From contig PABP01000034.1 of the NCBI GenBank assembly GCA_002699585.1, forward strand, positions 1-64,000: 64,000 nt of DNA. Reading direction: 5' to 3'. Below are positions 1 through 64,000 of the stretch, piece after piece (the stretch's first letter is position 1; every line of letters begins with the position of its first letter). Under the pieces are notes generated by a model, which was not told the DNA's origin, did not search any database, and saw only the letters and a list, made by a program, of their open reading frames with translations. Source of the stretch: Anaerolineaceae bacterium (GTDB lineage Bacteria; Chloroflexota; Anaerolineae; Aggregatilineales; Phototrophicaceae). A program made the translations under genes and the position numbers.

Positions 1-2
1 TG

Positions 3-224
3 GCCGACGACCTGACGCAGTTGCCGTATGTGGTGCGTCTGTCGCGCTTCGCTCGTCGGTTGATTAAAGAGAACGTGGCCTTTAGCTTCGGCGTTAAGCT
101 GGTGTTCTTGGTGCTGGCCTTCTTCGGCCTGACCTCGCTCTGGATTGCGATCCTGGCTGATGTGGGTATGGCGTTGCTGGTGACGCTCAACGGCATGCGT
201 CCGCTCAGGTACGAGGTGGAATAG
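3..224 (+). CDS. Heavy-metal P-type ATPase, C-terminal end (partial)
   Basis: This is the last 73 codons of a gene that begins before the window. The visible peptide has an SRFARRLIKEN-type segment followed by two hydrophobic stretches and ends LNGMRPLRYEVE. That is the usual tail of P1B-type metal-exporting ATPases (CadA/ZntA/CopA group), in which the last two membrane helices carry the DVG...LLV.LN.(M/L)R signature. It would sit in the cytoplasmic membrane and pump metal ions out using ATP. The catalytic DKTGT and the metal-site CPx motif lie outside the window, so the metal cannot be assigned. Confidence 0.8.
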   Translation, partial: ADDLTQLPYVVRLSRFARRLIKENVAFSFGVKLVFLVLAFFGLTSLWIAILADVGMALLVTLNGMRPLRYEVE

Positions 225-347
225 TCCGCTAAGTGTAGAAATCCTATAAAACTTCGATGTGTCGCAGGACGATTGTCTGCGGCACTTTTTGTATTTCTGT
301 ATACTGCAAACGTGGGTTACTCTGTCAAATTATTGAGGATTTTGACC

Positions 348-1640
348 ATGAAGCAGATAAAAGTGCTTGCGCTTTGTTTGGGTCTACTCCTGATTTTCGC
401 ATCCAGTTCGTTTGTTCTTGCCCAGGATGACCAGGCGGATATGATTTTTTACAATGGCACGATTCTGACAATTGCAGGCGATGTGTCCGAGTGGGAACAA
501 GAAGCACTAGCCGTGCAGGGTGACGAAATCCTGGCGGTGGGATCGCTGGGTGATATTGAGTCTATGGCGACATCGGAAACCCAATGGATTGACCTGGATG
601 GGCGCACGTTGATGCCGGGTATCGTTGACCCGCATACGCACATGCTCAATGACTATGGGGGTTCGCTGGACGAAGCTATGAAATTCATCTTGCAAAATGG
701 CTACACCACCATTGGCAACGCCTATTCTGATGAGTCTTTCGTTCGGGACATGGTTGCGTTAGATGCAGCCGGTGGAGTAAGCGTCCGCACAACGCTGTAT
801 ATGACGGCGAATGATAACTGCGGGTCGGTCTTCGGTAACTGGTGGGCGGACTTCCCACCCACATTTGATCCTGATGACATGTTACGTACCAGCGGCGTCA
901 AGATCTTCGCAGATGGCGGTACCTGTGGCTCGCCTGCGCTTTCGTATATAGATGAACCGCCGTTCCTGTCGGAAGAACTCGCTGTGGACTTGGTTCAAAC
1001 GGCAGATGATCTGGGTTATCAGGTATTGTTCCATGCCATTGGCGATAAAGCCATTGATGTGGCGTTGCAGGCCATCAATGCAGTTAATGGCGGTGGCCCG
1101 AATACGATGCGTCATCGCATTGACCATAATGCGGTCACGCGACCCGATCAGATTCCGCTGTACGGGGCCTATGATATTGTGACAGTCGTGTTTGCTTCAT
1201 TTTCATTCTGTGAAGCGGAGCCGACGGATTACACCATTTGGGAATGGCGCTGGCGAGATCTTCTGGCAACGAATCCGGGTTTGCACATGACGTGGCATGG
1301 CGATTGGCCCTGGGTCAGTACGGCCAATCCCTTTGAGTCGTTATACAGCATGGTCACGCCATTTGAGATCAGTGTCGCAGGCGAGTGCCCAACTCCGGCC
1401 TTCTTGACAGCCAAGCAGCTCCCAGTTGAGACAGTACTGCGCATGATGACTAGCGAAGCGGCCTATGCGCTGTTCCGCGAGAATGATGTGGGCACACTGG
1501 AATCGGGCAAGTTCGCCGACATGATCGTCATTTCAGCCAATCCAATGGCGGTGGCCCCGGCGGACATCAAGGACATTGATATTCTGGCGACGTATGTCGG
1601 TGGGGAAGCGTTATTCTGCACTGAGGCATTCTGTAGTTAG
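348..1640 (+). CDS. Exported amidohydrolase (amidohydrolase family 3 / YtcJ-like)
   Basis: A 430-residue metal-dependent hydrolase. The start at 348 gives a clean signal peptide (basic MKQIK, hydrophobic core, cleavage near VLA-QDD); a longer in-frame reading from 273 adds no recognisable sequence. The protein shows NGTILTIAG near the N-terminus, the metal-binding HTH pair at residues 96-98, FHAIGDKAIDVAL, HRIDHN and a C-terminal ESGKFADMIVI strand, all typical of the amidohydrolase-3 family. It is about 100 residues shorter than usual YtcJ-like proteins, the shortfall lying after the HxH motif. It acts outside the membrane on an unknown amide or cyclic substrate. A rho-independent hairpin follows the stop. 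Confidence 0.8.
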   Translation: MKQIKVLALCLGLLLIFASSSFVLAQDDQADMIFYNGTILTIAGDVSEWEQEALAVQGDEILAVGSLGDIESMATSETQWIDLDGRTLMPGIVDPHTHMLNDYGGSLDEAMKFILQNGYTTIGNAYSDESFVRDMVALDAAGGVSVRTTLYMTANDNCGSVFGNWWADFPPTFDPDDMLRTSGVKIFADGGTCGSPALSYIDEPPFLSEELAVDLVQTADDLGYQVLFHAIGDKAIDVALQAINAVNGGGPNTMRHRIDHNAVTRPDQIPLYGAYDIVTVVFASFSFCEAEPTDYTIWEWRWRDLLATNPGLHMTWHGDWPWVSTANPFESLYSMVTPFEISVAGECPTPAFLTAKQLPVETVLRMMTSEAAYALFRENDVGTLESGKFADMIVISANPMAVAPADIKDIDILATYVGGEALFCTEAFCS

Positions 1641-1663
1641 CCACGACAAGTCATGTAGAATGC

Positions 1664-1696
1664 AAAAGGTCGGTCCAGTGGATCGGCCTTTTTTGT
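1664..1696 (+). terminator. Rho-independent terminator after the amidohydrolase
   Basis: AAAGGTCGGTCC and GGATCGGCCTTT pair across a 3-nt loop, with G-T wobbles, and are followed by a T run. It lies 25 nt after the stop at 1640 and before the convergent gene ending at 1709. Confidence 0.7.
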
Positions 1697-1708
1697 TGCC
1701 ACGAGCGC

Positions 1709-2713
1709 TTAAGAACGGGTCGCTTCCACAACCTCGTAGTACCAGCTATACAGGTCTTCAGGCGTGAGGGTGGCCAATTTGTCTTTGTCCAGCACAACCG
1801 CGTCCTCGGTTACGGAAACGCACAGGTTAAAAGGCGCAAGGTTGAGCATGTTCATACCAGCGACCTGCTGCCAGTCTGCAAGCGGCATGGACTGTTTTTC
1901 GATGAGCAGGGTGAGCAGATCATAGAAGAAGCGCTGCGTCACGTTGACAGGGTAGGGCTTGTCGGACATCGACACGATGTAGGCATCCACTTCCTGCCAG
2001 ACCGCGCTAATGTGCCTCTGGCGGCGTTTGACGTTTTCCATATCCGGTGACACATGGCCCAGTAGTTGCACCAGACGCTCCGGCCAGTGCTCTGGCGTCC
2101 AGGCCAATGTCCGGCTCATATGGATCAGCCATTTTTCATGGGCGATGAACTCGCCATTGGCCATGTAGACCGCCTTGACCAGTTCCGTAACGGCCTGATT
2201 GAGCATCATGTGTGCCTGGAGCGGATCATCACGGTAAATCCAGATGTCGCCGGCCAGCTTATAGTGCCACCACGCGCTGAATAGCACGCCACCTGCATCC
2301 ATTGGCTTTGGCCGATACTGCTCATTGTGTGCCAGCAATGTGGCGATTTTACCGGATGGGTCATAGAGCACCTGGCTGTAGGAGGCATCCCAACGCGCAT
2401 CATCGGACCAGGTTGCGACATCCTCTGTGGCGAGGTCGACATGCTTGATGTCGTAGAGCATGCCATCAAAGCGCTGGATGCCCACGCCGAAAGGCGCGTG
2501 TCCCTGCTGCCAGTGCTGGTAAGTATCGGAGTGCAGGTAAAACGTGATGTCAATCTCTGACAGATGGTCGCCATACCCGCGTGCGAGGCCACCGTTGAGT
2601 GTTAACCCGACCACACCCGGTGGCCCGGTAAATTGGGGCAAGTGGCTGTCTAAATGGGCCAGGAGGGCATCTATCTGATTGGGCTTGTTGATTTGGACGC
2701 GGGGACGACTCAA
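1709..2713 (-). CDS. Nucleotidyltransferase-like protein (DUF4037-type)
   Basis: A 334-residue soluble protein. Residues about 37-60 read GLTLNGGLARGYGDHLSEID, which fits the GG-x-S/A...D-x-D active-site loop of the polymerase-beta/MNT nucleotidyltransferase fold, followed by a second acidic patch. The C-terminal two thirds are helical, with WWHYKLAGDIWIYR and GEFIAHEKWLIHMSR, as in kanamycin-nucleotidyltransferase-like and DUF4037 proteins. The substrate is unknown; transfer of an AMP group to a small molecule or protein is only a family-level guess. It is transcribed alone, convergent with the amidohydrolase. Confidence 0.6.
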   Translation of the reverse strand: MSRPRVQINKPNQIDALLAHLDSHLPQFTGPPGVVGLTLNGGLARGYGDHLSEIDITFYLHSDTYQHWQQGHAPFGVGIQRFDGMLYDIKHVDLATEDVATWSDDARWDASYSQVLYDPSGKIATLLAHNEQYRPKPMDAGGVLFSAWWHYKLAGDIWIYRDDPLQAHMMLNQAVTELVKAVYMANGEFIAHEKWLIHMSRTLAWTPEHWPERLVQLLGHVSPDMENVKRRQRHISAVWQEVDAYIVSMSDKPYPVNVTQRFFYDLLTLLIEKQSMPLADWQQVAGMNMLNLAPFNLCVSVTEDAVVLDKDKLATLTPEDLYSWYYEVVEATRS

Positions 2714-3021
2714 AAGGTTTCTCTCAGTCTAGCGTAACTGTGGCAAGGACTATTTTATTCGTTCTTCTTTACGATCTATTGTGTTGATTTGTTGCAGTCG
2801 TGCGTGTATTCATTACAATTCAGGAGAGTCATTAGGTGAGCGATATGTCATATGTCCTTGCATCGACCATGACATTCGTGCTGACTTGTCATCATGAGAA
2901 TGTCGTATCTAATGATTTTTGATATTGTTATGGACATATGACAAAGTCACTATATGATGAAGACCACATGATGCCTGGTTTTCCCGCCGGGTGAGTTCCT
3001 GTAAAGAGAGAGGCACTACGC
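2714..3021. other. Intergenic region with a separated inverted repeat
   Basis: 308 bp between divergent genes. It holds GTCATATGTCC at 2847-2857 and its exact reverse complement GGACATATGAC at 2932-2942, 74 nt apart and each built on CATATG. The arms could be two operator half-sites or sites for a dimeric regulator of the nitronate monooxygenase-like gene downstream. No open reading frame or RNA gene was recognised here. Confidence 0.5.
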
Positions 3022-4479
3022 ATGACAATTGAAACACGATCACTGCCCAGAATCATCCAGGGTGGTATGGGAGTCGCAGTTTCCTCCTGGCAATTGGCGA
3101 ACACCGTATCCAAGTTGGGCCACCTCGGGGTGGTATCCGGTACAGGTGTCGCCCTGGTCTTGGTTGGTCGTTTGATGGACGGTGATGAGGGTGGCCATGT
3201 GCGGCGCGCGTTGGCAGCGTTCCCCATGCAAGATGTCGCCCAGCGTATCGTTGATAAATATTACGTCGAAGGTGGCAAGGCCCCGGACCAACCCTATAAG
3301 CGGGCGACGTTATGGTCAATCAATCCGCCACAGCATCTGAACGAAATTACGGTTGTCGCTAACTTCGTTGAGGTCTGGCTGGCGAAAGAAGGGCACAATA
3401 ACCCGGTGGGCATCAACCTGCTGGAAAAAGTGCAACTGCCGAACCTTTCATCCCTGTATGGCGCGATGCTGGCCGGTGTGGATTTTGTCATTATGGGCGC
3501 TGGCATCCCGATGCAGGTTCCGGGCGCGCTCGATGAGATGTCCCAGCATAAACCATTTAGCTATCGTCTGGATGTGCATGGGGCGCAAGAAGATGTGCAT
3601 ATCACCTTCGACCCGGAAGCGGTTTTCCCCGGCATCACTGAAAAACTCGGTCCGCTTAAGCGCCCGAACTTCCTGCCGATTGTGTCCTCCTATATTCTGG
3701 CGAATGCCCTCAAGAAACGCGCCAATGGCGAAATTCAGGGCTTTGTCATCGAAATGCCGATTGCCGGGGGCCACAACGCACCGCCGCGTGTAGCGGCTTT
3801 CAATGAGCGCGGCGAACCGGTCTATGGGGCGAAAGATGAAATCGACCTGGAGAAGTTCCGCAAGCTGGGCCTGCCATTCTGGCTGGCGGGTGGTTATGGC
3901 AATGCTGAGAAAATGAAAGAAGCGCTGGACGAAGGCGCGGCAGGTGTTCAGGTCGGTACGGCTTTCGCATATTGCAATGAAAGCGGCATGGCTAAGCATC
4001 TGCGCGAGCAGGTCATCGATATGGTGCTGAAGGGCGAAGTCGATGTCGTCACCAGCGCGACCGCCTCACCGACGGGCTTCCCGTTCAAGGTGGTGCAGGT
4101 GTCTGGTAGCACATCCGATGAGGATGTCTACAACGCTCGTGAACGTATCTGCGACATTGGCTATCTGCGCCAGCTTTTTGTAGATACCGATGGTAAGGTC
4201 AATTATCGCTGTTCCTCCGCCCCAATTGATGGCTATGTCAAGAAGGGTGGCAAGGTTGAAGATACAGTGGGCCGGATGTGCCTGTGTAACCAACTGGGCG
4301 CGGCGGCTGGCTTCAGCCAATTCAAGAAGAATGGCATGCTGGAACCGCCTGTGATTACCTCCGGTGATGATCTGCCCAACATCAAGCAGTTCATGAAAGA
4401 TGGCGCGACGACCTACTCCGCGGCTGAGGTTATCGAGGTCCTTTTGCAGCTTGTTCCTCAGGAAGAAGCTACATTCTAG
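3022..4479 (+). CDS. Nitronate monooxygenase-like / PfaD-type FMN oxidoreductase
   Basis: A 485-residue TIM-barrel flavoprotein of the 2-nitropropane dioxygenase superfamily. The N-terminus PRIIQGGMGVAVSSWQLA is the FMN-phosphate entry strand. Later motifs are VDFVIMGAGIP, MPIAGGHNAPPR (the GGH active-site region) and AAGVQVGTAFAYCNESG. At 485 residues with a Cys-containing C-terminal extension (RCSSAPID; GRMCLCNQLG) it resembles the longer PfaD-like branch rather than the 320-350-residue classical enzymes. No polyketide or fatty-acid synthase genes lie nearby, so a polyunsaturated lipid role is not supported. It probably oxidises a nitronate or acts as an enoyl reductase. AGAGAGAGG precedes the ATG by about 10 nt. 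Confidence 0.75.
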   Translation: MTIETRSLPRIIQGGMGVAVSSWQLANTVSKLGHLGVVSGTGVALVLVGRLMDGDEGGHVRRALAAFPMQDVAQRIVDKYYVEGGKAPDQPYKRATLWSINPPQHLNEITVVANFVEVWLAKEGHNNPVGINLLEKVQLPNLSSLYGAMLAGVDFVIMGAGIPMQVPGALDEMSQHKPFSYRLDVHGAQEDVHITFDPEAVFPGITEKLGPLKRPNFLPIVSSYILANALKKRANGEIQGFVIEMPIAGGHNAPPRVAAFNERGEPVYGAKDEIDLEKFRKLGLPFWLAGGYGNAEKMKEALDEGAAGVQVGTAFAYCNESGMAKHLREQVIDMVLKGEVDVVTSATASPTGFPFKVVQVSGSTSDEDVYNARERICDIGYLRQLFVDTDGKVNYRCSSAPIDGYVKKGGKVEDTVGRMCLCNQLGAAAGFSQFKKNGMLEPPVITSGDDLPNIKQFMKDGATTYSAAEVIEVLLQLVPQEEATF

Positions 4480-4510
4480 GCGATCCTGACAGACAATTCG
4501 ATTATTGAGA

Positions 4511-4539
4511 AGGGCGCGGCGATGGTCGCGCTCTTTTTT
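4511..4539 (+). terminator. Rho-independent terminator after the flavoenzyme
   Basis: AGGGCGCG and CGCGCTCT pair (one G-T) across an 8-nt loop, then a run of T. It lies 31 nt after the stop of the nitronate monooxygenase-like gene. Confidence 0.65.
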
Positions 4540-4561
4540 GTCCAAGCCCCAAACATATAAA

Positions 4562-4586
4562 AAGGCCCGTCCAGTAGACGAGCCTT
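4562..4586 (-). terminator. Rho-independent terminator for the VWA gene
   Basis: Read on the minus strand, GAAGGCTCGTC and GGACGGGCCTT form a stem with a short loop followed by a T run. It is placed after the stop of the minus-strand VWA protein gene. Confidence 0.6.
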
Positions 4587-4604
4587 CTGATTACGATTTT
4601 ATGT

Positions 4605-4632
4605 GTAGGGGCACAATATATTGTGCCCCTAC
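4605..4632. repeat. 28-bp perfect palindrome (GTAGGGGCACAATA half-site)
   Basis: The half-site GTAGGGGCACAATA is followed directly by its exact reverse complement. An identical 28-bp copy lies at 59255-59282, and a related double palindrome with the same GTAGGGG...CCCCTAC ends lies at 25616-25665. It sits between two convergent genes, as expected for a REP-type or miniature mobile palindrome. Confidence 0.9.
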
Positions 4633-4653
4633 GACTGTTTAGCAATGTAATTC

Positions 4654-7600
4654 TTATGACTGGCTTTGACGACGGCGGCCAGCAACCCAGACGCCGATCA
4701 GCAGCAGGATGAGCAGCAGGCCCGCGGCCCACGGCAGCAGTTCAACGAAGGTCGATTGGGCGAAGCTGAAGGGCACCGACTGCGTCAGTGTTTCCCCGGC
4801 TTCGTTCTCGACGGTGACGTCAAGCTGATGTTCACCGATGCCGATTTCGTCACGGCTGAGCGTGAAGCTGAACGGGACGATGTTGCCATTGGTGTAGGGT
4901 TCGTCATCAACGGCGATTTCGATGCTTGTCACCGGGAGCTGGTCCTCGGCCAGGGTGATGGTCACCTCGCGCGTGTCGTCTTCGATGGCTTCATCCAGGT
5001 TGAGCGACTCGATGCTGAAGGCCAACTGTGGCGCGGGTGGCTCCGGCGTGATGAACAGAGCTTCATCGACGGTGAAGGGGATCGATTCCGTAAGCGATTC
5101 CTCAGCTTCGTTCACGACCGTAACATCCAGCGTATGGGCGCCGGCACCCAACCCGATCAGGTCAAGTTCGTAAGAGTAGGGCAGGCTGTCGCTGCTGTCG
5201 ACTTCTTCGCCATCCAGCGCGATGCTGACCGATGTCGCCGGGGACTGGCCTTCTGGCTGGTCAATATCGACCGTCAGTGTGCCATCAGAGATCATGTCAT
5301 CAGCAGCCAGCCCGGTGATGTTGAACGACAGCGGAACAGGGGTTTCGCTGGGTTCTTCGGTCGGTGTGGCTGTTGGCTCAGACGTATCGGTTGCCGTTGG
5401 CTCTGCGGTATCGGTTGGTTCGTCGGTATCTGTGGCCGTTGGCTCTTCCGTGTCAGTCGGTTCCTCCGTATCCGTGGGTTCTTCTGTGTCGGTCGGCTCT
5501 TCGGTATCGGTTGCTGCCTGGGCGACCTGAGCAGACACGGCTGCTTCATCCACGATGAAGGCGTTGGTTGTGGTGGTTTCATCGCCATCCACGCTGGTGA
5601 CGACAATATCCAGGATATGGGCACCGCCACCTGCTTCGGCCATATCGAGGTCGAAAGTGTAGGGTGGTTCGGTCAGGGTGGCGACTGTTTCGCCATCAAG
5701 CACGAATTCGACGGATTCAATGTCAGGTTGGTCGGCACCTATCGTGACTTCGATGGTGCGCGTCCCGTCAGTGATCGTCTCTCCGCTGCTGATGCCTGTG
5801 ATGTCAAAAGTCAGCGGCGTACCCGTTGAGGTTGATGTCGCGGTTTCGGTATCCGTCGCGGTCGGTTCCTCGGTATCGGTGGCCGTTTCGGTATTCGTGG
5901 CCGTTTCAGTGTTCGTGGCCGTTTCAGTGTTCGTGGCCGTTTCAGTGTTCGTGGCCGTCTCGGTGTTGGTGGCCGTTTCCGTATCGGTCGCGGTTTCCGT
6001 GTCCGTTGGTTCTTCCGTATCGGTTGCGGTTGGCTCCGGCGTGTCCGTCGGTTCTGGTGTATCTGTCGGCTCCGGTGTATCCGTAGCCGTTGGTGATGGC
6101 GTACTGGTCGCAGTCGCGGTGGCTGTCGGTGACGGCGTAGCCGTGTTGGTGGGTGTCGGTGTGTTGGTTGGCGTATCGGTCGGCGTCACATAGAGCTGCG
6201 GATTGAAGGAGAAATCCAGCGATTGGGATGCAGCTTCGCCCTGGGCATTGATGACAACAGCTTCAAGGGTATGCGTCCCGGCGCCGACATCGACGTTATC
6301 AATGACAAACGAATAGGGTGCTTCAGTCAGCGTAGCCTGTTCGTCGCCATCAATCAGGTAGGTGACGGACTCAATGCCGACCTGAGCCTGGTTGACGTTG
6401 ACCGCAACGGCAATCGCTGCGTCGCTGATGACATCGCCGCTGGCCAGATTGTCGAAGGTGAAGGTGGTCGGTACACTGCCCACCTGATATTCGCGGCTGA
6501 CAGCGCGCACGCCGCCTTGCTGATCGGTGCCTTCGATGGTGATGTCGTAGGTGCCGGGGGCCAGCGTTAGCGGGTCGATGACGATATCGCCAGTGGCGCT
6601 GTTGCCATCGTCGGCCATGGTGTAATTGCTGAGTTCAGCGGGGCCGCCAGCAGATGATGATGCGACCAGATCGCCCACGCCGCGTACGGCGTCAATGGCG
6701 GCGCTGATAGTGGTTGTTTCTGTAATGGGGCCATCGGGCACGCCATCGAGCGTCACGACTGGGTACAAGTCCTGCGACGTGTACTGGCCTGTTGCCGACG
6801 CATCGTCCACGCTAAGGGTGATGTCATAGGTTGAGCCATCCGGTTCCAGATCGGGCGCAATGGTGACGATGTACTGGCTGCGTAAATAGCCGGAAATGAA
6901 GCTGAAGATGCTATCCAGATTTTCACTATCCGGTGTGATGAAGGCTTCGCCGTTGGAGTTAGCCGCCAGCGTTTCCAGATAGGGTGCGTTGACGTCAAAA
7001 CCCAGGCCGATGACGAAGAACGGAATGCCGTTTTCCATCGCCAGCAGTTGGGCGGCTTCTGCCGGGTTGGTGCTTAGTTCGCCGTATTCGTTGCCATCCG
7101 TCAATAGGATGACGAAGCGGCGCGGGTTGTTGGCTGTCAGGGCGGTTTCTACACCGGCGTTGGCGGCGTCATACAGCCGCGTCTGACCGCCAGCGAATAG
7201 CCCATCGATGGCGCTGCGGGCGGATTCAATGTCGGAGGTGAAGGGTTGGACCACGCGCACCCCATTGTCGAAGTCGATAACGGCGACTTCATCTTGAGTA
7301 CGCAGGTTGTCGAGCAAGATGCCCGCTGCCGCTTTGGTGTCAATCATCGGCGTTTCGAACATGCTCTGGCTGCTGTCCAACACCATGACCACGGAAACGG
7401 CCAGGTCGTTGTTGACTAGCTCTTCAACACTGACAATTTCCGTGTTGCGGCCATCGGCCAGGGCGCTAAAGTCCTCGGCAGTCAGGCCATTAATGGGCTG
7501 TTGCAGCGCATTTTCCACCGTGACCAGCAACCGTAATTCAGGGTCGTTGGTGCCATCGATGGTGTTAATTGTGATGGTGCTTGCACTTTGAGTGGTGTCC

Positions 7601-7683
7601 TGGGCTGTGACGATGGCTACCAGACCGAACAGCAGCACACTCGTCAGCAACCAGATGAACTTGCTTTGCTTTAGGCTTCGCAT
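4654..7683 (-). CDS. Large secreted VWA-domain surface protein with Thr-rich repeats
   Basis: A 1009-residue extracytoplasmic protein. A signal peptide (MRSLKQSK then a hydrophobic core, AQD cleavage) is followed by a von Willebrand A domain with a complete MIDAS start, DSSQS at residues 103-107, and LLTDGNEYG further on. After it come repeated Ig-like beta domains, each with a GISSGETITDG or GLAADDMISDG-like strand and an SVDG/ALDG turn. Two Thr/Asp/Glu-rich linkers, built of TDTEEPT and TATNTE units, separate them. A single C-terminal membrane helix (LLPWAAGLLLILLLIGVWVAG) and a basic tail anchor it. It probably binds protein or matrix ligands through a metal ion. The repeated DNA of the linkers may change length by slippage. 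Confidence 0.85.
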   Translation of the reverse strand: MRSLKQSKFIWLLTSVLLFGLVAIVTAQDTTQSASTITINTIDGTNDPELRLLVTVENALQQPINGLTAEDFSALADGRNTEIVSVEELVNNDLAVSVVMVLDSSQSMFETPMIDTKAAAGILLDNLRTQDEVAVIDFDNGVRVVQPFTSDIESARSAIDGLFAGGQTRLYDAANAGVETALTANNPRRFVILLTDGNEYGELSTNPAEAAQLLAMENGIPFFVIGLGFDVNAPYLETLAANSNGEAFITPDSENLDSIFSFISGYLRSQYIVTIAPDLEPDGSTYDITLSVDDASATGQYTSQDLYPVVTLDGVPDGPITETTTISAAIDAVRGVGDLVASSSAGGPAELSNYTMADDGNSATGDIVIDPLTLAPGTYDITIEGTDQQGGVRAVSREYQVGSVPTTFTFDNLASGDVISDAAIAVAVNVNQAQVGIESVTYLIDGDEQATLTEAPYSFVIDNVDVGAGTHTLEAVVINAQGEAASQSLDFSFNPQLYVTPTDTPTNTPTPTNTATPSPTATATATSTPSPTATDTPEPTDTPEPTDTPEPTATDTEEPTDTETATDTETATNTETATNTETATNTETATNTETATNTETATDTEEPTATDTETATSTSTGTPLTFDITGISSGETITDGTRTIEVTIGADQPDIESVEFVLDGETVATLTEPPYTFDLDMAEAGGGAHILDIVVTSVDGDETTTTNAFIVDEAAVSAQVAQAATDTEEPTDTEEPTDTEEPTDTEEPTATDTDEPTDTAEPTATDTSEPTATPTEEPSETPVPLSFNITGLAADDMISDGTLTVDIDQPEGQSPATSVSIALDGEEVDSSDSLPYSYELDLIGLGAGAHTLDVTVVNEAEESLTESIPFTVDEALFITPEPPAPQLAFSIESLNLDEAIEDDTREVTITLAEDQLPVTSIEIAVDDEPYTNGNIVPFSFTLSRDEIGIGEHQLDVTVENEAGETLTQSVPFSFAQSTFVELLPWAAGLLLILLLIGVWVAGRRRQSQS
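5350..5520. repeat. Degenerate 18-bp tandem repeats coding for TDTEEPT units
   Basis: A run of related 18-nt units coding on the minus strand for repeated (T/A)DTEEPT / ATDTDEPT sequence in the second linker of the VWA protein. Units differ mostly at third positions, so the repeat is older or more diverged than the one at 5879-5985. Confidence 0.7.
5879..5985. repeat. Near-perfect 18-bp tandem repeats coding for ATNTET units
   Basis: The unit GTGGCCGTTTCAGTGTTC (plus strand) occurs about five times, three or four of them identical, coding on the minus strand for repeated ETATNT. The identity at synonymous positions points to recent expansion by slippage or unequal exchange, inside the first Thr-rich linker of the VWA protein. 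Confidence 0.85.
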
Positions 7684-7787
7684 TGGTATCTACCTTGTTG
7701 AGCCGGATATCATCCGGTGAACAATCTGAGTTAATAAGTCACCATGTCCACACGATGATCTGTTTAGGATGATCTGTGTAAACGAAA

Positions 7788-7802
7788 GGGCCATATTGGC
7801 CC
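7788..7802 (-). terminator. Short hairpin after the HhH membrane protein gene
   Basis: GGGCCA and TGGCCC pair over a 3-nt loop, with TTTCG on the minus strand after it. It is a short, weak candidate terminator for the minus-strand gene ending at 7819. Confidence 0.45.
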
Positions 7803-7818
7803 CATTGTGATGGTGGTG

Positions 7819-8433
7819 TTATTCGTCATCCTTGTACTGGATGGGATCGCGCCCACTAATCAGGTATTGCTGGAAGGATTTCAGTCCTTCCATGTCGTCA
7901 CGCACAATGTACTGGGCTTGCTTGGGCCAGGTGCGGGTCGCTTCGTTCAAGATCCGCACGTTGGCTTCCACTTTAACGATGCGGTGCAATTCCTCCGGCG
8001 ACATCTGCGACACCTGGGCGAAGGTGGTGACGCCCGCGTCATACAGGGCCTGGGCACTCTTGGGGCCGATGCCTTCGATCATAGTCAGGTCATCCGGTTG
8101 GGCCGGGCGCGAGGGATCGATTGGTTTGGCTGCCGGGGCCGCTGCTGGCTTGGCGGCGGGCTGCGGCGTAGTCGGCTTGATGGGTGGGGTTGATGGGGCA
8201 GACGATGACCCTCTGGGCTGGGTGGTTGTCGTGGGGATTTCTATCGGCTGTAGCAGCAGCAAGAGCAACACCCCGACGATGATAAAAACAATACCCGCGA
8301 TGAGAATCTGCGAAACCAGGAAATCGGCGACGCGCTCTGTATCCCCAGATACAAGCGCAATCAAGACGCCGATGATGCCGATCAGGACAATAATCCAGGC
8401 AATGGGCCGCGCAGGATTGGATCTCTGTGTCAT
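7819..8433 (-). CDS. Membrane protein with C-terminal helix-hairpin-helix domain
   Basis: A 204-residue protein with two hydrophobic segments near the N-terminus (about residues 13-30 and 41-63), a Pro/Ala/Thr-rich linker, and a C-terminal domain containing LTMIEGIGPKSAQALYDAGV. That is a helix-hairpin-helix of the kind found in DUF4332 and 'H3TH' proteins, commonly DNA-binding or protein-binding. The HhH domain would face the cytoplasm. It lies just upstream of the VWA gene on the same strand (135 bp gap), so the two may be expressed together. The biological role is unknown. Confidence 0.65.
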   Translation of the reverse strand: MTQRSNPARPIAWIIVLIGIIGVLIALVSGDTERVADFLVSQILIAGIVFIIVGVLLLLLLQPIEIPTTTTQPRGSSSAPSTPPIKPTTPQPAAKPAAAPAAKPIDPSRPAQPDDLTMIEGIGPKSAQALYDAGVTTFAQVSQMSPEELHRIVKVEANVRILNEATRTWPKQAQYIVRDDMEGLKSFQQYLISGRDPIQYKDDE

Positions 8434-8446
8434 GTAACTTCCCCTT

Positions 8447-8509
8447 TAGCGCAATATTTAACTAGCGCAATATGTAGCGCATGTTGTCTAGCGTATAACA
8501 GCTAGCGCA
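8447..8509. promoter_or_regulatory. Five iterated TAGCG(C/T)A motifs
   Basis: Five heptamers in one orientation spaced 12-16 bp apart, immediately upstream of the minus-strand HhH gene start at 8433. The spacing is slightly more than one helical turn, which fits cooperative binding of a regulator. No known binding site was recognised. Confidence 0.45.
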
Positions 8510-8549
8510 CAACAGGCTGATGCTCTTTATCAGAGCACGACCATTCACT

Positions 8550-8579
8550 CATGACATTTATAAGCATGACATTTGTAAG
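8550..8579. repeat. 15-bp tandem direct repeat
   Basis: CATGACATTTATAAG is followed at once by CATGACATTTGTAAG, with a single difference. It lies in the divergent intergenic region and may be an operator pair or a slippage duplication. Confidence 0.7.
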
Positions 8580-8757
8580 TGAAAATGGAATCGCTAGGAT
8601 CGTGTTAACTCTGCGTTTCATTAACGCTAGTTTCTATTTGCTGTACGCCTGTTACGATGGCTGTTATATTACCGCAGCGGGTGTCACTTGCCAAATTCAG
8701 ACTTATTGACAACTCGCTCCCAGAGCATGTCAGAAATAGGCTGTTCCTAACGCCTTA

Positions 8758-8785
8758 TTACACGCTGGCGCGGGTCTGTTACAAT
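8758..8785 (+). promoter_or_regulatory. Candidate promoter for the Cache-channel gene
   Basis: TTACAC, then 16 bp, then TACAAT preceded by TG (TGTTACAAT), gives an extended -10 promoter about 65 bp before the ATG at 8850. This is inferred from the motif alone. Confidence 0.35.
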
Positions 8786-8849
8786 ACAGCGCTGGCGTTA
8801 GATATTGACCTGGGGACAACCTGTTACAAGAGAGAGAAATCGATCCTTC

Positions 8850-10988
8850 ATGATGCGATCTTGGTTACGTTGGCCACGTTTATTAGCTGTGATACTCGTC
8901 ACGCTGGCGGTGATTCTGGGTGTTTTGCTAGTCGCGCTCATCGCGCACTACAATTCGCAGCGGGACCAGCTATTGCAGCAGGCCTTTAGCTCGGCACAGA
9001 CGCAAGCGTTTGATGCCGCGCGTACAATCAGCAGCACGTTTGCGGATGTGATGGCCATTGCCAGCGATGTATCGTTCGATTTGACCACAGGCGATTTGCC
9101 ATACGCCGACATCACCGAGCGCCTGTACGACGAAGTCGAAGCTCACCCGGATATCGACGGACTGGCGATTACGTTCCAGCCGTTTGTTTACGATCCTGCC
9201 GAACCACTGTATCAGGAGTACATCTACAAGACGCCGGAAGGCACCTTCGATACGCTGATTGGCGCGTCCTATGACTACAGTCAGCCGCCCACTGATGCCC
9301 CGGATTCGCCACAAACGGCATGGTATCACGGGCCGTTGAACAATGGCCCCATGTGGAACGAGCCGTTCTTCGCTACAGGTGCGCAAAAAGTCCTGATTGA
9401 GTTTGGCATTCCGTTTTATCAAGAGATTGACGACGAGCGCATTGCTGCCGGGGTGGTCACGATTGACTATTCTGTGGCCGATATGCGCGATCTGGTAGCT
9501 GGATTGAACCTGGGTGCGACCGGCTACGGCTTCGTTATTTCCCCCAGTGGCACAATCCTGGCGCATCCGGTGCCGGACCTGGTGGCCACACAGACTATCT
9601 TCGACTATGCCGAGTCTATTGATAATGAAACCCTGGCCGATGCCTCCCAGCGCGCCCTGGCTGGCGAACAGGTCACGCTTGAGCTGGTCGATAACCTGAC
9701 AGGGGAGGCATCCTGGCTGTTCATGGAACCTGTCCCCATGACCGACTGGGCGCTGGGTGTGGTGCTCAACCGGGCAGAATACGCGCCGGACTCCAAGCAG
9801 ACGCTCCGTGAGCAGACGACCATTCTGCTGGTGGCGGCGGTGCTGCTGCTGATCGCCATCTCGCTGCTGGTGCGGCTGCATCGTGGGCGGCGGCGAGCGC
9901 TATGGGCCGTATCGGTCGCCTTTTCGCTGATCGGCATTGTGCTGATTGTGGCGGTATGGTACCTGGCTGATTTATGGAGCGGGCCGAGTGGCGTGATTAA
10001 GATCACCAGCCAGACAGCACTCGATAGCTACTTGACCAATTACGAAGAACGCAGCCAGATCGCCAATGGTGAGCGTCCTCTGCGCGTCCCGACGGGGGTT
10101 TTTGTGCAGGCGGTCCAGTTCCCGGACCCCATGTCAGTGACGGTCAATGGCTATATCTGGCAGCGCTACCCGGTGGATAGCGACGTGCCGCGCGGCTTCT
10201 CTCTGCCGCAACGCATCGGCGAGGAAGCCACCCTGGAAGAAGTCCATCGTGAGGTGCAGGACGATGAGGAACTCATCATCTGGTATATAGGTGTGACGCT
10301 GCGCCAACTCTTTGATCCACAGCGTTATCCCTTCGACAGCCGCGACGTGACCATCCGCCTGATGCCGATGGCACTTGCGGAAAATATCGTGCTGACACCC
10401 GACCTGGAGAGCTACGCGCTGGTCAGTCCGGGGCTGCTACCCGGGCTGGATATCGACGTGGGCGTTAACAACTGGAATATGGAAAACAGCGCCTTTAGCT
10501 ATGCGGAAGTGACCTATAACAGCACGCTCGGCCTGTCACAGCGGGCGAATTACACACAGTTACCGGAACTGCGTTTTACGATTGCCGCTCAGCGTTATGT
10601 GATCGGACCGTTTATCGCCTATTTGCTGCCGGGGATGGTAGCAGCCATGATGCTGTTCGCCTTCCTGGTCAACGAGCATGACCCCGGCGAGAAAGCCGAA
10701 CTCAGTGAAGCGTTGAATTATGCCGCTGCGTTGTTCTTCGTGATCGCGGTGGCGCATACGGCCCTGCGCGATGGCATCGCCGCCGTTGGCCTGACGTATC
10801 TTGAGCACCTATACATTCTGTTGTATATCACCATTATCGCCATCGGCCTGAATACCTATGTGCTGGTCAAACAGCCTAAGGCATGGATCGTGCAGTATCA
10901 GAACAACTTGATCGTTAAGCTGCTGTTCTGGCCGATGCTGATCGGCGCGCTGCTGGTATCGACGCTGGCCGTGTTCGTCTACGGGTAG
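8850..10988 (+). CDS. Double-Cache sensor fused to a pentameric ligand-gated ion channel-like domain
   Basis: A 712-residue membrane protein. The start at 8850 follows an AGAGAGA Shine-Dalgarno; a TTG reading from 8805 is less likely. A helix at residues 10-32 is followed by an extracellular double-Cache/PDC region (about 35-305: AWYHGPLNNGPMWNEPFF, AAGVVTIDYS, GYGFVISPSGTILAHP). Two helices (323-343, 352-374) are joined by a short basic loop (RGRRR). A beta-rich region (375-580) then contains RYPFDSRDVTIRL at 492-504, matching the loop before the conserved beta strand of pLGIC ligand domains. Four helices close the protein: M1 with a central Pro (583-607), M2 containing FFVIAVAHTAL (622-640), M3 (651-674) and M4 (688-711). 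The order and the AH in M2 resemble bacterial GLIC-type channels. Both sensory domains would be extracytoplasmic. No kinase, cyclase or chemotaxis output domain is present. Confidence 0.75.
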   Translation: MMRSWLRWPRLLAVILVTLAVILGVLLVALIAHYNSQRDQLLQQAFSSAQTQAFDAARTISSTFADVMAIASDVSFDLTTGDLPYADITERLYDEVEAHPDIDGLAITFQPFVYDPAEPLYQEYIYKTPEGTFDTLIGASYDYSQPPTDAPDSPQTAWYHGPLNNGPMWNEPFFATGAQKVLIEFGIPFYQEIDDERIAAGVVTIDYSVADMRDLVAGLNLGATGYGFVISPSGTILAHPVPDLVATQTIFDYAESIDNETLADASQRALAGEQVTLELVDNLTGEASWLFMEPVPMTDWALGVVLNRAEYAPDSKQTLREQTTILLVAAVLLLIAISLLVRLHRGRRRALWAVSVAFSLIGIVLIVAVWYLADLWSGPSGVIKITSQTALDSYLTNYEERSQIANGERPLRVPTGVFVQAVQFPDPMSVTVNGYIWQRYPVDSDVPRGFSLPQRIGEEATLEEVHREVQDDEELIIWYIGVTLRQLFDPQRYPFDSRDVTIRLMPMALAENIVLTPDLESYALVSPGLLPGLDIDVGVNNWNMENSAFSYAEVTYNSTLGLSQRANYTQLPELRFTIAAQRYVIGPFIAYLLPGMVAAMMLFAFLVNEHDPGEKAELSEALNYAAALFFVIAVAHTALRDGIAAVGLTYLEHLYILLYITIIAIGLNTYVLVKQPKAWIVQYQNNLIVKLLFWPMLIGALLVSTLAVFVYG

Positions 10989-11011
10989 AAACCTACTAAA
11001 TGTGAAACAGA

Positions 11012-11043
11012 ACGGCCCATGCTAAACAATTTGCATGGGCCGT
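11012..11043. terminator. Bidirectional terminator hairpin
   Basis: ACGGCCCATGC and GCATGGGCCGT pair perfectly over 11 bp with a 10-nt loop. It lies between the convergent channel gene and the small secreted protein gene and could serve both. Confidence 0.75.
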
Positions 11044-11077
11044 ATTTTGGTTTTGGTTATTACACTTCTTTAGATAT

Positions 11078-11608
11078 TTAATTGCCTACGTGATTGATGG
11101 GGCGCACCAGATTACCAGAGCCGGAAATAGTCTGAACATGATACTCCCAGGTTCCCCAAATGGCCCAATCCGGGTTGCCCGTGTAGCGTGGGTCGGTTTC
11201 ATGGACGATGAGATAATTATAGTGGCTGTTGTCATCGTAACCGTGGCAATTGATGTGGTTTTGAATCCAGCCAGAATTCATGAATGGATCATTGCCAAAA
11301 TCTGCTCGATAGTTGTTTACGTAGTCACAGACGGTTAACGTTGCCGGGTCGAGCGCGTCTACACTGGCAACCGTTCCTTGAATACGGCCGTCGCCTAAGT
11401 CCCAGTACCAATCGCCATTCATGTCGTAAGCGTAGAGTGAGGTGTAATGTCCATTGACCATGACGCCTGCATCCGGGTAGCCATTATTATCGGAATCGAC
11501 ACGATTGCCTCGATGGCCTGGGACTGCGGTGTTCTGGCCTAAGACAGTGGGTATGACTAAAACAAGAACCAATAATAAGCTTGTCAATTTCAAGAATTTA
11601 TGTTGCAT
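11078..11608 (-). CDS. Small secreted protein with calcium-loop-like motifs
   Basis: A 176-residue protein with a clear signal peptide (MQHKFLK, hydrophobic core, cleavage after VLG-QN). The mature part contains DSDNNGYPD and DMNGDWYWDLGDG, acidic loops of the type that bind calcium in dockerin or thrombospondin-3 repeats. Two Cys residues (in TVCDYV and HINCHG) could form a disulfide outside the cell. It is rich in aromatic residues, Asn and Asp. I do not recognise the family. It probably acts in the extracellular space. Confidence 0.6.
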   Translation of the reverse strand: MQHKFLKLTSLLLVLVLVIPTVLGQNTAVPGHRGNRVDSDNNGYPDAGVMVNGHYTSLYAYDMNGDWYWDLGDGRIQGTVASVDALDPATLTVCDYVNNYRADFGNDPFMNSGWIQNHINCHGYDDNSHYNYLIVHETDPRYTGNPDWAIWGTWEYHVQTISGSGNLVRPINHVGN

Positions 11609-11802
11609 GTCAAAATTTCTCCTTCATAAAACCTTGCGTAATATTATTAATACACAGATTTAGTATATACTGAATAAGGATTACTGCAAATCAGATGGGC
11701 CGAACACAAGCTAGCTTGTAACGACCTATAGGGTGGTGCAACATCGTGCTGTTCAACTATAAGTTATGTAACGTAGCGTATTTTATAGGTTGCAAGCGTT
11801 TT

Positions 11803-12534
11803 TTAGCGTAGGGCGTGCTCTAGCATTTTTTCATAACCGGTTATGCACTGATCGACCAGAGGCTGTAGTTCCGATGGCACCGGTTCTGGATCAGACGGTG
11901 GCAGAAAACCTGTAGACTGCTCAACACTCTTATACCAGTAGGGTGCCCAAATGCCGTCGCTGTCGCGCGGGCCAGCGGGCCAACTGAGCATGGACTCGTC
12001 GAAGGGCACGCCAATGACATCACACAGCATGGATAGGATGCGTCGCGGGTCAGCCAGGACGTCGGCGGCATCGATGACGGGTATGAAGTCATCCGTGTAA
12101 CCCTTCAAAAACAGGAAATAGAAATATTGATCTAGAAAGCCTGTTTGCTGCAAGGTTGGCGTGCCGATGACCTTGGCCAACGAGGTGATGACGTGCGCTG
12201 GATGGCGGATCAGAAAGCAGTTGGTGACGTGCCGTGTCCAGAACATATCTGTGCCACGCGGGATGTGATGGCACATATGCTTTTGATAGTAAATGGTGAT
12301 GCCCTCCGGGACAGCACCCAACAACTGGTTCATGACCCTATTGGGGTTGGTAGGGTAGGTGGCCATGATTTCTTCGGCACCTGGGTGAGGAATCCCGGTT
12401 TCTTTCAAATAATAGGCGTAGAAGGGTTCATCATGCACCATTGTATCCGGGCGGTTTTCCCAGGCACGCATGAGCGCGGTGGAGATATTGCGCGGGCCGG
12501 ACCACATGGCGATGCGGTGGACATTCGGCGTCAT
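11803..12534 (-). CDS. Sulfotransferase-like P-loop protein
   Basis: A 243-residue protein beginning HRIAMWSGPRNISTALMRAW, where SGPRNISTA is the 5'-phosphosulfate loop of a diverged sulfotransferase family common in bacteria. A later segment TRHVTNCFLIRHPAHVITSL has the Arg-His-Pro and Ser expected for the 3'-phosphate site of PAPS. It would transfer sulfate to, or otherwise act on, an unknown small acceptor in the cytoplasm. The length fits this short subfamily. It is transcribed alone, and no PAPS-synthesis gene is nearby. Confidence 0.65.
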   Translation of the reverse strand: MTPNVHRIAMWSGPRNISTALMRAWENRPDTMVHDEPFYAYYLKETGIPHPGAEEIMATYPTNPNRVMNQLLGAVPEGITIYYQKHMCHHIPRGTDMFWTRHVTNCFLIRHPAHVITSLAKVIGTPTLQQTGFLDQYFYFLFLKGYTDDFIPVIDAADVLADPRRILSMLCDVIGVPFDESMLSWPAGPRDSDGIWAPYWYKSVEQSTGFLPPSDPEPVPSELQPLVDQCITGYEKMLEHALR

Positions 12535-12764
12535 GGGGACTCCTCAGTGGGCTAGGTTAGGTCAGGGAAAAGTATAACGAAAATAGCCTGTAGTGCATGG
12601 GTTTGGTTATGGGTTCTTCCAGAAAAGTGATGATCTTATGGATAAGAGCGCATTTATTAAGGTTTTTGTCCTCAAAAAATGTTAAATTAGTCTTATCAAA
12701 GATGTTACCGAGAGCGAGAGGCCTGCCATAGAGACATTTAAATACTTAGACGAGGGTGAAAATA

Positions 12765-13172
12765 ATGTCTACAGTAGTTACGATTCTTAAAAATGATGCC
12801 GCAACCTTAATGTATCACCCTGACACGAAAATCGTCCATCACGTTTTTCACAAAGGCGCACATGGGAAGCAATTCCATGAGGTGTTGGATGCTGGTCTAG
12901 AGGTCTTACAAGAATTCCAGGCTACCAAGTGGCTTTCCGATGATCGCCTCGCTGGGACACTCCTGCAAGAAGATCGGGACTGGATCTTTAATGATTGGTT
13001 CCCTCGGGTTGTTGCCGAAGGATGGAAATACTGGGCGTGGGTCCTGCCGCGTCAAGTAGACTCGATCAAAAATGCCCAAGAAACAGCCCATATGTGGCGG
13101 CCCTATGGTCTAAAAGTGATGTACTTTTCTTATCCAGAACCGGCGTTATTGTGGTTAGCCAAACAGGACTAA
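12765..13172 (+). CDS. Small SpoIIAA/STAS-like protein of unknown function
   Basis: About 135 residues starting at the ATG at 12765, which has GAGGGTG about 7 nt upstream; an in-frame GTG at 12756 is less likely. It shows VVTILKNDAATLMYHPD, GLEVLQEFQATKWLSDDR and WFPRVVAEGWKYWAWV, the alternating strand-helix pattern of SpoIIAA/STAS-type single-domain proteins, with a TKWLSDDR strand seen in such families. No catalytic residues are evident. Two other genes here (14108 and 46755) are of similar size and probable fold. Confidence 0.5.
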   Translation: MSTVVTILKNDAATLMYHPDTKIVHHVFHKGAHGKQFHEVLDAGLEVLQEFQATKWLSDDRLAGTLLQEDRDWIFNDWFPRVVAEGWKYWAWVLPRQVDSIKNAQETAHMWRPYGLKVMYFSYPEPALLWLAKQD

Positions 13173-13206
13173 GCTCGTCGCTGCGGCCTATCCAATCAGA
13201 ATCCCT

Positions 13207-13941
13207 TTATTCCACGCGCGCGATGCGGTTGGCGACGATGATGCAACTCAGCAACCAGACGCCGCCTGCTGCGAAGCCAGCCAGTACATCAGATACATAA
13301 TGCACGTTCAGTGCCAAGCGGCTGATGCCTACCAGGATCACAAGTAAAGTTGCCCCAAATACCAGGAAAATACGCAGAATCGCGTTGTGTGTTGCGCGCC
13401 ACAGGAAGTAAGTCAGCAGGCCGAAGCCAATCATGGACATCATGGCGTGGCCACTGGGGAAGCTGTAGGCGATCACATCAATCAGGCGCGTTTCTGGCCG
13501 GGGACGTGCAAATAGCAGCTTGAGCAGATTGTTCAATACCAGGCCACCCAACAGCGTGACGATCCACAAACCCAGGTGTAGCCAGTGCTTTTTGAGTAAG
13601 AAATAGATCCCCACAATCATCCCAATGATCCACAATCCCTGATAGCCGATAAAGCTCAGGCCGCGGTAAAATGTGAGCGCTTGCGGGTTATCTGCCCGGA
13701 AGGCCTGGGCGAAGGCCGCATCAAAGACTAGCAACGTATCCTGTGGTTCGTTCAGTTCTTCAGCGATGGAAGCAAAAATCACGAGGCATATGATGGACGC
13801 CAGCAGGCCCAGCGCCAGCGGCAGGGTCAGCGAGCGAATGAAGGGCAGGCTGAGGATGCGGTTTTTTGTGTTGCGGAACAGGTGAGACAAGCGGCAGTTT
13901 CTCAGGCTATGGGCAGGTGATACGGGTAGGCAGTATAGCAT
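13207..13941 (-). CDS. PAP2-family membrane phosphatase
   Basis: A 244-residue integral membrane protein with the full PAP2/acid phosphatase signature: KLLFARPRPE (motif 1), PSGHAMMS (motif 2) and SRLALNVHYVSDV (motif 3, catalytic His). It has about five to six hydrophobic segments. Such enzymes remove phosphate from lipid phosphates such as undecaprenyl pyrophosphate or phosphatidate at the outer face of the membrane. The long hydrophilic N-terminus makes the exact start uncertain. It is convergent with the STAS-like gene upstream. Confidence 0.85.
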   Translation of the reverse strand: MLYCLPVSPAHSLRNCRLSHLFRNTKNRILSLPFIRSLTLPLALGLLASIICLVIFASIAEELNEPQDTLLVFDAAFAQAFRADNPQALTFYRGLSFIGYQGLWIIGMIVGIYFLLKKHWLHLGLWIVTLLGGLVLNNLLKLLFARPRPETRLIDVIAYSFPSGHAMMSMIGFGLLTYFLWRATHNAILRIFLVFGATLLVILVGISRLALNVHYVSDVLAGFAAGGVWLLSCIIVANRIARVE

Positions 13942-14107
13942 AGGACCCTATAGCCTATGAACGATAGACATCAGAGCAAAACATATCGATGCGGTTGGGT
14001 GGACTACAGCTATGCCTAGTGCAAAAAGCTTATGAAAAGGGTTGGCTCTTGTGGAGTAAGATGAAACATATTTGTAGTGAATATCACAAGAACAGGCCCA
14101 AGCTTAC

Positions 14108-14524
14108 ATGATAACTGACGCAGTGCGTGTCGAGTGGAACGAAGCGCATGATATCGTGACGATCTCACTGCTGAAAATAGATAGATCGTCGATTGATGCT
14201 TACGTAGACGTCAATATAGACTTACTGCGTGATTGGAATAAGGCGGATACGATATACAAAATCCAGGACTTATCCCATGAAGATGTCAATCCAACACCTT
14301 ATCTTAGGAACCGCCTCAAAGACATTTATGCTTACATTCGTGATAAACAGATGTCTGTTCGTGTCGCTGTTGTCTTGGGGACAGGATTACCAGGACAGAT
14401 CTTCACAATAATCAGTCGTGTCGCTGCCATTACATCCCCTAATCTGACGCAGCGATTCTTCACCAACATGTCCCAGGCTCACGCATGGATCAAGAAGGAA
14501 AAGCAGAAGCAAGCTGCTCAATAG
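14108..14524 (+). CDS. Small SpoIIAA/STAS-like protein of unknown function
   Basis: 138 residues. The N-terminus VRVEWNEAHDIVTISLL resembles YRIEWDNAEKTVVLQTYL of the gene at 46755-47141, and both end with a helix that follows an AHAWI/ARQFLI segment, so they are probably paralogues. The predicted fold alternates strands and helices without catalytic motifs. The gene stands alone upstream of a TetR regulator, with no shared-operon evidence. Confidence 0.5.
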   Translation: MITDAVRVEWNEAHDIVTISLLKIDRSSIDAYVDVNIDLLRDWNKADTIYKIQDLSHEDVNPTPYLRNRLKDIYAYIRDKQMSVRVAVVLGTGLPGQIFTIISRVAAITSPNLTQRFFTNMSQAHAWIKKEKQKQAAQ

Positions 14525-14690
14525 CGCCTTCTTGTGAGTCATTTGTGATATTAGAACAAATAGTCTATTATTTGGACAGATCGTTTGTATTTTGCTATGA
14601 GGTCGGCTTCAAAGGGGCCAAAGGGCGCGACAGTGAAATATGTGGTGGAGCAAAAATGGCCGGAAACGGTCATCTTTTTAGTTCATAAAA

Positions 14691-14711
14691 TAAACTAAAC
14701 GGTATAGTTTA
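14691..14711. promoter_or_regulatory. Palindromic operator candidate for the TetR gene
   Basis: TAAACTA and TAGTTTA form a perfect 7-bp inverted repeat around a 7-nt centre. It ends 14 bp before the TetR start codon and overlaps an AT-rich promoter-like stretch, as expected for an autoregulated repressor. Confidence 0.6.
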
Positions 14712-14725
14712 ATCGAGAAGGCATC

Positions 14726-15247
14726 ATGAAACGGACGCGCGAGGATTGGCTGAAAGAGGGGGTACGCATTCTGGCGGAGATGGGGCCGGTGGCGCTGACC
14801 ATCGACCTGTTGCTGCAACGGCTGCGTATGACCAAAGGGTCGTTCTATTATCACTTCCGCAGCTATGAGGGCTACGTCCGTGCCTTGCTGACCCACATTG
14901 AACAGCACGAAATCGCCTTGATGGGGCAGGTGACAGGCGAAAGCGACGATCCGCGCCAACAGATCGAGGCCGTGCTCGGTTGGCTACTCAATCACAATCC
15001 AGCCCTGGAAGCGGCCTTGCGCACCTGGTCGCATATTGATGACCATGCCAGTGCCACCCAGAACCATATCGACCGTGAACGGCTCTTTGACCTGACGACC
15101 CTTTGTGGCCAATACTTGGGGGATGGTCCGGCGGGGCAGGGCATGGCTAATTTACTGCTGGCCATGCTGATCGCAAGGCAGCAGGCATCCCCACCGCTGG
15201 CCGTTCAGTCGATGGTCGAAGCCTTCCGGTCGGCATATGAATTGTGA
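14726..15247 (+). CDS. TetR/AcrR-family transcriptional regulator
   Basis: 173 residues. The N-terminal helix-turn-helix reads LTIDLLLQRLRMTKGSFYYH, the standard TetR DNA-binding helix with FYYHF. The C-terminal part is helical and hydrophobic, as in ligand-binding TetR domains. GAGAAGG lies about 5-10 nt before the ATG. A palindrome just upstream (14691-14711) is a likely autoregulatory site. No divergent transporter or enzyme adjoins it, so the inducer and other targets are unknown. Confidence 0.85.
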   Translation: MKRTREDWLKEGVRILAEMGPVALTIDLLLQRLRMTKGSFYYHFRSYEGYVRALLTHIEQHEIALMGQVTGESDDPRQQIEAVLGWLLNHNPALEAALRTWSHIDDHASATQNHIDRERLFDLTTLCGQYLGDGPAGQGMANLLLAMLIARQQASPPLAVQSMVEAFRSAYEL

Positions 15248-15362
15248 TGCATAGATGAGCAGCCTACTAAAATTGGTCGGTGTCGGGTGTCGGCTGTGGC
15301 ATACTGTGTATGTAATTTGTATCTATAACTATTGATTCTGCTTTGTGGATCATATGCACCTG

Positions 15363-15471
15363 ACCCCTATCCTCGGTCCTTCCCCCATGAGGTGGAAGGA
15401 TGCCTTTCTAATTGACTTTCTTGCTAGCAGGTTCCCCTCACCTCACGGGGAGGGGATACAGGGGTGGGGTT
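15363..15471. repeat. Dispersed palindromic element, copy 1 (about 109 bp)
   Basis: It starts ACCCCTATCCTCGGTCCTTC, contains a GGAAGGATGCCTT segment, and ends in CGGGGAGGGGATACAGGGGTGGGGTT. It is internally complementary (CCCC/GGGG arms). Related copies lie at 18856-18968, 19810-19917, 41798-41835 (half) and 61993-62074. It lies between the TetR and otsB genes. Confidence 0.8.
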
Positions 15472-15519
15472 CATTTAGAGGTGTGTTTTGCGCAAAGCAA
15501 TCCCAACCGAGGAGGTTCC

Positions 15520-16329
15520 ATGACCTGGCGAGATGCCACCGAAACCCTGTTGAAACCGCTAATCACCAGCGAGCGCGTCGGTTTGATTACCGATATGGAC
15601 GGCACGCTGGCTCCGATTGTGCCCAATCCCGATGATGCCTACCCAACCGAGCGCAGCAAAAAGCTGTTGGCCCAACTCAGTGAACATCTAACGCTGGTGG
15701 CGGCTGTTAGTGGCCGTGCCGTAGCTGATTTACATGAACGGGTCAATCTGCCTGGGCTGGTGTATTCCGGCAACCATGGCCTGGAGCGCTGGGAAAATGA
15801 TAAGGTTGTTGTGGCGCCGATGGTGCTGGAATACGAAAACGCCCTGCAAAAGGCCAAAGCGGCTGTCACGGACATCGCGCCAGAAGGGGTGATGATCGAG
15901 GATAAGGGGGCGACGCTTTCTGTACACTATCGTAACGCGGCCATCCCGGCAGAGATTAATTTGCTGTTCGAGCCGAAGCTGCGCGACATTGCCGACAAGC
16001 ACAATTTGCGCCTGTTCAGTGGCCGCAAAGTGTTTGAACTGCGCCCGCCGTTGGACATCGACAAGGGCACTGTATTTAAGCAGTTGATTGAGGAAAACAA
16101 CCTGGATGCGGCCATCTATATCGGCGATGACACCACCGACGCGGATGCGCTAAAAATGGCGCGCCAACTACGCGACGACAAGCAATGTCACGCAGTTGGC
16201 ATGGGCGTTCAGTCGGATGATACGCCTTCGGTCGTTTTGATTTCAGCGGATTGTTTGGCGGATGGTGTCGAAGGCGTGGAAGACTTCTTGGAGTGGTTTT
16301 TGAAGTCGGTCATGGCGTCGGTGATCTGA
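15520..16329 (+). CDS. otsB: Trehalose-6-phosphate phosphatase
   Basis: A 269-residue HAD-superfamily enzyme that removes phosphate from trehalose-6-phosphate. The ATG at 15520 has GAGGAGG about 5 nt upstream; an in-frame reading from 15412 runs through a dispersed repeat and is rejected. It shows DMDGTLAPI (nucleophile Asp), SGR, GNHGLE and GDDTTDADAL (Mg-binding acidic pair), all standard for OtsB. It pairs with the convergent otsA, and the two coding regions overlap by 121 bp at their 3' ends. The C-terminal ADGVEGVEDFLEWF is typical for OtsB, so the overlap is native coding for this gene. Confidence 0.9.
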   Translation: MTWRDATETLLKPLITSERVGLITDMDGTLAPIVPNPDDAYPTERSKKLLAQLSEHLTLVAAVSGRAVADLHERVNLPGLVYSGNHGLERWENDKVVVAPMVLEYENALQKAKAAVTDIAPEGVMIEDKGATLSVHYRNAAIPAEINLLFEPKLRDIADKHNLRLFSGRKVFELRPPLDIDKGTVFKQLIEENNLDAAIYIGDDTTDADALKMARQLRDDKQCHAVGMGVQSDDTPSVVLISADCLADGVEGVEDFLEWFLKSVMASVI

Positions 16330-17795
16330 CTGCTGAACCAGGTGCGAACGCCGTTCTTGCGCACGATACTTTCAAGGGCGCGGGTGCGTTTGGAACGTTC
16401 TTCCTGGGGCATGGTCAGGGCTTCGTGCATCACTTCTGCGGTACCAAAGATGTCGAAGGGCGAAACGGTCAGGGCGTGTTGGCCTAGCTCATAAAAAGCC
16501 CCGGCATGTTCGGATAGCACCAGCACGCCATCGCGGTCATTGACCAGCGTGCCTTCTTTAGCGACCAAATTCATGCCATCGGCAATCGGGTTGACTAGCA
16601 GCACATCATAGAGCTGCATGGCCGCCAACGCCCGGTGATAGTTGTTGCCGAGAATGATACGTGATGGCTCCCAGAATTCATCGCTGTAGGCGGCATTAAT
16701 CATGCCGCTTTCCGCCATGATGTCGCCCAGATAATCTTTGTATTCCTGGACGCCCATCCGGCTGGGGACCAGCAGCGATACCATCTGCACTTTGCCATGA
16801 TGCTCCGGGTATTTTTCCAGCAGAGTGCGGTAGGACTGTAACCCGCGCAAAATATTCTTGCTGGGTTCCACGCGGTCGATGCGCAGGATCAGCTTGCGAT
16901 CTCCAATCAGGTTGATGACCTGGCCCTTATGCAGGCGCGTCTGCGGCTCCTGGATCATCTCGTCAATTTTGTCGACATCTACGCTGATGGGGTAGGCGCG
17001 TGCCCCAACTTTGCGGCCCTTATAGGTGATGGCATCACGCGCACCATAGGAGTGAGCATCGCTGAGGTAGAAGCGGGCACACTGTACGAAGTTAAAGGCG
17101 TCACGCTGCGTCTGGAAGCCGATATTGTCGGAGTCCAGCAGGCTGGAAATGAGCGTGTTGCGCATCTGGCTGGGTAGGACGCGCCATGCATCCGGCCCCG
17201 GCCAGGGAATATGCACGAAGGGCTGTATATAGACATCTGGCCCCAGCAGCTTGCGCAGGAAGTGCGGCACCAAGTATAGGTGATAATCTTGCGGGAAGAC
17301 GTAGACCGGGCGATCTTGCTTGGCCAGGGTCTGCTTGACGCTTTCCGCGATGACCTGGGCAAATTGGCGATTGATGGCGATGTAGCCATCTTTCCAGGCA
17401 TCCCAGATATCGGAGTCGATGCTAGGATCGCGCGGCGTGTTCCACATTTGGTGCTGGATGAACCATAGCAGCGGATTGGCGATGATGTTGTAATATTGCT
17501 CGTAGGCTTTATCTTCCGTGGTGACCATCTTCAGATCAATGCCATCCACGTTTTCTATTTCGTTCTGGTGCATACGGGCCCAGGCTTTGTCGTCGTCGCT
17601 GAGTGCATTGGCGACCCACAGAACATCCAGACGTTCTACCAGGGCGGCGAGTGCCGTGACCAGGCCCCCCGCACCTCGGCGGCTGGTAAATTGATTGTCA
17701 TCTGTCTGTGTAAATTGGTAAGGGCCACGATTCGACGCGATGACGATCAGCGGATTTTCTTCTTGCAGCAAGGCTTCGATCGCTGTGTTGACCAT
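16209..17795 (-). CDS. otsA: Trehalose-6-phosphate synthase (GT20)
   Basis: A 528-residue glycosyltransferase joining glucose from UDP-glucose (or another NDP-glucose) to glucose-6-phosphate. Motifs are SNRGPYQF, PQDYHLYLVP, HIPWPGPDAWRVLP, RIDRVEPSKNILRGL (Arg/Lys of the donor site) and NPIADGMNLVAKE. It is about 50 residues longer than E. coli OtsA. The last 40 residues, antisense to otsB, are a low-complexity Ser/Thr/Lys tail (KKSSTPSTPSAKQ), which suggests an older stop codon was lost and the frame ran on into the otsB antisense strand. With otsB it makes trehalose, an osmoprotectant. Confidence 0.9.
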   Translation of the reverse strand: MVNTAIEALLQEENPLIVIASNRGPYQFTQTDDNQFTSRRGAGGLVTALAALVERLDVLWVANALSDDDKAWARMHQNEIENVDGIDLKMVTTEDKAYEQYYNIIANPLLWFIQHQMWNTPRDPSIDSDIWDAWKDGYIAINRQFAQVIAESVKQTLAKQDRPVYVFPQDYHLYLVPHFLRKLLGPDVYIQPFVHIPWPGPDAWRVLPSQMRNTLISSLLDSDNIGFQTQRDAFNFVQCARFYLSDAHSYGARDAITYKGRKVGARAYPISVDVDKIDEMIQEPQTRLHKGQVINLIGDRKLILRIDRVEPSKNILRGLQSYRTLLEKYPEHHGKVQMVSLLVPSRMGVQEYKDYLGDIMAESGMINAAYSDEFWEPSRIILGNNYHRALAAMQLYDVLLVNPIADGMNLVAKEGTLVNDRDGVLVLSEHAGAFYELGQHALTVSPFDIFGTAEVMHEALTMPQEERSKRTRALESIVRKNGVRTWFSSQITDAMTDFKNHSKKSSTPSTPSAKQSAEIKTTEGVSSD

Positions 17796-18023
17796 TTATG
17801 TGTCCCCGTTTTGTCGTGATTCTAACGAGTACCATAACACATCTACATTAAAGATCGCCTTCATATTGTTGGGCGAACTATCAGAATTGCCTAAAAATAT
17901 AGTTATGCCAAGGGTATCGGACGCATAATGTCACCGATTATGGATAGGTTATGACGACTTGTTCTGCTTTTAATGTGCATGGTTTTTTGTGCACGAGCCT
18001 GTACGCAGGAAGGACGCTAAATC

Positions 18024-18857
18024 GTGACGACTGAACTCATCTTGCTAGGGACCGGTACACCCAATCTGAACCCCTCACGTTATCAATCCAGTCTGGTCAT
18101 CATCGCAGATGGCCAACCGTATGTGGTCGATTGTGGCGGCGGGACCATGCAGCGTATCGCCCGTGCCCGCGACCAGTTCCAGTTGGATGCGCTGGCGATG
18201 ACCAAGTTGAATCGCCTGTTCCTGACGCATCTGCACCCCGACCATACCACCGGACTGCCGGATTTCCTGATTGGTCCCTGGGTGCTGGACCGTGAAGATC
18301 GTGTCGAAGTCTACGGGCCACAGGGGACGCAAACTCTGGTCGATGGCGTACTGGCAGCTTATGAGGTTGGCATCGCCGAGCACCGCGACGGCTTGGCCCC
18401 CATTGACCATCCGCTGACAGTGGATACGTCCCCCATCCAAGAGGGCAAAGTCTATCAGGATGACGCTATTCTTATTGAGGCGTTCCCGGCTTCGCATGGT
18501 GGCCTGGAAGCCTATTCTTTCAAGTGCACAACAGCAGACAAAACCATCGTCATCAGCGGCGATACATGCCCAACTGATGCTATGCTGGCCTATGCCAAAG
18601 GCTGCGATGTGCTGGTACATGAGGTGTATTCTGCGGAGCGCTTTAAACATCGTTCGCCGGAGTGGCAGCGTTATCACAGTCAGGTGCATACCTCGACCAT
18701 TGAGCTCGCCGAGATTGCCAAGGCGACTCGTCCCGGTTTGCTGGTGCCGGTGCATCAATTGTTCTGGGGCGCTTCCGAAGCGGAACTGCTGGCCGAGGTG
18801 ACATCCCGCTACGATGGCGAGGTCATCAGCGGCCATGATGTGATGCGTGTGCTGTAA
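18024..18857 (+). CDS. Metallo-beta-lactamase fold hydrolase (RNase Z-like)
   Basis: A 277-residue protein with LLGTGTPNLNPSR at the N-terminus, the zinc-binding LTHLHPDHTTG motif, FPASHGG, ISGDTCPTD and VPVHQLFW. These are features of the RNase Z/ElaC and arylsulfatase-like branch of the MBL superfamily. It lacks the long exosite of tRNase Z, so it is more likely a small-molecule hydrolase (ester, lactone or phosphodiester) in the cytoplasm than the tRNA-processing enzyme. The stop codon lies at the edge of a dispersed repeat (18856-18968). Confidence 0.75.
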   Translation: MTTELILLGTGTPNLNPSRYQSSLVIIADGQPYVVDCGGGTMQRIARARDQFQLDALAMTKLNRLFLTHLHPDHTTGLPDFLIGPWVLDREDRVEVYGPQGTQTLVDGVLAAYEVGIAEHRDGLAPIDHPLTVDTSPIQEGKVYQDDAILIEAFPASHGGLEAYSFKCTTADKTIVISGDTCPTDAMLAYAKGCDVLVHEVYSAERFKHRSPEWQRYHSQVHTSTIELAEIAKATRPGLLVPVHQLFWGASEAELLAEVTSRYDGEVISGHDVMRVL

Positions 18858-18968
18858 CCTCTATCTTCGTGTCCTTTCCCTATGATTGGGAAAGGAAGCC
18901 TTGCCAATATAGTTGGAAGCAGATGCAAGTCTCCTCCCATCATGGGGAGGAGACTTAGAGGTGGGGTT
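18856..18968. repeat. Dispersed palindromic element, copy 2 (diverged, about 113 bp)
   Basis: A diverged member of the family at 15363 and 19810: AACCTCTATCTTCGTGTCC at the start and CATGGGGAGGAGACTTAGAGGTGGGG at the end, with an inner CTTTCCC...GGGAAAG arm. It overlaps the stop of the MBL gene and separates it from a convergent DUF362 gene. Confidence 0.7.
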
Positions 18969-18973
18969 TTGGT

Positions 18974-19771
18974 TTAATCCCCCCGCAGTTTTTGAATGTG
19001 CGTCAGGTAGTCCGGCACGTCGATGCCAGCGGTGCGGCAGGCGGCGTCATCCACAGCGACCATGTCATCGCCCCAGACCACCTTGCCCACATGGCGACTG
19101 ACGCCCTCGGCGTGGTCGGGTTTGTCATCCGGGCTGTCATAAAAGTCGGTCAGGTCGATGACCGCCCCGGCGAAGTGCCAACCGACTGAAAAATAGACAT
19201 CGGGCAGCACCGTATTGGCATCTGGATTGTAGAGCTTGGCGCGGGAATTCGGGATACTGCCGTGATAATGATGGCGCGGGAATAGCTCGTACAGGTTCTT
19301 GGTTGACCCGGAAATGAGCGGCTGGCCATCGACGAGGGTGCGCTTGAGCGGTGCCACCGAAATCGCGCAGTCGAATTCCTGAATGTAGGCTGGAGCCAGC
19401 AAATCGTCGTATTTGGCAGGCTGCGGCGAGGTGTTCAGGTAGCGTGTAAGCACCAATTCTTCGCTATCGCTGAGGCGCATTTCGCGGTCGAGGATGTCGG
19501 TCAGGCCGTGCTGCTCAAAACGCTCATGAATGTCGCCTTCACCGATGCTGCCATCCACAATCAGGATGCGACCGACCGGGCTGGCGCGGCGTAACCCGCG
19601 CAACACTGCGGCCAATACGGGTAGGCTGACCGTCGCCGGGTGGGGGGCTTCGTAAGCCATGCTCACTTTCACCAGGATGCGCGGCGCGTTAAAGGCGGCA
19701 TCCGGCGGTGTATAGACAAAGGAATCGCTGTTAGCGGTTTTGATGCTGGCGAGATCGGCGAGCTTGCCCAC
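18974..19771 (-). CDS. DUF362-family protein
   Basis: 265 residues. It shows PRILVKVSMAYEAPHPATVS at the N-terminus, VGRILIVDGSIGEGD, DCAISVAPLKRT and a C-terminal VVWGDDMVAVDDAACR segment, the arrangement of DUF362 proteins. Many members carry a ferredoxin domain; this one has no Cys cluster and is the short type. The function is not established. It is on the same strand as the cyclase-family gene, with a dispersed repeat between them. Confidence 0.6.
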   Translation of the reverse strand: MGKLADLASIKTANSDSFVYTPPDAAFNAPRILVKVSMAYEAPHPATVSLPVLAAVLRGLRRASPVGRILIVDGSIGEGDIHERFEQHGLTDILDREMRLSDSEELVLTRYLNTSPQPAKYDDLLAPAYIQEFDCAISVAPLKRTLVDGQPLISGSTKNLYELFPRHHYHGSIPNSRAKLYNPDANTVLPDVYFSVGWHFAGAVIDLTDFYDSPDDKPDHAEGVSRHVGKVVWGDDMVAVDDAACRTAGIDVPDYLTHIQKLRGD

Positions 19772-19809
19772 AAATATGCTCCTGGGATGGTTTTTGATGC
19801 AGCGGGCTT

Positions 19810-19917
19810 AACCCCCATCCTCGGTCCTTCCCCCGAAGGAGGAAGGATGCCTTCCTAATCACCTTATCGCAGGCACAGGTCCCCTCTGCTTCGGGGAGGG
19901 GATTTAGGGGTGGGGTT
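19810..19917. repeat. Dispersed palindromic element, copy 3 (about 108 bp)
   Basis: ACCCCCATCCTCGGTCCTTC at one end and CGGGGAGGGGATTTAGGGGTGGGG at the other, sharing the interior GGAAGGATGCCTT with copy 1. It is the closest match to copy 1 in this window and lies between the DUF362 and cyclase genes. Confidence 0.85.
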
Positions 19918-19980
19918 CGGCCAGGACTGATAATGTTGCCATTCAGTCTACCAAACGTGGCCCAGCATGGGCAGGCTGGC

Positions 19981-20652
19981 TCAGACCTCGATCATAGCGA
20001 AGGCACGCACTGGGAACGTCCCAAAATCCTGCACTTTGACGGGCACAGCATAGAACTTGAAAGGCGTATTCGCGGGAATGCTGGCCAGATTGGCCATGTG
20101 CTCCACAATGAGAATATCCGCGCCAAGCAAAATCGTATGCACAGGGCGCGTGCCATCGTCGGTGCAGTCTATGTTGAGCGAATCAATGCCGACCATCGTC
20201 GCGCCGACACTGCGCAGGCATTCGGCGGCATCCTGCGTCAAGTAGGGATGGCCTTCAAAATATTGGTCGGTCTTCCAATGCTGTGACCAGTCCGTGCGCA
20301 CGATGACCGCTTTCCCGGCCAAATCCAACCCATCGAAGTAGCGCACATCCACCGCGCGACCTGCCGCGTCACTGGCATCCACTAGCACGCCATCGAGATG
20401 TGCGACTTGCTCCAGGCCCAGTTGGGAGAGGTCTTTGCCGTGGCTGTAGCGATGAAAAGGCGAATCGACATAGGTGCCGGTGTTGGCGACCATTTCAATC
20501 TTGCCAATCTGGAACTCGGTGCCGTCGGCGTAATGGGCGCGAGAGTCTTCACGGCTCATATAGTCGCAGATGATGGGGGCGGGCATACCATGATACGTCA
20601 CCACATCGTCTTCTACGGTGTGGCTGAGGTCGATGAGGGTGGAGCGGGGCAT
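19981..20652 (-). CDS. Cyclase-family (kynurenine formamidase-like) hydrolase
   Basis: A 223-residue protein of the cyclase/arylformamidase family, starting LIDLSHTVEDDVVTYHGMP. The metal motif of the family, HxGTHxDxPxH, reads here NTGTYVDSPFH, so the first and second His are replaced by Asn and Tyr. The distal DSLNID and ILIVEHMANL segments are conserved in the family. The altered site may bind a different metal or catalyse a different hydrolysis; the substrate is unknown. It would act in the cytoplasm. Confidence 0.7.
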   Translation of the reverse strand: MPRSTLIDLSHTVEDDVVTYHGMPAPIICDYMSREDSRAHYADGTEFQIGKIEMVANTGTYVDSPFHRYSHGKDLSQLGLEQVAHLDGVLVDASDAAGRAVDVRYFDGLDLAGKAVIVRTDWSQHWKTDQYFEGHPYLTQDAAECLRSVGATMVGIDSLNIDCTDDGTRPVHTILLGADILIVEHMANLASIPANTPFKFYAVPVKVQDFGTFPVRAFAMIEV

Positions 20653-20888
20653 AGGGAATCATCCTGTTTGGTATAACAGATCACTTGAAAAAGGTAAGAA
20701 TCGCGCGATTGAGGCCCACAGTATAGCACTTACTGTTAGAAAGCCCTTATAGATGTTGTCTCATATGGCCTGAAATGAAGGTTGTCACAAAAAGGTCATA
20801 CTGTTATCGGGCATTTGCCGCTATGATGGAATTAATAGCCGTTTTATGTCCTCTGTACGTTGTTAGCAAAATGGAAGTTCATCGCGCT

Positions 20889-21437
20889 ATGCATGACAAT
20901 AACCAAGACAACAGCCATAACGAAACCCAAGAGATGCCCTTGCACCATAATGAGTGGCACAGCGAAACCGCGCGTTGGACCTCCAGCGCCTATCGCGTCC
21001 AGTTCGATACGGTGCAGTATTTGCAGGCCGATGAGCAGGATGATTCATTCCGTATGAGCGCCTGGGGGATGTCCCAGCATTTGCGCACGTTGTTGAGCGA
21101 TTATCGCGATGAGGAAATCAATATGGCCACGCATTGGCTGGCCAATCATCAGAGCAACATGGTCGCTGATTTGCTGGAAGACCTGGCTTTGCAGACATTC
21201 CGCCAGGGCGAAGCGATGCCACCGTTGCATACCCTGTTCATCGCGGTGGAAACCGAACTATTTTTGCCACGCGGCCTCAAGATCAACGTGAGCTGCGTGA
21301 CCAATATCGTGGCGGAAGATGAAACTGAAGAGAGCCTCGATAAGTTCGTGGCCGTGCTCGACCCCAGTGAAGCCCAGTTATACGTGATGGAACGCTCCGA
21401 CGGGTATGTGCCGCAGCGCACCCAATATCTGCACTGA
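20889..21437 (+). CDS. Uncharacterised protein
   Basis: About 182 residues from an ATG at 20889, chosen because a GGAAG lies 11 nt upstream; the frame stays open to 20775 and an earlier start cannot be ruled out. The sequence is acidic with a His/Asn/Gln-rich N-terminus, then a helical middle (LRTLLSDYRDEEINMATHWL) and a strand-rich C-terminal part (INVSCVTNIVAEDE; AQLYVMERSDGYVPQ). No signal peptide, membrane segment or recognised motif is present. It sits alone before a terminator. Confidence 0.5.
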   Translation: MHDNNQDNSHNETQEMPLHHNEWHSETARWTSSAYRVQFDTVQYLQADEQDDSFRMSAWGMSQHLRTLLSDYRDEEINMATHWLANHQSNMVADLLEDLALQTFRQGEAMPPLHTLFIAVETELFLPRGLKINVSCVTNIVAEDETEESLDKFVAVLDPSEAQLYVMERSDGYVPQRTQYLH

Positions 21438-21479
21438 TGCCTGTCTTAATAGCCTGACAAACGTTATAATATTCAAACC

Positions 21480-21508
21480 AAAGGTGCTCTCCATGAGTGC
21501 CTTTTTTT
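21480..21508 (+). terminator. Rho-independent terminator
   Basis: AAAGGTGCTC and GAGTGCCTTT pair with two wobbles across a short loop, then seven T. It follows the uncharacterised gene that ends at 21437. Confidence 0.6.
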
Positions 21509-21622
21509 ATGGTTTTGCGGCATTTTTGCCAAAAATGGGTGACTTTAGTCCTATTTAGGCGACGTTACCCATAAATATGCCATAAACAATTAAGAAACAT
21601 GAATATCACTTCACGAGAATTG

Positions 21623-21631
21623 TGCTATATT
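21623..21631 (+). promoter_or_regulatory. Extended -10 element before the pilin gene
   Basis: TGCTATATT has the TGn plus TATATT form of an extended -10 promoter, about 60 bp before the pilin ATG. No good -35 is seen upstream. Confidence 0.3.
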
Positions 21632-21692
21632 GTGTGTGTCGGGCCTTTATTCCGACAATCATCTAAATCATATGTTCAAAGAGGTAATTATC

Positions 21693-21845
21693 ATGTTGTA
21701 TCGTCCTCAGAATGAAGAAGGCCAGGGCCTCGTAGAATATGCGCTGATCCTGGTACTGGTTGCGGTCGTCGTCATCGTCATCCTGTCGCTGCTCGGCCCC
21801 GCTATTGGTGACGTCTTCAGTAACATCCTTGAAGCTTTCAATTAA
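21693..21845 (+). CDS. Flp-type pilin (short TadE/Flp-like prepilin)
   Basis: 50 residues from the ATG at 21693, which has AGAGGTAA about 7 nt upstream. The sequence has a short basic/acidic leader (RPQNEEG), then GLVEYALILVLVAVVVIVIL, the Gly/Glu5-type prepilin cleavage and hydrophobic helix of Flp pilins. The remaining C-terminal tail is short. No CpaA/TadV peptidase or Tad secretion genes lie in the window, so assembly would depend on a locus elsewhere. The stop is followed by a strong terminator. Confidence 0.85.
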   Translation: MLYRPQNEEGQGLVEYALILVLVAVVVIVILSLLGPAIGDVFSNILEAFN

Positions 21846-21867
21846 AAAGTACGCACTAATCCATATA

Positions 21868-21896
21868 AAAAAAGCGGCCCAGATGGGCCGCTTTTT
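21868..21896. terminator. Strong rho-independent terminator, bidirectional form
   Basis: AAAAAGCGGCCC and GGGCCGCTTTTT pair perfectly over 12 bp with a 4-nt loop, with A and T runs on each side, between the pilin and the convergent LPQTG surface protein. Confidence 0.85.
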
Positions 21897-21940
21897 GCTT
21901 TATCAATCCTCGTTACTTATTGCACCAGTCGGCGCACGCT

Positions 21941-23329
21941 CTATCGGCGCAGCCGATGTCTGAGCGCAAATCCCCCTAAGCCTAAGATGGAAAGGCCGGC
22001 AATCAGCAGACCTAGCGTTACGATAGCCTGACGCATGAGAGGCGTTTCACCGGTTTGTGGTAACTCGGTGACTGGGACGAAGGTTGGCATGGGCGTCGGC
22101 TGTATGCCTGCCTGCGGCGTTGTCCGTATGCCCGGTGTTGAAGTGACCCCAGGTGGTGGTGTCGGCGTATCAGTTGGCGTCACGCCAGGGGGCAGTGTCG
22201 GTGTGCTAGTCGGTGTGTTGGTTGGCGTATTTGTCGGCGTTGGTGTATCCGGCGTTGGTGTTTGATTCTGCTGCGGATAGATGCGCAGTACGGTTCCCAA
22301 CAAGTCACCGCTCATACCGACCTGGTTTTGAGGCACCCCGCTAGATGGTGTTGAATGCCCCTGGATGCAAACATAGGTATCGCCAGGATCCACGACGATA
22401 GTATTCGGCTGTTCTATCAGGTCCCACTCTTGCCCCAGGCTGGATACCCAGATGCTGTTGGGTGGGAAGTTCTCCGAGTTGGCGTTATTAACGACGACGC
22501 CAATCGGCTGTTGTGGGTCAGGTTCGGTTGGCGGTGTGCCGGAGCCAGTCAGGTAATGCAACACATGCCCACGGAAAGGTGCCGTTGCGTTAGCTTGCCC
22601 ACCGAATACACCGTTGACTTCAGCATAACGCGCATAAGCGACGGAGGCGAAGGTGGTACACAGGGCATCGGAGTACTCACTCATGCCGGGCGGGTCCATG
22701 AAGTACCACCAGTCCAGGCCAGAGAAATAATTTGTCTCGGCATACGGGAATTCCGCGCATTCATAGATGACGGTGATGCCGACGCCGTAGTTTTCCGTGT
22801 TGTTGGCGGGTTCTGGCGGCAGATTAAAGTTTTGGATGTCCAGGGTGGTGGTGCCCCCTGGCGTATAGTTCGTTGCGAAGTAGCTCGTAATCTCCGCAAC
22901 CTGATAACCGCGATGGTAGACCCTGTTCACGGTGCCGTCATGGCGTGCCGTGTACAGATCATCCGCTGTGATCGGCTGGTAGCCGCTGCCATTGATCTGG
23001 ACGTCGAGAGTGTCGTCCCAGGTGGGTGTTGTCGTGAAATCACCGGGCCGTGAGCGCCAGCGATTGTACCATTTTAGGAACACTCCCCGGATTGTAGCCG
23101 GACCCGCGTTACATGTTGGCACGTTGATGGTGAAAGAATTACTGGTTAACTGTGGGAAGAAGGAGATCCCTCCGCTGACGACAGCGGTATTACCAGGGTA
23201 GGACTGGTAGAGCGTCAAGGGCATATCGTAATAGCCCTGGGCTTCTACTGCGGGTACATCATATGTAGCAAAGCTAAGAATAATAAGTAATAAACTGGCG
23301 ATAGACCACCACGATTTTAGGGATTTCAT
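21941..23329 (-). CDS. LPxTG-type surface protein with Thr/Pro-rich stalk
   Basis: A 462-residue exported protein. A signal peptide (MKSLKSWW, hydrophobic core, VEA-QGYY) is followed by a beta-rich domain of about 330 residues with several Cys. A TPT/NTPT-rich stalk, about residues 350-415, precedes LPQTG near residue 423, a hydrophobic helix and a basic RHRLRR tail. This is the full cell-wall sorting signal recognised by sortase transpeptidases. No sortase gene is in the window. The function of the N-terminal domain is not recognised. It is convergent with the pilin gene and may act with it at the surface. Confidence 0.8.
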   Translation of the reverse strand: MKSLKSWWSIASLLLIILSFATYDVPAVEAQGYYDMPLTLYQSYPGNTAVVSGGISFFPQLTSNSFTINVPTCNAGPATIRGVFLKWYNRWRSRPGDFTTTPTWDDTLDVQINGSGYQPITADDLYTARHDGTVNRVYHRGYQVAEITSYFATNYTPGGTTTLDIQNFNLPPEPANNTENYGVGITVIYECAEFPYAETNYFSGLDWWYFMDPPGMSEYSDALCTTFASVAYARYAEVNGVFGGQANATAPFRGHVLHYLTGSGTPPTEPDPQQPIGVVVNNANSENFPPNSIWVSSLGQEWDLIEQPNTIVVDPGDTYVCIQGHSTPSSGVPQNQVGMSGDLLGTVLRIYPQQNQTPTPDTPTPTNTPTNTPTSTPTLPPGVTPTDTPTPPPGVTSTPGIRTTPQAGIQPTPMPTFVPVTELPQTGETPLMRQAIVTLGLLIAGLSILGLGGFALRHRLRR

Positions 23330-23665
23330 TCTGCAATCCCTTCCCCTATCTCTTTTACCAAATAACAGATCGATATATTGCTTTCAGAATTGTACGTAAT
23401 GTTAAGCAATCGTTACAGATATGTATTGTAGCACTGTGGGGCAATCTACGCGATATATCGGGGTTAACCCTCATTCTGCGTGGTAATACGGGTATTTCTG
23501 ACGATCAAGACGTAAGGCGTTATCGTTCGAAAAGCAGCTCCTTAATTTTTTGGCAATGAATTCAGTTGTAAAGTGAGATATGTTCACCTATGATAATTGT
23601 GAAAGATCGTTCTCACGCCGTCGCAGGTGTTGCAGCTCATGTAGAACAATCTGAATAGGGTCACG
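23330..23665. other. Intergenic region between divergent surface genes
   Basis: 336 bp between the LPQTG protein gene and the polysaccharide dehydratase gene, presumably holding both promoters. CGATATAT (23371-23378) recurs as CGATATATCG at 23451-23460, a possible regulator site. No open reading frame or structured RNA was recognised. Confidence 0.4.
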
Positions 23666-25558
23666 ATGAACAAACTCAGTCGATTTATTCTCCAAGTTAG
23701 CATTGACATTGCGGTGGCTGTCTCATGTTACTCGGCAGCATACTCCATCCGCATGTTAACGGCTTACATCGACTATAGCTATTCATTGCCATATGTACTG
23801 TTTTATGCAGTCCTCTTCGTTGTCGGTCTCTGGTCTGTTGGCGTGTACAAGCGCATCTGGGCCCAGACGAGCGGCCATGAAATTACCCTCATTATAAAAG
23901 CGCTGATTGTCCCGCTGTTGATTACAACTGTGTTGAACGCGGGCATCATCCCACGCCCGCTGCCCTGGAGTGTATACCTCGTGGGTACGCTGATGATGAT
24001 CGCTGGGATGATCGCTGTGCGCTACCGGGGGCGGTTGCTCGATGGCCTTTCCTGGCGTTGGCGGGCGATATGGCGCGGCGAGTTCCCGCAAAAGGATAGC
24101 GAACGCATCCTGATTGTGGGGGCAGGGCGTAGTGGTCGAATGGCCGCGTGGCGCTTGCAACGCGATTATGTGGATCGCCACATGCATGTGATCGGCTTTG
24201 CCGATGACGACCGCAGCAAACAGGGCCTTTATGTAGAAAATCGCCCGGTGTTGGGGACGACTGAAGCGATTCCCTACATCGTCAACAGTCATCAGATTAC
24301 GCTGATCGTGTTTGCCATCCACAATATTAATGGCGAAGATTTCCGGCGAATTTTGGAATATTGTGAGCTAACTAGCACACGCATTAAGGTCATGCCGGAC
24401 TTTGAGCAAATCCTGACGGCGACCCTGCACTCGCAATTGCTGCGCGATGTTGAGCCGGAAGACTTGATTGGGCGCGGCATGGTGACCCGCCATCATGCCA
24501 TCAGCATGAAGCCGGTGATGGGCAAGGTTGTGTTGGTGATTGGGGCTGCCGGGTCGATTGGCAGTGAAATTTCTCGGCAGATGGCGACCTACGAACCGAC
24601 CAAACTGCTGCTGCTAGATAATAACGAAAGTGGTCTGTATGACCTGGCGCTGGATCTGGAAGCTGCCCAGCCGGATATTGAAATCGAAACCATCCTGGCG
24701 GATGTCACCCAGGCAGGGCGCATTCGGGATATATTTGAAGCTTATCAGCCGCAGGTGGTGTACCATGCGGCAGCCTATAAACATGTACCGATGTGTCAGC
24801 GTTACCCGGATGAAGCCGTCCGCGTGAATATCGGCGGTACCTACAATGTAGCCCAGGCGGCCAATGACTACGGCGCAGAGCGTTTTGTACTTATCAGCAC
24901 CGATAAGGCCGTTGAGCCGACCAACGTCATGGGGGCTAGCAAACGCCTCTGCGAACTGGTCGTCCATTCGATGGCTCAGCAAAGCAAAGGCACGAAGTTC
25001 ACGGCGGTACGCTTCGGCAATGTGCTCAGCAGCCGGGGTAGTGTGGTGCCCTTGTTCGAACGTCAGATTGAGCGAGGCGGCCCGGTCACTGTCACCCACA
25101 AGGACATGATGCGCTTCTTCATGAGCATCCCGGAAGCGGCTAATCTGGTGATCCATGCGGCTTGCATGACCATCAACGACGATATTTTCGTGCTGCGTAT
25201 GGGTGAAGAAGTGCGTATTCTGGATGTGGCCGAGCGCTTGATCCGGCTGCGTGGTCTACGGCCATATATTGATGTGCCGATCCAGTTCACAGGCATCCGA
25301 CCCGGCGAAAAACTGAACGAAGTGCTGCAATACGCCACCGAAGAACTGCTCGATACTGATCATCCGGGCATTACCAAGCTGGCGCACTGGTCTTATGAGG
25401 GTGATATGCTAAACTTCCTCCAGAAGATGACATTGCTGCTCGATCATGGCGTGCGTCACCATGACAAAGCCCTGGATGAACTGCTGTCCCTGGCCAAAAA
25501 TCCCAAAGCACACAGCAGTGAGGATGATACGGTGGGAACCAAACCGCCCGCTGCATAG
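23666..25558 (+). CDS. Membrane NDP-sugar 4,6-dehydratase (CapD/FlaA1/WbpM type)
   Basis: A 630-residue inner-membrane enzyme that makes the 4-keto-6-deoxy intermediate from a UDP-HexNAc. Four N-terminal membrane helices and a first Rossmann domain (LIVGAGRSGRMAAWRL) are followed by the catalytic extended short-chain dehydrogenase domain starting VLVIGAAGSIGSEISRQ. The expected catalytic segment reads MGASKRLCE, with Met in place of Tyr as in the CapD/WbpM group, and a TDKAVEPTNV segment precedes it. GIRPGEKLNEVL is the family's C-terminal signature. It opens a cluster for surface polysaccharide synthesis and export. Confidence 0.9.
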   Translation: MNKLSRFILQVSIDIAVAVSCYSAAYSIRMLTAYIDYSYSLPYVLFYAVLFVVGLWSVGVYKRIWAQTSGHEITLIIKALIVPLLITTVLNAGIIPRPLPWSVYLVGTLMMIAGMIAVRYRGRLLDGLSWRWRAIWRGEFPQKDSERILIVGAGRSGRMAAWRLQRDYVDRHMHVIGFADDDRSKQGLYVENRPVLGTTEAIPYIVNSHQITLIVFAIHNINGEDFRRILEYCELTSTRIKVMPDFEQILTATLHSQLLRDVEPEDLIGRGMVTRHHAISMKPVMGKVVLVIGAAGSIGSEISRQMATYEPTKLLLLDNNESGLYDLALDLEAAQPDIEIETILADVTQAGRIRDIFEAYQPQVVYHAAAYKHVPMCQRYPDEAVRVNIGGTYNVAQAANDYGAERFVLISTDKAVEPTNVMGASKRLCELVVHSMAQQSKGTKFTAVRFGNVLSSRGSVVPLFERQIERGGPVTVTHKDMMRFFMSIPEAANLVIHAACMTINDDIFVLRMGEEVRILDVAERLIRLRGLRPYIDVPIQFTGIRPGEKLNEVLQYATEELLDTDHPGITKLAHWSYEGDMLNFLQKMTLLLDHGVRHHDKALDELLSLAKNPKAHSSEDDTVGTKPPAA

Positions 25559-25871
25559 ACTGGCGGTTTATGCTTGCTAACCAGAACATGTTGACCGCTA
25601 ATCTGATGTGCGTTCGTAGGGGTTTGGCATGCCAAACCCTTGGGCAAGACATGTCTTGCCCCTACTGCGCTTTCTGATGGGCCTCCAAAAAGCCAATCAC
25701 CACATGCTAACAGTACCTACTTTCGGCCCGCTTTGTGCATTTGTCTCCACAGTCAGCCTACTTCTGAATACTGTATATTAAAGAGGGCAGCCAACGATCA
25801 AGTTGCGGCTTGCCCAAACCCGTGTACGATTTATGCTATAGGCCATTGTCAATCACCCATGCGGATTTTTG
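25559..25871. other. Intergenic region carrying a nested double palindrome
   Basis: 313 bp after the dehydratase gene. Its only recognised content is the palindromic element at 25616-25665. No open reading frame was supported in the rest. Confidence 0.5.
25616..25665. repeat. Nested double palindrome with GTAGGGG...CCCCTAC ends
   Basis: Between GTAGG and CCTAC ends lie two perfect palindromes in tandem: GGGTTTGGCATGCCAAACCC, then GGGCAAGACATGTCTTGCCC. The outer ends match the 28-bp palindromes at 4605 and 59255, so this looks like a longer member of the same family. Confidence 0.9.
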
Positions 25872-26504
25872 ATGTCATCTTTGTTAGCAGAAGCCCGGAA
25901 AACCCCCTGGAAAGCGGTCAATGAAATCAAGCGATTGCTGCTTGTTCCCAGGGTGCGGCTGATGTTCGCCTTGGCGGGCATCGAATGGGGCAGGGGATGG
26001 CGCTTTTATGGCGCGCCGCGCATCCAGCGCCACCGCCAAAGCGTGATGCGGTTCGGGGATGGCTTGCAGTTGCGCAGCAGTCCGGCCAGCAACCCGCTCG
26101 GTGTCGATCATCGCGTGCTGGTGTGTACCTGGTCCGAAGGGGCGGAGCTGGTGATAGGCGAGGATTTCGGCATGACGGGCGGCTCGATTGTGGCGGCTCA
26201 GTCGGTACGCATTGGTGACCGGGTGATGGTCGGGGCCAATACGGTCATTGCCGATACCGACTTCCACCCATTGGATGCTGCTACCCGCCAGCAAGCGCCA
26301 CACCTGGGTGCTAACCGTCCGATTGTGATTGGCGATGATGTGTTCATTGGCATGCGCTGCCTCATCCTGAAGGGTGCGATTATTGGCGCGGGCAGTGTGA
26401 TCGGCGCGGGCAGTGTCGTCTCCGGTGAGATACCGGCGGGGGTGATCGCTGCTGGCAACCCGGCCAAGGTGATTCGGCCATTGGGTGCCTCACACGAGCA
26501 GTAA
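25872..26504 (+). CDS. Acyltransferase of the left-handed beta-helix family
   Basis: A 210-residue O- or N-acyltransferase. The C-terminal half consists of hexapeptide repeats (IGDRVMVGANTVIAD; IVIGDDVFIGMRCLILKGAI; GAGSVIGAGSVVSGEIPAGV) ending in AAGNPAKVIRPLG, the usual tail of sugar acetyltransferases. Between them, DTDFHPLD contains the catalytic His region. The ATG at 25872 is preferred. Placed between a sugar dehydratase and DUF4012, it probably acetylates a sugar of the surface polysaccharide or its nucleotide precursor. Confidence 0.8.
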   Translation: MSSLLAEARKTPWKAVNEIKRLLLVPRVRLMFALAGIEWGRGWRFYGAPRIQRHRQSVMRFGDGLQLRSSPASNPLGVDHRVLVCTWSEGAELVIGEDFGMTGGSIVAAQSVRIGDRVMVGANTVIADTDFHPLDAATRQQAPHLGANRPIVIGDDVFIGMRCLILKGAIIGAGSVIGAGSVVSGEIPAGVIAAGNPAKVIRPLGASHEQ

Positions 26505-26608
26505 AATAAACAAGAAATGCATTCTATTCGTTGCATTACCCGTATTCTGATGGTTGTTGGCAACTTTCTGAGACAAATACCAGGCGTAAATTTAGGGCGT
26601 AAATCCGT

Positions 26609-28741
26609 ATGACAGACCCAAAACGAAGACAAACTGGCCACGTTCCGCCGGACCCACTGCGGAACCGCCGTCATATCCCCGACTTGGATAACCTGATGGC
26701 CAATGCTGGGACCAGTAACCCCGCCGGGAAAACATCCAGCCCTTCACCGGAAACCAATCAGTCGACATCCCAGCCCAAGCGCCAGCGCGTCCGTCGTCGC
26801 CAACCCAGGAGCCGCTGGAGCAAATTCTGGCGGCGTGTACGCAAACGCACCAGTCCGCTGCGGGTGCTGGTAGGCCTGCTGGCGGTGATTATCATTCTGG
26901 CGGTCGGTACGAGCGTTTTGCTGGCAGATGCAGCGAACCACGTTAACAATTCATTTGCCAGCCTCAACCGTGTCATGAACATCGTGCGTACCACGCCGGG
27001 TACGGAACTCACGCTGTCGGATTTTGAGCGCCTGCGCTTGAGTGTCAGCGACCTGGCGAGCAGCTTGAGTCTGGCCAAGGGTCGGTCCCAGTTGGTGTCG
27101 CCCTTTGCCAGCCTCAACTCCGATGCGCGGGTGACGCTCGATATGATCGACATCGGCTACGACCTGGCGCAGGCCACCGATAACTTGCTGCTCGGTTTGC
27201 AGCCGACGTTGTTCTTTATGGTCAGTGGGGAAGAGGAAGAATCGGTTGCGACCGGGATTTCTTCCGGTGAGCGCCTGGTGGAACTACTGGAAGTCGGTCG
27301 AGGGCGCATGATAGCCGCCAACGAAGCGCTGGTTATGGCCAAAACCAAGCTGGACGCCCTGTCACTGGATGGCGTGTCGCCCGGTTTGTTGCTCAATGTG
27401 GAGCAGATCAGCCAGTTCTATAACGAAGTGAGCAATATCAACGCACTGCTGGCGCAATCGCCGGAGCTATTGACGGCGGTCTTTGGCCTGGATGGCGAAA
27501 AAAGCTATCTGGTGCTGTCGCAGAACAATGACGAAATCCGGCCATCGGGCGGCTTCATCGGCACCTATGGCTGGTTCGTGGTGCGCAATGCCCGCATCAC
27601 CGACTTTGACTATCGACCCTCGACGACCACCAGCCCGAACCCGCCGCCGGAAAGCTTCATGAGTACGATTGATGCGCCGGACTGGTGGATCAGCTATCGT
27701 AACCCGATTTATGTGGCCTGGGATGGTAGTTGGTCGCCGGATTTCCGGGTGACGGCGGATATGGCCGCGCGATATTATGACGCCGGGAACAACCCGGAAG
27801 CGCCGCTGGATGGCGTCATCGCCCTGGATGTGACCGCTTTCGAGCTGTTGCTGGGTGCGCTGGGCGAGGTGCGCGTGCCGTCCTATAACGTGCGCGTCAA
27901 TCAGGCGAATTTCCGTGAGGTGATTTACGACATTCGCGAGAGTGAAGAGAGCCACAAGGACTTCCTGGCGGCGCTTTACAATGAGATCTTCTCAAGTTGG
28001 CAAAATGCCAGTCAGGATGCATCCGAGGCTGTATTGGGCGCGCTGCTGGAGGCCTTGCAGGGCAAGCACCTCATGATCGCCTTCACCGACCCGGCTCTGA
28101 ATGATCTGGTGCAATCGCTGGGGTGGTCGGGCGCACTGGTGCCACCCGTTGGTGATTACGTCAATGTGATTGATGCCAACCTGGGCAATAAGAGCAACCA
28201 TTCCGTATCACGCAGCCTGACGTACGATGTCCTGCTCAATGGTGATGGCAGCGCCGATGGTCGTCTGAGCATTGGCTACAACTATTATGAATCAGTGGCC
28301 TCCTTAGACCCGGCAGTCGATGCCCGCTATCATGGCCCATTGGATTACCGCAGTTTGCTGCAACTTTACTTGCCACCGGGCACGACCATGACCAATCAGG
28401 ACGATCTGCCCCGTTTGGAGAAGGTCGCCAACATGACCTATGCACAGTTCGTGACGCGGGTTGCCATCGAATATGATGGGTCAGAGCGCTATCAGTTGTC
28501 GTATCATATTCCAGATGTGACCGACGCCATCGGCCAGTACCAACGCTACCATCTGTTGATCCAGAAGCAGCCCGGTATGCGGCCCAGCGACGTCAACCTG
28601 CAAATCCAACTGCCAGAGGGCGCGACGTTGGTATCAATGCAGCCGCAGGCGGATGCCACCTACAGTCTGGAACGCACCGTGCTCGATTTCCGGCTGTCGC
28701 TGGATGCCGATCAGGTGGTTGAGGTAATCTATGCGCCGTAG
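26609..28741 (+). CDS. DUF4012 membrane protein of the polysaccharide cluster
   Basis: A 710-residue protein with a long basic, Pro/Ser-rich cytoplasmic N-terminus, one membrane helix (about residues 85-105) and a large extracellular region. The segment SYLVLSQNNDEIRPSGGFIG matches the DUF4012 core (FQNNxELRPTGGFIG). DUF4012 proteins are found in capsule and exopolysaccharide loci of Actinobacteria and Chloroflexota, where their molecular role is not settled. They may help tether or polymerise the product outside the membrane. It lies in the same direction as the acyltransferase and is followed by a terminator. Confidence 0.8.
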   Translation: MTDPKRRQTGHVPPDPLRNRRHIPDLDNLMANAGTSNPAGKTSSPSPETNQSTSQPKRQRVRRRQPRSRWSKFWRRVRKRTSPLRVLVGLLAVIIILAVGTSVLLADAANHVNNSFASLNRVMNIVRTTPGTELTLSDFERLRLSVSDLASSLSLAKGRSQLVSPFASLNSDARVTLDMIDIGYDLAQATDNLLLGLQPTLFFMVSGEEEESVATGISSGERLVELLEVGRGRMIAANEALVMAKTKLDALSLDGVSPGLLLNVEQISQFYNEVSNINALLAQSPELLTAVFGLDGEKSYLVLSQNNDEIRPSGGFIGTYGWFVVRNARITDFDYRPSTTTSPNPPPESFMSTIDAPDWWISYRNPIYVAWDGSWSPDFRVTADMAARYYDAGNNPEAPLDGVIALDVTAFELLLGALGEVRVPSYNVRVNQANFREVIYDIRESEESHKDFLAALYNEIFSSWQNASQDASEAVLGALLEALQGKHLMIAFTDPALNDLVQSLGWSGALVPPVGDYVNVIDANLGNKSNHSVSRSLTYDVLLNGDGSADGRLSIGYNYYESVASLDPAVDARYHGPLDYRSLLQLYLPPGTTMTNQDDLPRLEKVANMTYAQFVTRVAIEYDGSERYQLSYHIPDVTDAIGQYQRYHLLIQKQPGMRPSDVNLQIQLPEGATLVSMQPQADATYSLERTVLDFRLSLDADQVVEVIYAP

Positions 28742-28774
28742 TATAGCGTCAGCAGCATCGTAAATAGGTTATGG

Positions 28775-28800
28775 AAAAGCGGCTTACGGGTCGCTTTTTT
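28775..28800 (+). terminator. Rho-independent terminator after DUF4012
   Basis: AAAAGCG and CGCTTTT pair across a 10-nt loop followed by T residues, 34 nt after the DUF4012 stop. It separates the polysaccharide genes from the two-component pair. Confidence 0.55.
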
Positions 28801-28924
28801 GTTTTCTACGGCAGTAATCGGTTTTGTTGTGGCGTTCCCGATCACTTGTATATCATCCGCAACACGCTCATAATGTGGTTGGTAAGTTTCGTCTCGATAG
28901 GGTATCAACCGAAACGAGTCATGT

Positions 28925-30475
28925 ATGCTGCGTGGTGAGCAGGCAGAACAATTACAGGTGCTGGTCATTGATGATTCGCACGATCAGTTTATGCTGGTGC
29001 GCGATATGCTGACGGCGATCATGCATCAGGGCCTGGACATCGAGTGGGCAGCGACCTACTACGAGGGCTTGTCGTTTGTGGAAAGCCGTGACTACGATGT
29101 GGCCCTGGTGGATTATGAACTCGGTGATCGTAATGGTCTGGATTTCATCAGCAAAGTGCGCCAATCCAAGCCACGCCTGCCGCTCATCTTGCTGACAGGG
29201 CGGGGCAGCCGCGAAGTCGACCTGATGGCGATGGAAGCTGGGGCGGTTGATTACCTGGATAAAACGCAGCTCCGGGCCAATATGTTAGAGCGCTCCGTGC
29301 GTTATGCGATAGAAAACCAGCGTGTGATCGACCAGGAGCGCCAGCAGCGTGCTCTGTCAGAAGCTTTGCTCGATACGGCGATGACGCTCAATCGCTCGCT
29401 GGACTTCAAGAGTGTTTTGCAGCGCATCCTGGCTAATGTCGGCAAGGTGATTGACCATGATATGGCCAACATCATGCTGGTAGAGGATGGTACGGCCTAT
29501 GTCGTTGAACAGCACGGCTATGAGCACCTGGGCCTAGTTGACTTCATGCGGACAATACGGCTGTCTGTCCATCAAACATCGACGCTGCGCCACATGGCGG
29601 AGACGCGCTCGCCGCTGACACTGCGGGATATTGATGAGTTTGAGGACTGGATCCAATTAGAAGAGCAGTGGAGTATCAAGTCGTACCTGGGTAGCCCAAT
29701 TGTGGTTGATGATGAGGTGATTGGCTTTATCAACCTGGATTCGTTCCGGCCTGCATTCTTTGACGATGAGCACGCGCGCTATTTGCAGGTGTTCGCCAAC
29801 CAGGCCGGGCAGGCTATCCGCAACACGCGCTCGTATCAACAGGCGCAGGACCTGGCGGCGGCTGAAGAACGCCAGCGATTAGCCCGTGAACTACACGATG
29901 CCGTCACCCAGACGCTTTTTTCCGCGAGTGTGATGGCCGAAACGCTCAGCCGCATTCATGATACGCAACCGGAGCGCGTCAAAGCGGGCCTGGACGAATT
30001 GGTGAGCATGAATCGTGGGGCGCTAGCGGAAATGCGCACGCTGCTGGTTGAGCTGCGTCCACAGGCCTTGCTGGAGCAAGACCTGCCACGCTTGCTGGAT
30101 AATCTGCTGCATGCCAAGCGGCGGCGTCTGCCAGCCAATGTGCAGTTGCTGACACGCATCGACAGCCCACTGCCGGATGATGTGCATATTGGCCTGTATC
30201 GCATTGTGCAGGAGGCGCTCAATAATGTCGAGAAATACGCCAATGCGGAAAATTTGCTGGTTAGCGTGGTCGGTGATAATCATCGCGTCGATCTCAAAGT
30301 GCATGATGATGGCGTCGGCTTCAACCCAGAGACCGTGTCGACAGGGCATTTTGGCTTGCAGATCATGCGGGAACGCGCGGATGCTATGGACGCGCACTTG
30401 GACATCAACAGTGCTCCCGAAGAGGGCACGGAAATTCATCTGGTATGGCAGGCAAATGGCCAGACACGTGAGTAA
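28925..30475 (+). CDS. Receiver-GAF-histidine kinase (NarX/DesK class)
   Basis: A 516-residue cytoplasmic kinase. An N-terminal receiver (phospho-acceptor D63 in LVDYELGDRNG, Lys in YLDKTQL) is followed by a GAF domain (about 150-300) and a HisKA_3 domain with RLARELHDAVTQTL, whose phosphorylated His is near 324. A HATPase_c domain follows, containing RIVQEALNNVEKYANA (N box) and DDGVGF (G box). No membrane segment is present, so the GAF domain or the receiver supplies the input, possibly receiving phosphate from another kinase. It is followed after 35 bp by a NarL-type regulator, its likely partner. Confidence 0.88.
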   Translation: MLRGEQAEQLQVLVIDDSHDQFMLVRDMLTAIMHQGLDIEWAATYYEGLSFVESRDYDVALVDYELGDRNGLDFISKVRQSKPRLPLILLTGRGSREVDLMAMEAGAVDYLDKTQLRANMLERSVRYAIENQRVIDQERQQRALSEALLDTAMTLNRSLDFKSVLQRILANVGKVIDHDMANIMLVEDGTAYVVEQHGYEHLGLVDFMRTIRLSVHQTSTLRHMAETRSPLTLRDIDEFEDWIQLEEQWSIKSYLGSPIVVDDEVIGFINLDSFRPAFFDDEHARYLQVFANQAGQAIRNTRSYQQAQDLAAAEERQRLARELHDAVTQTLFSASVMAETLSRIHDTQPERVKAGLDELVSMNRGALAEMRTLLVELRPQALLEQDLPRLLDNLLHAKRRRLPANVQLLTRIDSPLPDDVHIGLYRIVQEALNNVEKYANAENLLVSVVGDNHRVDLKVHDDGVGFNPETVSTGHFGLQIMRERADAMDAHLDINSAPEEGTEIHLVWQANGQTRE

Positions 30476-30510
30476 TATTTATTTTTAACGCAAATAGGGT
30501 TGGATAAAAG

Positions 30511-31149
30511 ATGAGTGATGAAAAAATCCGCGTGATGATTGTTGACGATCATCAGGTGGTACGCCAGGGCTTTACGATGATGCTGACTGCTTTCCCGGAG
30601 TTTGAACTGGTTGGTGAGGCGAAAAATGGCTTGCATGCCGTCCAATTGTGCCAGGAGTTGCAGCCGGATGTGATCCTGATGGATATGGTCATGCCGGAAA
30701 TGGACGGTATTGAAGCCACGCGCCGCATTCGGGAGCAGCTCGCCGACACGCAGGTCATTGCCCTGACCAGCTTCAATGACCGCCGCGAACTGGTGGAGGA
30801 TGCGTTGCAAGCCGGGGCGCTGGGCTATCTGTTCAAGGACGTTAGCATTGATGAACTGGCGCAGGCCATCCACAAGGTGCATCAGGGCGACCCGGTTCTG
30901 GCACCCAACGCCACCCGCATGCTCATCCAGGCCACGCGCGATAAATCCTCCCAGAACTTCAACCTCAGCGAGCGTGAAAAAGAAGTGCTGGCACTGGTCG
31001 TCGAGGGCTTGAACAATCCGCAGATTGCGGAGCGCCTGACCATTAGTCGGTCCACGGTCAAGTTCCATGTGAGCAGTATTCTGAGTAAACTGGGCGTGGA
31101 AAATCGGTCGGAGGCCGTGGCGTTGGCTGTCCAGAATAAGCTGGTTTAG
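30511..31149 (+). CDS. NarL/FixJ-family response regulator
   Basis: A 212-residue regulator with an N-terminal receiver (DDH at 12-14, phospho-acceptor D58 in LMDMVMPEMDGI, Lys in LFKDVS) and a C-terminal LuxR-type helix-turn-helix. The latter contains LSEREKEVLALVVEGLNNPQ and ISRSTVKFHVSSILSKLGV. It pairs with the kinase immediately upstream, in the same operon. It probably controls nearby surface-polysaccharide genes, but no binding site was identified. Confidence 0.9.
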   Translation: MSDEKIRVMIVDDHQVVRQGFTMMLTAFPEFELVGEAKNGLHAVQLCQELQPDVILMDMVMPEMDGIEATRRIREQLADTQVIALTSFNDRRELVEDALQAGALGYLFKDVSIDELAQAIHKVHQGDPVLAPNATRMLIQATRDKSSQNFNLSEREKEVLALVVEGLNNPQIAERLTISRSTVKFHVSSILSKLGVENRSEAVALAVQNKLV

Positions 31150-31291
31150 GCGGTCAGCGCGGCTCAGGATGGCATATGGCCTAAGCTCATCGGGCGCTTG
31201 TATAGAATAGACCCATACTAAGGTAGCCGTTGAACCCTGGGGCGTTTCATATTACTATGTCGCCTGAGTCCCAATGTAGAAAGTACCCCGT

Positions 31292-32263
31292 ATGGCAAGT
31301 GATATTTACCCGACAAGCGACATGGACCAGGGATTAAGTGGCCCGGTTGTTATCAATCGACCCATGAAGGGTTTGCCGAGCCTCAACCTGCATGAGTTGT
31401 GGATTTATCGCTATTTGCTCTTCTACATTGTCCGGCGTGATATTGTTGTCCGCTACAAGCAGACGGTCTTTGGTATTTCCTGGGCGGCCATCAATCCACT
31501 GATTACGATGGTGGTTTTCTCATTTGTGTTTGGTGCGCTCCTCAATGTAGATACCAGCGGCGTACCTTATCCATTGTTCAGTTTGGCGGCACTGGTTCCC
31601 TGGGCGATGTTCGCTAAGGGGCTATCGAACTCATCTGTCAGCATTCAGTCCAATTCCAACATCATCACAAAGATTTACTTCCCACGTATCATCGCGCCAA
31701 TTTCTGCGTTTACGAACAGTTTCATTGACTTTGTGGTTTCATTAGCGGTTTTGCTGTTGATGATCCTGGGGTATGTGCTGTTGGCCCCGGATTTAATCGG
31801 TGTTGTGCCTCCAGATGCCACACCTGAGGTGATAGAAGCAGCTAGCCAGGTTCGTATCTTTGGACCTGGCCCGGTAGCTATCCTGATGCTGCCATTGTTT
31901 ATCCTACTGGTGGTGATGTTTGGCTTGGGGCTTGGTTTCTGGTTCAGCGCTTTGCAAGTGCGTATGCGCGACATCAACTACATCATTCCTTTTGTATTAC
32001 AAATTGGCCAATATGTGACGCCGGTTGCTTATGCCAGCAATATGATCGAGACTTTGTCGGGTGCTGGTGGCGAAGTCTGGCAATTTTTGTATGGCCTTAA
32101 TCCTATGGTCACTGCGATTGATGGCTTCCGCTGGGCCTTTTTCAATTTAGATTTTTCCCCTGTGCCGACGATTATTGCGTCAGTCAGCATGTGTCTTTTT
32201 GTTTTCTTCAGTGGGCTGTATTTCTTCCGGTATTCTGAATCCAAGTTTGTGGATTATCTGTAG
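31292..32263 (+). CDS. wzm: ABC-2 polysaccharide exporter permease
   Basis: A 323-residue integral membrane protein with six hydrophobic segments. The start region YRYLLFYIVRRDIVVRYKQT precedes the first helix, and GISWAAINPLITMVVFSFVF is characteristic of ABC-2 permeases of the Wzm/TagG group that export undecaprenyl-linked polysaccharides. It is followed by its ATPase partner after 87 bp. No Wzt C-terminal binding module genes or O-antigen ligase are present, so the exported polymer is unknown. Confidence 0.85.
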   Translation: MASDIYPTSDMDQGLSGPVVINRPMKGLPSLNLHELWIYRYLLFYIVRRDIVVRYKQTVFGISWAAINPLITMVVFSFVFGALLNVDTSGVPYPLFSLAALVPWAMFAKGLSNSSVSIQSNSNIITKIYFPRIIAPISAFTNSFIDFVVSLAVLLLMILGYVLLAPDLIGVVPPDATPEVIEAASQVRIFGPGPVAILMLPLFILLVVMFGLGLGFWFSALQVRMRDINYIIPFVLQIGQYVTPVAYASNMIETLSGAGGEVWQFLYGLNPMVTAIDGFRWAFFNLDFSPVPTIIASVSMCLFVFFSGLYFFRYSESKFVDYL

Positions 32264-32350
32264 AGTCTGCCGATATAGACTATCTATAGAACTTCTGAGA
32301 AGGACGACCATCGTAGTGTCGGACCAAACGTTAAAGCAATAGGAACCAAC

Positions 32351-33274
32351 ATGAGTCAGTATGTTATTGAAACGCACGATCTAAGCAAGCAGTACCGCAT
32401 AGGTAGTCTGTTAAAGCCGAAGAAAACCAAAGAATATCTGACGGATTTATTCTTCGAGCCAGTCCGGCGTGTTCGTTCGACACTGGTTGGCGGTGTGCCG
32501 ACCAATGCAGAGCAGATCTTTTGGGCATTGCAGGATGTGAATTTTGCTGTCAAGCCAGGGGAGAGCTTTGGCATCATTGGCGTTAACGGCAGTGGCAAAA
32601 GCACGCTTCTCAAGATTTTGGCGAATGTTGTGCAGCCCACGCGCGGCTACAGTGTCACGCGCGGTCGGATTGGCACCATGTTGGAGGTGGGCGCGGCCAT
32701 CAACCCGGAAATGACCGGACGCGAGAATATCTACTTATCCGGTGTGATCCTGGGTATGAAGGTGGATGAAGTCGAGAAGCGCTTTGACGAAATTGTTGAT
32801 TTCGCAGGTATCGAAGCCTTTTTAGAAACACCGCTTAAGCGCTATTCCAGCGGTATGCGTATGCGCCTGGCTTTTTCGGTTGCGGCCCATGTAGAGCCGG
32901 AAATTATGATTATTGATGAGGTGCTGGCTGTGGGCGACCTCGGTTTTTTGGAGAAGTCACTCAATAAGATCCGCTCGCTCAGCAAGAACGGCATCACAGT
33001 GTTGCTAGTTAGCCACATTCCGTACCTCATTACAGACCTGTGTCAGTCGGCTATGTGGCTGCATGATGGTCAAGTCAAGGAGATGGGGACAGCCGAAGGA
33101 ATTTCCCAACAGTATCAGAAGTATTTGCAGGAGCGGGATGGCATCAGTGACAATTCACCGTTTGTGGTTGCAAAGGCCGACGCTGCAGCAGTCACGGATG
33201 CTGAAATTATCGCAGAAGTGGCTTCTGTGGATAGCCCTTCACAAGTGAATCAGGATATTTCTCAAACGCCGTAG
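32351..33274 (+). CDS. wzt: ABC polysaccharide exporter ATPase
   Basis: A 307-residue ATPase. Walker A GVNGSGKST (77-85), the signature LKRYSSGMRMRLAFS and Walker B MIIDEVLAVGD are intact, and the AVGDLGFLEK sequence after Walker B is typical of Wzt/TagH-type exporters. The extension after the nucleotide-binding domain is short (about 40 residues), so it lacks the carbohydrate-binding C-terminal domain of long Wzt proteins. That suggests substrate recognition without terminal-residue checking. It partners the permease immediately upstream. Confidence 0.88.
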   Translation: MSQYVIETHDLSKQYRIGSLLKPKKTKEYLTDLFFEPVRRVRSTLVGGVPTNAEQIFWALQDVNFAVKPGESFGIIGVNGSGKSTLLKILANVVQPTRGYSVTRGRIGTMLEVGAAINPEMTGRENIYLSGVILGMKVDEVEKRFDEIVDFAGIEAFLETPLKRYSSGMRMRLAFSVAAHVEPEIMIIDEVLAVGDLGFLEKSLNKIRSLSKNGITVLLVSHIPYLITDLCQSAMWLHDGQVKEMGTAEGISQQYQKYLQERDGISDNSPFVVAKADAAAVTDAEIIAEVASVDSPSQVNQDISQTP

Positions 33275-33331
33275 TTACATTTTTTGGAGAATATCGGTTC
33301 CAGTGCTTGAAAGCGAAAAAGTCTGCATCAT

Positions 33332-34237
33332 ATGATAAATGAGCCCGTCATTTCCATCGTGTTGCCAGTTTATAATGGCGCTCGATACTTGCATGAAGCT
33401 ATTGAGTCCATCATAAGCCAGACCTTCACACAATGGGAACTCATCGTGGTTGATGATGGCTCTACTGATGAAAGTCCAGCGATCATCGCCAGGTTTTGTG
33501 AGCAAGACGAGCGTATCATTTCCGTACGCAATGAGACCAACCTAAATTTGCCTACCAGCCTCAACAAAGGTTTTGGCATGGCCCGTGGGCAGTACTTCAC
33601 CTGGACCTCGCACGATAATCAGTACCGCCCCAATGCCCTGGAGTCCATGTGCGAATTTCTGGTCGATCACCCGGATGCCGACTTGGTTTATGCCGATTAT
33701 GCCCATCTGAATGAGGCAGGCAAGGTGACGGGCTATACGCGCGTGCCCATCCCAGAGCGACTGGTGATGAAGTCCTCAGTCGGAGCGTGTTTTCTGTATA
33801 AGCGCGTCGTCCACGAGCGCATTGGCGGCTATGATGTGAATAAAGTGCTGGTCGAAGATTATGATTTTTGGCTGCGGGCCTCAATGCAATTTAAGCTGGT
33901 TCCCCTCAGCCAAGACCTGTACTTGTATCGCTTCCATCCCAAATCGCTGACGACAACGCGCCGTAAAGCAATCATGGAAAAGCGGGCCGAGTTGTTGCAT
34001 GATTTGTTGCCGAAGCTACCCTGGGCTTCGCCGCGCGACCGGGCGTTGGGTTATTTGCATCTGGCGGATATTGCTTTCGCCTTTGATGCGCCTGCGAAAC
34101 CAAGTTTTTATGTGATGCAAGCGATTAAGGCCAGTCCGGTGACGGTGATGCGCCATGTGGTGCGCGTGACGATTATGGACCCGCTGCGGCGCGCTATAAC
34201 TGGAAAAGGGAAATCGCGGCCCAAACACGAACAGTAA
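33332..34237 (+). CDS. Family 2 glycosyltransferase
   Basis: A 301-residue GT-A enzyme. Its N-terminal ISIVLPVYNGARYLHEAIES and VDDGSTDES are the UDP-sugar binding start of GT2, with DADLVYADYA as the DxD-like metal site. The C-terminal part has basic residues and an amphipathic helix. It probably adds a sugar to the lipid-linked repeat unit exported by the adjacent ABC transporter. It follows wzt by 57 bp in the same direction. Confidence 0.85.
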   Translation: MINEPVISIVLPVYNGARYLHEAIESIISQTFTQWELIVVDDGSTDESPAIIARFCEQDERIISVRNETNLNLPTSLNKGFGMARGQYFTWTSHDNQYRPNALESMCEFLVDHPDADLVYADYAHLNEAGKVTGYTRVPIPERLVMKSSVGACFLYKRVVHERIGGYDVNKVLVEDYDFWLRASMQFKLVPLSQDLYLYRFHPKSLTTTRRKAIMEKRAELLHDLLPKLPWASPRDRALGYLHLADIAFAFDAPAKPSFYVMQAIKASPVTVMRHVVRVTIMDPLRRAITGKGKSRPKHEQ

Positions 34238-34281
34238 CTTTATAACCATCTTGAGATATCATTGCCCGGAGGATCGTCCCC

Positions 34282-35415
34282 TTGCTCAAAGTACTTGCTG
34301 TCTATGGAACACGACCGGAATCTATCAAAATGGCCCCGGTGATTAAAGCGATGCAATCCCGGTCCGATGCCATTGAGCTGGTGACCTGCAATACGGGCCA
34401 GCATCGGGATATGGTGCAGCATGTGGAAACCCTCTTTGATATTGAGCCGGATTATCGCCTGGATGTGATGCAGCCCAATCAGTCGCTGGCGGGCCTGACT
34501 GGCGCCCTGTTGACGGCCCTGGACAAGGTTGTCTCTGATCATCAGCCGGATTGGGTGCTGGCCCAGGGTGATACGGCCACGGTGCTGGTGGCGGCGCTGG
34601 TTGCTTACTACCATCAGGTCAAGTTTGGGCATGTGGAAGCCGGATTGCGCAGCGGCGACAAATGGCGCCCGTTCCCGGAAGAGGGCAATCGGCGCATGGC
34701 GGACCCCATCAGCGATGCGCACTTCGCACCGACCACGGCCAACCGTGCTGTGCTCCTGAAAGAAAACACGCCCCAGCAATCGGTCATTATCACAGGCAAT
34801 ACCGTCATTGATGCCTTGCAGCATGTGGCTGCACTGCCGTATGACTTGTCGGGCGGCATGCTTGCAGATGTTCCCCAAGAAGGGCAGTTGGTACTGATTA
34901 CGGCCCATCGCCGCGAGAGCTTCGGCGACACGTTCCAGCAGATGTGCCACGCTATGGCTGAACTGGCCCAGCGCTTCCCGGATGTGGCCTTCGTCTATCC
35001 GGTACACCTCAACCCGAATGTGCAAAAGCCCGTACACGACATCCTCAGTGACTATGCAAATATATTGCTGCTGCCCCCGGTCGATTATCAGTCGATGGTG
35101 CAGTTGCAGCGCCGTGCAACCCTCGTGCTGACCGACTCCGGTGGCATTCAGGAGGAAGCGCCTGCTTTTGGTGTGCCGGTGCTGGTCATGCGCGATACTA
35201 CTGAACGCGCTGAGGGTATCGATGCCGGGGTGGCTATGCTGGTTGGCACACAGCGCGAGCGCATCGTTGAAGAAACCAGCCGCCTGCTGAGCGATCCTGA
35301 CGCGCTGGCTGCCATGCAAAAACGCGCCAATCCCTATGGGGATGGTCAGGCATCGGCGCGAATTGTGGCTTATCTGCTTGGGGAACCCTTCCAGGCGTTT
35401 GATCCTAACGCCTAA
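34282..35415 (+). CDS. wecB: UDP-N-acetylglucosamine 2-epimerase
   Basis: A 377-residue enzyme that interconverts UDP-GlcNAc and UDP-ManNAc. TTG is the likely start, with CGGAGGA about 8 nt upstream. It shows VYGTRPESIKMAPVIKA, NTGQHRDMV, HVEAGLRSGD, PEEGNRRMAD and ITAHRRES, then DSGGIQEEAPAFGVPVLVMR. These are the conserved motifs of WecB/MnaA. It supplies an N-acetylmannosamine precursor for the surface polysaccharide or a wall polymer, in keeping with the preceding glycosyltransferase. Confidence 0.9.
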   Translation: MLKVLAVYGTRPESIKMAPVIKAMQSRSDAIELVTCNTGQHRDMVQHVETLFDIEPDYRLDVMQPNQSLAGLTGALLTALDKVVSDHQPDWVLAQGDTATVLVAALVAYYHQVKFGHVEAGLRSGDKWRPFPEEGNRRMADPISDAHFAPTTANRAVLLKENTPQQSVIITGNTVIDALQHVAALPYDLSGGMLADVPQEGQLVLITAHRRESFGDTFQQMCHAMAELAQRFPDVAFVYPVHLNPNVQKPVHDILSDYANILLLPPVDYQSMVQLQRRATLVLTDSGGIQEEAPAFGVPVLVMRDTTERAEGIDAGVAMLVGTQRERIVEETSRLLSDPDALAAMQKRANPYGDGQASARIVAYLLGEPFQAFDPNA

Positions 35416-35488
35416 ATCCCTGGGGGTCTATTGACCGCCTTCTTTGCTGTATCATAGATGCTATAACGTCCATAGACCTGACATAAAA

Positions 35489-36496
35489 ATGCTCGCGACA
35501 ACCACCCAACTAACGCCATTCTCCATAGGCGATGTCACCATCGACACGCCGTTGACCCTGGCCCCGATGGCCGGACATACGCATTATGCGTTCCGTAAAC
35601 TGTGCCGGGAGCAGGGCGATTGCGGCCTGGTGACGACTGAACTGCTCAGCAGCAGCGCTATGCAAAACAAAGGCTCCTTCAAGAAGACGCTAACCATGTT
35701 CGACTGGCACGCGGACGAGTTCCCGGTGTCGGTGCAGTTGTTCGGCAGCGACCCGCAGGAAATGGCAGAAGCGGCCAAGATCATCGTGGATTACGGTGCG
35801 GCTATGATTGATATCAACATGGGCTGCTGGGTCCCCAAAGTGGCCAAGAAGGGGGGCGGCGCGGCCCTGCTGCGCGATGTCTGCACAGCTTCGGCGGTGG
35901 TGGAAGCGGTCGTTAAGGCGGTCGATGTGCCTGTGACGGTGAAAGTGCGCAGTGGCTTTGAAGATGGCGTCGTGACGGCGATTCCCTTTGCTAAGGCGGC
36001 TGAGGATTGCGGCGCGAAGGCGATTGCGGTCCATGCGCGTTTTGCAGGCCAGGGACACAGTGGCGATGCTGATTGGGATGTCATCCGCCATGTGAAAGAG
36101 ATCGTCAGCGAGATGCCTGTGATTGGCAATGGCGATATCCACACAGGGGCCGATGCCAAGCGCATGTTCGAGGAAACGGGCTGCGATGCGGTCATGATCG
36201 GACGCGCCTCTCTCGGCCAACCCTGGATTTTCCAGCAGGTGGCCCATTATCTGCGCACCGGGGAAGACCTGCCGCCGCCTTCACGCTCGGAACGGGCACG
36301 GCTGGCCCTGCGGCACGCCCATCTGACGCTGGAACACTGCAACCTGCGCGAATCTCAGGCGGTGCTGGAACTGCGCGGCCAGATCAGCAAGTATCAGCTT
36401 GATGAACCGGGCAGCGTGCAGGTGCGCAATCGGCTGGTGCGCTGTGACACGATTGCGGACATCGATGCCATCTTGCAGCCGATTATTGATGTGTAA
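35489..36496 (+). CDS. dus: tRNA-dihydrouridine synthase (DusB-like)
   Basis: A 335-residue FMN enzyme that reduces uridines in tRNA. The ATG at 35489 is preferred over the upstream reading from 35444. It has LAPMAGHTHYAFRKL, TELLSSSAM, the NMGC active site in INMGCWVPKVAKKGGGAALL, VHARF and NGDIHTGADA, and GRASLGQPWIF. The usual Pro after the catalytic Cys (NMGCP) is replaced by Trp, a difference close to the active site. The rest of the motif is normal. Confidence 0.88.
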   Translation: MLATTTQLTPFSIGDVTIDTPLTLAPMAGHTHYAFRKLCREQGDCGLVTTELLSSSAMQNKGSFKKTLTMFDWHADEFPVSVQLFGSDPQEMAEAAKIIVDYGAAMIDINMGCWVPKVAKKGGGAALLRDVCTASAVVEAVVKAVDVPVTVKVRSGFEDGVVTAIPFAKAAEDCGAKAIAVHARFAGQGHSGDADWDVIRHVKEIVSEMPVIGNGDIHTGADAKRMFEETGCDAVMIGRASLGQPWIFQQVAHYLRTGEDLPPPSRSERARLALRHAHLTLEHCNLRESQAVLELRGQISKYQLDEPGSVQVRNRLVRCDTIADIDAILQPIIDV

Positions 36497-36570
36497 GACA
36501 TCTCAAAATTCGTGATACATGAAGATTGCTTAGCCCGAATTGACATTATTTCGCCTATGAGGAGGATAAG

Positions 36571-37128
36571 ATGTTTAGTTCGATAGATGATGTTATTCGC
36601 CACTATGAAGAAGTACATAGCAAATTAGAAGATGAAATAAATTTCCTGCCCAACACTGGATATACAATCAGTCAGATTCAAAATCTCCAAAGTACACTAA
36701 AGATTGATCTTCACCCTAGCTTCATCAAGATTCTCAAAAAGGTCAATTTAGACACGGTTACCTTTAGGGGTGGTGTTTGGTTTAGCAGCGGAAACGATTA
36801 TCTTCAGTCTATTGTTGAAATGAACGAGCATAGTGACAGGATAACAGAGATTTGGGTTGCGTCATGTGAATTTCATGTGTTGAGGCTAGACAATAGCACA
36901 GGCAAAATATACGCGGAGAGAGTTGTTCATACAGCTTTACATTCGATGGAGCTTATAGCAAATTCGTTTGAAGACTTTCTGGTAATACTTGCGTCAATTA
37001 GTTCCAGTGTGTGGCCTATTTGGGTAGATCGAGACAAAGCATTGCGCGATAGTGCTCAGTTTCTCAACGTGAATAACATTCAGTTGGGAAGGGAATTCTG
37101 GAGCGAGGTAATACTTAACGCAGCTTAG
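36571..37128 (+). CDS. SUKH (SMI1/KNR4) superfamily protein, orphan immunity type
   Basis: A 185-residue protein with LDLHPSFIKILKKVN-like and FRGGVWFSSGNDYL segments, in the pattern of the SUKH superfamily. SUKH proteins commonly neutralise contact-dependent and polymorphic toxins. The gene is much richer in A+T than its neighbours and AGGAGG precedes its ATG. A second SUKH-type gene follows at 37269 with no toxin gene between or around them. The pair looks like acquired immunity genes kept without a toxin. Assignment rests on fold-pattern recognition. Confidence 0.55.
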   Translation: MFSSIDDVIRHYEEVHSKLEDEINFLPNTGYTISQIQNLQSTLKIDLHPSFIKILKKVNLDTVTFRGGVWFSSGNDYLQSIVEMNEHSDRITEIWVASCEFHVLRLDNSTGKIYAERVVHTALHSMELIANSFEDFLVILASISSSVWPIWVDRDKALRDSAQFLNVNNIQLGREFWSEVILNAA

Positions 37129-37199
37129 GTTGACGAGTATTGATCCATCTTTGCAGAGACTACCTTGCAACCTATTAAAGACAAGGGCGAATAGTCGCT

Positions 37200-37224
37200 G
37201 TAGGGACGCAGCATACTGCATCTA
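37200..37224. repeat. Degenerate GTAGGG-type palindrome
   Basis: GTAGGGACGCAGCATACTGC followed by ATCTA is an imperfect palindrome whose GTAGGG end matches the family at 4605 and 59255. Similar sequences occur at 41021 and 41334, also beside small accessory genes. Confidence 0.5.
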
Positions 37225-37268
37225 AATGATGCTTGATTCTATAAAGGCGAAAGAAGAGATAGCGAGTA

Positions 37269-37811
37269 ATGAATATAGCAGAGTTGATTTCTATCCTACC
37301 GCCTCCTGCTAATCCAAATTGTAATCATATGAATGCTGATGAATGGGGCGCGATTGAAAAGAAGATTGAATTAACTTTGCCCAACAGCTTCAAATCGTAT
37401 ATCAATGTCTATGGTACAGGTATTGTTGGAGACTACATATGCATTTTTAATCCACTTTCAACAAACCCCAAAACAAATTTCTTTTATAATCTCGAGATGA
37501 TAATTCGTGCAGAAAGGGAAACTGGCGATCTAACGTTGCCACTTTTCCCATCAAACCCAGGACTTGTGCCTTTTGCAACAACTTACGATGGCCACACTTT
37601 ATTTTGGCATACTATTGGTATGTCAGATAATTGGCCTATCGTCGTAAAGGAAGTTAGAAGCGAGAATACGGAAGAATATCAAATGAATATTGTTGAATTC
37701 CTAATCAGAATCTTGCAGAAAAGTGAATTCTCGCAATTCGACAAATTGACTCATAGTAGACTTCTCAAAAACTATGTTGATGGAAACGCGCCCTTTCAGG
37801 TCCTAGACTGA
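37269..37811 (+). CDS. SUKH (SMI1/KNR4) superfamily protein, orphan immunity type
   Basis: A 180-residue protein. DEWGAIEKKIELTLPNSFKS and YINVYGTGIVGDYICIFNP give the SUKH helix-then-strand opening, in which a (L)P-x-x-F/Y-K segment is characteristic. The later PFATTYDGHTLFWHTIG fits the middle of these folds. It is A+T-rich like its neighbour, and the two differ in sequence. It is likely an orphan immunity protein against a contact-dependent or nuclease toxin. Confidence 0.65.
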   Translation: MNIAELISILPPPANPNCNHMNADEWGAIEKKIELTLPNSFKSYINVYGTGIVGDYICIFNPLSTNPKTNFFYNLEMIIRAERETGDLTLPLFPSNPGLVPFATTYDGHTLFWHTIGMSDNWPIVVKEVRSENTEEYQMNIVEFLIRILQKSEFSQFDKLTHSRLLKNYVDGNAPFQVLD

Positions 37812-37912
37812 ATCACTATGCATTTGAAATCAATTTACTTGACCCGACAGATGATCACTAGACCTTAGTGGCACGCTGCTTTCCCACATCTGTGTAGTTA
37901 TGTGGACATTTT

Positions 37913-38725
37913 CTAAGGTGACTTTGCGATCATTCGCTCAATGCGTCTGAAAACAGCTTCTGTCTCGGCACGTTGGCTCTGCTTCAAACCCTCATCGAAA
38001 AATGCCCAGGCGTCGTTGTCTGCGATCATCATGGTGCGCAGCAGCGGCAGTAGGGCGGCATCCACATAGCGCGGAATCTCCGCATCGGGTAGCGGCGCGG
38101 ATTGGGGCCAAGCATGCACCACATTGATCGACATATGCAGCAGCACAGCACTCGTGACCAGCGCGGCGGGCGTGTCCGTCCCAAACACATCTCGGATGCC
38201 TGCCATGATGCGTGGGAGCTTTTCATTGTCCTGGATCGGGCGGTCGATGATGGGGTCATACGTGGTGGCCGTGCGCGTGATCTTTGCCCAGGCGTCCAGG
38301 TACCTGGGGCGGCGCAGATCAAAACCAAGTTGTGGTGCTTGCCTGCCAATCACCGCCGCGGATCGGAACCCATGCGTATGGTCTTTTTCCCGGTTGATGA
38401 CTTTCTTCTCGATGTCATGGAAAATGCCAATCCACAGCAGCAGATTTCGATCATGCGGGGAGAGTGCCCGATAGGATGGTGACAGCATCAGCGAAGTCAG
38501 CACTGTGATGACATGCACCATCGTGACGCCGTTGCCGTAGCTGGCCATCTGGCCCCAGCCCGGGACGACTCGCTCCGTTTGTTGCATGCGCCTGGGGGTA
38601 AAAAATGCACGCACCACCTGGTCGAACTGCTGCGCAGTCAGCTTATCGGCAGCGAATGCCTCACCCAGCCGATGGATAAGCGTCCAGATTTCAGGCAGAT
38701 GGTCTTTGAAAAGCGGTGTGGTCAT
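37913..38725 (-). CDS. HD-domain protein (phosphohydrolase-like)
   Basis: A 270-residue protein using the ATG at 38725, which has GGAG about 9 nt upstream. The 13 residues in frame before it are not supported. MVHVITVLTSL and LLLWIGIFHDIEKKVINREK supply the H...HD pair of the HD superfamily, and DHTHGFRSA supplies a later His. The remaining sequence is helical, as usual. HD enzymes hydrolyse phosphate esters or nucleotides; the substrate here is unknown. Confidence 0.65.
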   Translation of the reverse strand: MTTPLFKDHLPEIWTLIHRLGEAFAADKLTAQQFDQVVRAFFTPRRMQQTERVVPGWGQMASYGNGVTMVHVITVLTSLMLSPSYRALSPHDRNLLLWIGIFHDIEKKVINREKDHTHGFRSAAVIGRQAPQLGFDLRRPRYLDAWAKITRTATTYDPIIDRPIQDNEKLPRIMAGIRDVFGTDTPAALVTSAVLLHMSINVVHAWPQSAPLPDAEIPRYVDAALLPLLRTMMIADNDAWAFFDEGLKQSQRAETEAVFRRIERMIAKSP

Positions 38726-38884
38726 GGGCAGTGCTCCGCAGGCCGGATAGGCGAAATGGCGCATGTGACATGCATGAGTCTATATCTGCCCAGCGGAATG
38801 TCAAAATATGGCTAGCGAATGTTGCAGTTGGAGATCGGCGCAGCCCACCTGGATAGGCAGACTGCACCCAAGACGGGCAAGGGG

Positions 38885-40684
38885 CTAACCCTCACCGCCG
38901 CATACTGTACTTTGGCTTTCTGTATCGGCTAGCAGACCGCTGTCTACGGCGTCAGCCAGAATCATGTCATAGGCCGTGACGCCGCGCCCTTTGGACCACA
39001 AGTTGCGATCGAAGGTATAAACGCGGTTATTGGTGACCGCGTCAAACGCCTGCCAGAGCGGGCTATCGGTCATATCATCAAGATATTGCTGATCGTCCGG
39101 GCTGCACAGGATGACGATGGTGCTGGGGTTAACGACAGCGAAGCCTTCCATATCCAGCAGATATTGCGTCTCCCCGCCTTCTGGTTGGAGCGCGTTGGTC
39201 CGTCCGAGGCTTTCCAGGAATGACCCCATAAAGCTTTCGTTGGAGTGGGCCGTAAAGCCACCCGAATGCAGCACGCCAATGACGAATTCCCCGACATCGG
39301 TATCAGTTGTGGCCGATGCGGCTTCGAAATTCTCTTCATAGCTGGCCAGGATAGCGGCTGCTTCGTCTTCTTTGCCCATGATTTCTGCAATGGTGCTGAA
39401 CTGCTCAAGCTGATCTTCATAGCTACCGCGCAGGCTGTTAAACACAACCGTCGGCGCGATCAGGCTCAACTGATCGTAAATCGCCTCATGACGGCGCAGA
39501 TCGGCAATGATGAGGTCGGGAGCCAGTTCGAGGATTGCTTCCAGGCTGGGTTCGGCGCGCGTGCCGACATCCACCGCGCCAACATCCGCAGTATAAGCAT
39601 AGATGTACTCCGGTGGGGCATCCACCGCATAGCCCACTGGCGCGATGCCCAGCGTCCCGAGGTGATCGGCAAACGAATATTCCAGCACCACGATGCGCTC
39701 AGGGACAGCCTCGATGGTCGTTGTGCCGACTTCATGCTCAATCGTCATCGGATAGCCACTCGCCAGCCCCAGCGCGTCTAAAACGGCATCCACAAGCCGC
39801 TGTGCGGAAATGGGGCCACCATACAGCCACAGCGAGTCGCTGAGCCGGTAAGCTGTTTCCGCCTGGACGACGGGTAGGCTGTTCCACAGGGGCGATTCGG
39901 CATAGAACGGGGCTGATTCCGCATCGGTGATGTACAGGAAGTTCGTATCAGTGATGTCGCCTAGGGACTCGATACCCACCACATCAAACCCGTTTGGATT
40001 CGGCGCGCCATCCCATGTATTTTCTAATCCGAGTTGTGCCAGGATTTCTACCGGGAAGGTGTTGTCCGTGTACAGCCGGAACGTCGCCAGGTTATCGGCG
40101 TACCACGACAGCGACAGCACAAACCGGAGGTCGATTTCCGCATTGGCGATGACCTCAGCGGCTTCGTCAAAATGCTGATGCATATCGGCCAGAATTTCCT
40201 GCGCCTTGGCTTCACGACCCAGCGCAGTGGCGACAGTTGTGAAGTAATCCTCCAGCGTGGCCAGGTCGGTCGATCCCTCAAAGGTGATGGTGGGCGCGAT
40301 GGCACTCAGTTCGTCATAGACGTCGCTGATCCGCCAACTGGCAGCCACGATCAAATCAGGGTCCAGCTCTGCGATGGCTTCCAGATTGGGTTCCTGACGT
40401 GAGCCGACATCGACCGCACCCTCGGCGGGAACCTGGACGAGGTCGTTATATAACGCGAGGTCGGTCACGCCCACAGGCTGAACGCCGAGTGTCACCACTG
40501 TTTCGGTCATCGAATGCTCAATGGTCACGACCCGTTCGACATTGTTGGGTACACAGGTTTCGCCCAGATCATGCGCGATCATGATGCCGTCTTCGCACGA
40601 CGCATCGTCCTGGGCAGTGAGTGGAATGATGCTCGCCAGCAGCAGGGCTAGCAGCATCAGAATCGTCAAATTACGGTACTTCAC
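38885..40684 (-). CDS. Tandem FecB-type iron-siderophore binding protein
   Basis: A 599-residue exported binding protein. GTG at 40684 is preferred because AAGGAG lies 7 nt upstream, and it gives a proper signal peptide (MKYRNLTIL, hydrophobic core, LTAQD); an in-frame ATG at 40711 adds residues before it. Two complete TroA/FecB-type lobes follow in one chain. Repeat 1 (about 35-315) has VERVVTIEHSMTETVVTLGV and DLIVAASWRISDVYDELS. Repeat 2 (about 320-590) has PERIVVLEYSFADHLGTLGI and DLIIADLRRHEAIYDQLS. Most family members have one. There is no lipobox, so anchoring is unclear. It would pass ferric siderophore to an ABC importer not present in the window. Confidence 0.85.
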   Translation of the reverse strand: MKYRNLTILMLLALLLASIIPLTAQDDASCEDGIMIAHDLGETCVPNNVERVVTIEHSMTETVVTLGVQPVGVTDLALYNDLVQVPAEGAVDVGSRQEPNLEAIAELDPDLIVAASWRISDVYDELSAIAPTITFEGSTDLATLEDYFTTVATALGREAKAQEILADMHQHFDEAAEVIANAEIDLRFVLSLSWYADNLATFRLYTDNTFPVEILAQLGLENTWDGAPNPNGFDVVGIESLGDITDTNFLYITDAESAPFYAESPLWNSLPVVQAETAYRLSDSLWLYGGPISAQRLVDAVLDALGLASGYPMTIEHEVGTTTIEAVPERIVVLEYSFADHLGTLGIAPVGYAVDAPPEYIYAYTADVGAVDVGTRAEPSLEAILELAPDLIIADLRRHEAIYDQLSLIAPTVVFNSLRGSYEDQLEQFSTIAEIMGKEDEAAAILASYEENFEAASATTDTDVGEFVIGVLHSGGFTAHSNESFMGSFLESLGRTNALQPEGGETQYLLDMEGFAVVNPSTIVILCSPDDQQYLDDMTDSPLWQAFDAVTNNRVYTFDRNLWSKGRGVTAYDMILADAVDSGLLADTESQSTVCGGEG

Positions 40685-41093
40685 ATTCGTACTCCTTGAC
40701 TCGTACATCATTATGGAACTTGTTGGATAGGGGATTGTTTCAACAGGTGAATGCTAGCGAAACTGACGTGCAGTGTCTACTCAAGCTGTTAACGCGAGGA
40801 TTGATTCAGGGTCAACTCATCGGTTTGAGGATGTGTACAGAGATTTTTGTGCGATTAAATTTCTGATTACGGTCAGGTGAGACTGGACTCGCGCAAGTTA
40901 CGAAATCGTCAAGCACTTTTTCATTTTAGTGTTGTCGTATGACCATCGATTGTGCAATGCATCTGGCACTGTTGATGTCCACTCTCAGCCGATTACGGTG
41001 TCAGCGGACTATAATTTACGGTAGGGAAGCAGCACGCTGCGTCCGGGCCAAGTGAGCACAGAGCTTGATGTAACCAACAAAGGAATGTGAATC
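40685..41093. other. Intergenic region between binding protein and small ORF
   Basis: 409 bp holding the promoter side of the binding-protein gene and the degenerate GTAGGG palindrome at 41021-41044. No coding region was supported; a Fur-type site was looked for and not found by eye. Confidence 0.4.
41021..41044. repeat. Degenerate GTAGGG-type palindrome
   Basis: GTAGGGAAGCAGCACGCTGC followed by GTCC is a partial palindrome (GCAGC/GCTGC core) with the GTAGGG end of the family at 4605. It precedes the small ORF at 41094. Confidence 0.5.
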
Positions 41094-41327
41094 ATGAGAA
41101 AAGAAGAAATCGCGGTTATGGCCCAGGAAATCAAGGGCATCCTGGAAGCACATGGCATACAGCCAAGAGGATTTACAGTGTCTATCAACGTCACGACAGA
41201 GCAGTTCAAAGAATTGCAGACAGACTTTGATGGTAAAACGGCTGAGTACATCGACTTTATAATGGCTGAGGCCGAAGATAATTGGGCGATTTCTTTTACG
41301 CAGCCTTTGCCAGGTATTCAGACCTAG
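41094..41327 (+). CDS. Small uncharacterised protein
   Basis: 77 residues, acidic, with a helix then strand pattern (MRKEEIAVMAQEIKGILEAH; FTVSINVTTEQFKELQTDF). It has no membrane segment or recognised motif. AAAGGAATG precedes the ATG. It is in a pocket of small genes separated by degenerate palindromes, between the siderophore binding protein and the Hsp70 fusion. Confidence 0.4.
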   Translation: MRKEEIAVMAQEIKGILEAHGIQPRGFTVSINVTTEQFKELQTDFDGKTAEYIDFIMAEAEDNWAISFTQPLPGIQT

Positions 41328-41333
41328 GGTTGA

Positions 41334-41352
41334 TAGATGCAGCACTCTGCAT
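41334..41352. repeat. Degenerate palindrome between two small genes
   Basis: TAGATGCAGCACTCTGCAT resembles the inner part of the elements at 37200 and 41021 (GCAGC...CTGC). It separates two small A+T-rich genes. Confidence 0.35.
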
Positions 41353-41407
41353 TCGATCAAAACAGATGAAGTGAGTCTACAAGTGATTTTCCAAAGGAGG
41401 ACTATTG

Positions 41408-41788
41408 ATGGATACGCAAGAAAATTCCATTTTTCAGTATGACTTAGCACTAGATGAATTAGGGGCCGTGTTACAAGAGCTTTCAAACAATATCAGAAAA
41501 GGATTCGACTATTTCGGAACACGTTATGAAGAAAGAGGATATTTCCTCATATTATCTAATATCGACATAATGCTTACCCTTTGTCAGCGATATGAGACTG
41601 TTCCAGACTTGGAATCAACAGAGATACAGACCTGGAAACAAGATTTTCATGACACATTTGTTAGAAGCTTTGACAAGGAATCAAGCTCGCAAGATGGGAG
41701 AGACCGTCAAAAAGCAATTGTGTCAGCTACTTTTGGTCGTCTTCTCAGAATTGTCCGAGAATATGAAGATGAAACTAATTTATGGTAG
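41408..41788 (+). CDS. Small uncharacterised protein
   Basis: 126 residues from the ATG at 41408, with AAAGGAGG about 7 nt upstream. It is acidic, mainly helical, and has no recognised domain or membrane helix. Helices read ALDELGAVLQELSNNIRKGF and FGRLLRIVREYED. Its isolation among accessory genes, A+T-rich composition and the adjacent palindromes suggest horizontal acquisition, perhaps as an immunity or antitoxin-like protein. That is inference. Confidence 0.45.
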   Translation: MDTQENSIFQYDLALDELGAVLQELSNNIRKGFDYFGTRYEERGYFLILSNIDIMLTLCQRYETVPDLESTEIQTWKQDFHDTFVRSFDKESSSQDGRDRQKAIVSATFGRLLRIVREYEDETNLW

Positions 41789-41797
41789 TAGGCGAAA

Positions 41798-41835
41798 GTC
41801 CCCTCTCCTTCGGGGAGGGGATTTAGGGGTGGGGT
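41798..41835. repeat. Dispersed palindromic element, half copy
   Basis: GTCCCCTCTCC...TTCGGGGAGGGGATTTAGGGGTGGGGT is identical in its hairpin part to the right half of the elements at 19810 and 61993. The left half is absent. It lies just upstream of the Hsp70 fusion gene. Confidence 0.8.
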
Positions 41836-41922
41836 GCAAAAACCCGCCCTTGCTAAACATCCTGACCCCTTGTAAACTCCTCTGTCCCCTTAATGACAAC
41901 CGTACCAAAAAGGATATGCACG

Positions 41923-44274
41923 ATGATTGTCGGCATGGACTTTGGCACCACCAACAGCGGCATGGCGGTGTACGACGGTGGTGAATTGCGTTTTGTGCCC
42001 CTGGACCCGGCCAATCGCAATCCACATGTGGCGCGCACGGCGCTGTACATCACGACGGACAACGAGGTCTACCTGGGCAGTCAGGCGACCGCCAAGTACT
42101 ACGAGCAAAACCTCAATCGGCCCTTTAAGCTGGACAAAGTGTGGGTCGGTGAAGTCGAAATGACCTTTGCCGAAATTGGCACCTTCATCCGCGATGTATT
42201 CATTGAAAAAGACGTTTACGCCCCCGGTCGGCTGTTCCGCTCCTTCAAGATGGGCCTGTCCTCGCTCAACTACCTGGGGACCATCGTCGGCACCGATTAC
42301 TATTATTTAGAAGACATCATCGCCGTGTACCTGCATATCGCCAAACGGCGCGCAGAGGCCCACTTGGGCCACAGCCTGGATACGATTGTGCTGGGGCGTC
42401 CGGTGCGTTTTACGGATGATGAAACACACAACGCGCTAGCCCAGGAACGGCTGTTGCAGGCGGCTTACCGCGCCGGATATAAGCGCGTCTATTTTCAGTA
42501 TGAGCCGATTGCCGCTGCCCAGTTTTACGCGCAGACTGTCGATAGGGCCGAGAATGTGCTCATCTTCGACTTTGGCGGCGGTACGCTAGACCTGAGTGTG
42601 CTGCACATCGCCCCGGATGGCACGCGCGAGGTATTGGCGACGGGCGGTATTGCCATTGCCGGTGATGTCTTCGACCGCAAGATCGTCCGTGCCAAATTCC
42701 CGCCGCACTTCGGCGAAGGTAGTACCTACCGCAGCCGAGGCCGTGATTTGCCCGTGCCGCCCAGTTTCTTCGATGCCTTCACCAACTGGCAGGAACTACT
42801 CATGTTGCAAATGCCGGATACGATGGAGCGCTTGCAGCAGATCGCCCGCAGTGCCAGTGACCCGCGCCGCCTCAATGCCCTCATTAGTCTGATTGGGTCC
42901 TTCGCCGCTTTGCAGATGTTCGACATCGCCGAAGGGGCCAAGCGCCAGCTATCTGGAAGTTTGCGGGCCTCATTGAGCATGACGGGCAAGGGCTATACTG
43001 TGCTGGATGCCATCACCCGCAGCGAATTTGAGCGCCTCATTCGGCCAGAAGTCCGGGCTATCGAAGAACGCATTGACGACTTGCTCACGTCCAGCGGCCT
43101 GCGCGATGACCAGATCGACGTGGTGATCCGCACAGGGGGCTCCTCGCAGATCCCGGCTTTCATCAATATGCTCAACAGCCGCTTTGGTGAGGCCAACGTG
43201 CGTGAGGTCGATGCCTTCAGCAGTGTGACCGCTGGCCTGGGCATCGTCGCCCACCAGATTGAGCAGGGTAGGTCGGATATTCCGTATCATACGCCTGCCA
43301 CCAGTTCCCCGCCGGATTACCTGGCTGAAAAGCAACAAGGGGGCGTTCCGGTGCTGGACCTGGAGCGTATGTTGCAGTTCATCCAGATACAGGAGCAGCG
43401 CGAGCGAACCGGTCCGGCGCAGCAAATGCTGGCCCTGGTGGGTGAGGATGACCGTCTGCGAGCGTATGGCGAAAGCGACGATAAGATCGACCTGGAGACA
43501 GCGGCTTATTTCCTGGGGGCGGCCTCTGGCGATGCCAAGCACATCCTGATGACCACCGACTACCGCTTTCTGACCAAGTCCCTGCGCCAACTGGCGGACT
43601 GGCGCGAAGTGGGCATCCAGCTAGAAGAAGTTGAGCGCTTCCGCAGCGATAAATTCAGCAGCGAGCGCGTGTGTGGCATCCAGGCCTGGGACCCGTTGGC
43701 CAATTCGGAGCACATCTTCTTCATGACGACCCTCGGCTACGGTCGGCTGATGCCTGCCGACTCGCTGTTGACCAAATTGGGCCAGCCTGTGCCGTATCAG
43801 ATGAAAGCCTCGCGCGGGTTCCCGGCGGCACTGCTGCCCGTGCAATCCACAGGCGAAATCGTCATTCTCAGTCAGGCTGGACGCGCGATTCGGGTGGCTG
43901 TCAGCGACTTGTCGCGCATCGAACAACGCTTGCTGGCGGTCCCGCTGCGTAGTGGGGTGGTTGGGGCGGTCGCTGTCGATCAGCCGGGGACACTGCTGCT
44001 AGTGACAGCCAGTGGCTACGCCAAACGCATCGCTACATCGGCCATTCCGCTGATGACCGAACCCAGCACCAACGGCACCAAAATCCTGACTCGCGCCAAT
44101 CCGCTGCTGCCGATGCTCTATCAGCCGGACCGCGACCTTGTGGTCATCACCAACCAGCGCCGTGTGACAGTTCCCGGTGATGACATCCCCCAGAGCGACC
44201 TCAACAAGACCGATCACAAGCTGCTGAACCTGGGCAAGGGCGAGCGCGTCGTCGGCGTGTATTTCGCTAGCTAG
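41923..44274 (+). CDS. Hsp70-family ATPase fused to GyrA-CTD-like beta-propeller
   Basis: 783 residues from the ATG at 41923, which has AAAGGA about 9 nt upstream; an in-frame ATG at 41893 is less likely. Residues 1 to about 440 are a YegD-like Hsp70 nucleotide-binding domain: MIVGMDFGTTNSGMAV, IFDFGGGTLDLSVL near 212 and IRTGGSSQIPAF near 403. There is no standard substrate-binding domain. From about 535 to the end are repeated strands such as HIFFMTTLGYGRLMP, EIVILSQAGRAIRVAVSDL, LLLVTASGYAKRIATSAI and LVVITNQRRVTVPGDDIP. They have the (L/V)(L/V)xxTxxGxxxR pattern of DNA gyrase A C-terminal blades, which bind and wrap DNA. This would link an ATP-driven chaperone domain to a DNA-binding propeller. 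It is cytoplasmic. Confidence 0.8.
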   Translation: MIVGMDFGTTNSGMAVYDGGELRFVPLDPANRNPHVARTALYITTDNEVYLGSQATAKYYEQNLNRPFKLDKVWVGEVEMTFAEIGTFIRDVFIEKDVYAPGRLFRSFKMGLSSLNYLGTIVGTDYYYLEDIIAVYLHIAKRRAEAHLGHSLDTIVLGRPVRFTDDETHNALAQERLLQAAYRAGYKRVYFQYEPIAAAQFYAQTVDRAENVLIFDFGGGTLDLSVLHIAPDGTREVLATGGIAIAGDVFDRKIVRAKFPPHFGEGSTYRSRGRDLPVPPSFFDAFTNWQELLMLQMPDTMERLQQIARSASDPRRLNALISLIGSFAALQMFDIAEGAKRQLSGSLRASLSMTGKGYTVLDAITRSEFERLIRPEVRAIEERIDDLLTSSGLRDDQIDVVIRTGGSSQIPAFINMLNSRFGEANVREVDAFSSVTAGLGIVAHQIEQGRSDIPYHTPATSSPPDYLAEKQQGGVPVLDLERMLQFIQIQEQRERTGPAQQMLALVGEDDRLRAYGESDDKIDLETAAYFLGAASGDAKHILMTTDYRFLTKSLRQLADWREVGIQLEEVERFRSDKFSSERVCGIQAWDPLANSEHIFFMTTLGYGRLMPADSLLTKLGQPVPYQMKASRGFPAALLPVQSTGEIVILSQAGRAIRVAVSDLSRIEQRLLAVPLRSGVVGAVAVDQPGTLLLVTASGYAKRIATSAIPLMTEPSTNGTKILTRANPLLPMLYQPDRDLVVITNQRRVTVPGDDIPQSDLNKTDHKLLNLGKGERVVGVYFAS

Positions 44275-44558
44275 TCGTCGCTGGACTCGAAAGATTCGAT
44301 GAGTATCGACAAATATTTATCAATTGCGTCTGATTCCGAATAGCCTTGTTCTAGGAGTTGACTATAGATGCTTCGATTATGCATAAGCTTGTTTTCAGCC
44401 AGCAGTCTATCATAGCTGGCTTGAGTGCTTGCAGGGCGGCGTATACCGAGGAACAAACCAGCCACAAAATTGTCAATGGGATACTCTAAAAGCCACATCC
44501 CAGGTCGCTTTCGGACATGCTCCAAAATGCTGACTATTTTGCTATGATCTTCGTTCAT
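44271..44558 (-). CDS. Small uncharacterised protein, possible immunity type
   Basis: 95 residues. ILEHVRKRPGMWLLEYPIDN fits, by memory, a small family found in immunity-gene clusters (a RKRPGMY-type start followed by a FhxGh segment); it also resembles the GyrB N-terminus but lacks the ATPase motifs. The gene is A+T-richer than the Hsp70 fusion, converges with it, and the two stop codons overlap by four bases. Function inferred only. Confidence 0.4.
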   Translation of the reverse strand: MNEDHSKIVSILEHVRKRPGMWLLEYPIDNFVAGLFLGIRRPASTQASYDRLLAENKLMHNRSIYSQLLEQGYSESDAIDKYLSILIESFESSDD

Positions 44559-44640
44559 CTTTTCGGATCACTCCTGTTTTTCATTACGGACTAGCCCTCA
44601 TTTAATGTTTATTATATGGATAGAAACTTAGAGCGCATTT

Positions 44641-44715
44641 ATGGCTAAAATACCGGATCTCATCAACGCGATATTTGAAGGCCAGTATAGCGATCTGGCT
44701 GCTGAGTTCGAGTAG
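44641..44715 (+). pseudogene. 24-codon remnant ORF
   Basis: ATG to TAG reading MAKIPDLINAIFEGQYSDLA then AEFE. The peptide has the amphipathic look of a protein N-terminus cut short by a stop, and no start signal of note precedes it. It may be the broken end of an acquired gene or chance. Confidence 0.2.
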
Positions 44716-44738
44716 TGGGTACGGACGACAGCACCTTC

Positions 44739-46613
44739 TTAATCAAACAGCGTCATGGTGAATAGTTCCAGGCGGTCATCGGATTGCAGGGGATAGGTTT
44801 CACTAGCAGGGGCGTAACGCTCGCCCGATGCCCGATCATAGACGATCAGGTCCAGGCGATAGTCACCTGCGCCCAACCCGCCAAAATCCATCTGCAGGCG
44901 GTTGCACTGGCGCTGGCTGAGGTCCGGTAAGGCGAAATCGGCCTGCTGGACCAGTTGATCGCTTTCATCGTAGATATGTAGCGCGACCGATGTCTCCGGC
45001 AGGGGGGCAGTCGCTTCGTAATCCACAATCACGGAAATCAGCGCCGGATCATAGCGGCGGGCACGATGCACGCGTAAGTCAAGTTGGGCATCGGCCAGGG
45101 CATAGCTGGCACTGACAGGGGCATCCCGGTCGGCCCACACGCGCACATCGACGCGCTCTTCCGGCTGCCACAAATCGCAAAATACATACCCCTGGCTGAT
45201 CTCGTCCTCGAAGATGGGCAGGTCGGTCACTTGCTCGATGTCGGTGCGCTGGGCCAGCCATACCAGCGGGGCATCGGCAACCAGATTATCGACTTCGGCG
45301 CGATAGTCATCCTCAAACACGGACCCCAGTTCGCCTAATTGAATGACGCGCATATCGGTCCACTGGAATTGGAACTCCAGCGGCGCACGCTGCGACTGCT
45401 CATTGCCCGGTTGGGTGAGGTGGAAAACAATCAAATCGTCCGGGTCGGCCTCGGCTTTGATGACGCGCATGACCTCCGGTAGTTCCCCGGCGATGATCGG
45501 CTGCTGCGTGTTGGGTAGCTCGGCGGCGAAATCCAATGTCCAACTGGGGATGGCCCCGGCGACCAGCCAGCTCACCAGCAGCAATGCCACCGGGACCCGC
45601 ATCTCGGCCAGCTTAGATAGTCCCAGAGCGGCCAGCAGCGCCAGAACAGGCCACAGCATCATGAAGTAGCGCACATGGATGAAAGCCGGGGTGATGCTGT
45701 TGACGACGATGGCCGCGATCAACGTGCCGGTAATGACGATCAGGCAAAAGCGCAGGGCTTCCTTGTCGTTGTGCCGCCCCATGATGGCGAAAATCGTCAG
45801 CGCCAATAGCAGGGCCATGCCGCCGTTGCTGAATGCGTAAAATACCGTGCCGGGGATGTCCAGCGCGTTGAAGGCGATGGCATCACGCCCATCTCCCAAT
45901 TCGTTCATGATGTTGGGCAGTTGCAAAATTGCCCAGGGCAGGATAGTGGCATTGGCGGCGATCAGCGTCAGCAGGATGACCCACCAGCGCCGCGTTTTGG
46001 GCTGCGTCAGGTGGTACAGGCCGATCCCCAGCGGGACCAGCAGCGCCAGCCAGTGCGTATAAACCAGCATCACGCTGGCGATGACGAAGGTGATCCACGG
46101 CCAGCGACCGGGGCGGGCATGTTGCATGCGCCAGTAAGCCCAGGTGACAGTTGTGGACAGGGCCAGCAGCAGGGCATACTGACGGGCCTCGTGCATGTAG
46201 TAGATCATCAACGTGGAGCCAGCCAGCACGACCGCCGCATACAGGCCCACGCGCTTATTGACCATCGTCGTGCCCAGGCGGTAGGTCATGGCGATAACGA
46301 CCATCCCCAGCAGCACCGATAGCGACCGAATCGCCAGCCGTTCCACGCCGACCAGACCGCCCCATAACTTCAGCAAAACGAAATAGGCCGGGGATTGGGT
46401 GGGGAAGCGCTCAATCAGCCGTTGGAGCTGCGCCCACAGGTCTACCTGGGAATAGGGCGGCAAATTGGCATGGTCATAAGAGAGAACTTCATCGCCCCAT
46501 AGTAGGTCGAAGTTCAGCAGGCGGATAGCCAACCCGGCAGCGATCAATAGGATCGGAACCAGCCACAGCCACTCGCGTTGACGCAGTGTTCGCATGGATG
46601 CCTTTGTGCTCAA
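44739..46613 (-). CDS. GT39/ArnT-type membrane glycosyltransferase
   Basis: A 624-residue polytopic protein with about 10-12 hydrophobic segments. The first extracytoplasmic loop contains LLWGDEVLSYDHANLP, where the acidic residues after the first helix are typical of GT-C enzymes of the PMT/ArnT family. YMHEARQYALLLAL is the next conserved block. A large C-terminal extracytoplasmic domain rich in beta strands follows (from about residue 390). It would move a sugar from a polyprenyl-phosphate donor to a protein or lipid at the outer face. It is not part of the cluster at 23.6-35.4 kb but could serve it. Confidence 0.75.
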   Translation of the reverse strand: MSTKASMRTLRQREWLWLVPILLIAAGLAIRLLNFDLLWGDEVLSYDHANLPPYSQVDLWAQLQRLIERFPTQSPAYFVLLKLWGGLVGVERLAIRSLSVLLGMVVIAMTYRLGTTMVNKRVGLYAAVVLAGSTLMIYYMHEARQYALLLALSTTVTWAYWRMQHARPGRWPWITFVIASVMLVYTHWLALLVPLGIGLYHLTQPKTRRWWVILLTLIAANATILPWAILQLPNIMNELGDGRDAIAFNALDIPGTVFYAFSNGGMALLLALTIFAIMGRHNDKEALRFCLIVITGTLIAAIVVNSITPAFIHVRYFMMLWPVLALLAALGLSKLAEMRVPVALLLVSWLVAGAIPSWTLDFAAELPNTQQPIIAGELPEVMRVIKAEADPDDLIVFHLTQPGNEQSQRAPLEFQFQWTDMRVIQLGELGSVFEDDYRAEVDNLVADAPLVWLAQRTDIEQVTDLPIFEDEISQGYVFCDLWQPEERVDVRVWADRDAPVSASYALADAQLDLRVHRARRYDPALISVIVDYEATAPLPETSVALHIYDESDQLVQQADFALPDLSQRQCNRLQMDFGGLGAGDYRLDLIVYDRASGERYAPASETYPLQSDDRLELFTMTLFD

Positions 46614-46754
46614 CCGTCATGAAAAGCGTTATATAGGCTACGCGACTTAGGGTGGGGTGACAAGCGTGCAGTGTTTGAATCAATAGGTGCGTATGGGAAA
46701 CATAGGGCAAGGCTGCTCATATGTTAAAGTCGTGCGAAGTGCACAATGCGGCAG

Positions 46755-47141
46755 TCATGGATAGACGACACCATAGTGCTCAATCAGGAATTGACGCGCG
46801 TCATCTACTGTTTTGACGACTTGTGAATTCTGGACAGTTCTGGGTGCGATTTTGTCGCCTGATTTGATGAGCATCTGATCGTAAAGTGAACCTACCACCA
46901 ACAGCTTCCCCTGATTATTAGGAACAAGTTTATTGATCTGACTGAGTTCATGTGCTGTTACGGCAGGTGGTCCCGAAGATCGTACAACGATGAGGTGGAC
47001 GTTATGATCGACGGTTTTCAGCATATCTGCTGATTTGTGCGCCATTTCATATACGTCAGCGGAGGTGGCCCCAGTCAAATACGTTTGGAGCACAACCGTT
47101 TTCTCAGCATTGTCCCATTCAATACGATAGTTTTCTACCAT
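46755..47141 (-). CDS. Small SpoIIAA/STAS-like protein of unknown function
   Basis: 129 residues from the second ATG at 47141, chosen for an AGGA 7 nt upstream; an ATG at 47147 is also in frame. It starts VENYRIEWDNAEKTVVLQTY and ends ARQFLIEHYGVVYP, resembling the gene at 14108. The strand-helix alternation fits a SpoIIAA/STAS-like single-domain protein. It lies on the same strand as, and just after, a SulP transporter, which has its own STAS domain. A functional link to that transporter is only a suggestion. Confidence 0.5.
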   Translation of the reverse strand: MVENYRIEWDNAEKTVVLQTYLTGATSADVYEMAHKSADMLKTVDHNVHLIVVRSSGPPAVTAHELSQINKLVPNNQGKLLVVGSLYDQMLIKSGDKIAPRTVQNSQVVKTVDDARQFLIEHYGVVYP

Positions 47142-47249
47142 AGTCATTTCCTATCATAATGTCATAATTAAATACCTTGATTATAATTCAGAAGACCCAT
47201 TGAACCTACGTTAGGCTGCGTCATATTGGGATTATGCGAGTAGGCAATC

Positions 47250-47282
47250 AAAAATCGCCCGACTGGCTGTCGAGCGATTTTC
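47250..47282 (-). terminator. Rho-independent terminator for the SulP gene
   Basis: AAAATCGC and GCGATTTT pair across a 15-nt loop that itself contains a CGAC/GTCG stem, giving a longer hairpin. It follows the minus-strand SulP stop at 47301. Confidence 0.7.
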
Positions 47283-47300
47283 TGCTAAGTAACATCTAGT

Positions 47301-49040
47301 TTAGGTTGTTTTCGGTATCGGCTTGAGTTCCAGGCTGCCGTTTTGTTCAATCAACCAGGCTTTGGCTTCCGCCAGCGCTTTTTCCATCGATGCAAAGATA
47401 ATTTCATCCGGCGGGTAAATATTCTCCTCACCGAACACGTCAATTGCGTTGGTGCGCTCCAGTTGACGCCGCACCGCTGGGCTGATCCCGGTCATTATCA
47501 GGCGGCCATGCCGTTTTTGTAAGGATTGCGCGTACCGCTGCAAGAAGCGAATGCCGGTGCTGCCCAGGTACTGATTGTGGCGCAATCGCAAGATGACGAC
47601 CTGGTACTCGCAGCAGTCCGGGTCCGGCAGCGAGTCCTCCAGCGTACGGATGGCTGCAAAATACAGGTGGCCATGCACGGTTAGCAGGATCGGGTTGGGG
47701 CCTTTCATCAGGTTAGGCGGGGCTTCTATTTCTTTGTACTGATGCTCCCCAACGGGCAGCAGTTGCTTCAACTCAATGTTGCGCGATGAGGTGTAGACAT
47801 ACATCGCTGTCGAGATGATCACGCCGACATAGATGCTGTATTCCAGCGGCAGGACGAGCGTCGCCACATAGGTCGCGCCCATTGCCAGCCGCGGTGCCCA
47901 ACCGATGACCCATACCATGCGAATGCGCTTGACGGAAATCAGGCTGAAGGCGGCTACGATCAGGTGGGCAGCCAGGGCCGTCAGCGGGATGAGTTCGATC
48001 AGGCCGCCGATGGCGATCAGGCTGAGGCCGACGAAAATACCAGCGAAGATATTGGCCATGCGCGTTTTGGCCCCGGCGGATTTGTTGACTGCCGTGCGCG
48101 AGAGTGACCCGGCCACGGGCATCCCCTGGAACAAGCCCGTCACCACATTGGCGATACCTTGCGAGGTAAAATCGCGCGAGGCATCGGGAATATCGCCATT
48201 GGGCTGCGGCATGGCTTCAATCAACCCGGCGCTCTGGACGGTTGCTAGTACAGCCATCGCCAGCGCGACCGTGATGTATTGCGGCATGATCGAAAAATTC
48301 GGCAAAATCGGCAGCGGTAGGCCATGCGGCATGGATCCGACCAGTTCGATGCTGCCCAGGTTGAGCACCTGGGTGAGTGTGGTTGCGACAACCAGCGCAG
48401 TCAGTACGGCAATGGTACGGAAGCGCGTATGGTGCAGCGAGAAAATAATGAAGGCGGCAATCAGGCCGATGATGGTGGTTGGCACATCGATCATATGCAA
48501 ATGCGTGAATAACTCGCCAACGGGTTGCAGCAGCGAGCCGCTGCGGGCAGCGGTATCAGGCAACTGTGCCATACCATCCGCAACTGTCAGGATGGGCTCG
48601 ACCCCTGGGAACCCGGTCATGTGGGCGAGCTGCCCCAGAATGATGAGCGTGCCCGCGCCGCTGATGAAGCCCGTCATGACCGCATTGGATACGAAGCGCG
48701 TCAGGTCACCCAGCTTGAGTACACCGAACAACAGCATGAAGATGCCGACCAGGAAGGTCAGCACAAAGAGGCTCTCAGCTTCGATCTGACCCGTCAGGCC
48801 CAGCAAGGCGCTGCCGACGATCAAGGCCAGAGCGTTGGTCGGGCCGACCGTCATGTACACGGAACTACCGAAAATCGCGCCGACGATGGTACCGACAAAG
48901 GCGCTGTACAGGCCGAAAACGGGCGGTACCCCGGCCAACAGGGCGAAGCCAATCGCCTGGGGCGCACCTGCGACTGCACCCGTCAACCCGGCGAGGACAT
49001 CCGGCACGACCGTCGCGCGATATTTACGAAGGTTTTGCAA
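47301..49040 (-). CDS. SulP-family anion transporter with C-terminal STAS domain
   Basis: About 580 residues from TTG at 49040, which follows an AGAGAGG; another in-frame TTG at 49082 would add 14 residues. The membrane part opens with DVLAGLTGAVAGAPQAIGFA and has about 12-14 hydrophobic segments, as in SulP/SLC26 transporters of sulfate, bicarbonate or other anions. VGPTNALALIVGSALLGL and PVAGSLSRTAVNKSAGAKTR are family signatures. The C-terminal STAS domain (about 450-570) includes VILRLRHNQYLGSTGIRFLQ. The ion is not predictable from sequence. Confidence 0.85.
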   Translation of the reverse strand: MQNLRKYRATVVPDVLAGLTGAVAGAPQAIGFALLAGVPPVFGLYSAFVGTIVGAIFGSSVYMTVGPTNALALIVGSALLGLTGQIEAESLFVLTFLVGIFMLLFGVLKLGDLTRFVSNAVMTGFISGAGTLIILGQLAHMTGFPGVEPILTVADGMAQLPDTAARSGSLLQPVGELFTHLHMIDVPTTIIGLIAAFIIFSLHHTRFRTIAVLTALVVATTLTQVLNLGSIELVGSMPHGLPLPILPNFSIMPQYITVALAMAVLATVQSAGLIEAMPQPNGDIPDASRDFTSQGIANVVTGLFQGMPVAGSLSRTAVNKSAGAKTRMANIFAGIFVGLSLIAIGGLIELIPLTALAAHLIVAAFSLISVKRIRMVWVIGWAPRLAMGATYVATLVLPLEYSIYVGVIISTAMYVYTSSRNIELKQLLPVGEHQYKEIEAPPNLMKGPNPILLTVHGHLYFAAIRTLEDSLPDPDCCEYQVVILRLRHNQYLGSTGIRFLQRYAQSLQKRHGRLIMTGISPAVRRQLERTNAIDVFGEENIYPPDEIIFASMEKALAEAKAWLIEQNGSLELKPIPKTT

Positions 49041-49219
49041 GGAAACGCTGCCTCTCTGAATTAGAAACAAGATTAGCCTCAACTATACCAGCAAAGGTGC
49101 TAAGATTGGTGGGAAGAAACTGCTTAGAAACAGGGAAGGCTCAGGCTTATGGGTGATTTCCAGCCTGCTCCTTATGACGATAGTCTATGGTTGATAATTC
49201 TTGAACGAAGGCTGTTGTG

Positions 49220-49837
49220 ATGTTCTATGATCGTCCGGTTCCGAATGAGCACAAAACGGCCAATTTCACATTTCGGCCTTTGTCACCAGAATATACCGAG
49301 CTTGATTATGATGCTTTCATGGCGTCTAAATTGGAGCTGCGGAAATGGAGCAATGGTAACTGGCCAAGAGATGACTTCACGCTGGATGAAAACCGCGCTG
49401 ATCTGCAGCGTCATTATGAAGAATTCCAGACGGGCAAAGCCTACGCTTATACCGTCCTCAACCCGCAGGAGAGCCGGGTCGAAGGTTGTCTATACATTGA
49501 CCCATTACAGCGACTGGTAGATCGGCTAGAAAAACGACATGGGGCGACACGGGACCTCACGACAGTTGTGAAGCCTACAGATGTGAAGCCTGACGAGGTG
49601 CATCTGTGTTTTTGGATACGCAGTGATCGATTAGAAGATGAAGCGCTGCTCTTTCGTGAAGTGTACAAGTGGTTGCAAGATGCATGGCGATTTCCCCAGG
49701 TCAGCTATGGTGTGTATCATACAAACCCGCGTCAGGCCGCGCTTTTTGAGAGCCTAGGCATGCATCCACGGTTTCGTATGGTGCGCGACACAGACACACT
49801 GTTTTCTTTTTATGTTGAAAGGCCCGCGAATGGGTAA
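49220..49837 (+). CDS. GNAT-family N-acetyltransferase
   Basis: A 205-residue protein whose central CLYIDPLQ...HLCFWIRSD and C-terminal [20 protein letters not shown] segments are the strands and the N-x-x-x-x-x-x-Y/F-E-x-x-G helix of the GNAT acetyl-CoA site. The ATG at 49220 is preferred over the GTG just before it. The start of rarA overlaps its 3' end, so the two are probably translated from one transcript. Substrate unknown. Confidence 0.65.
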
Positions 49838-51035
49838 TCCAATCCAAACAAGCCAACCCCTTGCCGAGCGCCTGCGTCCACACACGCTTGATGAGATGGT
49901 CGGGCAGGCGCACTTAGTGGGGGAGGGCAAACCGCTGCGGCTGGCGTTGCAGGGCGGTCGTGTGCCCTCGATGATCCTGTGGGGACCACCCGGCGTCGGC
50001 AAGACGACTGTCGCCCGTTTGATCGCCGGCCACGTCAACAAACCGTTCTACGCGCTGTCGGCGGTATCGGCAGGCAAGAACGACCTACGGGCTGTGGTCG
50101 AAGATGCCAAAAGTGCGCCTTCCTTGCTCGATGACCCTGACATCGAACCGGGGGCGATCTTGTTCCTGGATGAGATTCACCGTTTTAACAAGGCTCAGCA
50201 GGACTTTTTGCTGCCTTATGTCGAAGACGGGACCATTACCCTGATTGGGGCCACCACCGAGAACCCCAGCTTTGAGGTCATTTCGGCGCTATTATCGCGG
50301 GTGCAGGTATTCACGCTGCGCAGCCTGAGCGAGGACGATTTGCGCCAGATCGTGGTGCGCGGCGCGGAAGAACTGAGCGTGTCCTTGTCTGACGAGGCCG
50401 CCGAATTCTTGTCACAGTATGCCAATGGCGATGCCCGCGCTGCTTTAACGCTGCTGGAGAATACGGCCAAACTGTATGCCAGTGATAACGATGCGCCCAT
50501 CACTCTGGAAAACGTTAAGGATGCGTTGCAAAGTCGCCATCTACGTTATGACAAAACGGGCGAGGAGCATTACAACACGATCAGCGCCTTCATCAAGAGC
50601 ATGCGCGCCAGTGACGTTGATGCGGCCCTGTATTATCTGGCACGGATGCTCGACGCCGGGGAAGATCCTAAGTTCATTGCGCGGCGTATGGTGATTTTTG
50701 CCAGTGAGGACATCGGCATGGCGCTGCCGACGGCGTTAGTCGTTGCCAATGAGGTGTTCCGCGCTGTGGAGACCATCGGCCTGCCGGAAGCGCAGTACAA
50801 TCTGGCACATGGCGTCACCTATTTGGCTTCTGCACAAAAGGACCGTTCCGCTGGAGATGCCTATTGGGCGGCGGTCGATGATGTCAAGCGACATGGTAAT
50901 CTGCCTGTTCCCATGCACCTGCGCAACGCGCCGACCAAGCTCATGAAAGAGATGGGCTATGGCAAACGCGAGCAACAGGGTAACCTGCCGGAGAAATTGT
51001 CTAAGCGGCGTTACTACCGCCCTAAGGGGAAGTAG
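49830..51035 (+). CDS. rarA: Replication-associated recombination protein RarA (MgsA)
   Basis: A 401-residue AAA+ ATPase related to the clamp loader that acts at stalled forks. The ATG at 49830 has AAAGG 7 nt upstream and overlaps the GNAT gene by 8 bp; an in-frame ATG lies at 49812. It has [20 protein letters not shown], Walker [11 protein letters not shown], Walker [17 protein letters not shown], the sensor TTENPSFEV and the C-terminal [14 protein letters not shown] and [20 protein letters not shown]. Length and motif order match bacterial RarA. Confidence 0.93.
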
Positions 51036-51163
51036 GCCTCTGTCCCCTCATTAAGACACAGTTTGATGTATATAAATTAATAAACAAATGTCAAAAAATT
51101 CGCTAGTATGGCCTGCATGCGGTAAGGTTGGTGTGGTTGTCATTATAGAGAAACGATTCTTCT

Positions 51164-52147
51164 ATGGAGATTTCAATCACGGTTGAAGCAGAGAACGGAC
51201 TCACTTGGGACAAGTGGAAACGTTTTGTCCAAGAGGTTGAAGAACTCGGTTATGCGGGTCTGTATCGTTCCGATCATTTCCCAAATGAACAGCCTTCTAT
51301 AGAGCTGGTGACATCGTTAACCTATTTGGCGCAGAACACAGAATATATTCACTTCAGCCCCCTGGTTACCCCACTGTCATTTCGGCATCCCGCTATGCTG
51401 GCGCGTCAAGTCGCTGCGATAGATGATCTCAGCAATGGCCGGATGGTCTTGGGACTAGGAGCAGGTTGGGTTCCCGATGAACATGAGCGTTGGGGGTACT
51501 CGCTAGGCGACAAAAAGGTACGTCTAGACCGATTCGAGGAGGGCTTGGAAGTTATTACGCAACTTCTGCGGAGCGATGAACCTGTGACATTTGAAGGACA
51601 GTACTTCCAGCTGAAAGATGCGCTCTTGTTGCCACGTCCGCAACGTTCGGGTGGCCCTCCGATTTTAATTGGTGGTAATGGTAAGAAGCGCACCTTGCCT
51701 CTAGTTGCACGCTTTGCTGATATTCACAACACGTTCCACCAAACGCCAGAGTCAATAAAGTTGTATTCAACGTATCTGGATGAGCTCTTGTTGACGCAAG
51801 GCCGCCAGCCACAGGATGTCAAACGCACCGTGATGCTGCTGGTCTACTGTGGCCGCGACGAATCCGAACTCAAGGCACGGGCACGATTTGCATATCAGGC
51901 GTGGGCCCCTGACATGGTTGATGAGCCTTTCGAGCAACTTATTGAAACTGTCGAATCCAGAATGGGTGATTTCTTGGCGACAATCGGCGCTACGTTCTGC
52001 CCAGTCGTTGGTACTCCTGAGCAAGTTGTAGAAAAGCTCAAAGCTTATGCAGACGTGGGTATCGACGAAGTGATTTTTCAGTGGTTTGATTTGGACGACT
52101 TTGAGGGTTTGCACAAATATGCTGAATATATTTTGCCGAATGTGTGA
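51164..52147 (+). CDS. LLM-class (F420-type) flavin oxidoreductase
   Basis: A 327-residue luciferase-like monooxygenase fold protein. Motifs include ELGYAGLYRSDHF near residue 28, VTPLSFRHPAMLARQVAAID, LSNGRMVLGLGAGWVPDEHE, and RPQRSGGPPILIGGNGKKRT, all conserved in the LLM/F420 family. The RMVLGLGAGWV segment forms the coenzyme pocket. Members use F420 or FMN; the cofactor cannot be fixed here and no F420-synthesis genes are nearby. Single gene, no operon partner. Confidence 0.85.
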   Translation: MEISITVEAENGLTWDKWKRFVQEVEELGYAGLYRSDHFPNEQPSIELVTSLTYLAQNTEYIHFSPLVTPLSFRHPAMLARQVAAIDDLSNGRMVLGLGAGWVPDEHERWGYSLGDKKVRLDRFEEGLEVITQLLRSDEPVTFEGQYFQLKDALLLPRPQRSGGPPILIGGNGKKRTLPLVARFADIHNTFHQTPESIKLYSTYLDELLLTQGRQPQDVKRTVMLLVYCGRDESELKARARFAYQAWAPDMVDEPFEQLIETVESRMGDFLATIGATFCPVVGTPEQVVEKLKAYADVGIDEVIFQWFDLDDFEGLHKYAEYILPNV

Positions 52148-52153
52148 TTTTAT

Positions 52154-52987
52154 CTACTGATCTGGTTGAAAGCGGGCCATCAATCCTTTGGTTTGCTCAA
52201 CAATCGCTGTGTGTAGTGACTCTCGATTTCTGCTGCTTGTAACCGCTTGACCGAATTGCAGGGTGGGGTGGGCATCCCGGTAGCGCTGGAACATGAACTG
52301 CAATGTCGCCGCGACCCAATCACGGGCGACGGGCTTGTTATAGCGCCGCGCGACCCATGTTTCCCGTGCCCGTTTGGAAATCACGCCGCCGATAGACGCC
52401 GGAACGATAACGGCTTGCGGGACTTGCCGTGCCAGTAATGCCACACTCTTTGACCAATTATCTGTAAAATCCTGCGCCGATGCGCTGTATAGCAGCGGGT
52501 CGGGTTCAATTTCGCCAGCCGGGAAAGTGACCAGCGTGCCGCCTGCCTGTAAATGGGCAATGGCTTGGCGCAGCGTCGCCACATGTTGGCCGCGTTCCTC
52601 AGATACGAAGATGATGTGCTGGCGAATGTTGGGCAGCACATCGAGTAAATTGCGGGTGCGGGCGATGACCTTGACGTTCGCTTGCGGCAGATTGGCGAAG
52701 ACGGCCATGGCGTCCATCACGCCGGGATGGTTACAGGTGACGATCAAGGGGCCTTGGTGGGGGAGGTTGTCCGCGCCGTTGACAGTCAGGCCGCTGCACA
52801 ATTGCTCGATGATCCACTGTGAGGGCCTTTGCAGGTCTTCAACCGCCAGGTCATGGAAGGTGATGACATCCCCGGCGAAGCGCCGTGCCATCGGCAGCAG
52901 CAAGCGTCGGAGGGGACGCTGACCGTAACGCAGGCGGAATGCTTCCGCGAACATATTGGCGCTCATCTGGGTGAGTGAAGCCTGCAT
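52154..52987 (-). CDS. PlsC-like phospholipid acyltransferase
   Basis: A 277-residue protein from the ATG at 52987, with AAGG about 7 nt upstream. A longer in-frame start at 53089 lacks a good site and adds an unsupported N-terminus. The catalytic HX4D motif appears as LIVTCNHPGVMDAM, and the later VSEERGQHVATLRQ and LVTFPAGEIEPDP match the substrate-binding blocks of glycerol-3-phosphate acyltransferases. It probably acylates a lysophospholipid or related lipid at the inner membrane. The stop lies close to the convergent LLM gene. Confidence 0.7.
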   Translation of the reverse strand: MQASLTQMSANMFAEAFRLRYGQRPLRRLLLPMARRFAGDVITFHDLAVEDLQRPSQWIIEQLCSGLTVNGADNLPHQGPLIVTCNHPGVMDAMAVFANLPQANVKVIARTRNLLDVLPNIRQHIIFVSEERGQHVATLRQAIAHLQAGGTLVTFPAGEIEPDPLLYSASAQDFTDNWSKSVALLARQVPQAVIVPASIGGVISKRARETWVARRYNKPVARDWVAATLQFMFQRYRDAHPTLQFGQAVTSSRNRESLHTAIVEQTKGLMARFQPDQ

Positions 52988-53251
52988 ATGGGGCCTTGTA
53001 GTTGGAAAAGCCGTGCCGATCACGGGGCGTTCAAGGGTCACTTTGGGCGCTCGGATTGCTCTGTTGGCGGTATTTTTGCAGTACATCATATTTGGATGAG
53101 CACTGCCTGAGCAGAATACTTGCGTAATATATGTAAAAAATTTGGCGAATTTGTCGTCAAGGTTTACAATCGTTTGTTATTCCGCTGACGAATATAATCC
53201 CTACCAGCGGAAGCAATTTGTTTATTTTGACCAGTTTTGAGGAGAGAAGTG

Positions 53252-54892
53252 ATGAGACAACCTTCACGTCTATTCACCATTTTGGCACTATTTGCCATTA
53301 TGGTGGGCATGATGTCATCGGTTAGTGCGCAGAACGATTACACAATGTATGCCGCGGAAAGCTGCGACTACGGTGGTGAAATCCAGTCTATCGAAGCGGT
53401 CGATGACCTGACCGTCAAGTTTACACTCTGCTATCCCGATCCGGCATTCCCGTCGAAGGTCGCCTTCTCCGCATTGGGTATCTACCCATCGGAATACCTG
53501 GAATCGACTGGTGGCGGTGGTGTGGAACTGTTCCAGAACCCGGTTGGTACCGGCCCTTACATGCTGGAAAACTGGGACCTGGGCAACGAAATCGTCATGA
53601 CCCGCAACGACAGCTACTGGGGTGACCCGGCTGGCGAACAGACCCTTATCTTCCGTTGGAACAGCGAAGCAGCCGCCCGTCTGGTGGAACTGCAAGCTGG
53701 CACCATCGATGGTATGGATAACGTTGGCCCTGGTGACTTCGAAGTCGTCGAGATGGACCCCAACCTGGCCCTGTACGAACGCCCCGGCACCAACATCTTC
53801 TACTTCGGCATCAACAACTTCTTTGAGCCGTTCAACGATGTTCGCGTCCGTCAGGCGATTTCTTACGGCATCGACAAGAGCCGTGTCGTAGATAACTTCT
53901 ACCCGGCTGGCTCGATTGTCGCTAGCCAGTTCATGCCGCCGAGCATCTTCGGTTATACGGAAGAAGTCGAACCCTTCCCGTATGATCCCGATATGGCGCG
54001 CAGCCTGCTGGAAGAAGCCGCTGCTGATCTCGGCTTTGAACTGCCGATTGAAACCAGCATCAGCTACCGCGATGTCGTCCGCAGCTACCTGCCGCAGCCC
54101 GGCGTTGTCGCCCAGGACCTGCAGGCCCAGCTCGCAGAAATCGGCATCAATGCAGAAATCAACGTCATGGAATCCGGCGCTTTCTTGGATGCGTCTGATG
54201 CTGGCGAACTCGAACTCTATCTGCTCGGATGGGGTGCTGACTACCCGGATGCCACCAACTTCCTGGATTTCCACTTCGGTGGTGGCTCCAGCGATCAGTT
54301 TGGCGACAAATATCCTGAAATCGTTGATGCGCTGTCACGTGCGGCCCAGTTGGCCGACCCGGAAGCCCGTTACCCGATCTACGTTGAAGCAAACGAACTG
54401 ATCCGCGATCTGGTCCCGATGGTTCCGATTGCGCATGGTGGTAGCGCGGTTGCCTTCCGTGCCGCTATCGAAGGTGCTCACAGCAGCCCGCTCGGCAACG
54501 AAAACATGTCCGTGATGTCCGACCCGGATGATGATGCTCTGGTTTGGATGCAGAACGGTGAGCCGGCTGGCCTGTACTGTGCTGATGAAACCGACGGCGA
54601 AGCCCTGCGCGTCTGCGAACAGATCAACGAAGCGCTGCTGGCCTACGAAGTGGCTGGTACCGCCGTTGTTCCGTCCCTGGCGACCGAATGGGAAGCCAGC
54701 GAAGACCTGACAGAGTGGACCTTCACCCTGCGCGAAGGCGTCACCTTCCATGATGGTTCCGCATTCGATGCTGCCGATGTGATTGCTTCCTACGCTGTAC
54801 AGTGGGACGCTGCCAACCCGCTCCATGTGGGCCGTGACGGCAACTTCACCTACTTCCAGGCCTTCTTTGGCGCTTTCTTGAACAACGAGTAG
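53252..54892 (+). CDS. SBP family 5 binding protein with circularly permuted order
   Basis: 546 residues from the ATG at 53252 (GAGGAGAG about 6 nt upstream), with a signal peptide (MRQPSRLFTI, hydrophobic core, VSA-QND). The mature protein starts IQSIEAVDDLTVKFTLC and runs NPVGTGPYMLENW, DVRVRQAISYGIDKSRVVDN and AQDLQAQLAEIGI, motifs that normally lie in the middle and C-terminal parts of OppA/DppA. At the C-terminus (about 430-546), EPAGLYCADETDGEALRVCE, VVPSLATEWEASEDLTEWTF and LREGVTFHDGSAFDAADVIA form the part that normally comes first. Every segment is present once, in a rotated order. A terminator then two permeases follow. Confidence 0.8.
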   Translation: MRQPSRLFTILALFAIMVGMMSSVSAQNDYTMYAAESCDYGGEIQSIEAVDDLTVKFTLCYPDPAFPSKVAFSALGIYPSEYLESTGGGGVELFQNPVGTGPYMLENWDLGNEIVMTRNDSYWGDPAGEQTLIFRWNSEAAARLVELQAGTIDGMDNVGPGDFEVVEMDPNLALYERPGTNIFYFGINNFFEPFNDVRVRQAISYGIDKSRVVDNFYPAGSIVASQFMPPSIFGYTEEVEPFPYDPDMARSLLEEAAADLGFELPIETSISYRDVVRSYLPQPGVVAQDLQAQLAEIGINAEINVMESGAFLDASDAGELELYLLGWGADYPDATNFLDFHFGGGSSDQFGDKYPEIVDALSRAAQLADPEARYPIYVEANELIRDLVPMVPIAHGGSAVAFRAAIEGAHSSPLGNENMSVMSDPDDDALVWMQNGEPAGLYCADETDGEALRVCEQINEALLAYEVAGTAVVPSLATEWEASEDLTEWTFTLREGVTFHDGSAFDAADVIASYAVQWDAANPLHVGRDGNFTYFQAFFGAFLNNE

Positions 54893-54916
54893 GTCGTTTA
54901 TCCGTCTTAACACCCA

Positions 54917-54948
54917 GACTGCCGCGCCTTGTGCGCGGCGGTCTTTTA
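54917..54948 (+). terminator. Rho-independent terminator between SBP and permease genes
   Basis: GACTGCCGCGC and GCGCGGCGGTC pair (one G-T) with a 5-nt loop, followed by TTTT. Being between the binding protein and permeases, it probably keeps the binding protein in excess over the permeases. Confidence 0.75.
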
Positions 54949-55098
54949 TCCCCACCTGTGCGATTGATGCGCTGGCAACTGTCATCACGAAAATGGCATA
55001 ACCCTATGTTAGGGTGGGGTAGTTGGCGACAATGCATCGCCGCCTTGTATCGGTTGATGTCTTTTCTATGATGACTGATCTATTGAGAAAGACCCCAC

Positions 55099-56178
55099 AT
55101 GCTGCGCTTTCTTCTTAAACGCTTCTTGCTCGTTATTCCTGTATTGTTCGGCATCCTGCTGGTGACATTTTTCCTGGCGCGGGCCATCCCTGGCGATCCA
55201 TGTCGGGCAGTACTGGGCGAACGAGCCACTGACGAAGTCTGTGACGCTTACTTCGAGCGGCAGGGGCTAAATGAACCCGTTCCGGTGCAATTCGCTGTCT
55301 ATACGCGCAATATCTTGCTCCACGGCGATCTGGGTACCTCGTTGCGCTTCCAGCGGCCCGTCACGGAATTGCTGGCGGAGCGCCTACCCGTCACGATGGA
55401 ATTGACCTTACTGGCTATTATTTTTGCAGCGGTGGTCGGTGTGCCCTTGGGCATCATCTCGGCCTATCGCCACAACTCCGCGATTGATGTTGGTACCATG
55501 ATTGGGGCTAATATCGGCGTGTCGATGCCCGTCTTCTGGTTGGGCTTGATGCTCTCCTACATATTCGGCGTGGCCCTGCGCGACACTATGTTTGCGCTGC
55601 CGCCATCGGGTCGCTTAACGCCCGGTGCCAACCCCGACCCGTTCTATATGGTCTGGGGCATGTTGGAAGACCCCGATATGGCCAGCAGTTTGCTGGTGTT
55701 CATCTCACGTCTGAATATCGTCAATGCGATTTTGACAGGTAACTGGGAATTATTGGGCGACAGTCTGCGCCATCTGATTTTGCCAGCTATTGCCGTGGGT
55801 ACCATTCCGCTGGCGATTATCGCCCGTATGACGCGCAGCAGCCTGCTGGAAGTGCTTGGACAGGACTTCATTCGTACGGCTCGTGCTAAAGGCGTCCGAG
55901 AGCGAACCGTTGTGCTGCGACACGGTGTCAGTAATGCGCTGCTGCCTGTTGTGACGATCATTGGCCTGAATTTTGGCTTCCTCATCAGTGGTGCCGTGCT
56001 GACTGAAACCATTTTCGGCTTTACAGGCATCGGCAAGACGCTGTTCGATGGCATTACTGCGCGTGACTATACGCTGGTCCAGGGCGTGACGCTCTCGACC
56101 GCGGTCGCTTTTGTTTTCATCAACCTGTTTGTTGATCTCTTGTATGGCTATCTCGATCCGCGCATCCGGTTGAGCTAG
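55099..56178 (+). CDS. dppB: ABC peptide-type permease, DppB/OppB subunit
   Basis: A 359-residue inner-membrane permease. It has the N-terminal MLRFLLKRFLLVIPVLFGIL of DppB-type subunits, a periplasmic loop holding ERQGLNEPVPVQFAVY, and the EAA loop near RTARAKGVRERTVVLRHGV that couples to the ATPases. The remaining helices follow the DppB pattern. Length is normal. The DppC partner follows after 44 bp; no DppD or DppF ATPase is in the window. Confidence 0.88.
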   Translation: MLRFLLKRFLLVIPVLFGILLVTFFLARAIPGDPCRAVLGERATDEVCDAYFERQGLNEPVPVQFAVYTRNILLHGDLGTSLRFQRPVTELLAERLPVTMELTLLAIIFAAVVGVPLGIISAYRHNSAIDVGTMIGANIGVSMPVFWLGLMLSYIFGVALRDTMFALPPSGRLTPGANPDPFYMVWGMLEDPDMASSLLVFISRLNIVNAILTGNWELLGDSLRHLILPAIAVGTIPLAIIARMTRSSLLEVLGQDFIRTARAKGVRERTVVLRHGVSNALLPVVTIIGLNFGFLISGAVLTETIFGFTGIGKTLFDGITARDYTLVQGVTLSTAVAFVFINLFVDLLYGYLDPRIRLS

Positions 56179-56222
56179 ACCCATCTCGCAAAACATGATT
56201 CCGAAAGAAAGTTTGGTTCTAC

Positions 56223-57182
56223 GTGGCGAATAATACGACTCTCCAACCTGAAAAGCCGAAAGAAACCGCCGTCCTCGAAACGAATGAACGGTCGGATAAC
56301 CCGTGGTTAGAGGCATGGCGTAACTTGATGCGCAATCGGTCGGCCAGGGCAGGACTGATCATTATTGGCTTTCTGGTCTTTGTACTCATCTTCGCCCCGG
56401 TGATTGCGACCCACGATCCGCTGCTCTCCATGATCGGTATCGATGGCGAAGTGCCGCCGCTGCCGCGTAAAGCGCCGTGTATTCCGCTGTTTGGCTGCGA
56501 AGAGCCGATGCACATTCTCGGCCTGGATTTGAACGCGCGCGATCTGTTCAGCCGGGTGGTATGGGGTACGCGCCAATCGCTGCCCGTGGGCTTTATTGCC
56601 GTATCGATTTCAATTTCTGTGGGCACCTTCCTGGGGTTGGTTGCGGGGTATGCTGGTGGCTGGTTGGATAACCTCATCATGCGCATTATGGATGTCGTGC
56701 TGGCGTTCCCGGCGCTGCTGCTGGCGATTGCGATTGTCACGATCCTGGGGCCGGGGTTGATTAATGCCCTCATCGCCATTTCGATTGTGGCGATACCCTC
56801 GTATGCGCGGATTGCTCGCGCCAGTACGATTTCGCTCAAAGAGCAAGAGTATGTCACCGCCGAGCGCGCCCTGGGGGCTACACCTGGCCGCATCTTATTC
56901 ACCCAGATTTTGCCCAACGCCCTGACACCGTTGATTGTTCAGGGGACGCTCGGTGTCGGTACAGCGGTGCTGGATGCTGCGGCGCTGTCGTTCCTGGGCC
57001 TGGGCGCACAGCCGCCTACGCCGGAATGGGGCCAGATTTTGAGCGAATCGCGTAATTATGTGTTCACCTCGCCGCATATGGTATTTTTCCCCGGTTTCGC
57101 GATTATGCTGACCGTGCTGGGCTTTAACCTGCTCGGTGATGGCATGCGCGACGCCCTCGACCCGCGTTTGAATCGAAATTGA
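56223..57182 (+). CDS. dppC: ABC peptide-type permease, DppC/OppC subunit
   Basis: A 319-residue inner-membrane permease starting at GTG 56223. It has the N-terminal NLMRNRSARAGLIIIGFLVF and the long periplasmic loop of DppC subunits, GLDLNARDLFSRVVWGTRQS, and an EAA loop near ERALGATPGRILFTQILPN. The C-terminal LNLLGDGMRDALDPRLNR-type ending is usual. It would form the channel with DppB for peptides or similar solutes brought by the preceding binding protein. Confidence 0.88.
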   Translation: MANNTTLQPEKPKETAVLETNERSDNPWLEAWRNLMRNRSARAGLIIIGFLVFVLIFAPVIATHDPLLSMIGIDGEVPPLPRKAPCIPLFGCEEPMHILGLDLNARDLFSRVVWGTRQSLPVGFIAVSISISVGTFLGLVAGYAGGWLDNLIMRIMDVVLAFPALLLAIAIVTILGPGLINALIAISIVAIPSYARIARASTISLKEQEYVTAERALGATPGRILFTQILPNALTPLIVQGTLGVGTAVLDAAALSFLGLGAQPPTPEWGQILSESRNYVFTSPHMVFFPGFAIMLTVLGFNLLGDGMRDALDPRLNRN

Positions 57183-57250
57183 TGCAAATTCGTATTGAAT
57201 GGTAAAGATTTAGCACTTTAGCCATTCGATTCAGGAAATGCATCGTTTCA

Positions 57251-57460
57251 ATGAAAAATCGAATAGTCCTGCTTGTATTTTTGCTGCTGGCTGTGCCGAT
57301 TGATGCTCAAGTGAGCGTCGAGGCGACGGATTGCGTCGGTGGTTATCTTGATAACTACCAGGCTGAATGCGGTTTTGTCATCTTGCCGGAAGACCGGGCT
57401 GAGCCAGATGGGGCAGTCGTGCGCATCGCTTGTGATAGGCGAGCACACCTAAGATCATAA
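57251..57460 (+). pseudogene. Truncated N-terminus of a TAP-like alpha/beta hydrolase
   Basis: 69 codons: a signal peptide (MKNRIVLLVFLLLAVPIDAQ), then ECGFVILPEDRAEPDGAVVR, which matches the CGTLTVPEDRxxPxGRxxxL segment that opens secreted tripeptidyl-aminopeptidase-like hydrolases. The catalytic domain is missing: the frame ends after ACDRRAHLRS. No continuation was seen in the following intergenic space, so this is a remnant, or a gene cut by a deletion. Confidence 0.5.
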
Positions 57461-57466
57461 CTAAAA

Positions 57467-57495
57467 ACAGCCCGCCTCTAAATGAGACGGGCTGC
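57467..57495 (-). terminator. Rho-independent terminator for the cold-shock gene
   Basis: On the minus strand AGCCCGTCTC and GAGGCGGGCT form a stem with a 4-nt loop followed by TTTTT. It lies 27 nt after the csp stop. Confidence 0.7.
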
Positions 57496-57521
57496 TCAAT
57501 TTCTTGCTTAATGAATCGTGA

Positions 57522-57737
57522 TTATTCCTGGATCACTGTCACGGCGCTGGCTTGCTTGCCCTTGCGGCCTTCGGTGATTTCAAACTCTACACGATCGCCT
57601 TCGTTCAGGCTACGGAACCCGCTACCCTGAATTTCCGAATAATGAACGAACAGGTCGCTGCCGCTTTCTTGGGTGATGAAACCATAGCCCTTGTCGGCAT
57701 TGAACCACTTGACAGTACCTTGAACACGATTAGACAT
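57522..57737 (-). CDS. cspA: Cold-shock domain protein
   Basis: A 71-residue single cold-shock domain. [20 protein letters not shown] has the RNP1 strand KGYGFI, and [10 protein letters not shown] the RNP2 strand. RNA/DNA-binding aromatic residues are present. It acts as an RNA chaperone in the cytoplasm. A long untranslated region follows upstream (see 57738-58247), which is common for cold-inducible csp genes. Confidence 0.95.
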
Positions 57738-58247
57738 TCTGTAACTCCTGTGTTAACAACGGGGTGTTGCGTATAGCCTGTCTTACTCTGATCTATCCCG
57801 TCTAACGCAGGAAGTTCATTTCGTACAATGTGATGTCTAACGCTCGATTGCATCACAAAATACACTAGAGCTGGTAGAACACACGATGGCCTTTGGATGC
57901 CTACCCACGACATCCATGTGGTGAGGTGTCATCACCTCATAACGAACCACATCGCATGACTACTTTAAGACAAATCGCAAGAAAATGCTATAGGCAAATG
58001 GTATTTATTGGCCCAAAACCCCCTGATTGGGCCTTATAAGTAGCCAGCACGGGTCAGAATCTGTATTAAGGCTTGTCGAAAATGGGCTAAAAACGTTGTG
58101 TAAACAGTTCGTTACATTTGTATATAAATGGACTCTGTTATCTATTTTAATTTTTCGTAAGGATGTGACATAATGGATTCTAATGAAGCTTAGTAATTAT
58201 TAGTAGCAAAATTAGTAAGGTTGTTGGTGTTCTAACTTAAAGGATTA
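57738..58247. other. 510-bp divergent intergenic region with a structured hairpin
   Basis: It lies between cspA (minus) and the TPR gene (plus). It includes an imperfect stem at 57916-57952: ATGTGGT...ACCACAT outer arms and GAGGTG...CACCTC inner arms around TCAT. No coding region was supported. The cspA promoter and long 5' leader, and the TPR promoter, must lie here. Confidence 0.5.
57916..57952. promoter_or_regulatory. Two-part hairpin upstream of cspA
   Basis: ATGTGGT and ACCACAT pair over 7 bp and GAGGTG and CACCTC over 6 bp, with a 4-nt loop and a one-sided 7-nt bulge. It lies about 180 nt before the cspA start; it could be part of the csp leader RNA, or a protein site in DNA. Confidence 0.4.
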
Positions 58248-59198
58248 ATGAAGATGTTCGTTAGTCATCCTGAACAAGCACGGGCCATTATTATGCTTGA
58301 ACTCATGAACAGCCGCGCCTTTGAGCGCATCCAGCGCGGCGACTTCAAATTTGAAAAAGACATGAAAGACCTCAAGCGACTTTACAAGCAGGCCAAAAAG
58401 CTTGAAGCACCCCAGAAGACCCGTACCAGTATTCTGAATAACATGGCTATTTTGAACGCGATGTCGGGCCGTGTGGAAGATGCCAAGCAGCAGTTTGCAA
58501 AAATCTACGAACGAGAAGCATCCCAAAATAACATCGATGGCATGGTGTTGATGCTGCTGAACCAGGCGGCGCTTTCCGGGTTGCAAGGCCACCATGAGGA
58601 TGAGGTTGCACTATACGATCAGGCGATCACGATTTACGAGGCCAGCCCGGAGCGCAAGGTGACGTTATATGGCAATCTCATCGGCAACAAGATGTTAGCG
58701 CTGGATGCTTTACAGCAGTATGAAGAGGTGCCAGTCTTGTTTGACCAGATTCGGTTACTGGCCGGGGAATGGATGACTGCCGACGAGGCCCACTACGAAA
58801 ACATGATGATCATGATCTATGATAGTTTGATTGAAGCGCTCACTCATCTCAAGCGCCTTGATGAAGCCCATATCTACTATGACATAGCTACTGACCTGGC
58901 CCATAAGCAGCGTAACCAGATGGGGCTGGCGACGCTGTATTTCACACGGGCGCATCTGGCCCTGGCAGAGTCGGACCCGGAGTTGGCCCGGACTTACTGG
59001 CAGCGGGCGATTGACAACGTTGGCTTTAAAGAGATTGAAATCCAGGCAGGGCGCATGTTCCTGTACGAAGCGCGCTATCTGCTGCGCCAAGATGATGTCG
59101 AAGAAGCCAGGGACTTCGTCAACCGGGCGCTGGCCATATTTAAGGCGCGCGGCATGGTGGAAGACATTCTGATGGCTCAACAACTGGTGAGCGCATAG
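58248..59198 (+). CDS. Cytoplasmic TPR-repeat protein
   Basis: A 316-residue, all-helical protein. Helices such as NNMAILNAMSGRVEDAKQQF and NQAALSGLQGHHEDEVALYD, with a 34-40-residue spacing, give a tetratricopeptide repeat array. The start is either 58248 or the ATG two codons later (58254), with AAAGGA in front. No other domain is present. TPR arrays bind partner proteins; the partner is not known. No operon neighbour is on the same strand. Confidence 0.7.
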   Translation: MKMFVSHPEQARAIIMLELMNSRAFERIQRGDFKFEKDMKDLKRLYKQAKKLEAPQKTRTSILNNMAILNAMSGRVEDAKQQFAKIYEREASQNNIDGMVLMLLNQAALSGLQGHHEDEVALYDQAITIYEASPERKVTLYGNLIGNKMLALDALQQYEEVPVLFDQIRLLAGEWMTADEAHYENMMIMIYDSLIEALTHLKRLDEAHIYYDIATDLAHKQRNQMGLATLYFTRAHLALAESDPELARTYWQRAIDNVGFKEIEIQAGRMFLYEARYLLRQDDVEEARDFVNRALAIFKARGMVEDILMAQQLVSA

Positions 59199-59254
59199 CG
59201 GGGATAATGTGATGTCATGATCCCTGAGAGGGATACCTAGCATAGCGTTCTTGA

Positions 59255-59282
59255 GTAGGGGCACAATATATTGTGCCCCTAC
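59255..59282. repeat. 28-bp perfect palindrome, second copy
   Basis: Identical to the copy at 4605-4632: GTAGGGGCACAATA then its reverse complement. It lies between the convergent TPR and xanthine-dehydrogenase genes, where it could also act as a transcription barrier. Confidence 0.9.
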
Positions 59283-59343
59283 AGTTTTTTGTGGCAAAAG
59301 TACTTTGTGTGGGAAGGTCCGATGATATGGACCAGAATACGAT

Positions 59344-61923
59344 TTAATCTGCTGCGGCTGGCCGACGGCGTTTCTTGGGCAGCTTCATCGGCAGGGTATG
59401 GCGACGTTCGCCATCGAACTGGTAGAGCGCATTGGCGACTGCGCCTGCTGTCGGCACCAGGCCGATTTCCCCGACGCCTTTGGCCCCATACGGACCATAT
59501 TCGTCCGGCACTTCAATGCCGATGACCTGCATCTCTGGCATGTCTTTGGCGCGCAGGATGCCGCATTTGCGCAGCATGGTGCTGGTCGGACGTCCATCCT
59601 TCATGACCAGCTCTTCGCTGATAGCATAGCCCAGGCCCATATGGATCGAGCCTTCGATCTGGCCCTCAAACAGGGTCGGGTTGAAGATTTTACCCGCGTC
59701 ATGGGCGGCAACGATCTTCTCGACCTGACCATCTTCATCCAGCGTGACCAACTGCGTGGCGTAGCTGTAGCTGTAGTGCGTATAGACCTTATCGACTTCT
59801 TTGCCCGGTTTAGTCGTCCAATCGACCACCCATTCGCCATCGTAGATGCGCCCGACCAGTTCGTCGATGCTGTGCGACTTGAGGTCTTCCTTGAGTTCCT
59901 TGGCAGCAGCGATGACCGCGTTACCCACCAGTGAAGTCGCACGGGAGGCGGTGGTCATACCTGCGCGGGCGTTGGCGGCGGTGTCCACGCGCACGATGAT
60001 GTGCTCTGCGGGCAGGCCCGTTTCCGTGACCAGGGCTTGCAGGGCCATCGTATTGACGCCCTGGCCCATCTCCGTCCAGCCATGATCGACCACGATACAA
60101 TCCGGGGCCTTGATGCTGATCTTGACCTGAGCTTCATCGGGCATGCCATTGCCGATGCCGGTGTTCTTCATGCCGGTGGCGATGCCTGCATACTTGGCTT
60201 TGTAGAACTCATCTTTGACAGCCAGCAGGGTGGCACGCACGCCTGCGCCACTTTCGATGATCTGGCCTGTTGAGGTTTTGTTGCCATTGTCGATGGCGTT
60301 GTCATAACGGAATTGCCAGCGATCAAAGCTGCCTTGCTCGCACAGGTCGTCGATGCAGCTTTCCAGGCCGAACACGGCTTGATTGACACCGAAGCCGCGC
60401 ATGGCACCGCAGGGCAGGTTGTTGGTGTAGACCGCCGTGCTTTCGACATCGGTCACGGGGAAGGTGTAGCCGCCTGTCGCGTGTCCGGCGCTGCGTTCCA
60501 GCACCTTCATACCGACTGAGGCGTAGGCCCCGGTATCGCCCACAAAAACCGCCTTGCAGAATGTCAGCTTGCCGTTTTCGTCGCAGCCCAGTTCGTATTC
60601 CATCCAGATGGGATGGCGCTTGGGGTGCATGACAATCGATTCGTCGCGGGTCAGTTTGACCTTAACGGGTTTGCCGATGATGGCAGCAGCAACCGCCGCA
60701 TGCCCCTGAACCGTCAAATCTTCTTTACCGCCGAAGCCGCCGCCGTTGGGCACCTGCACCACGCGCACTTTGTCTTGTGCTAGGCCGAGCAGCTTGGCGA
60801 CCTGGACGCGATCTTCAAAGACGCCCTGACCCTGGGAATACACTGTATAGCCGTCTTCTTCCGGTAGGGCGATGCACGCTTCCGGCTCCATAAAGCCATG
60901 TTCGATCATCTGTGTCTGGAAAACGCCCGTGGCCGTATAAGCGGAACTGCTGCGAGCTTCTTCTACAGAGCCACGCTTGGCAATCGTCTTGGACAGCACA
61001 TTGCCGCCCTCATGCACCGACGGACTATCGGCTTGCATGGCGGCGTGCATATCGGTGACGGGTGGCAGCACCTCGTATTCGACGTCGATCAGGGCCGTGG
61101 CTTCCCGCGCGATTTTTTCGCTTTCCGCGACCACGCAGGCCAGCACATCACCGACATAGCGCGTGGTTTCGCCTTCAGCCACCATCAGCGGCCAATCCTG
61201 CTTGATGAGGCCAATATGACGGTCGCCGGGGACATCCGCTGCTTGAATGATGCGAATGACGCCTGGGTGGGCCTGGGCCGCGCTGATGTTAATCGACTTA
61301 ACGACCGCACGCGGATGGTCGCTGAAGCGCAGCGCCCCATAAACCATGTTGTCAAAGCTCATGTCGTCCACGTATTGATGCTGACCAAGCACCAGATCAT
61401 GGGCTTTGTATTTGGGTTGGCGTGAGCCAACTGTACCCGGTACGGTCGGCATAGGCACGGTTTCTTCGTTATAGATGGCCTCCGCGGCGCACTCGATGGC
61501 ATCGACGATCTTCTTGTAGCCGGTGCAGCGGCACAGGTGCGGCGTCAGCACCTTCTCGATGTCATCGCGCGAGGGGGTCGGGTTGACGTTAATCAGGTTG
61601 TTGGCCTGCATCACGATACCCGGAATGCAGAAGCCGCACTGGACGCCACCCTTGCTGACGAAGGCATTGGCGAACACTTCCTGACGATATTCACTGAGGC
61701 CTTCGGTGGTGGTGACGCTGGTCCCTTCGATCTTGCTCATGGGGGTGACGCACGATAGCAGCGCTTTGTTATCGACCTGGACGGCGCAGCAGCCGCAGGC
61801 CGCCTGTGGGGCGCAGCCATCTTTTGCCGAGGTGATGCCTTCTATTTCGCGTAAATAGGTCAGCAGCGGCAGCGACGGATCGCCCGTGTACTCGCGTGGT
61901 AGTCCATTCAGTTTAAATTCCAT
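59344..61923 (-). CDS. Fused 2Fe-2S/molybdopterin xanthine dehydrogenase-family enzyme
   Basis: An 859-residue single-chain enzyme. Residues 1 to about 155 are a [2Fe-2S] subunit with Cys in KDGCAPQAACGCCAV and VQCGFCIPG, then HLCRCTGYKK. The remainder is the molybdopterin-binding domain with QGQGVFEDRVQ, GGGFGGKEDL, EMGQGVNTM, and GAKGVGEIGL near the C-terminus. The fusion without an FAD subunit matches the selenium-dependent xanthine dehydrogenase (Se_dep_XDH-like) family, named here from memory. It hydroxylates a purine or another N-heterocycle, and electrons would pass to a separate partner. The divergent nucleoside-type permeases at 62382 support a purine salvage role. Confidence 0.8.
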   Translation of the reverse strand: MEFKLNGLPREYTGDPSLPLLTYLREIEGITSAKDGCAPQAACGCCAVQVDNKALLSCVTPMSKIEGTSVTTTEGLSEYRQEVFANAFVSKGGVQCGFCIPGIVMQANNLINVNPTPSRDDIEKVLTPHLCRCTGYKKIVDAIECAAEAIYNEETVPMPTVPGTVGSRQPKYKAHDLVLGQHQYVDDMSFDNMVYGALRFSDHPRAVVKSINISAAQAHPGVIRIIQAADVPGDRHIGLIKQDWPLMVAEGETTRYVGDVLACVVAESEKIAREATALIDVEYEVLPPVTDMHAAMQADSPSVHEGGNVLSKTIAKRGSVEEARSSSAYTATGVFQTQMIEHGFMEPEACIALPEEDGYTVYSQGQGVFEDRVQVAKLLGLAQDKVRVVQVPNGGGFGGKEDLTVQGHAAVAAAIIGKPVKVKLTRDESIVMHPKRHPIWMEYELGCDENGKLTFCKAVFVGDTGAYASVGMKVLERSAGHATGGYTFPVTDVESTAVYTNNLPCGAMRGFGVNQAVFGLESCIDDLCEQGSFDRWQFRYDNAIDNGNKTSTGQIIESGAGVRATLLAVKDEFYKAKYAGIATGMKNTGIGNGMPDEAQVKISIKAPDCIVVDHGWTEMGQGVNTMALQALVTETGLPAEHIIVRVDTAANARAGMTTASRATSLVGNAVIAAAKELKEDLKSHSIDELVGRIYDGEWVVDWTTKPGKEVDKVYTHYSYSYATQLVTLDEDGQVEKIVAAHDAGKIFNPTLFEGQIEGSIHMGLGYAISEELVMKDGRPTSTMLRKCGILRAKDMPEMQVIGIEVPDEYGPYGAKGVGEIGLVPTAGAVANALYQFDGERRHTLPMKLPKKRRRPAAAD

Positions 61924-62381
61924 CGTTACAACTCCTAAACCGTCAACTTTCCGGCAGATTGGAATGATGCAGTGAGAACACCATCGTCCTCGACCCCCAT
62001 CCTCCGTCCTTATCCCGAAAAGGGTAATTTTTGCAAGTCCCCTCTCCTTCGGGGAGGGGATTTAGGGGTGGGGTCTTAACTTTGGCGTGTTTTCGCTACA
62101 ATTTTATCATTGTCGACATATGTAGATGCGTTAGCAGCCCGAATGGGACTGCTTTATGGCCTCAAGACTAACCCACTCATCAAAACTTGACAAGCAAAAG
62201 CACCCTATCTTTGTGCGGGTCGTCGGGTGCGAAAAGGCCTAAATAATGTTATCTTTCACAGACTGGCTCTAACCAAGGGTTAATCTTCTGATTACAGTCG
62301 TTGGTAGCCATTTATTAACACATGGGGCATCATCTGCCCGATCCGGGGCAAATACGATGTTCGGCACTTAAGGGAGACCGG
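61924..62381. other. Divergent intergenic region with a dispersed repeat
   Basis: 458 bp between the fused dehydrogenase gene and the permease operon. It contains the element at 61993-62074. The rest is presumed promoter DNA; no coding region or structured RNA was recognised. A purine or PurR-like operator was looked for and not found by eye. Confidence 0.45.
61993..62074. repeat. Dispersed palindromic element, copy 5 (about 82 bp)
   Basis: ACCCCCATCCTCCGTCCTTA at one end and TTCGGGGAGGGGATTTAGGGGTGGGG at the other. The right half is identical to those at 19810 and 41798, and the middle is shortened. Confidence 0.8.
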
Positions 62382-63554
62382 ATGCAAGCGCAAACACGCC
62401 TATCCTGGGGATGGTTGCAGCGGCTAGCGGATTTTTTTCCGGTATTCATCGCGGTTTTACTGGCAGTCATCACCTCGGCGATCCTCCTTATCGCCTTAGA
62501 AGCAGATCCCTTCACCGCCTTTAGCGAAATGCTCGGCGGGGCGTTCGGCACGGAAAACGCCTTCGCGGAGACGCTCGTCAAATCTGTTCCGATTATGTTC
62601 GTCGCCATTGGCATCACGATTGCCTTCCGGGGTGGCGTGGTCAATATCGGTGGTGAAGGCCAGATGATCGCCGGGGCGCTGTTGGGTGCGGCGGTGACGC
62701 TCGGCCTGGGCGAAAGCGTCGGCTGGCTGGTCATTCCGCTGGCCCTGATCGCAGCCTTTATTGGCGGTGGCCTGTATGGTGCCATCGCGGGCTTTCTCAA
62801 AGCCTACTTCGATGTGAATGAAATCCTCAGCACGATCATGCTCAATCAGGTGGCTGTGCAGCTCATGAACTATTTGCTCAACGGCCCGATGCTCGACCCC
62901 GAATCGGCAGGCATGAACCATATTCCCAAAACGGCCCGCATCGCTGAAATCGCTGAACTGCCGCGTCTGGTGATTGGCTTCGGCGACAATGCGCTGTTTG
63001 ATCGCACACGGCTGCACTGGGGTCTGATTATTGCGATTGTGTTGGCGGTCATCAGCTATATTTTGCTGTGGCGGACAGTCATCGGCTTCCGTATTCGTGC
63101 TGTTGGCCAAAATGAACGTGCCTCGCGCTATGCGGGTTTCCGCGTCAAGCAGCAAATCGTGCTGTCGATGTTTTTGTCGGGCGGCATGGCTGGCCTGGGT
63201 GGGGCAGTGCAGGTACTCGGCTTGCAATATCGCCTCCAGACGGATGGCTCCCCGGCAGGCTTTACAGGCAGCGCAGGCTTTAACGGCATCGTGGCGGCAC
63301 TCTTCGGCGGACTCAACCCCTTGGGTGCGGTTCCGGCGTCAGTGTTGTTCGGTGGTTTGCTGGTCGGTGCCCAGAAGATGCAGCGCGAGTTAGGCGTTCC
63401 GGCGGCCATGATTACGGCCATCAATGGCATCATTGTGATTTTTGTAGTTAGCAGCCAGATATTCATCCAGCGCCGGATGCAGCGCCGTGCCAAGCTGGAA
63501 ATCGCTGCGGTTGAAAAGAACAAATTTGAAGATACCGCGCAGGAAACAGGATAG
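62382..63554 (+). CDS. nupP: Nucleoside/simple-sugar ABC permease, first subunit
   Basis: A 390-residue inner-membrane permease from the ATG at 62382 with AGGGAG about 7 nt upstream. The sequence GVVNIGGEGQMIAGALLGAA is the NIGxEGQM signature of the BMP/YufP/NupP group, which import purine nucleosides or related solutes. NEILSTIMLNQVAVQLMNYL follows it. The binding protein and ATPase are not in the window. The next gene is its usual partner. Located beside a fused xanthine dehydrogenase-type enzyme on the other strand. Confidence 0.85.
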   Translation: MQAQTRLSWGWLQRLADFFPVFIAVLLAVITSAILLIALEADPFTAFSEMLGGAFGTENAFAETLVKSVPIMFVAIGITIAFRGGVVNIGGEGQMIAGALLGAAVTLGLGESVGWLVIPLALIAAFIGGGLYGAIAGFLKAYFDVNEILSTIMLNQVAVQLMNYLLNGPMLDPESAGMNHIPKTARIAEIAELPRLVIGFGDNALFDRTRLHWGLIIAIVLAVISYILLWRTVIGFRIRAVGQNERASRYAGFRVKQQIVLSMFLSGGMAGLGGAVQVLGLQYRLQTDGSPAGFTGSAGFNGIVAALFGGLNPLGAVPASVLFGGLLVGAQKMQRELGVPAAMITAINGIIVIFVVSSQIFIQRRMQRRAKLEIAAVEKNKFEDTAQETG

Positions 63555-63567
63555 GTGGTGCGGATTT

Positions 63568-64000
63568 ATGCTTGATGAGATTTTTACCGCCAGCGTCTTT
63601 GCCGCGACCATCCGTCTGGCCACGCCGTATTTGTTCGCCGCATTGGGCGAGATGTATGCCCAGCGCAGTGGCCTGCTCAATTTGGGCGTCGATGGCATTA
63701 TGCTGGTCGGCAGCTTCGCCGGATTTTACCAGGTGTACCAGGGTGGTTCGCTCCTAGAGGGCGTCATCGCGGCCATGTTCGTCGGCGCATTGATGGGGCT
63801 AGCAATGGCCTTTATCAGCGTCACCCTCAAAGCAGAACAGGGCATCAGCGGCATTGGCCTCTACCTGTTCGGCCTGGGTATGAGCGAATTGCTGTTCCAG
63901 AGTTTGCTGGGTACACCACGTACCGTCAGCGGCTTCCCTGATATTTACATTCCGGGCCTGTCCGATATTCAGTTTTTGGGCATCGGCCAGATTTTCTTCC
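63568..64000 (+). CDS. nupQ: Nucleoside/simple-sugar ABC permease, second subunit (partial)
   Basis: The first 144 codons of a permease cut by the window end. The ATG at 63568 lies 14 bp after the stop of the first permease, with GGTGGTG ahead. ATPYLFAALGEMYAQRSGLL and LNLGVDGIMLVGSFAGF are the N-terminal signature of the second NupQ/YufQ-type permease. It forms the channel with the preceding subunit. Confidence 0.85.
   Translation, partial: MLDEIFTASVFAATIRLATPYLFAALGEMYAQRSGLLNLGVDGIMLVGSFAGFYQVYQGGSLLEGVIAAMFVGALMGLAMAFISVTLKAEQGISGIGLYLFGLGMSELLFQSLLGTPRTVSGFPDIYIPGLSDIQFLGIGQIFF

Follow-up and report, generated by a model that had tools for sequence, protein, structure and literature searches.

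A Chloroflexota Protein That Very Probably Joins an Extracellular Double Cache Sensor to a Divergent Relative of Animal Nerve Ion Channels

Introduction

A single gene from a Chloroflexota genome raises the question of whether a chemosensory domain and an ion channel have been built into one polypeptide. The gene lies in the window, the whole 64,000-nucleotide stretch of DNA analysed here (positions 1 to 64,000 of contig PABP01000034.1, assembly GCA_002699585.1, Anaerolineaceae bacterium), and an initial annotation made from the letters alone had read its product as a Cache sensor fused to a pentameric ligand-gated ion channel (pLGIC). Catalogues of the ligands recognised by Cache domains are growing, and a Cache-gated channel would therefore tie a defined metabolite to ion flow. 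Were such gating true, engineers would have a chemosensor-channel fusion of natural origin to build on, and the protein would bear on how pLGICs gained their ligands.

The fusion as such cannot be claimed as new, as the initial annotation had implied, since Tasneem et al. (2004; PMC549065) had already described proteins of Methanosarcina, Cytophaga and Microbulbifer in which Cache together with MCP-N is joined to a prokaryotic pLGIC. The window protein has the architecture outlined there, with a Cache-type sensor placed N-terminal to a pLGIC ligand-binding domain (LBD) and four transmembrane (TM) helices in one chain. Our literature search, which could miss papers using other wording or held behind subscription, returned no functional study of Cache-pLGIC or Cache-Cys-loop fusions, and the window protein offers a good test case for the Cache-channel fusions predicted in 2004. 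Here, we present evidence that this Chloroflexota protein very probably combines an outside double Cache sensor with a divergent relative of animal nerve ion channels.

Gene and Domain Layout

The reading frame is open throughout 8850..10988 on the + strand, which bears out the single chain of 712 residues first proposed, and its product is the sole match at E <= 0.01 in its own genome. In other Chloroflexota genomes the protein is kept at approximately 40-58% identity and is therefore more than a product of chance. Its order is a TM helix, a double Cache domain, a second TM helix, a short basic loop, a third TM helix, a beta-rich domain and four further TM helices; hydropathy places the seven TM segments at residues 13-31, 325-343, 351-369, 589-607, 621-639, 655-673 and 692-710.

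Specifically, TM1 (residues 13-31; 8886..8942, + strand, as are all features below) continues into the long N-terminal helix of the Cache domain (model helix 7-80), and the dCache_1-type sensor domain itself, placed outside the membrane, occupies residues 35-311 (8952..9782). By hydropathy, TM2 (residues 325-343; 9822..9878) brings the chain back to the cytoplasm, where a short loop (residues 344-350; 9879..9899) holds four K/R and no D/E; the corresponding loop of most other family members is less strongly basic. TM3 (residues 351-369; 9900..9956) follows as an anchor helix ahead of the ligand-binding-like domain, and an equivalent helix starts the Acaryochloris relative (L047). A modelled helix at residues 388-406 (10011..10067) precedes the beta domain (residues 411-583; 10080..10598) and takes the position that the N-terminal helix has in pLGIC extracellular domains. 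The chain ends in M1 (residues 587-607; 10608..10670), M2, the putative pore helix (residues 615-640; 10692..10769; model helix 268-293), M3 (residues 648-674; 10791..10871; model helix 301-327) and M4 (residues 687-711; 10908..10982; model helix 340-364). The proposal that the basic central loop leaves both sensory domains outside agrees with this hydropathy topology. The M1-M2 loop, which is inside in the same layout, is net acidic (one K/R, five D/E), contrary to the positive-inside rule.

The Cache Sensor

The double Cache domain proposed at the outset is real by Pfam, by sequence matches in the PDB and by fold. In Pfam, dCache_1 is matched at E 2e-11 with 44.4 bits, slightly below the curated cut-off of 45, and MCP-like_PDC_1 at E 2.1e-8 with 35 bits, above its cut-off of 27. 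Solved dCache domains match the region both by sequence (3lib, E 5.9e-10) and by fold, and the region displays the features of a dCache_1 domain, namely the double Cache fold, a long N-terminal helix and a position outside the membrane. The full-length AF2 model is good over the Cache domain, and each of the 50 fold matches listed for it is either a dCache domain or a larger receptor or channel subunit that contains one.

In alignment, T156, W158, Y159 and D206 fall on known sites of the dCache motif; conservation is also seen at W169 and E184. Across the Chloroflexota and Vibrio proteins W158 is present in 17 of 17, and T156, D206 and E184 each in 16 of 17, a conservation that, judged at the level of sequence, points to a real conserved ligand of the Cache domain. 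Sequence alignment places E184 near the Cache pocket.

The amino-acid sensor motif dCache_1AA, as given in the available description, comprises (in PctA numbering) Y121 and R126 before a WY pair, followed by D173. An alignment to Mlp24 shows W158, Y159 and D206 (the D173 equivalent) in the window protein, while the equivalents of R126 and Y121 are T156 and P151, respectively. With the carboxyl-binding arginine replaced by threonine, the motif gives no support to an amino acid as ligand. The amine motif dCache_1AM (PctD), in the description available, consists of two aromatics, a terminal D, hydrophobic and Ser positions, an upstream Trp and an R/D pair; the aromatics and D206 are present, E184 seemingly lies near the Ser position, and the remaining positions could not be confidently placed.

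The Channel Part

Because the full-length model is of poor quality over the channel part, the C-terminal part was modelled alone. The resulting AF2 model, built from an alignment of only 16 family sequences, has a mean pLDDT of 67.5, with block means of 79-89 over model residues 61-140, 42-76 in the later beta domain and approximately 48-67 in the TM blocks. A Foldseek search of the PDB with this model placed GLIC, the proton-gated pLGIC of Gloeobacter, first (E 6.6e-12) among 973 matches at E <= 0.001, the best 50 of which are all pLGICs or pLGIC chimeras. VIA-align gave a Z of 15.9 at an rmsd of 5.4 across 275 residues, in an alignment of model residues 59-363 that covers both the extracellular and the membrane parts, and the 50 matches it listed are likewise pLGICs or chimeras of pLGICs. 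The pLGIC-type region and M1-M4 that the initial annotation had assigned to residues 375-712 thus have a clear pLGIC fold in the model, an extracellular beta-sandwich followed by four TM helices, with low confidence in the TM part. As modelled, the channel part is a pLGIC by fold and divergent in sequence.

This divergence is evident from the profile searches. The Neur_chan families (PF02931/PF02932) matched none of the 13 family members tested, so that the profile match anticipated for the channel part did not materialise, and Pfam and NCBIfam together returned nothing relevant there. The same PF02931 profile detects the Legionella pLGIC L049 (E 1.5e-9) and an Azospirillum protein (E 7.8e-7), which marks the family as divergent; the Pfam miss reflects detectability and not a defining trait of the pLGIC fold. 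Here a real clade of pLGIC-fold proteins escapes Pfam. A search of PDB sequences with the family profile, run with two alignments, also found no pLGIC. These failures to match are what one would expect if the C-terminal half were an unrelated beta domain joined to a four-helix membrane protein, with its motif arising by chance. We strongly disfavour this explanation and regard it as barely credible, given that the listed fold matches are exclusively pLGICs or their chimeras across both domains, that profile alignment to GLIC exceeds its controls and that the signature residues occur in the correct order.

With regard to the profile alignment, hhalign against GLIC gave probabilities of 85.8, 70.9 and 79.5 (E 5.4e-6, 3.8e-5 and 1.5e-5) for three family alignments, with scores of 45.9-47.8 vs. 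26.7-28.2 for the best of 200 shuffles per alignment, in which extracellular and TM parts were shuffled separately, and 15.9-17.1 for reversed GLIC. The significant match sits in the extracellular part, and the alignment to the canonical Legionella pLGIC is weak (probability 27.6, E 6.5e-4). When the membrane part is aligned by itself, its sequence similarity to GLIC, to L049, to L041 and to the Azospirillum protein stays below significance (E 0.1-0.29), and homology of this part therefore rests on topology and the model. A stepwise bridge also leads to the known family: the family profile reaches the Chloroflexales relative L041 (E 7.6e-5; hhalign probability 91.5), L041 reaches Azospirillum proteins (E 2e-7), and one Azospirillum protein matches PF02931 (Neur_chan_LBD) above the cut-off.

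The signature features, as defined in the accessible text of PMC549065, are present. The pLGIC-type motif RYPFDSRDVTIRL stands at residues 492-504, as had been claimed, and within it the aPaD signature of the Cys/Pro-loop reads YPFD (residues 493-496; 10326..10337). P494, D496 and, just before M1, R582 (10593..10595) are each invariant in the 19 aligned proteins, 17 of which have F and two L at residue 495. The conserved strand-2 tryptophan is W437, which lies close to where the second modelled strand ends and is present in 17 of the 17 proteins with letters at this position (Vibrio L048 has a gap and L025 is without the region).

The M2 Helix and Ion Conduction

The membrane helices carry invariant residues of their own, including P594 in M1 and F629, F630, H636 and R640 in M2 (19/19 each). 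The statement that M2 holds an AH pair as in GLIC is, however, unsupported: H636 is invariant and A635 occurs in only six of 19 proteins, and MAFFT places the pair four columns closer to the outer end of M2 than the AH of GLIC, in an alignment that is not significant. As the TM alignment is insignificant, the register of M2 is uncertain.

M2 is very hydrophobic, with the conserved R640 near its outer end, and these traits make the conductance and selectivity of the putative pore less certain. We consider it quite unlikely that the protein is a non-conducting receptor of pLGIC fold, a pentameric Cache/beta sensor that uses its membrane part as a scaffold or to signal to a partner protein. A hydrophobic M2 with invariant F629 and F630 and with H and R at its outer end is atypical for an open pore, no acidic ring occupies a fixed place immediately ahead of M2 (at position 620, just two of 19 have E) and the TM part shows no significant sequence similarity to known channels, all of which would suit such a receptor. 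Against it, conservation within the protein is particularly high in M2 and in the M2-M3 region, 16 of 19 proteins have an acidic residue at position 617, the longest inside loop comprises 18 residues and thus provides no long cytoplasmic domain for partner contact, and no partner gene is conserved across the loci compared.

Distribution and Genome Context

The same Cache-channel fusion occurs in many Chloroflexota and in Vibrio, and because it recurs in independent genomes we rejected the readings as a frameshift chimera or an assembly artefact. A scan of genome contigs with the single protein found no relative, and an alignment-based scan, with 191 candidate stretches, yielded 11 loci. The profile also gave weak matches (L034-L037 and L039; E 0.002-0.08), of which L034, L035, L037 and L039 were discarded as relatives, lying in unrelated proteins or in a short frame. 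PF02931 matched in none of 301 Chloroflexota genomes, a count that does not show absence given that the positive control was likewise 0 of 14 named genomes. Viral contigs scanned with the family alignment gave 133 candidate stretches, none confirmed, and a phage collection yielded just one weak match, to Cache only.

No operon or partner gene was conserved across the 12 Chloroflexota loci compared (the window and L012-L022, some of which reach contig ends). Neighbour genes are shared between near relatives with one exception, a regulator-like gene pair of 28-29% identity that lies several kb from the channel gene in L014 and L016 and nearer to it in L017.

Two relatives differ in architecture: the Acaryochloris protein has the channel part without Cache, and L041, whose genome belongs to the same family as Chloroploca, has Peripla_BP_6 in its place. 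The channel part can therefore exist without Cache. This would fit a variant of our main reading in which the beta (pLGIC) domain is the true sensor and the Cache domain concentrates ligand, clusters or modulates the channel, as Tasneem et al. proposed, and the available account of DeCLIC, whose N-terminal domain affects gating (PMC9897478), lends it further weight. The retention of T156, W158, D206 and E184 in the Cache domains of Chloroflexota and Vibrio speaks against it, and on balance we judge this variant unlikely.

Proposed Mechanism

Our preferred reading, to which we assign a probability of about 0.7, is that the protein is a subunit of a divergent prokaryotic pLGIC with a Cache module in front, and that a ligand of the Cache domain gates or tunes the channel. 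Its basis comprises the Cache domain, the pLGIC fold of the monomer model, the signature residues, the hydropathy topology and the conservation of the fusion; from these we infer a pentamer, ion conduction, the domain to which the main ligand binds and the direction in which coupling runs. TM1 and TM2 would hold the Cache domain outside the membrane, the basic inside hairpin loop would link TM2 to TM3, and TM3 would lead out again into the pLGIC-type extracellular domain, with M1-M4 forming the pore and M2 lining it. By analogy with the presumed working of Cache receptors, a small molecule bound to the Cache domain may shift the TM1/TM2 helices, and the TM2-TM3 hairpin or a direct contact could relay this signal so that the channel is opened, closed or tuned.

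More tentatively, and with some doubt, a fuller version can be drawn: an unnamed, separate pLGIC clade of Chloroflexota, Vibrio and a cyanobacterium may have kept the anchor helix and added a TM1-dCache-TM2 unit, signalling through the TM2-TM3 hairpin in a pentamer of 35 TM helices, with the agonist site in the Cache pocket and not at the subunit interface.

Comparison with Known Systems

Among solved channels, GLIC shares the fold over the extracellular and membrane parts but is without a front sensor module, shows 12-18% identity in the listed structure alignments and has its AH pair placed differently. DeCLIC (PMC9897478), also prokaryotic, resembles the window protein in carrying an additional outside module at its N-terminus; in DeCLIC this consists of two beta jelly-roll lobes packed on the extracellular domain, whereas in the window protein it is a Cache domain flanked on both sides by TM helices of its own. 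The dCache_1 chemoreceptors and histidine kinases (3LIB, PctA, Mlp24) share the sensor fold, the WY aromatics and the D173 equivalent D206, but their output is a kinase or MCP signalling domain, in contrast to the channel-like module of the window protein.

A close parallel is provided by those prokaryotic ART-LGICs of Tasneem et al. (PMC549065) that carry MCP-N plus Cache domains at the N-terminus. According to the available text of that report, they have in common with the window protein a Cache domain ahead of an LBD and four-helix channel, the aPaD motif and a basic residue before M1. The PBP-I-fused ART-LGICs of the same report match in theme L041, a distant relative of the channel part of the window protein that carries Peripla_BP_6 instead of Cache and whose sensor is not separated from its channel part by a TM pair. 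The Cache-fused ART-LGICs came to light in profile searches that started from animal receptors, whereas the family described here is invisible to PF02931/PF02932, and in that same text, our one point of comparison for them, neither a Cache-flanking TM pair nor a third anchor helix is mentioned. Judged against the ART-LGICs by their description only, the new elements are a divergent clade overlooked by Pfam and the seven-helix layout of its proteins.

The Channel Half of the Protein

The gene at 8850-10988 (+) is a single open frame of 712 residues that begins with ATG (a TTG at 8805 is a possible upstream alternative), and within its own 6.7 Mb genome the Cache-channel protein has no match but itself at E <= 0.01. 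The initial annotation had read its C-terminal part as a pentameric ligand-gated ion channel (pLGIC). The Neur_chan profile suggested there as a check gives no support, as Pfam finds no Neur_chan match in residues 348-712 or in 12 relatives. Structure favors the claim. A monomer model of the channel part, predicted from 16 family sequences without templates, runs from a helix through beta strands to four transmembrane (TM) helices. Its mean pLDDT is 67.5, with block means of 79-89 at model residues 61-140, lower values in the later beta domain and about 48-67 in the TM part. The best PDB match of this model in Foldseek is GLIC, the proton-gated pLGIC of Gloeobacter (E 6.6e-12; 973 matches at E <= 0.001), and the 50 matches listed are all to GLIC, ELIC, a GABA-A receptor or GLIC chimeras. 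VIA-align likewise superposes the model on GLIC (Z 15.9, rmsd 5.4, 275 residues), the 50 matches listed all being pLGICs or pLGIC chimeras, and the match takes in model residues 59-363, hence both domains.

Sequence comparison points the same way. Three alignments of the channel-part family (A2, A4 and A5) match GLIC by hhalign with probabilities of 85.8 (E 5.4e-6), 70.9 (E 3.8e-5) and 79.5 (E 1.5e-5), respectively; in separate runs, their scores of 47.2, 45.9 and 47.8 compare with best scores of 27.4, 28.2 and 26.7 among 200 shuffles per alignment, and with 15.9-17.1 against reversed GLIC. The match to a canonical Legionella pLGIC is weaker (probability 27.6, E 6.5e-4). A stepwise bridge leads from the family profile to L041, a divergent relative discussed below (E 7.6e-5; hhalign 91.5), from L041 to Azospirillum proteins (2e-7), and from one of these to PF02931 above its cut-off. 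It is mainly the extracellular part that resembles GLIC; taken alone, the TM part gives no significant alignment to GLIC, the Legionella pLGIC, an Azospirillum protein or L041.

Within M1, P594 is invariant (19/19 aligned proteins), and a proline in this helix is usual in pLGICs. M2 is hydrophobic, with F629, F630, H636 and R640 invariant; given this hydrophobicity and an uncertain register relative to GLIC, we make no claim of ion selectivity, and the protein could possibly be a receptor of this fold that does not conduct ions. The signature residues named in the available text of Tasneem et al. (2004; PMC549065) are retained throughout, P494, D496 and R582 in 19/19 proteins and W437 in all 17 with letters at that position.

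The Cache Half and Membrane Topology

The double Cache domain of the initial annotation is borne out for residues 35-311. Pfam dCache_1 falls just under its curated cut-off (E 2e-11, 44.4 bits vs. 45), MCP-like_PDC_1 exceeds its own (E 2.1e-8), Cache_3-Cache_2 matches at E 1e-6, and dCache domains in the PDB agree both by sequence (3lib, 5.9e-10) and by fold (3li9, E 1.5e-14). In alignment to the dCache_1 chemoreceptor Mlp24, using motif positions from the available text of PMC10104139 and PMC11245519, the WY pair and aspartate D206 of the amino-acid motif are retained, and threonine (T156) stands where the motif has its carboxyl-binding arginine. Among the 19 aligned proteins, 17 have a Cache region (L007 and L010 being cut or broken at one end); the Acaryochloris relative has none and L025 is cut by a contig end. 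In these 17, W158 and W169 are invariant and T156, E184 and D206 each occur in 16, with the Vibrio protein having N at 206. The family thus keeps a conserved, pocket-like set of positions that falls outside the amino-acid definition, and its two acidic residues might point to a ligand that is cationic.

A simple hydropathy scan finds seven TM segments in the window protein and exactly seven in 8 of 11 Cache-type members; the other three (L003, L008 and L013) have one extra weak segment within a globular part. In the window protein, net positive charge in the N-terminus and in the TM2-TM3 and M3-M4 loops argues for the layout proposed at the outset, with the Cache and beta domains both outside. 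Against it, the M1-M2 loop, inside by this layout, is net acidic in the window protein, and most relatives have a less basic TM2-TM3 loop.

Distribution, Neighborhoods, and Exchange of Sensors

In a phylum-wide set of 400 genomes, 9 hold relatives of residues 375-712, as do 7 of 154 of the window's order and 3 of 61 near relatives, own genome included in each count. One Chloroflexales family has such relatives in 10 of its 41 genomes, a count that takes in G476 (the periplasmic binding protein, or PBP, type) and G198 (a broken reading). In G198 (L010/L011) the frame is broken near the gene end, by pseudogenization or assembly error. A profile search of the 400 genomes at E <= 0.1 returned further matches that were only weak or unrelated, and the sole other genome of the window's genus is without a Cache-channel relative. 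Eleven named loci of relatives, some the same as those in the searched genomes, are all from Chloroflexota. The distribution is patchy. L024, from the window's own family (G419), encodes the same protein as L012 of Anaerolineae bacterium ES-bin-76, and in both a second, divergent TM-Cache front part lies directly behind the first gene (L012:5127-5721 (+)), where a contig end cuts the copy. This copy may be a second subunit, making heteromers possible.

The neighbors of the window gene lie on the opposite strand; to one side they encode a VWA-domain and a helix-hairpin-helix protein, to the other a protein that no Pfam family matches and a sulfotransferase. The product of 4654-7683 (-) joins VWA and bacterial Ig-like domains by very long Thr/Pro/Glu-rich repeat linkers and has, judged by eye, a C-terminal membrane anchor. 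Further along, 41893-44274 (+) encodes 793 residues with an Hsp70-type ATPase domain and a C-terminal part whose sole match, to the beta-propeller family DNA_gyraseA_C, is weak (E 8.4e-8, with no single stretch passing alone). No neighbor common to all compared loci was found; the exception to unshared neighbors is between L014/L016 and L017 (28-29% identity), away from the Cache-channel gene. Downstream of that gene, L020:7507-12127 holds TRAP transporter genes DctQ, DctM and DctP (Pfam), and closely homologous genes occupy this position in its near relative L021.

Outside Chloroflexota, four plasmid-collection records hold relatives. The protein of Vibrio sp. THAF191d has the full TM-Cache-TM-TM-beta-4TM layout, two more Vibrio records match its channel part at 100% identity over 89%, and the Acaryochloris marina relative is TM-beta-4TM plus a tail, with no Cache. 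In the Vibrio locus (L048:1472-5723 (+)), an SBP_bac_3 protein, a short frame (ABC permease-like by eye, no Pfam match) and the Cache-channel gene follow one another with 4-base overlaps, apparently as an operon. L041:28-2469 (+), from G476 of the Chloroploca family, encodes 814 residues with Peripla_BP_6 ahead of the divergent pLGIC-like part. Given the Cache-fused, Cache-less and PBP-fused relatives, the channel part is a unit before which different sensors have been put. Separately, a Cache-like stretch is present in a human faecal record labelled Bacteriophage sp. (MT835478.1:31715-32290; 26% identity, E 1e-7).

Proposed Mechanism

We infer that the subunits would assemble as an ion-conducting pentamer, whose opening a ligand of the Cache domain would drive or tune, the signal passing through TM1/TM2 and then the TM2-TM3 hairpin to the channel. 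The Cache part, for all its conserved positions, may possibly be merely modulatory.

Comparison With Known Systems

Literature searches, with little coverage of subscription papers and preprints and hence weak evidence of absence, found, among the papers listed, no functional or structural study joining Cache with pLGIC or Cys-loop, and the word "cache" is absent from the available text of a subsequent survey on how pLGICs evolved (PMC4795631). Tasneem et al. (2004; PMC549065), in the text available, described MCP-N and Cache domains ahead of prokaryotic ART-LGICs in Methanosarcina, Cytophaga and Microbulbifer, with chemoreception as the proposed role. That the window protein belongs to this already known, apparently uncharacterized kind is well supported. 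What is new here is a divergent clade invisible to Pfam, its clear seven-helix layout, its Cache-less and PBP-fused relatives and its family-specific Cache positions. L041 belongs with the PBP-fused channels that the 2004 paper described, but comes from a phylum unnamed in the available text, and the SBP_bac_3 neighborhood in Vibrio resembles the PBP-II neighborhoods reported there (PMC549065).
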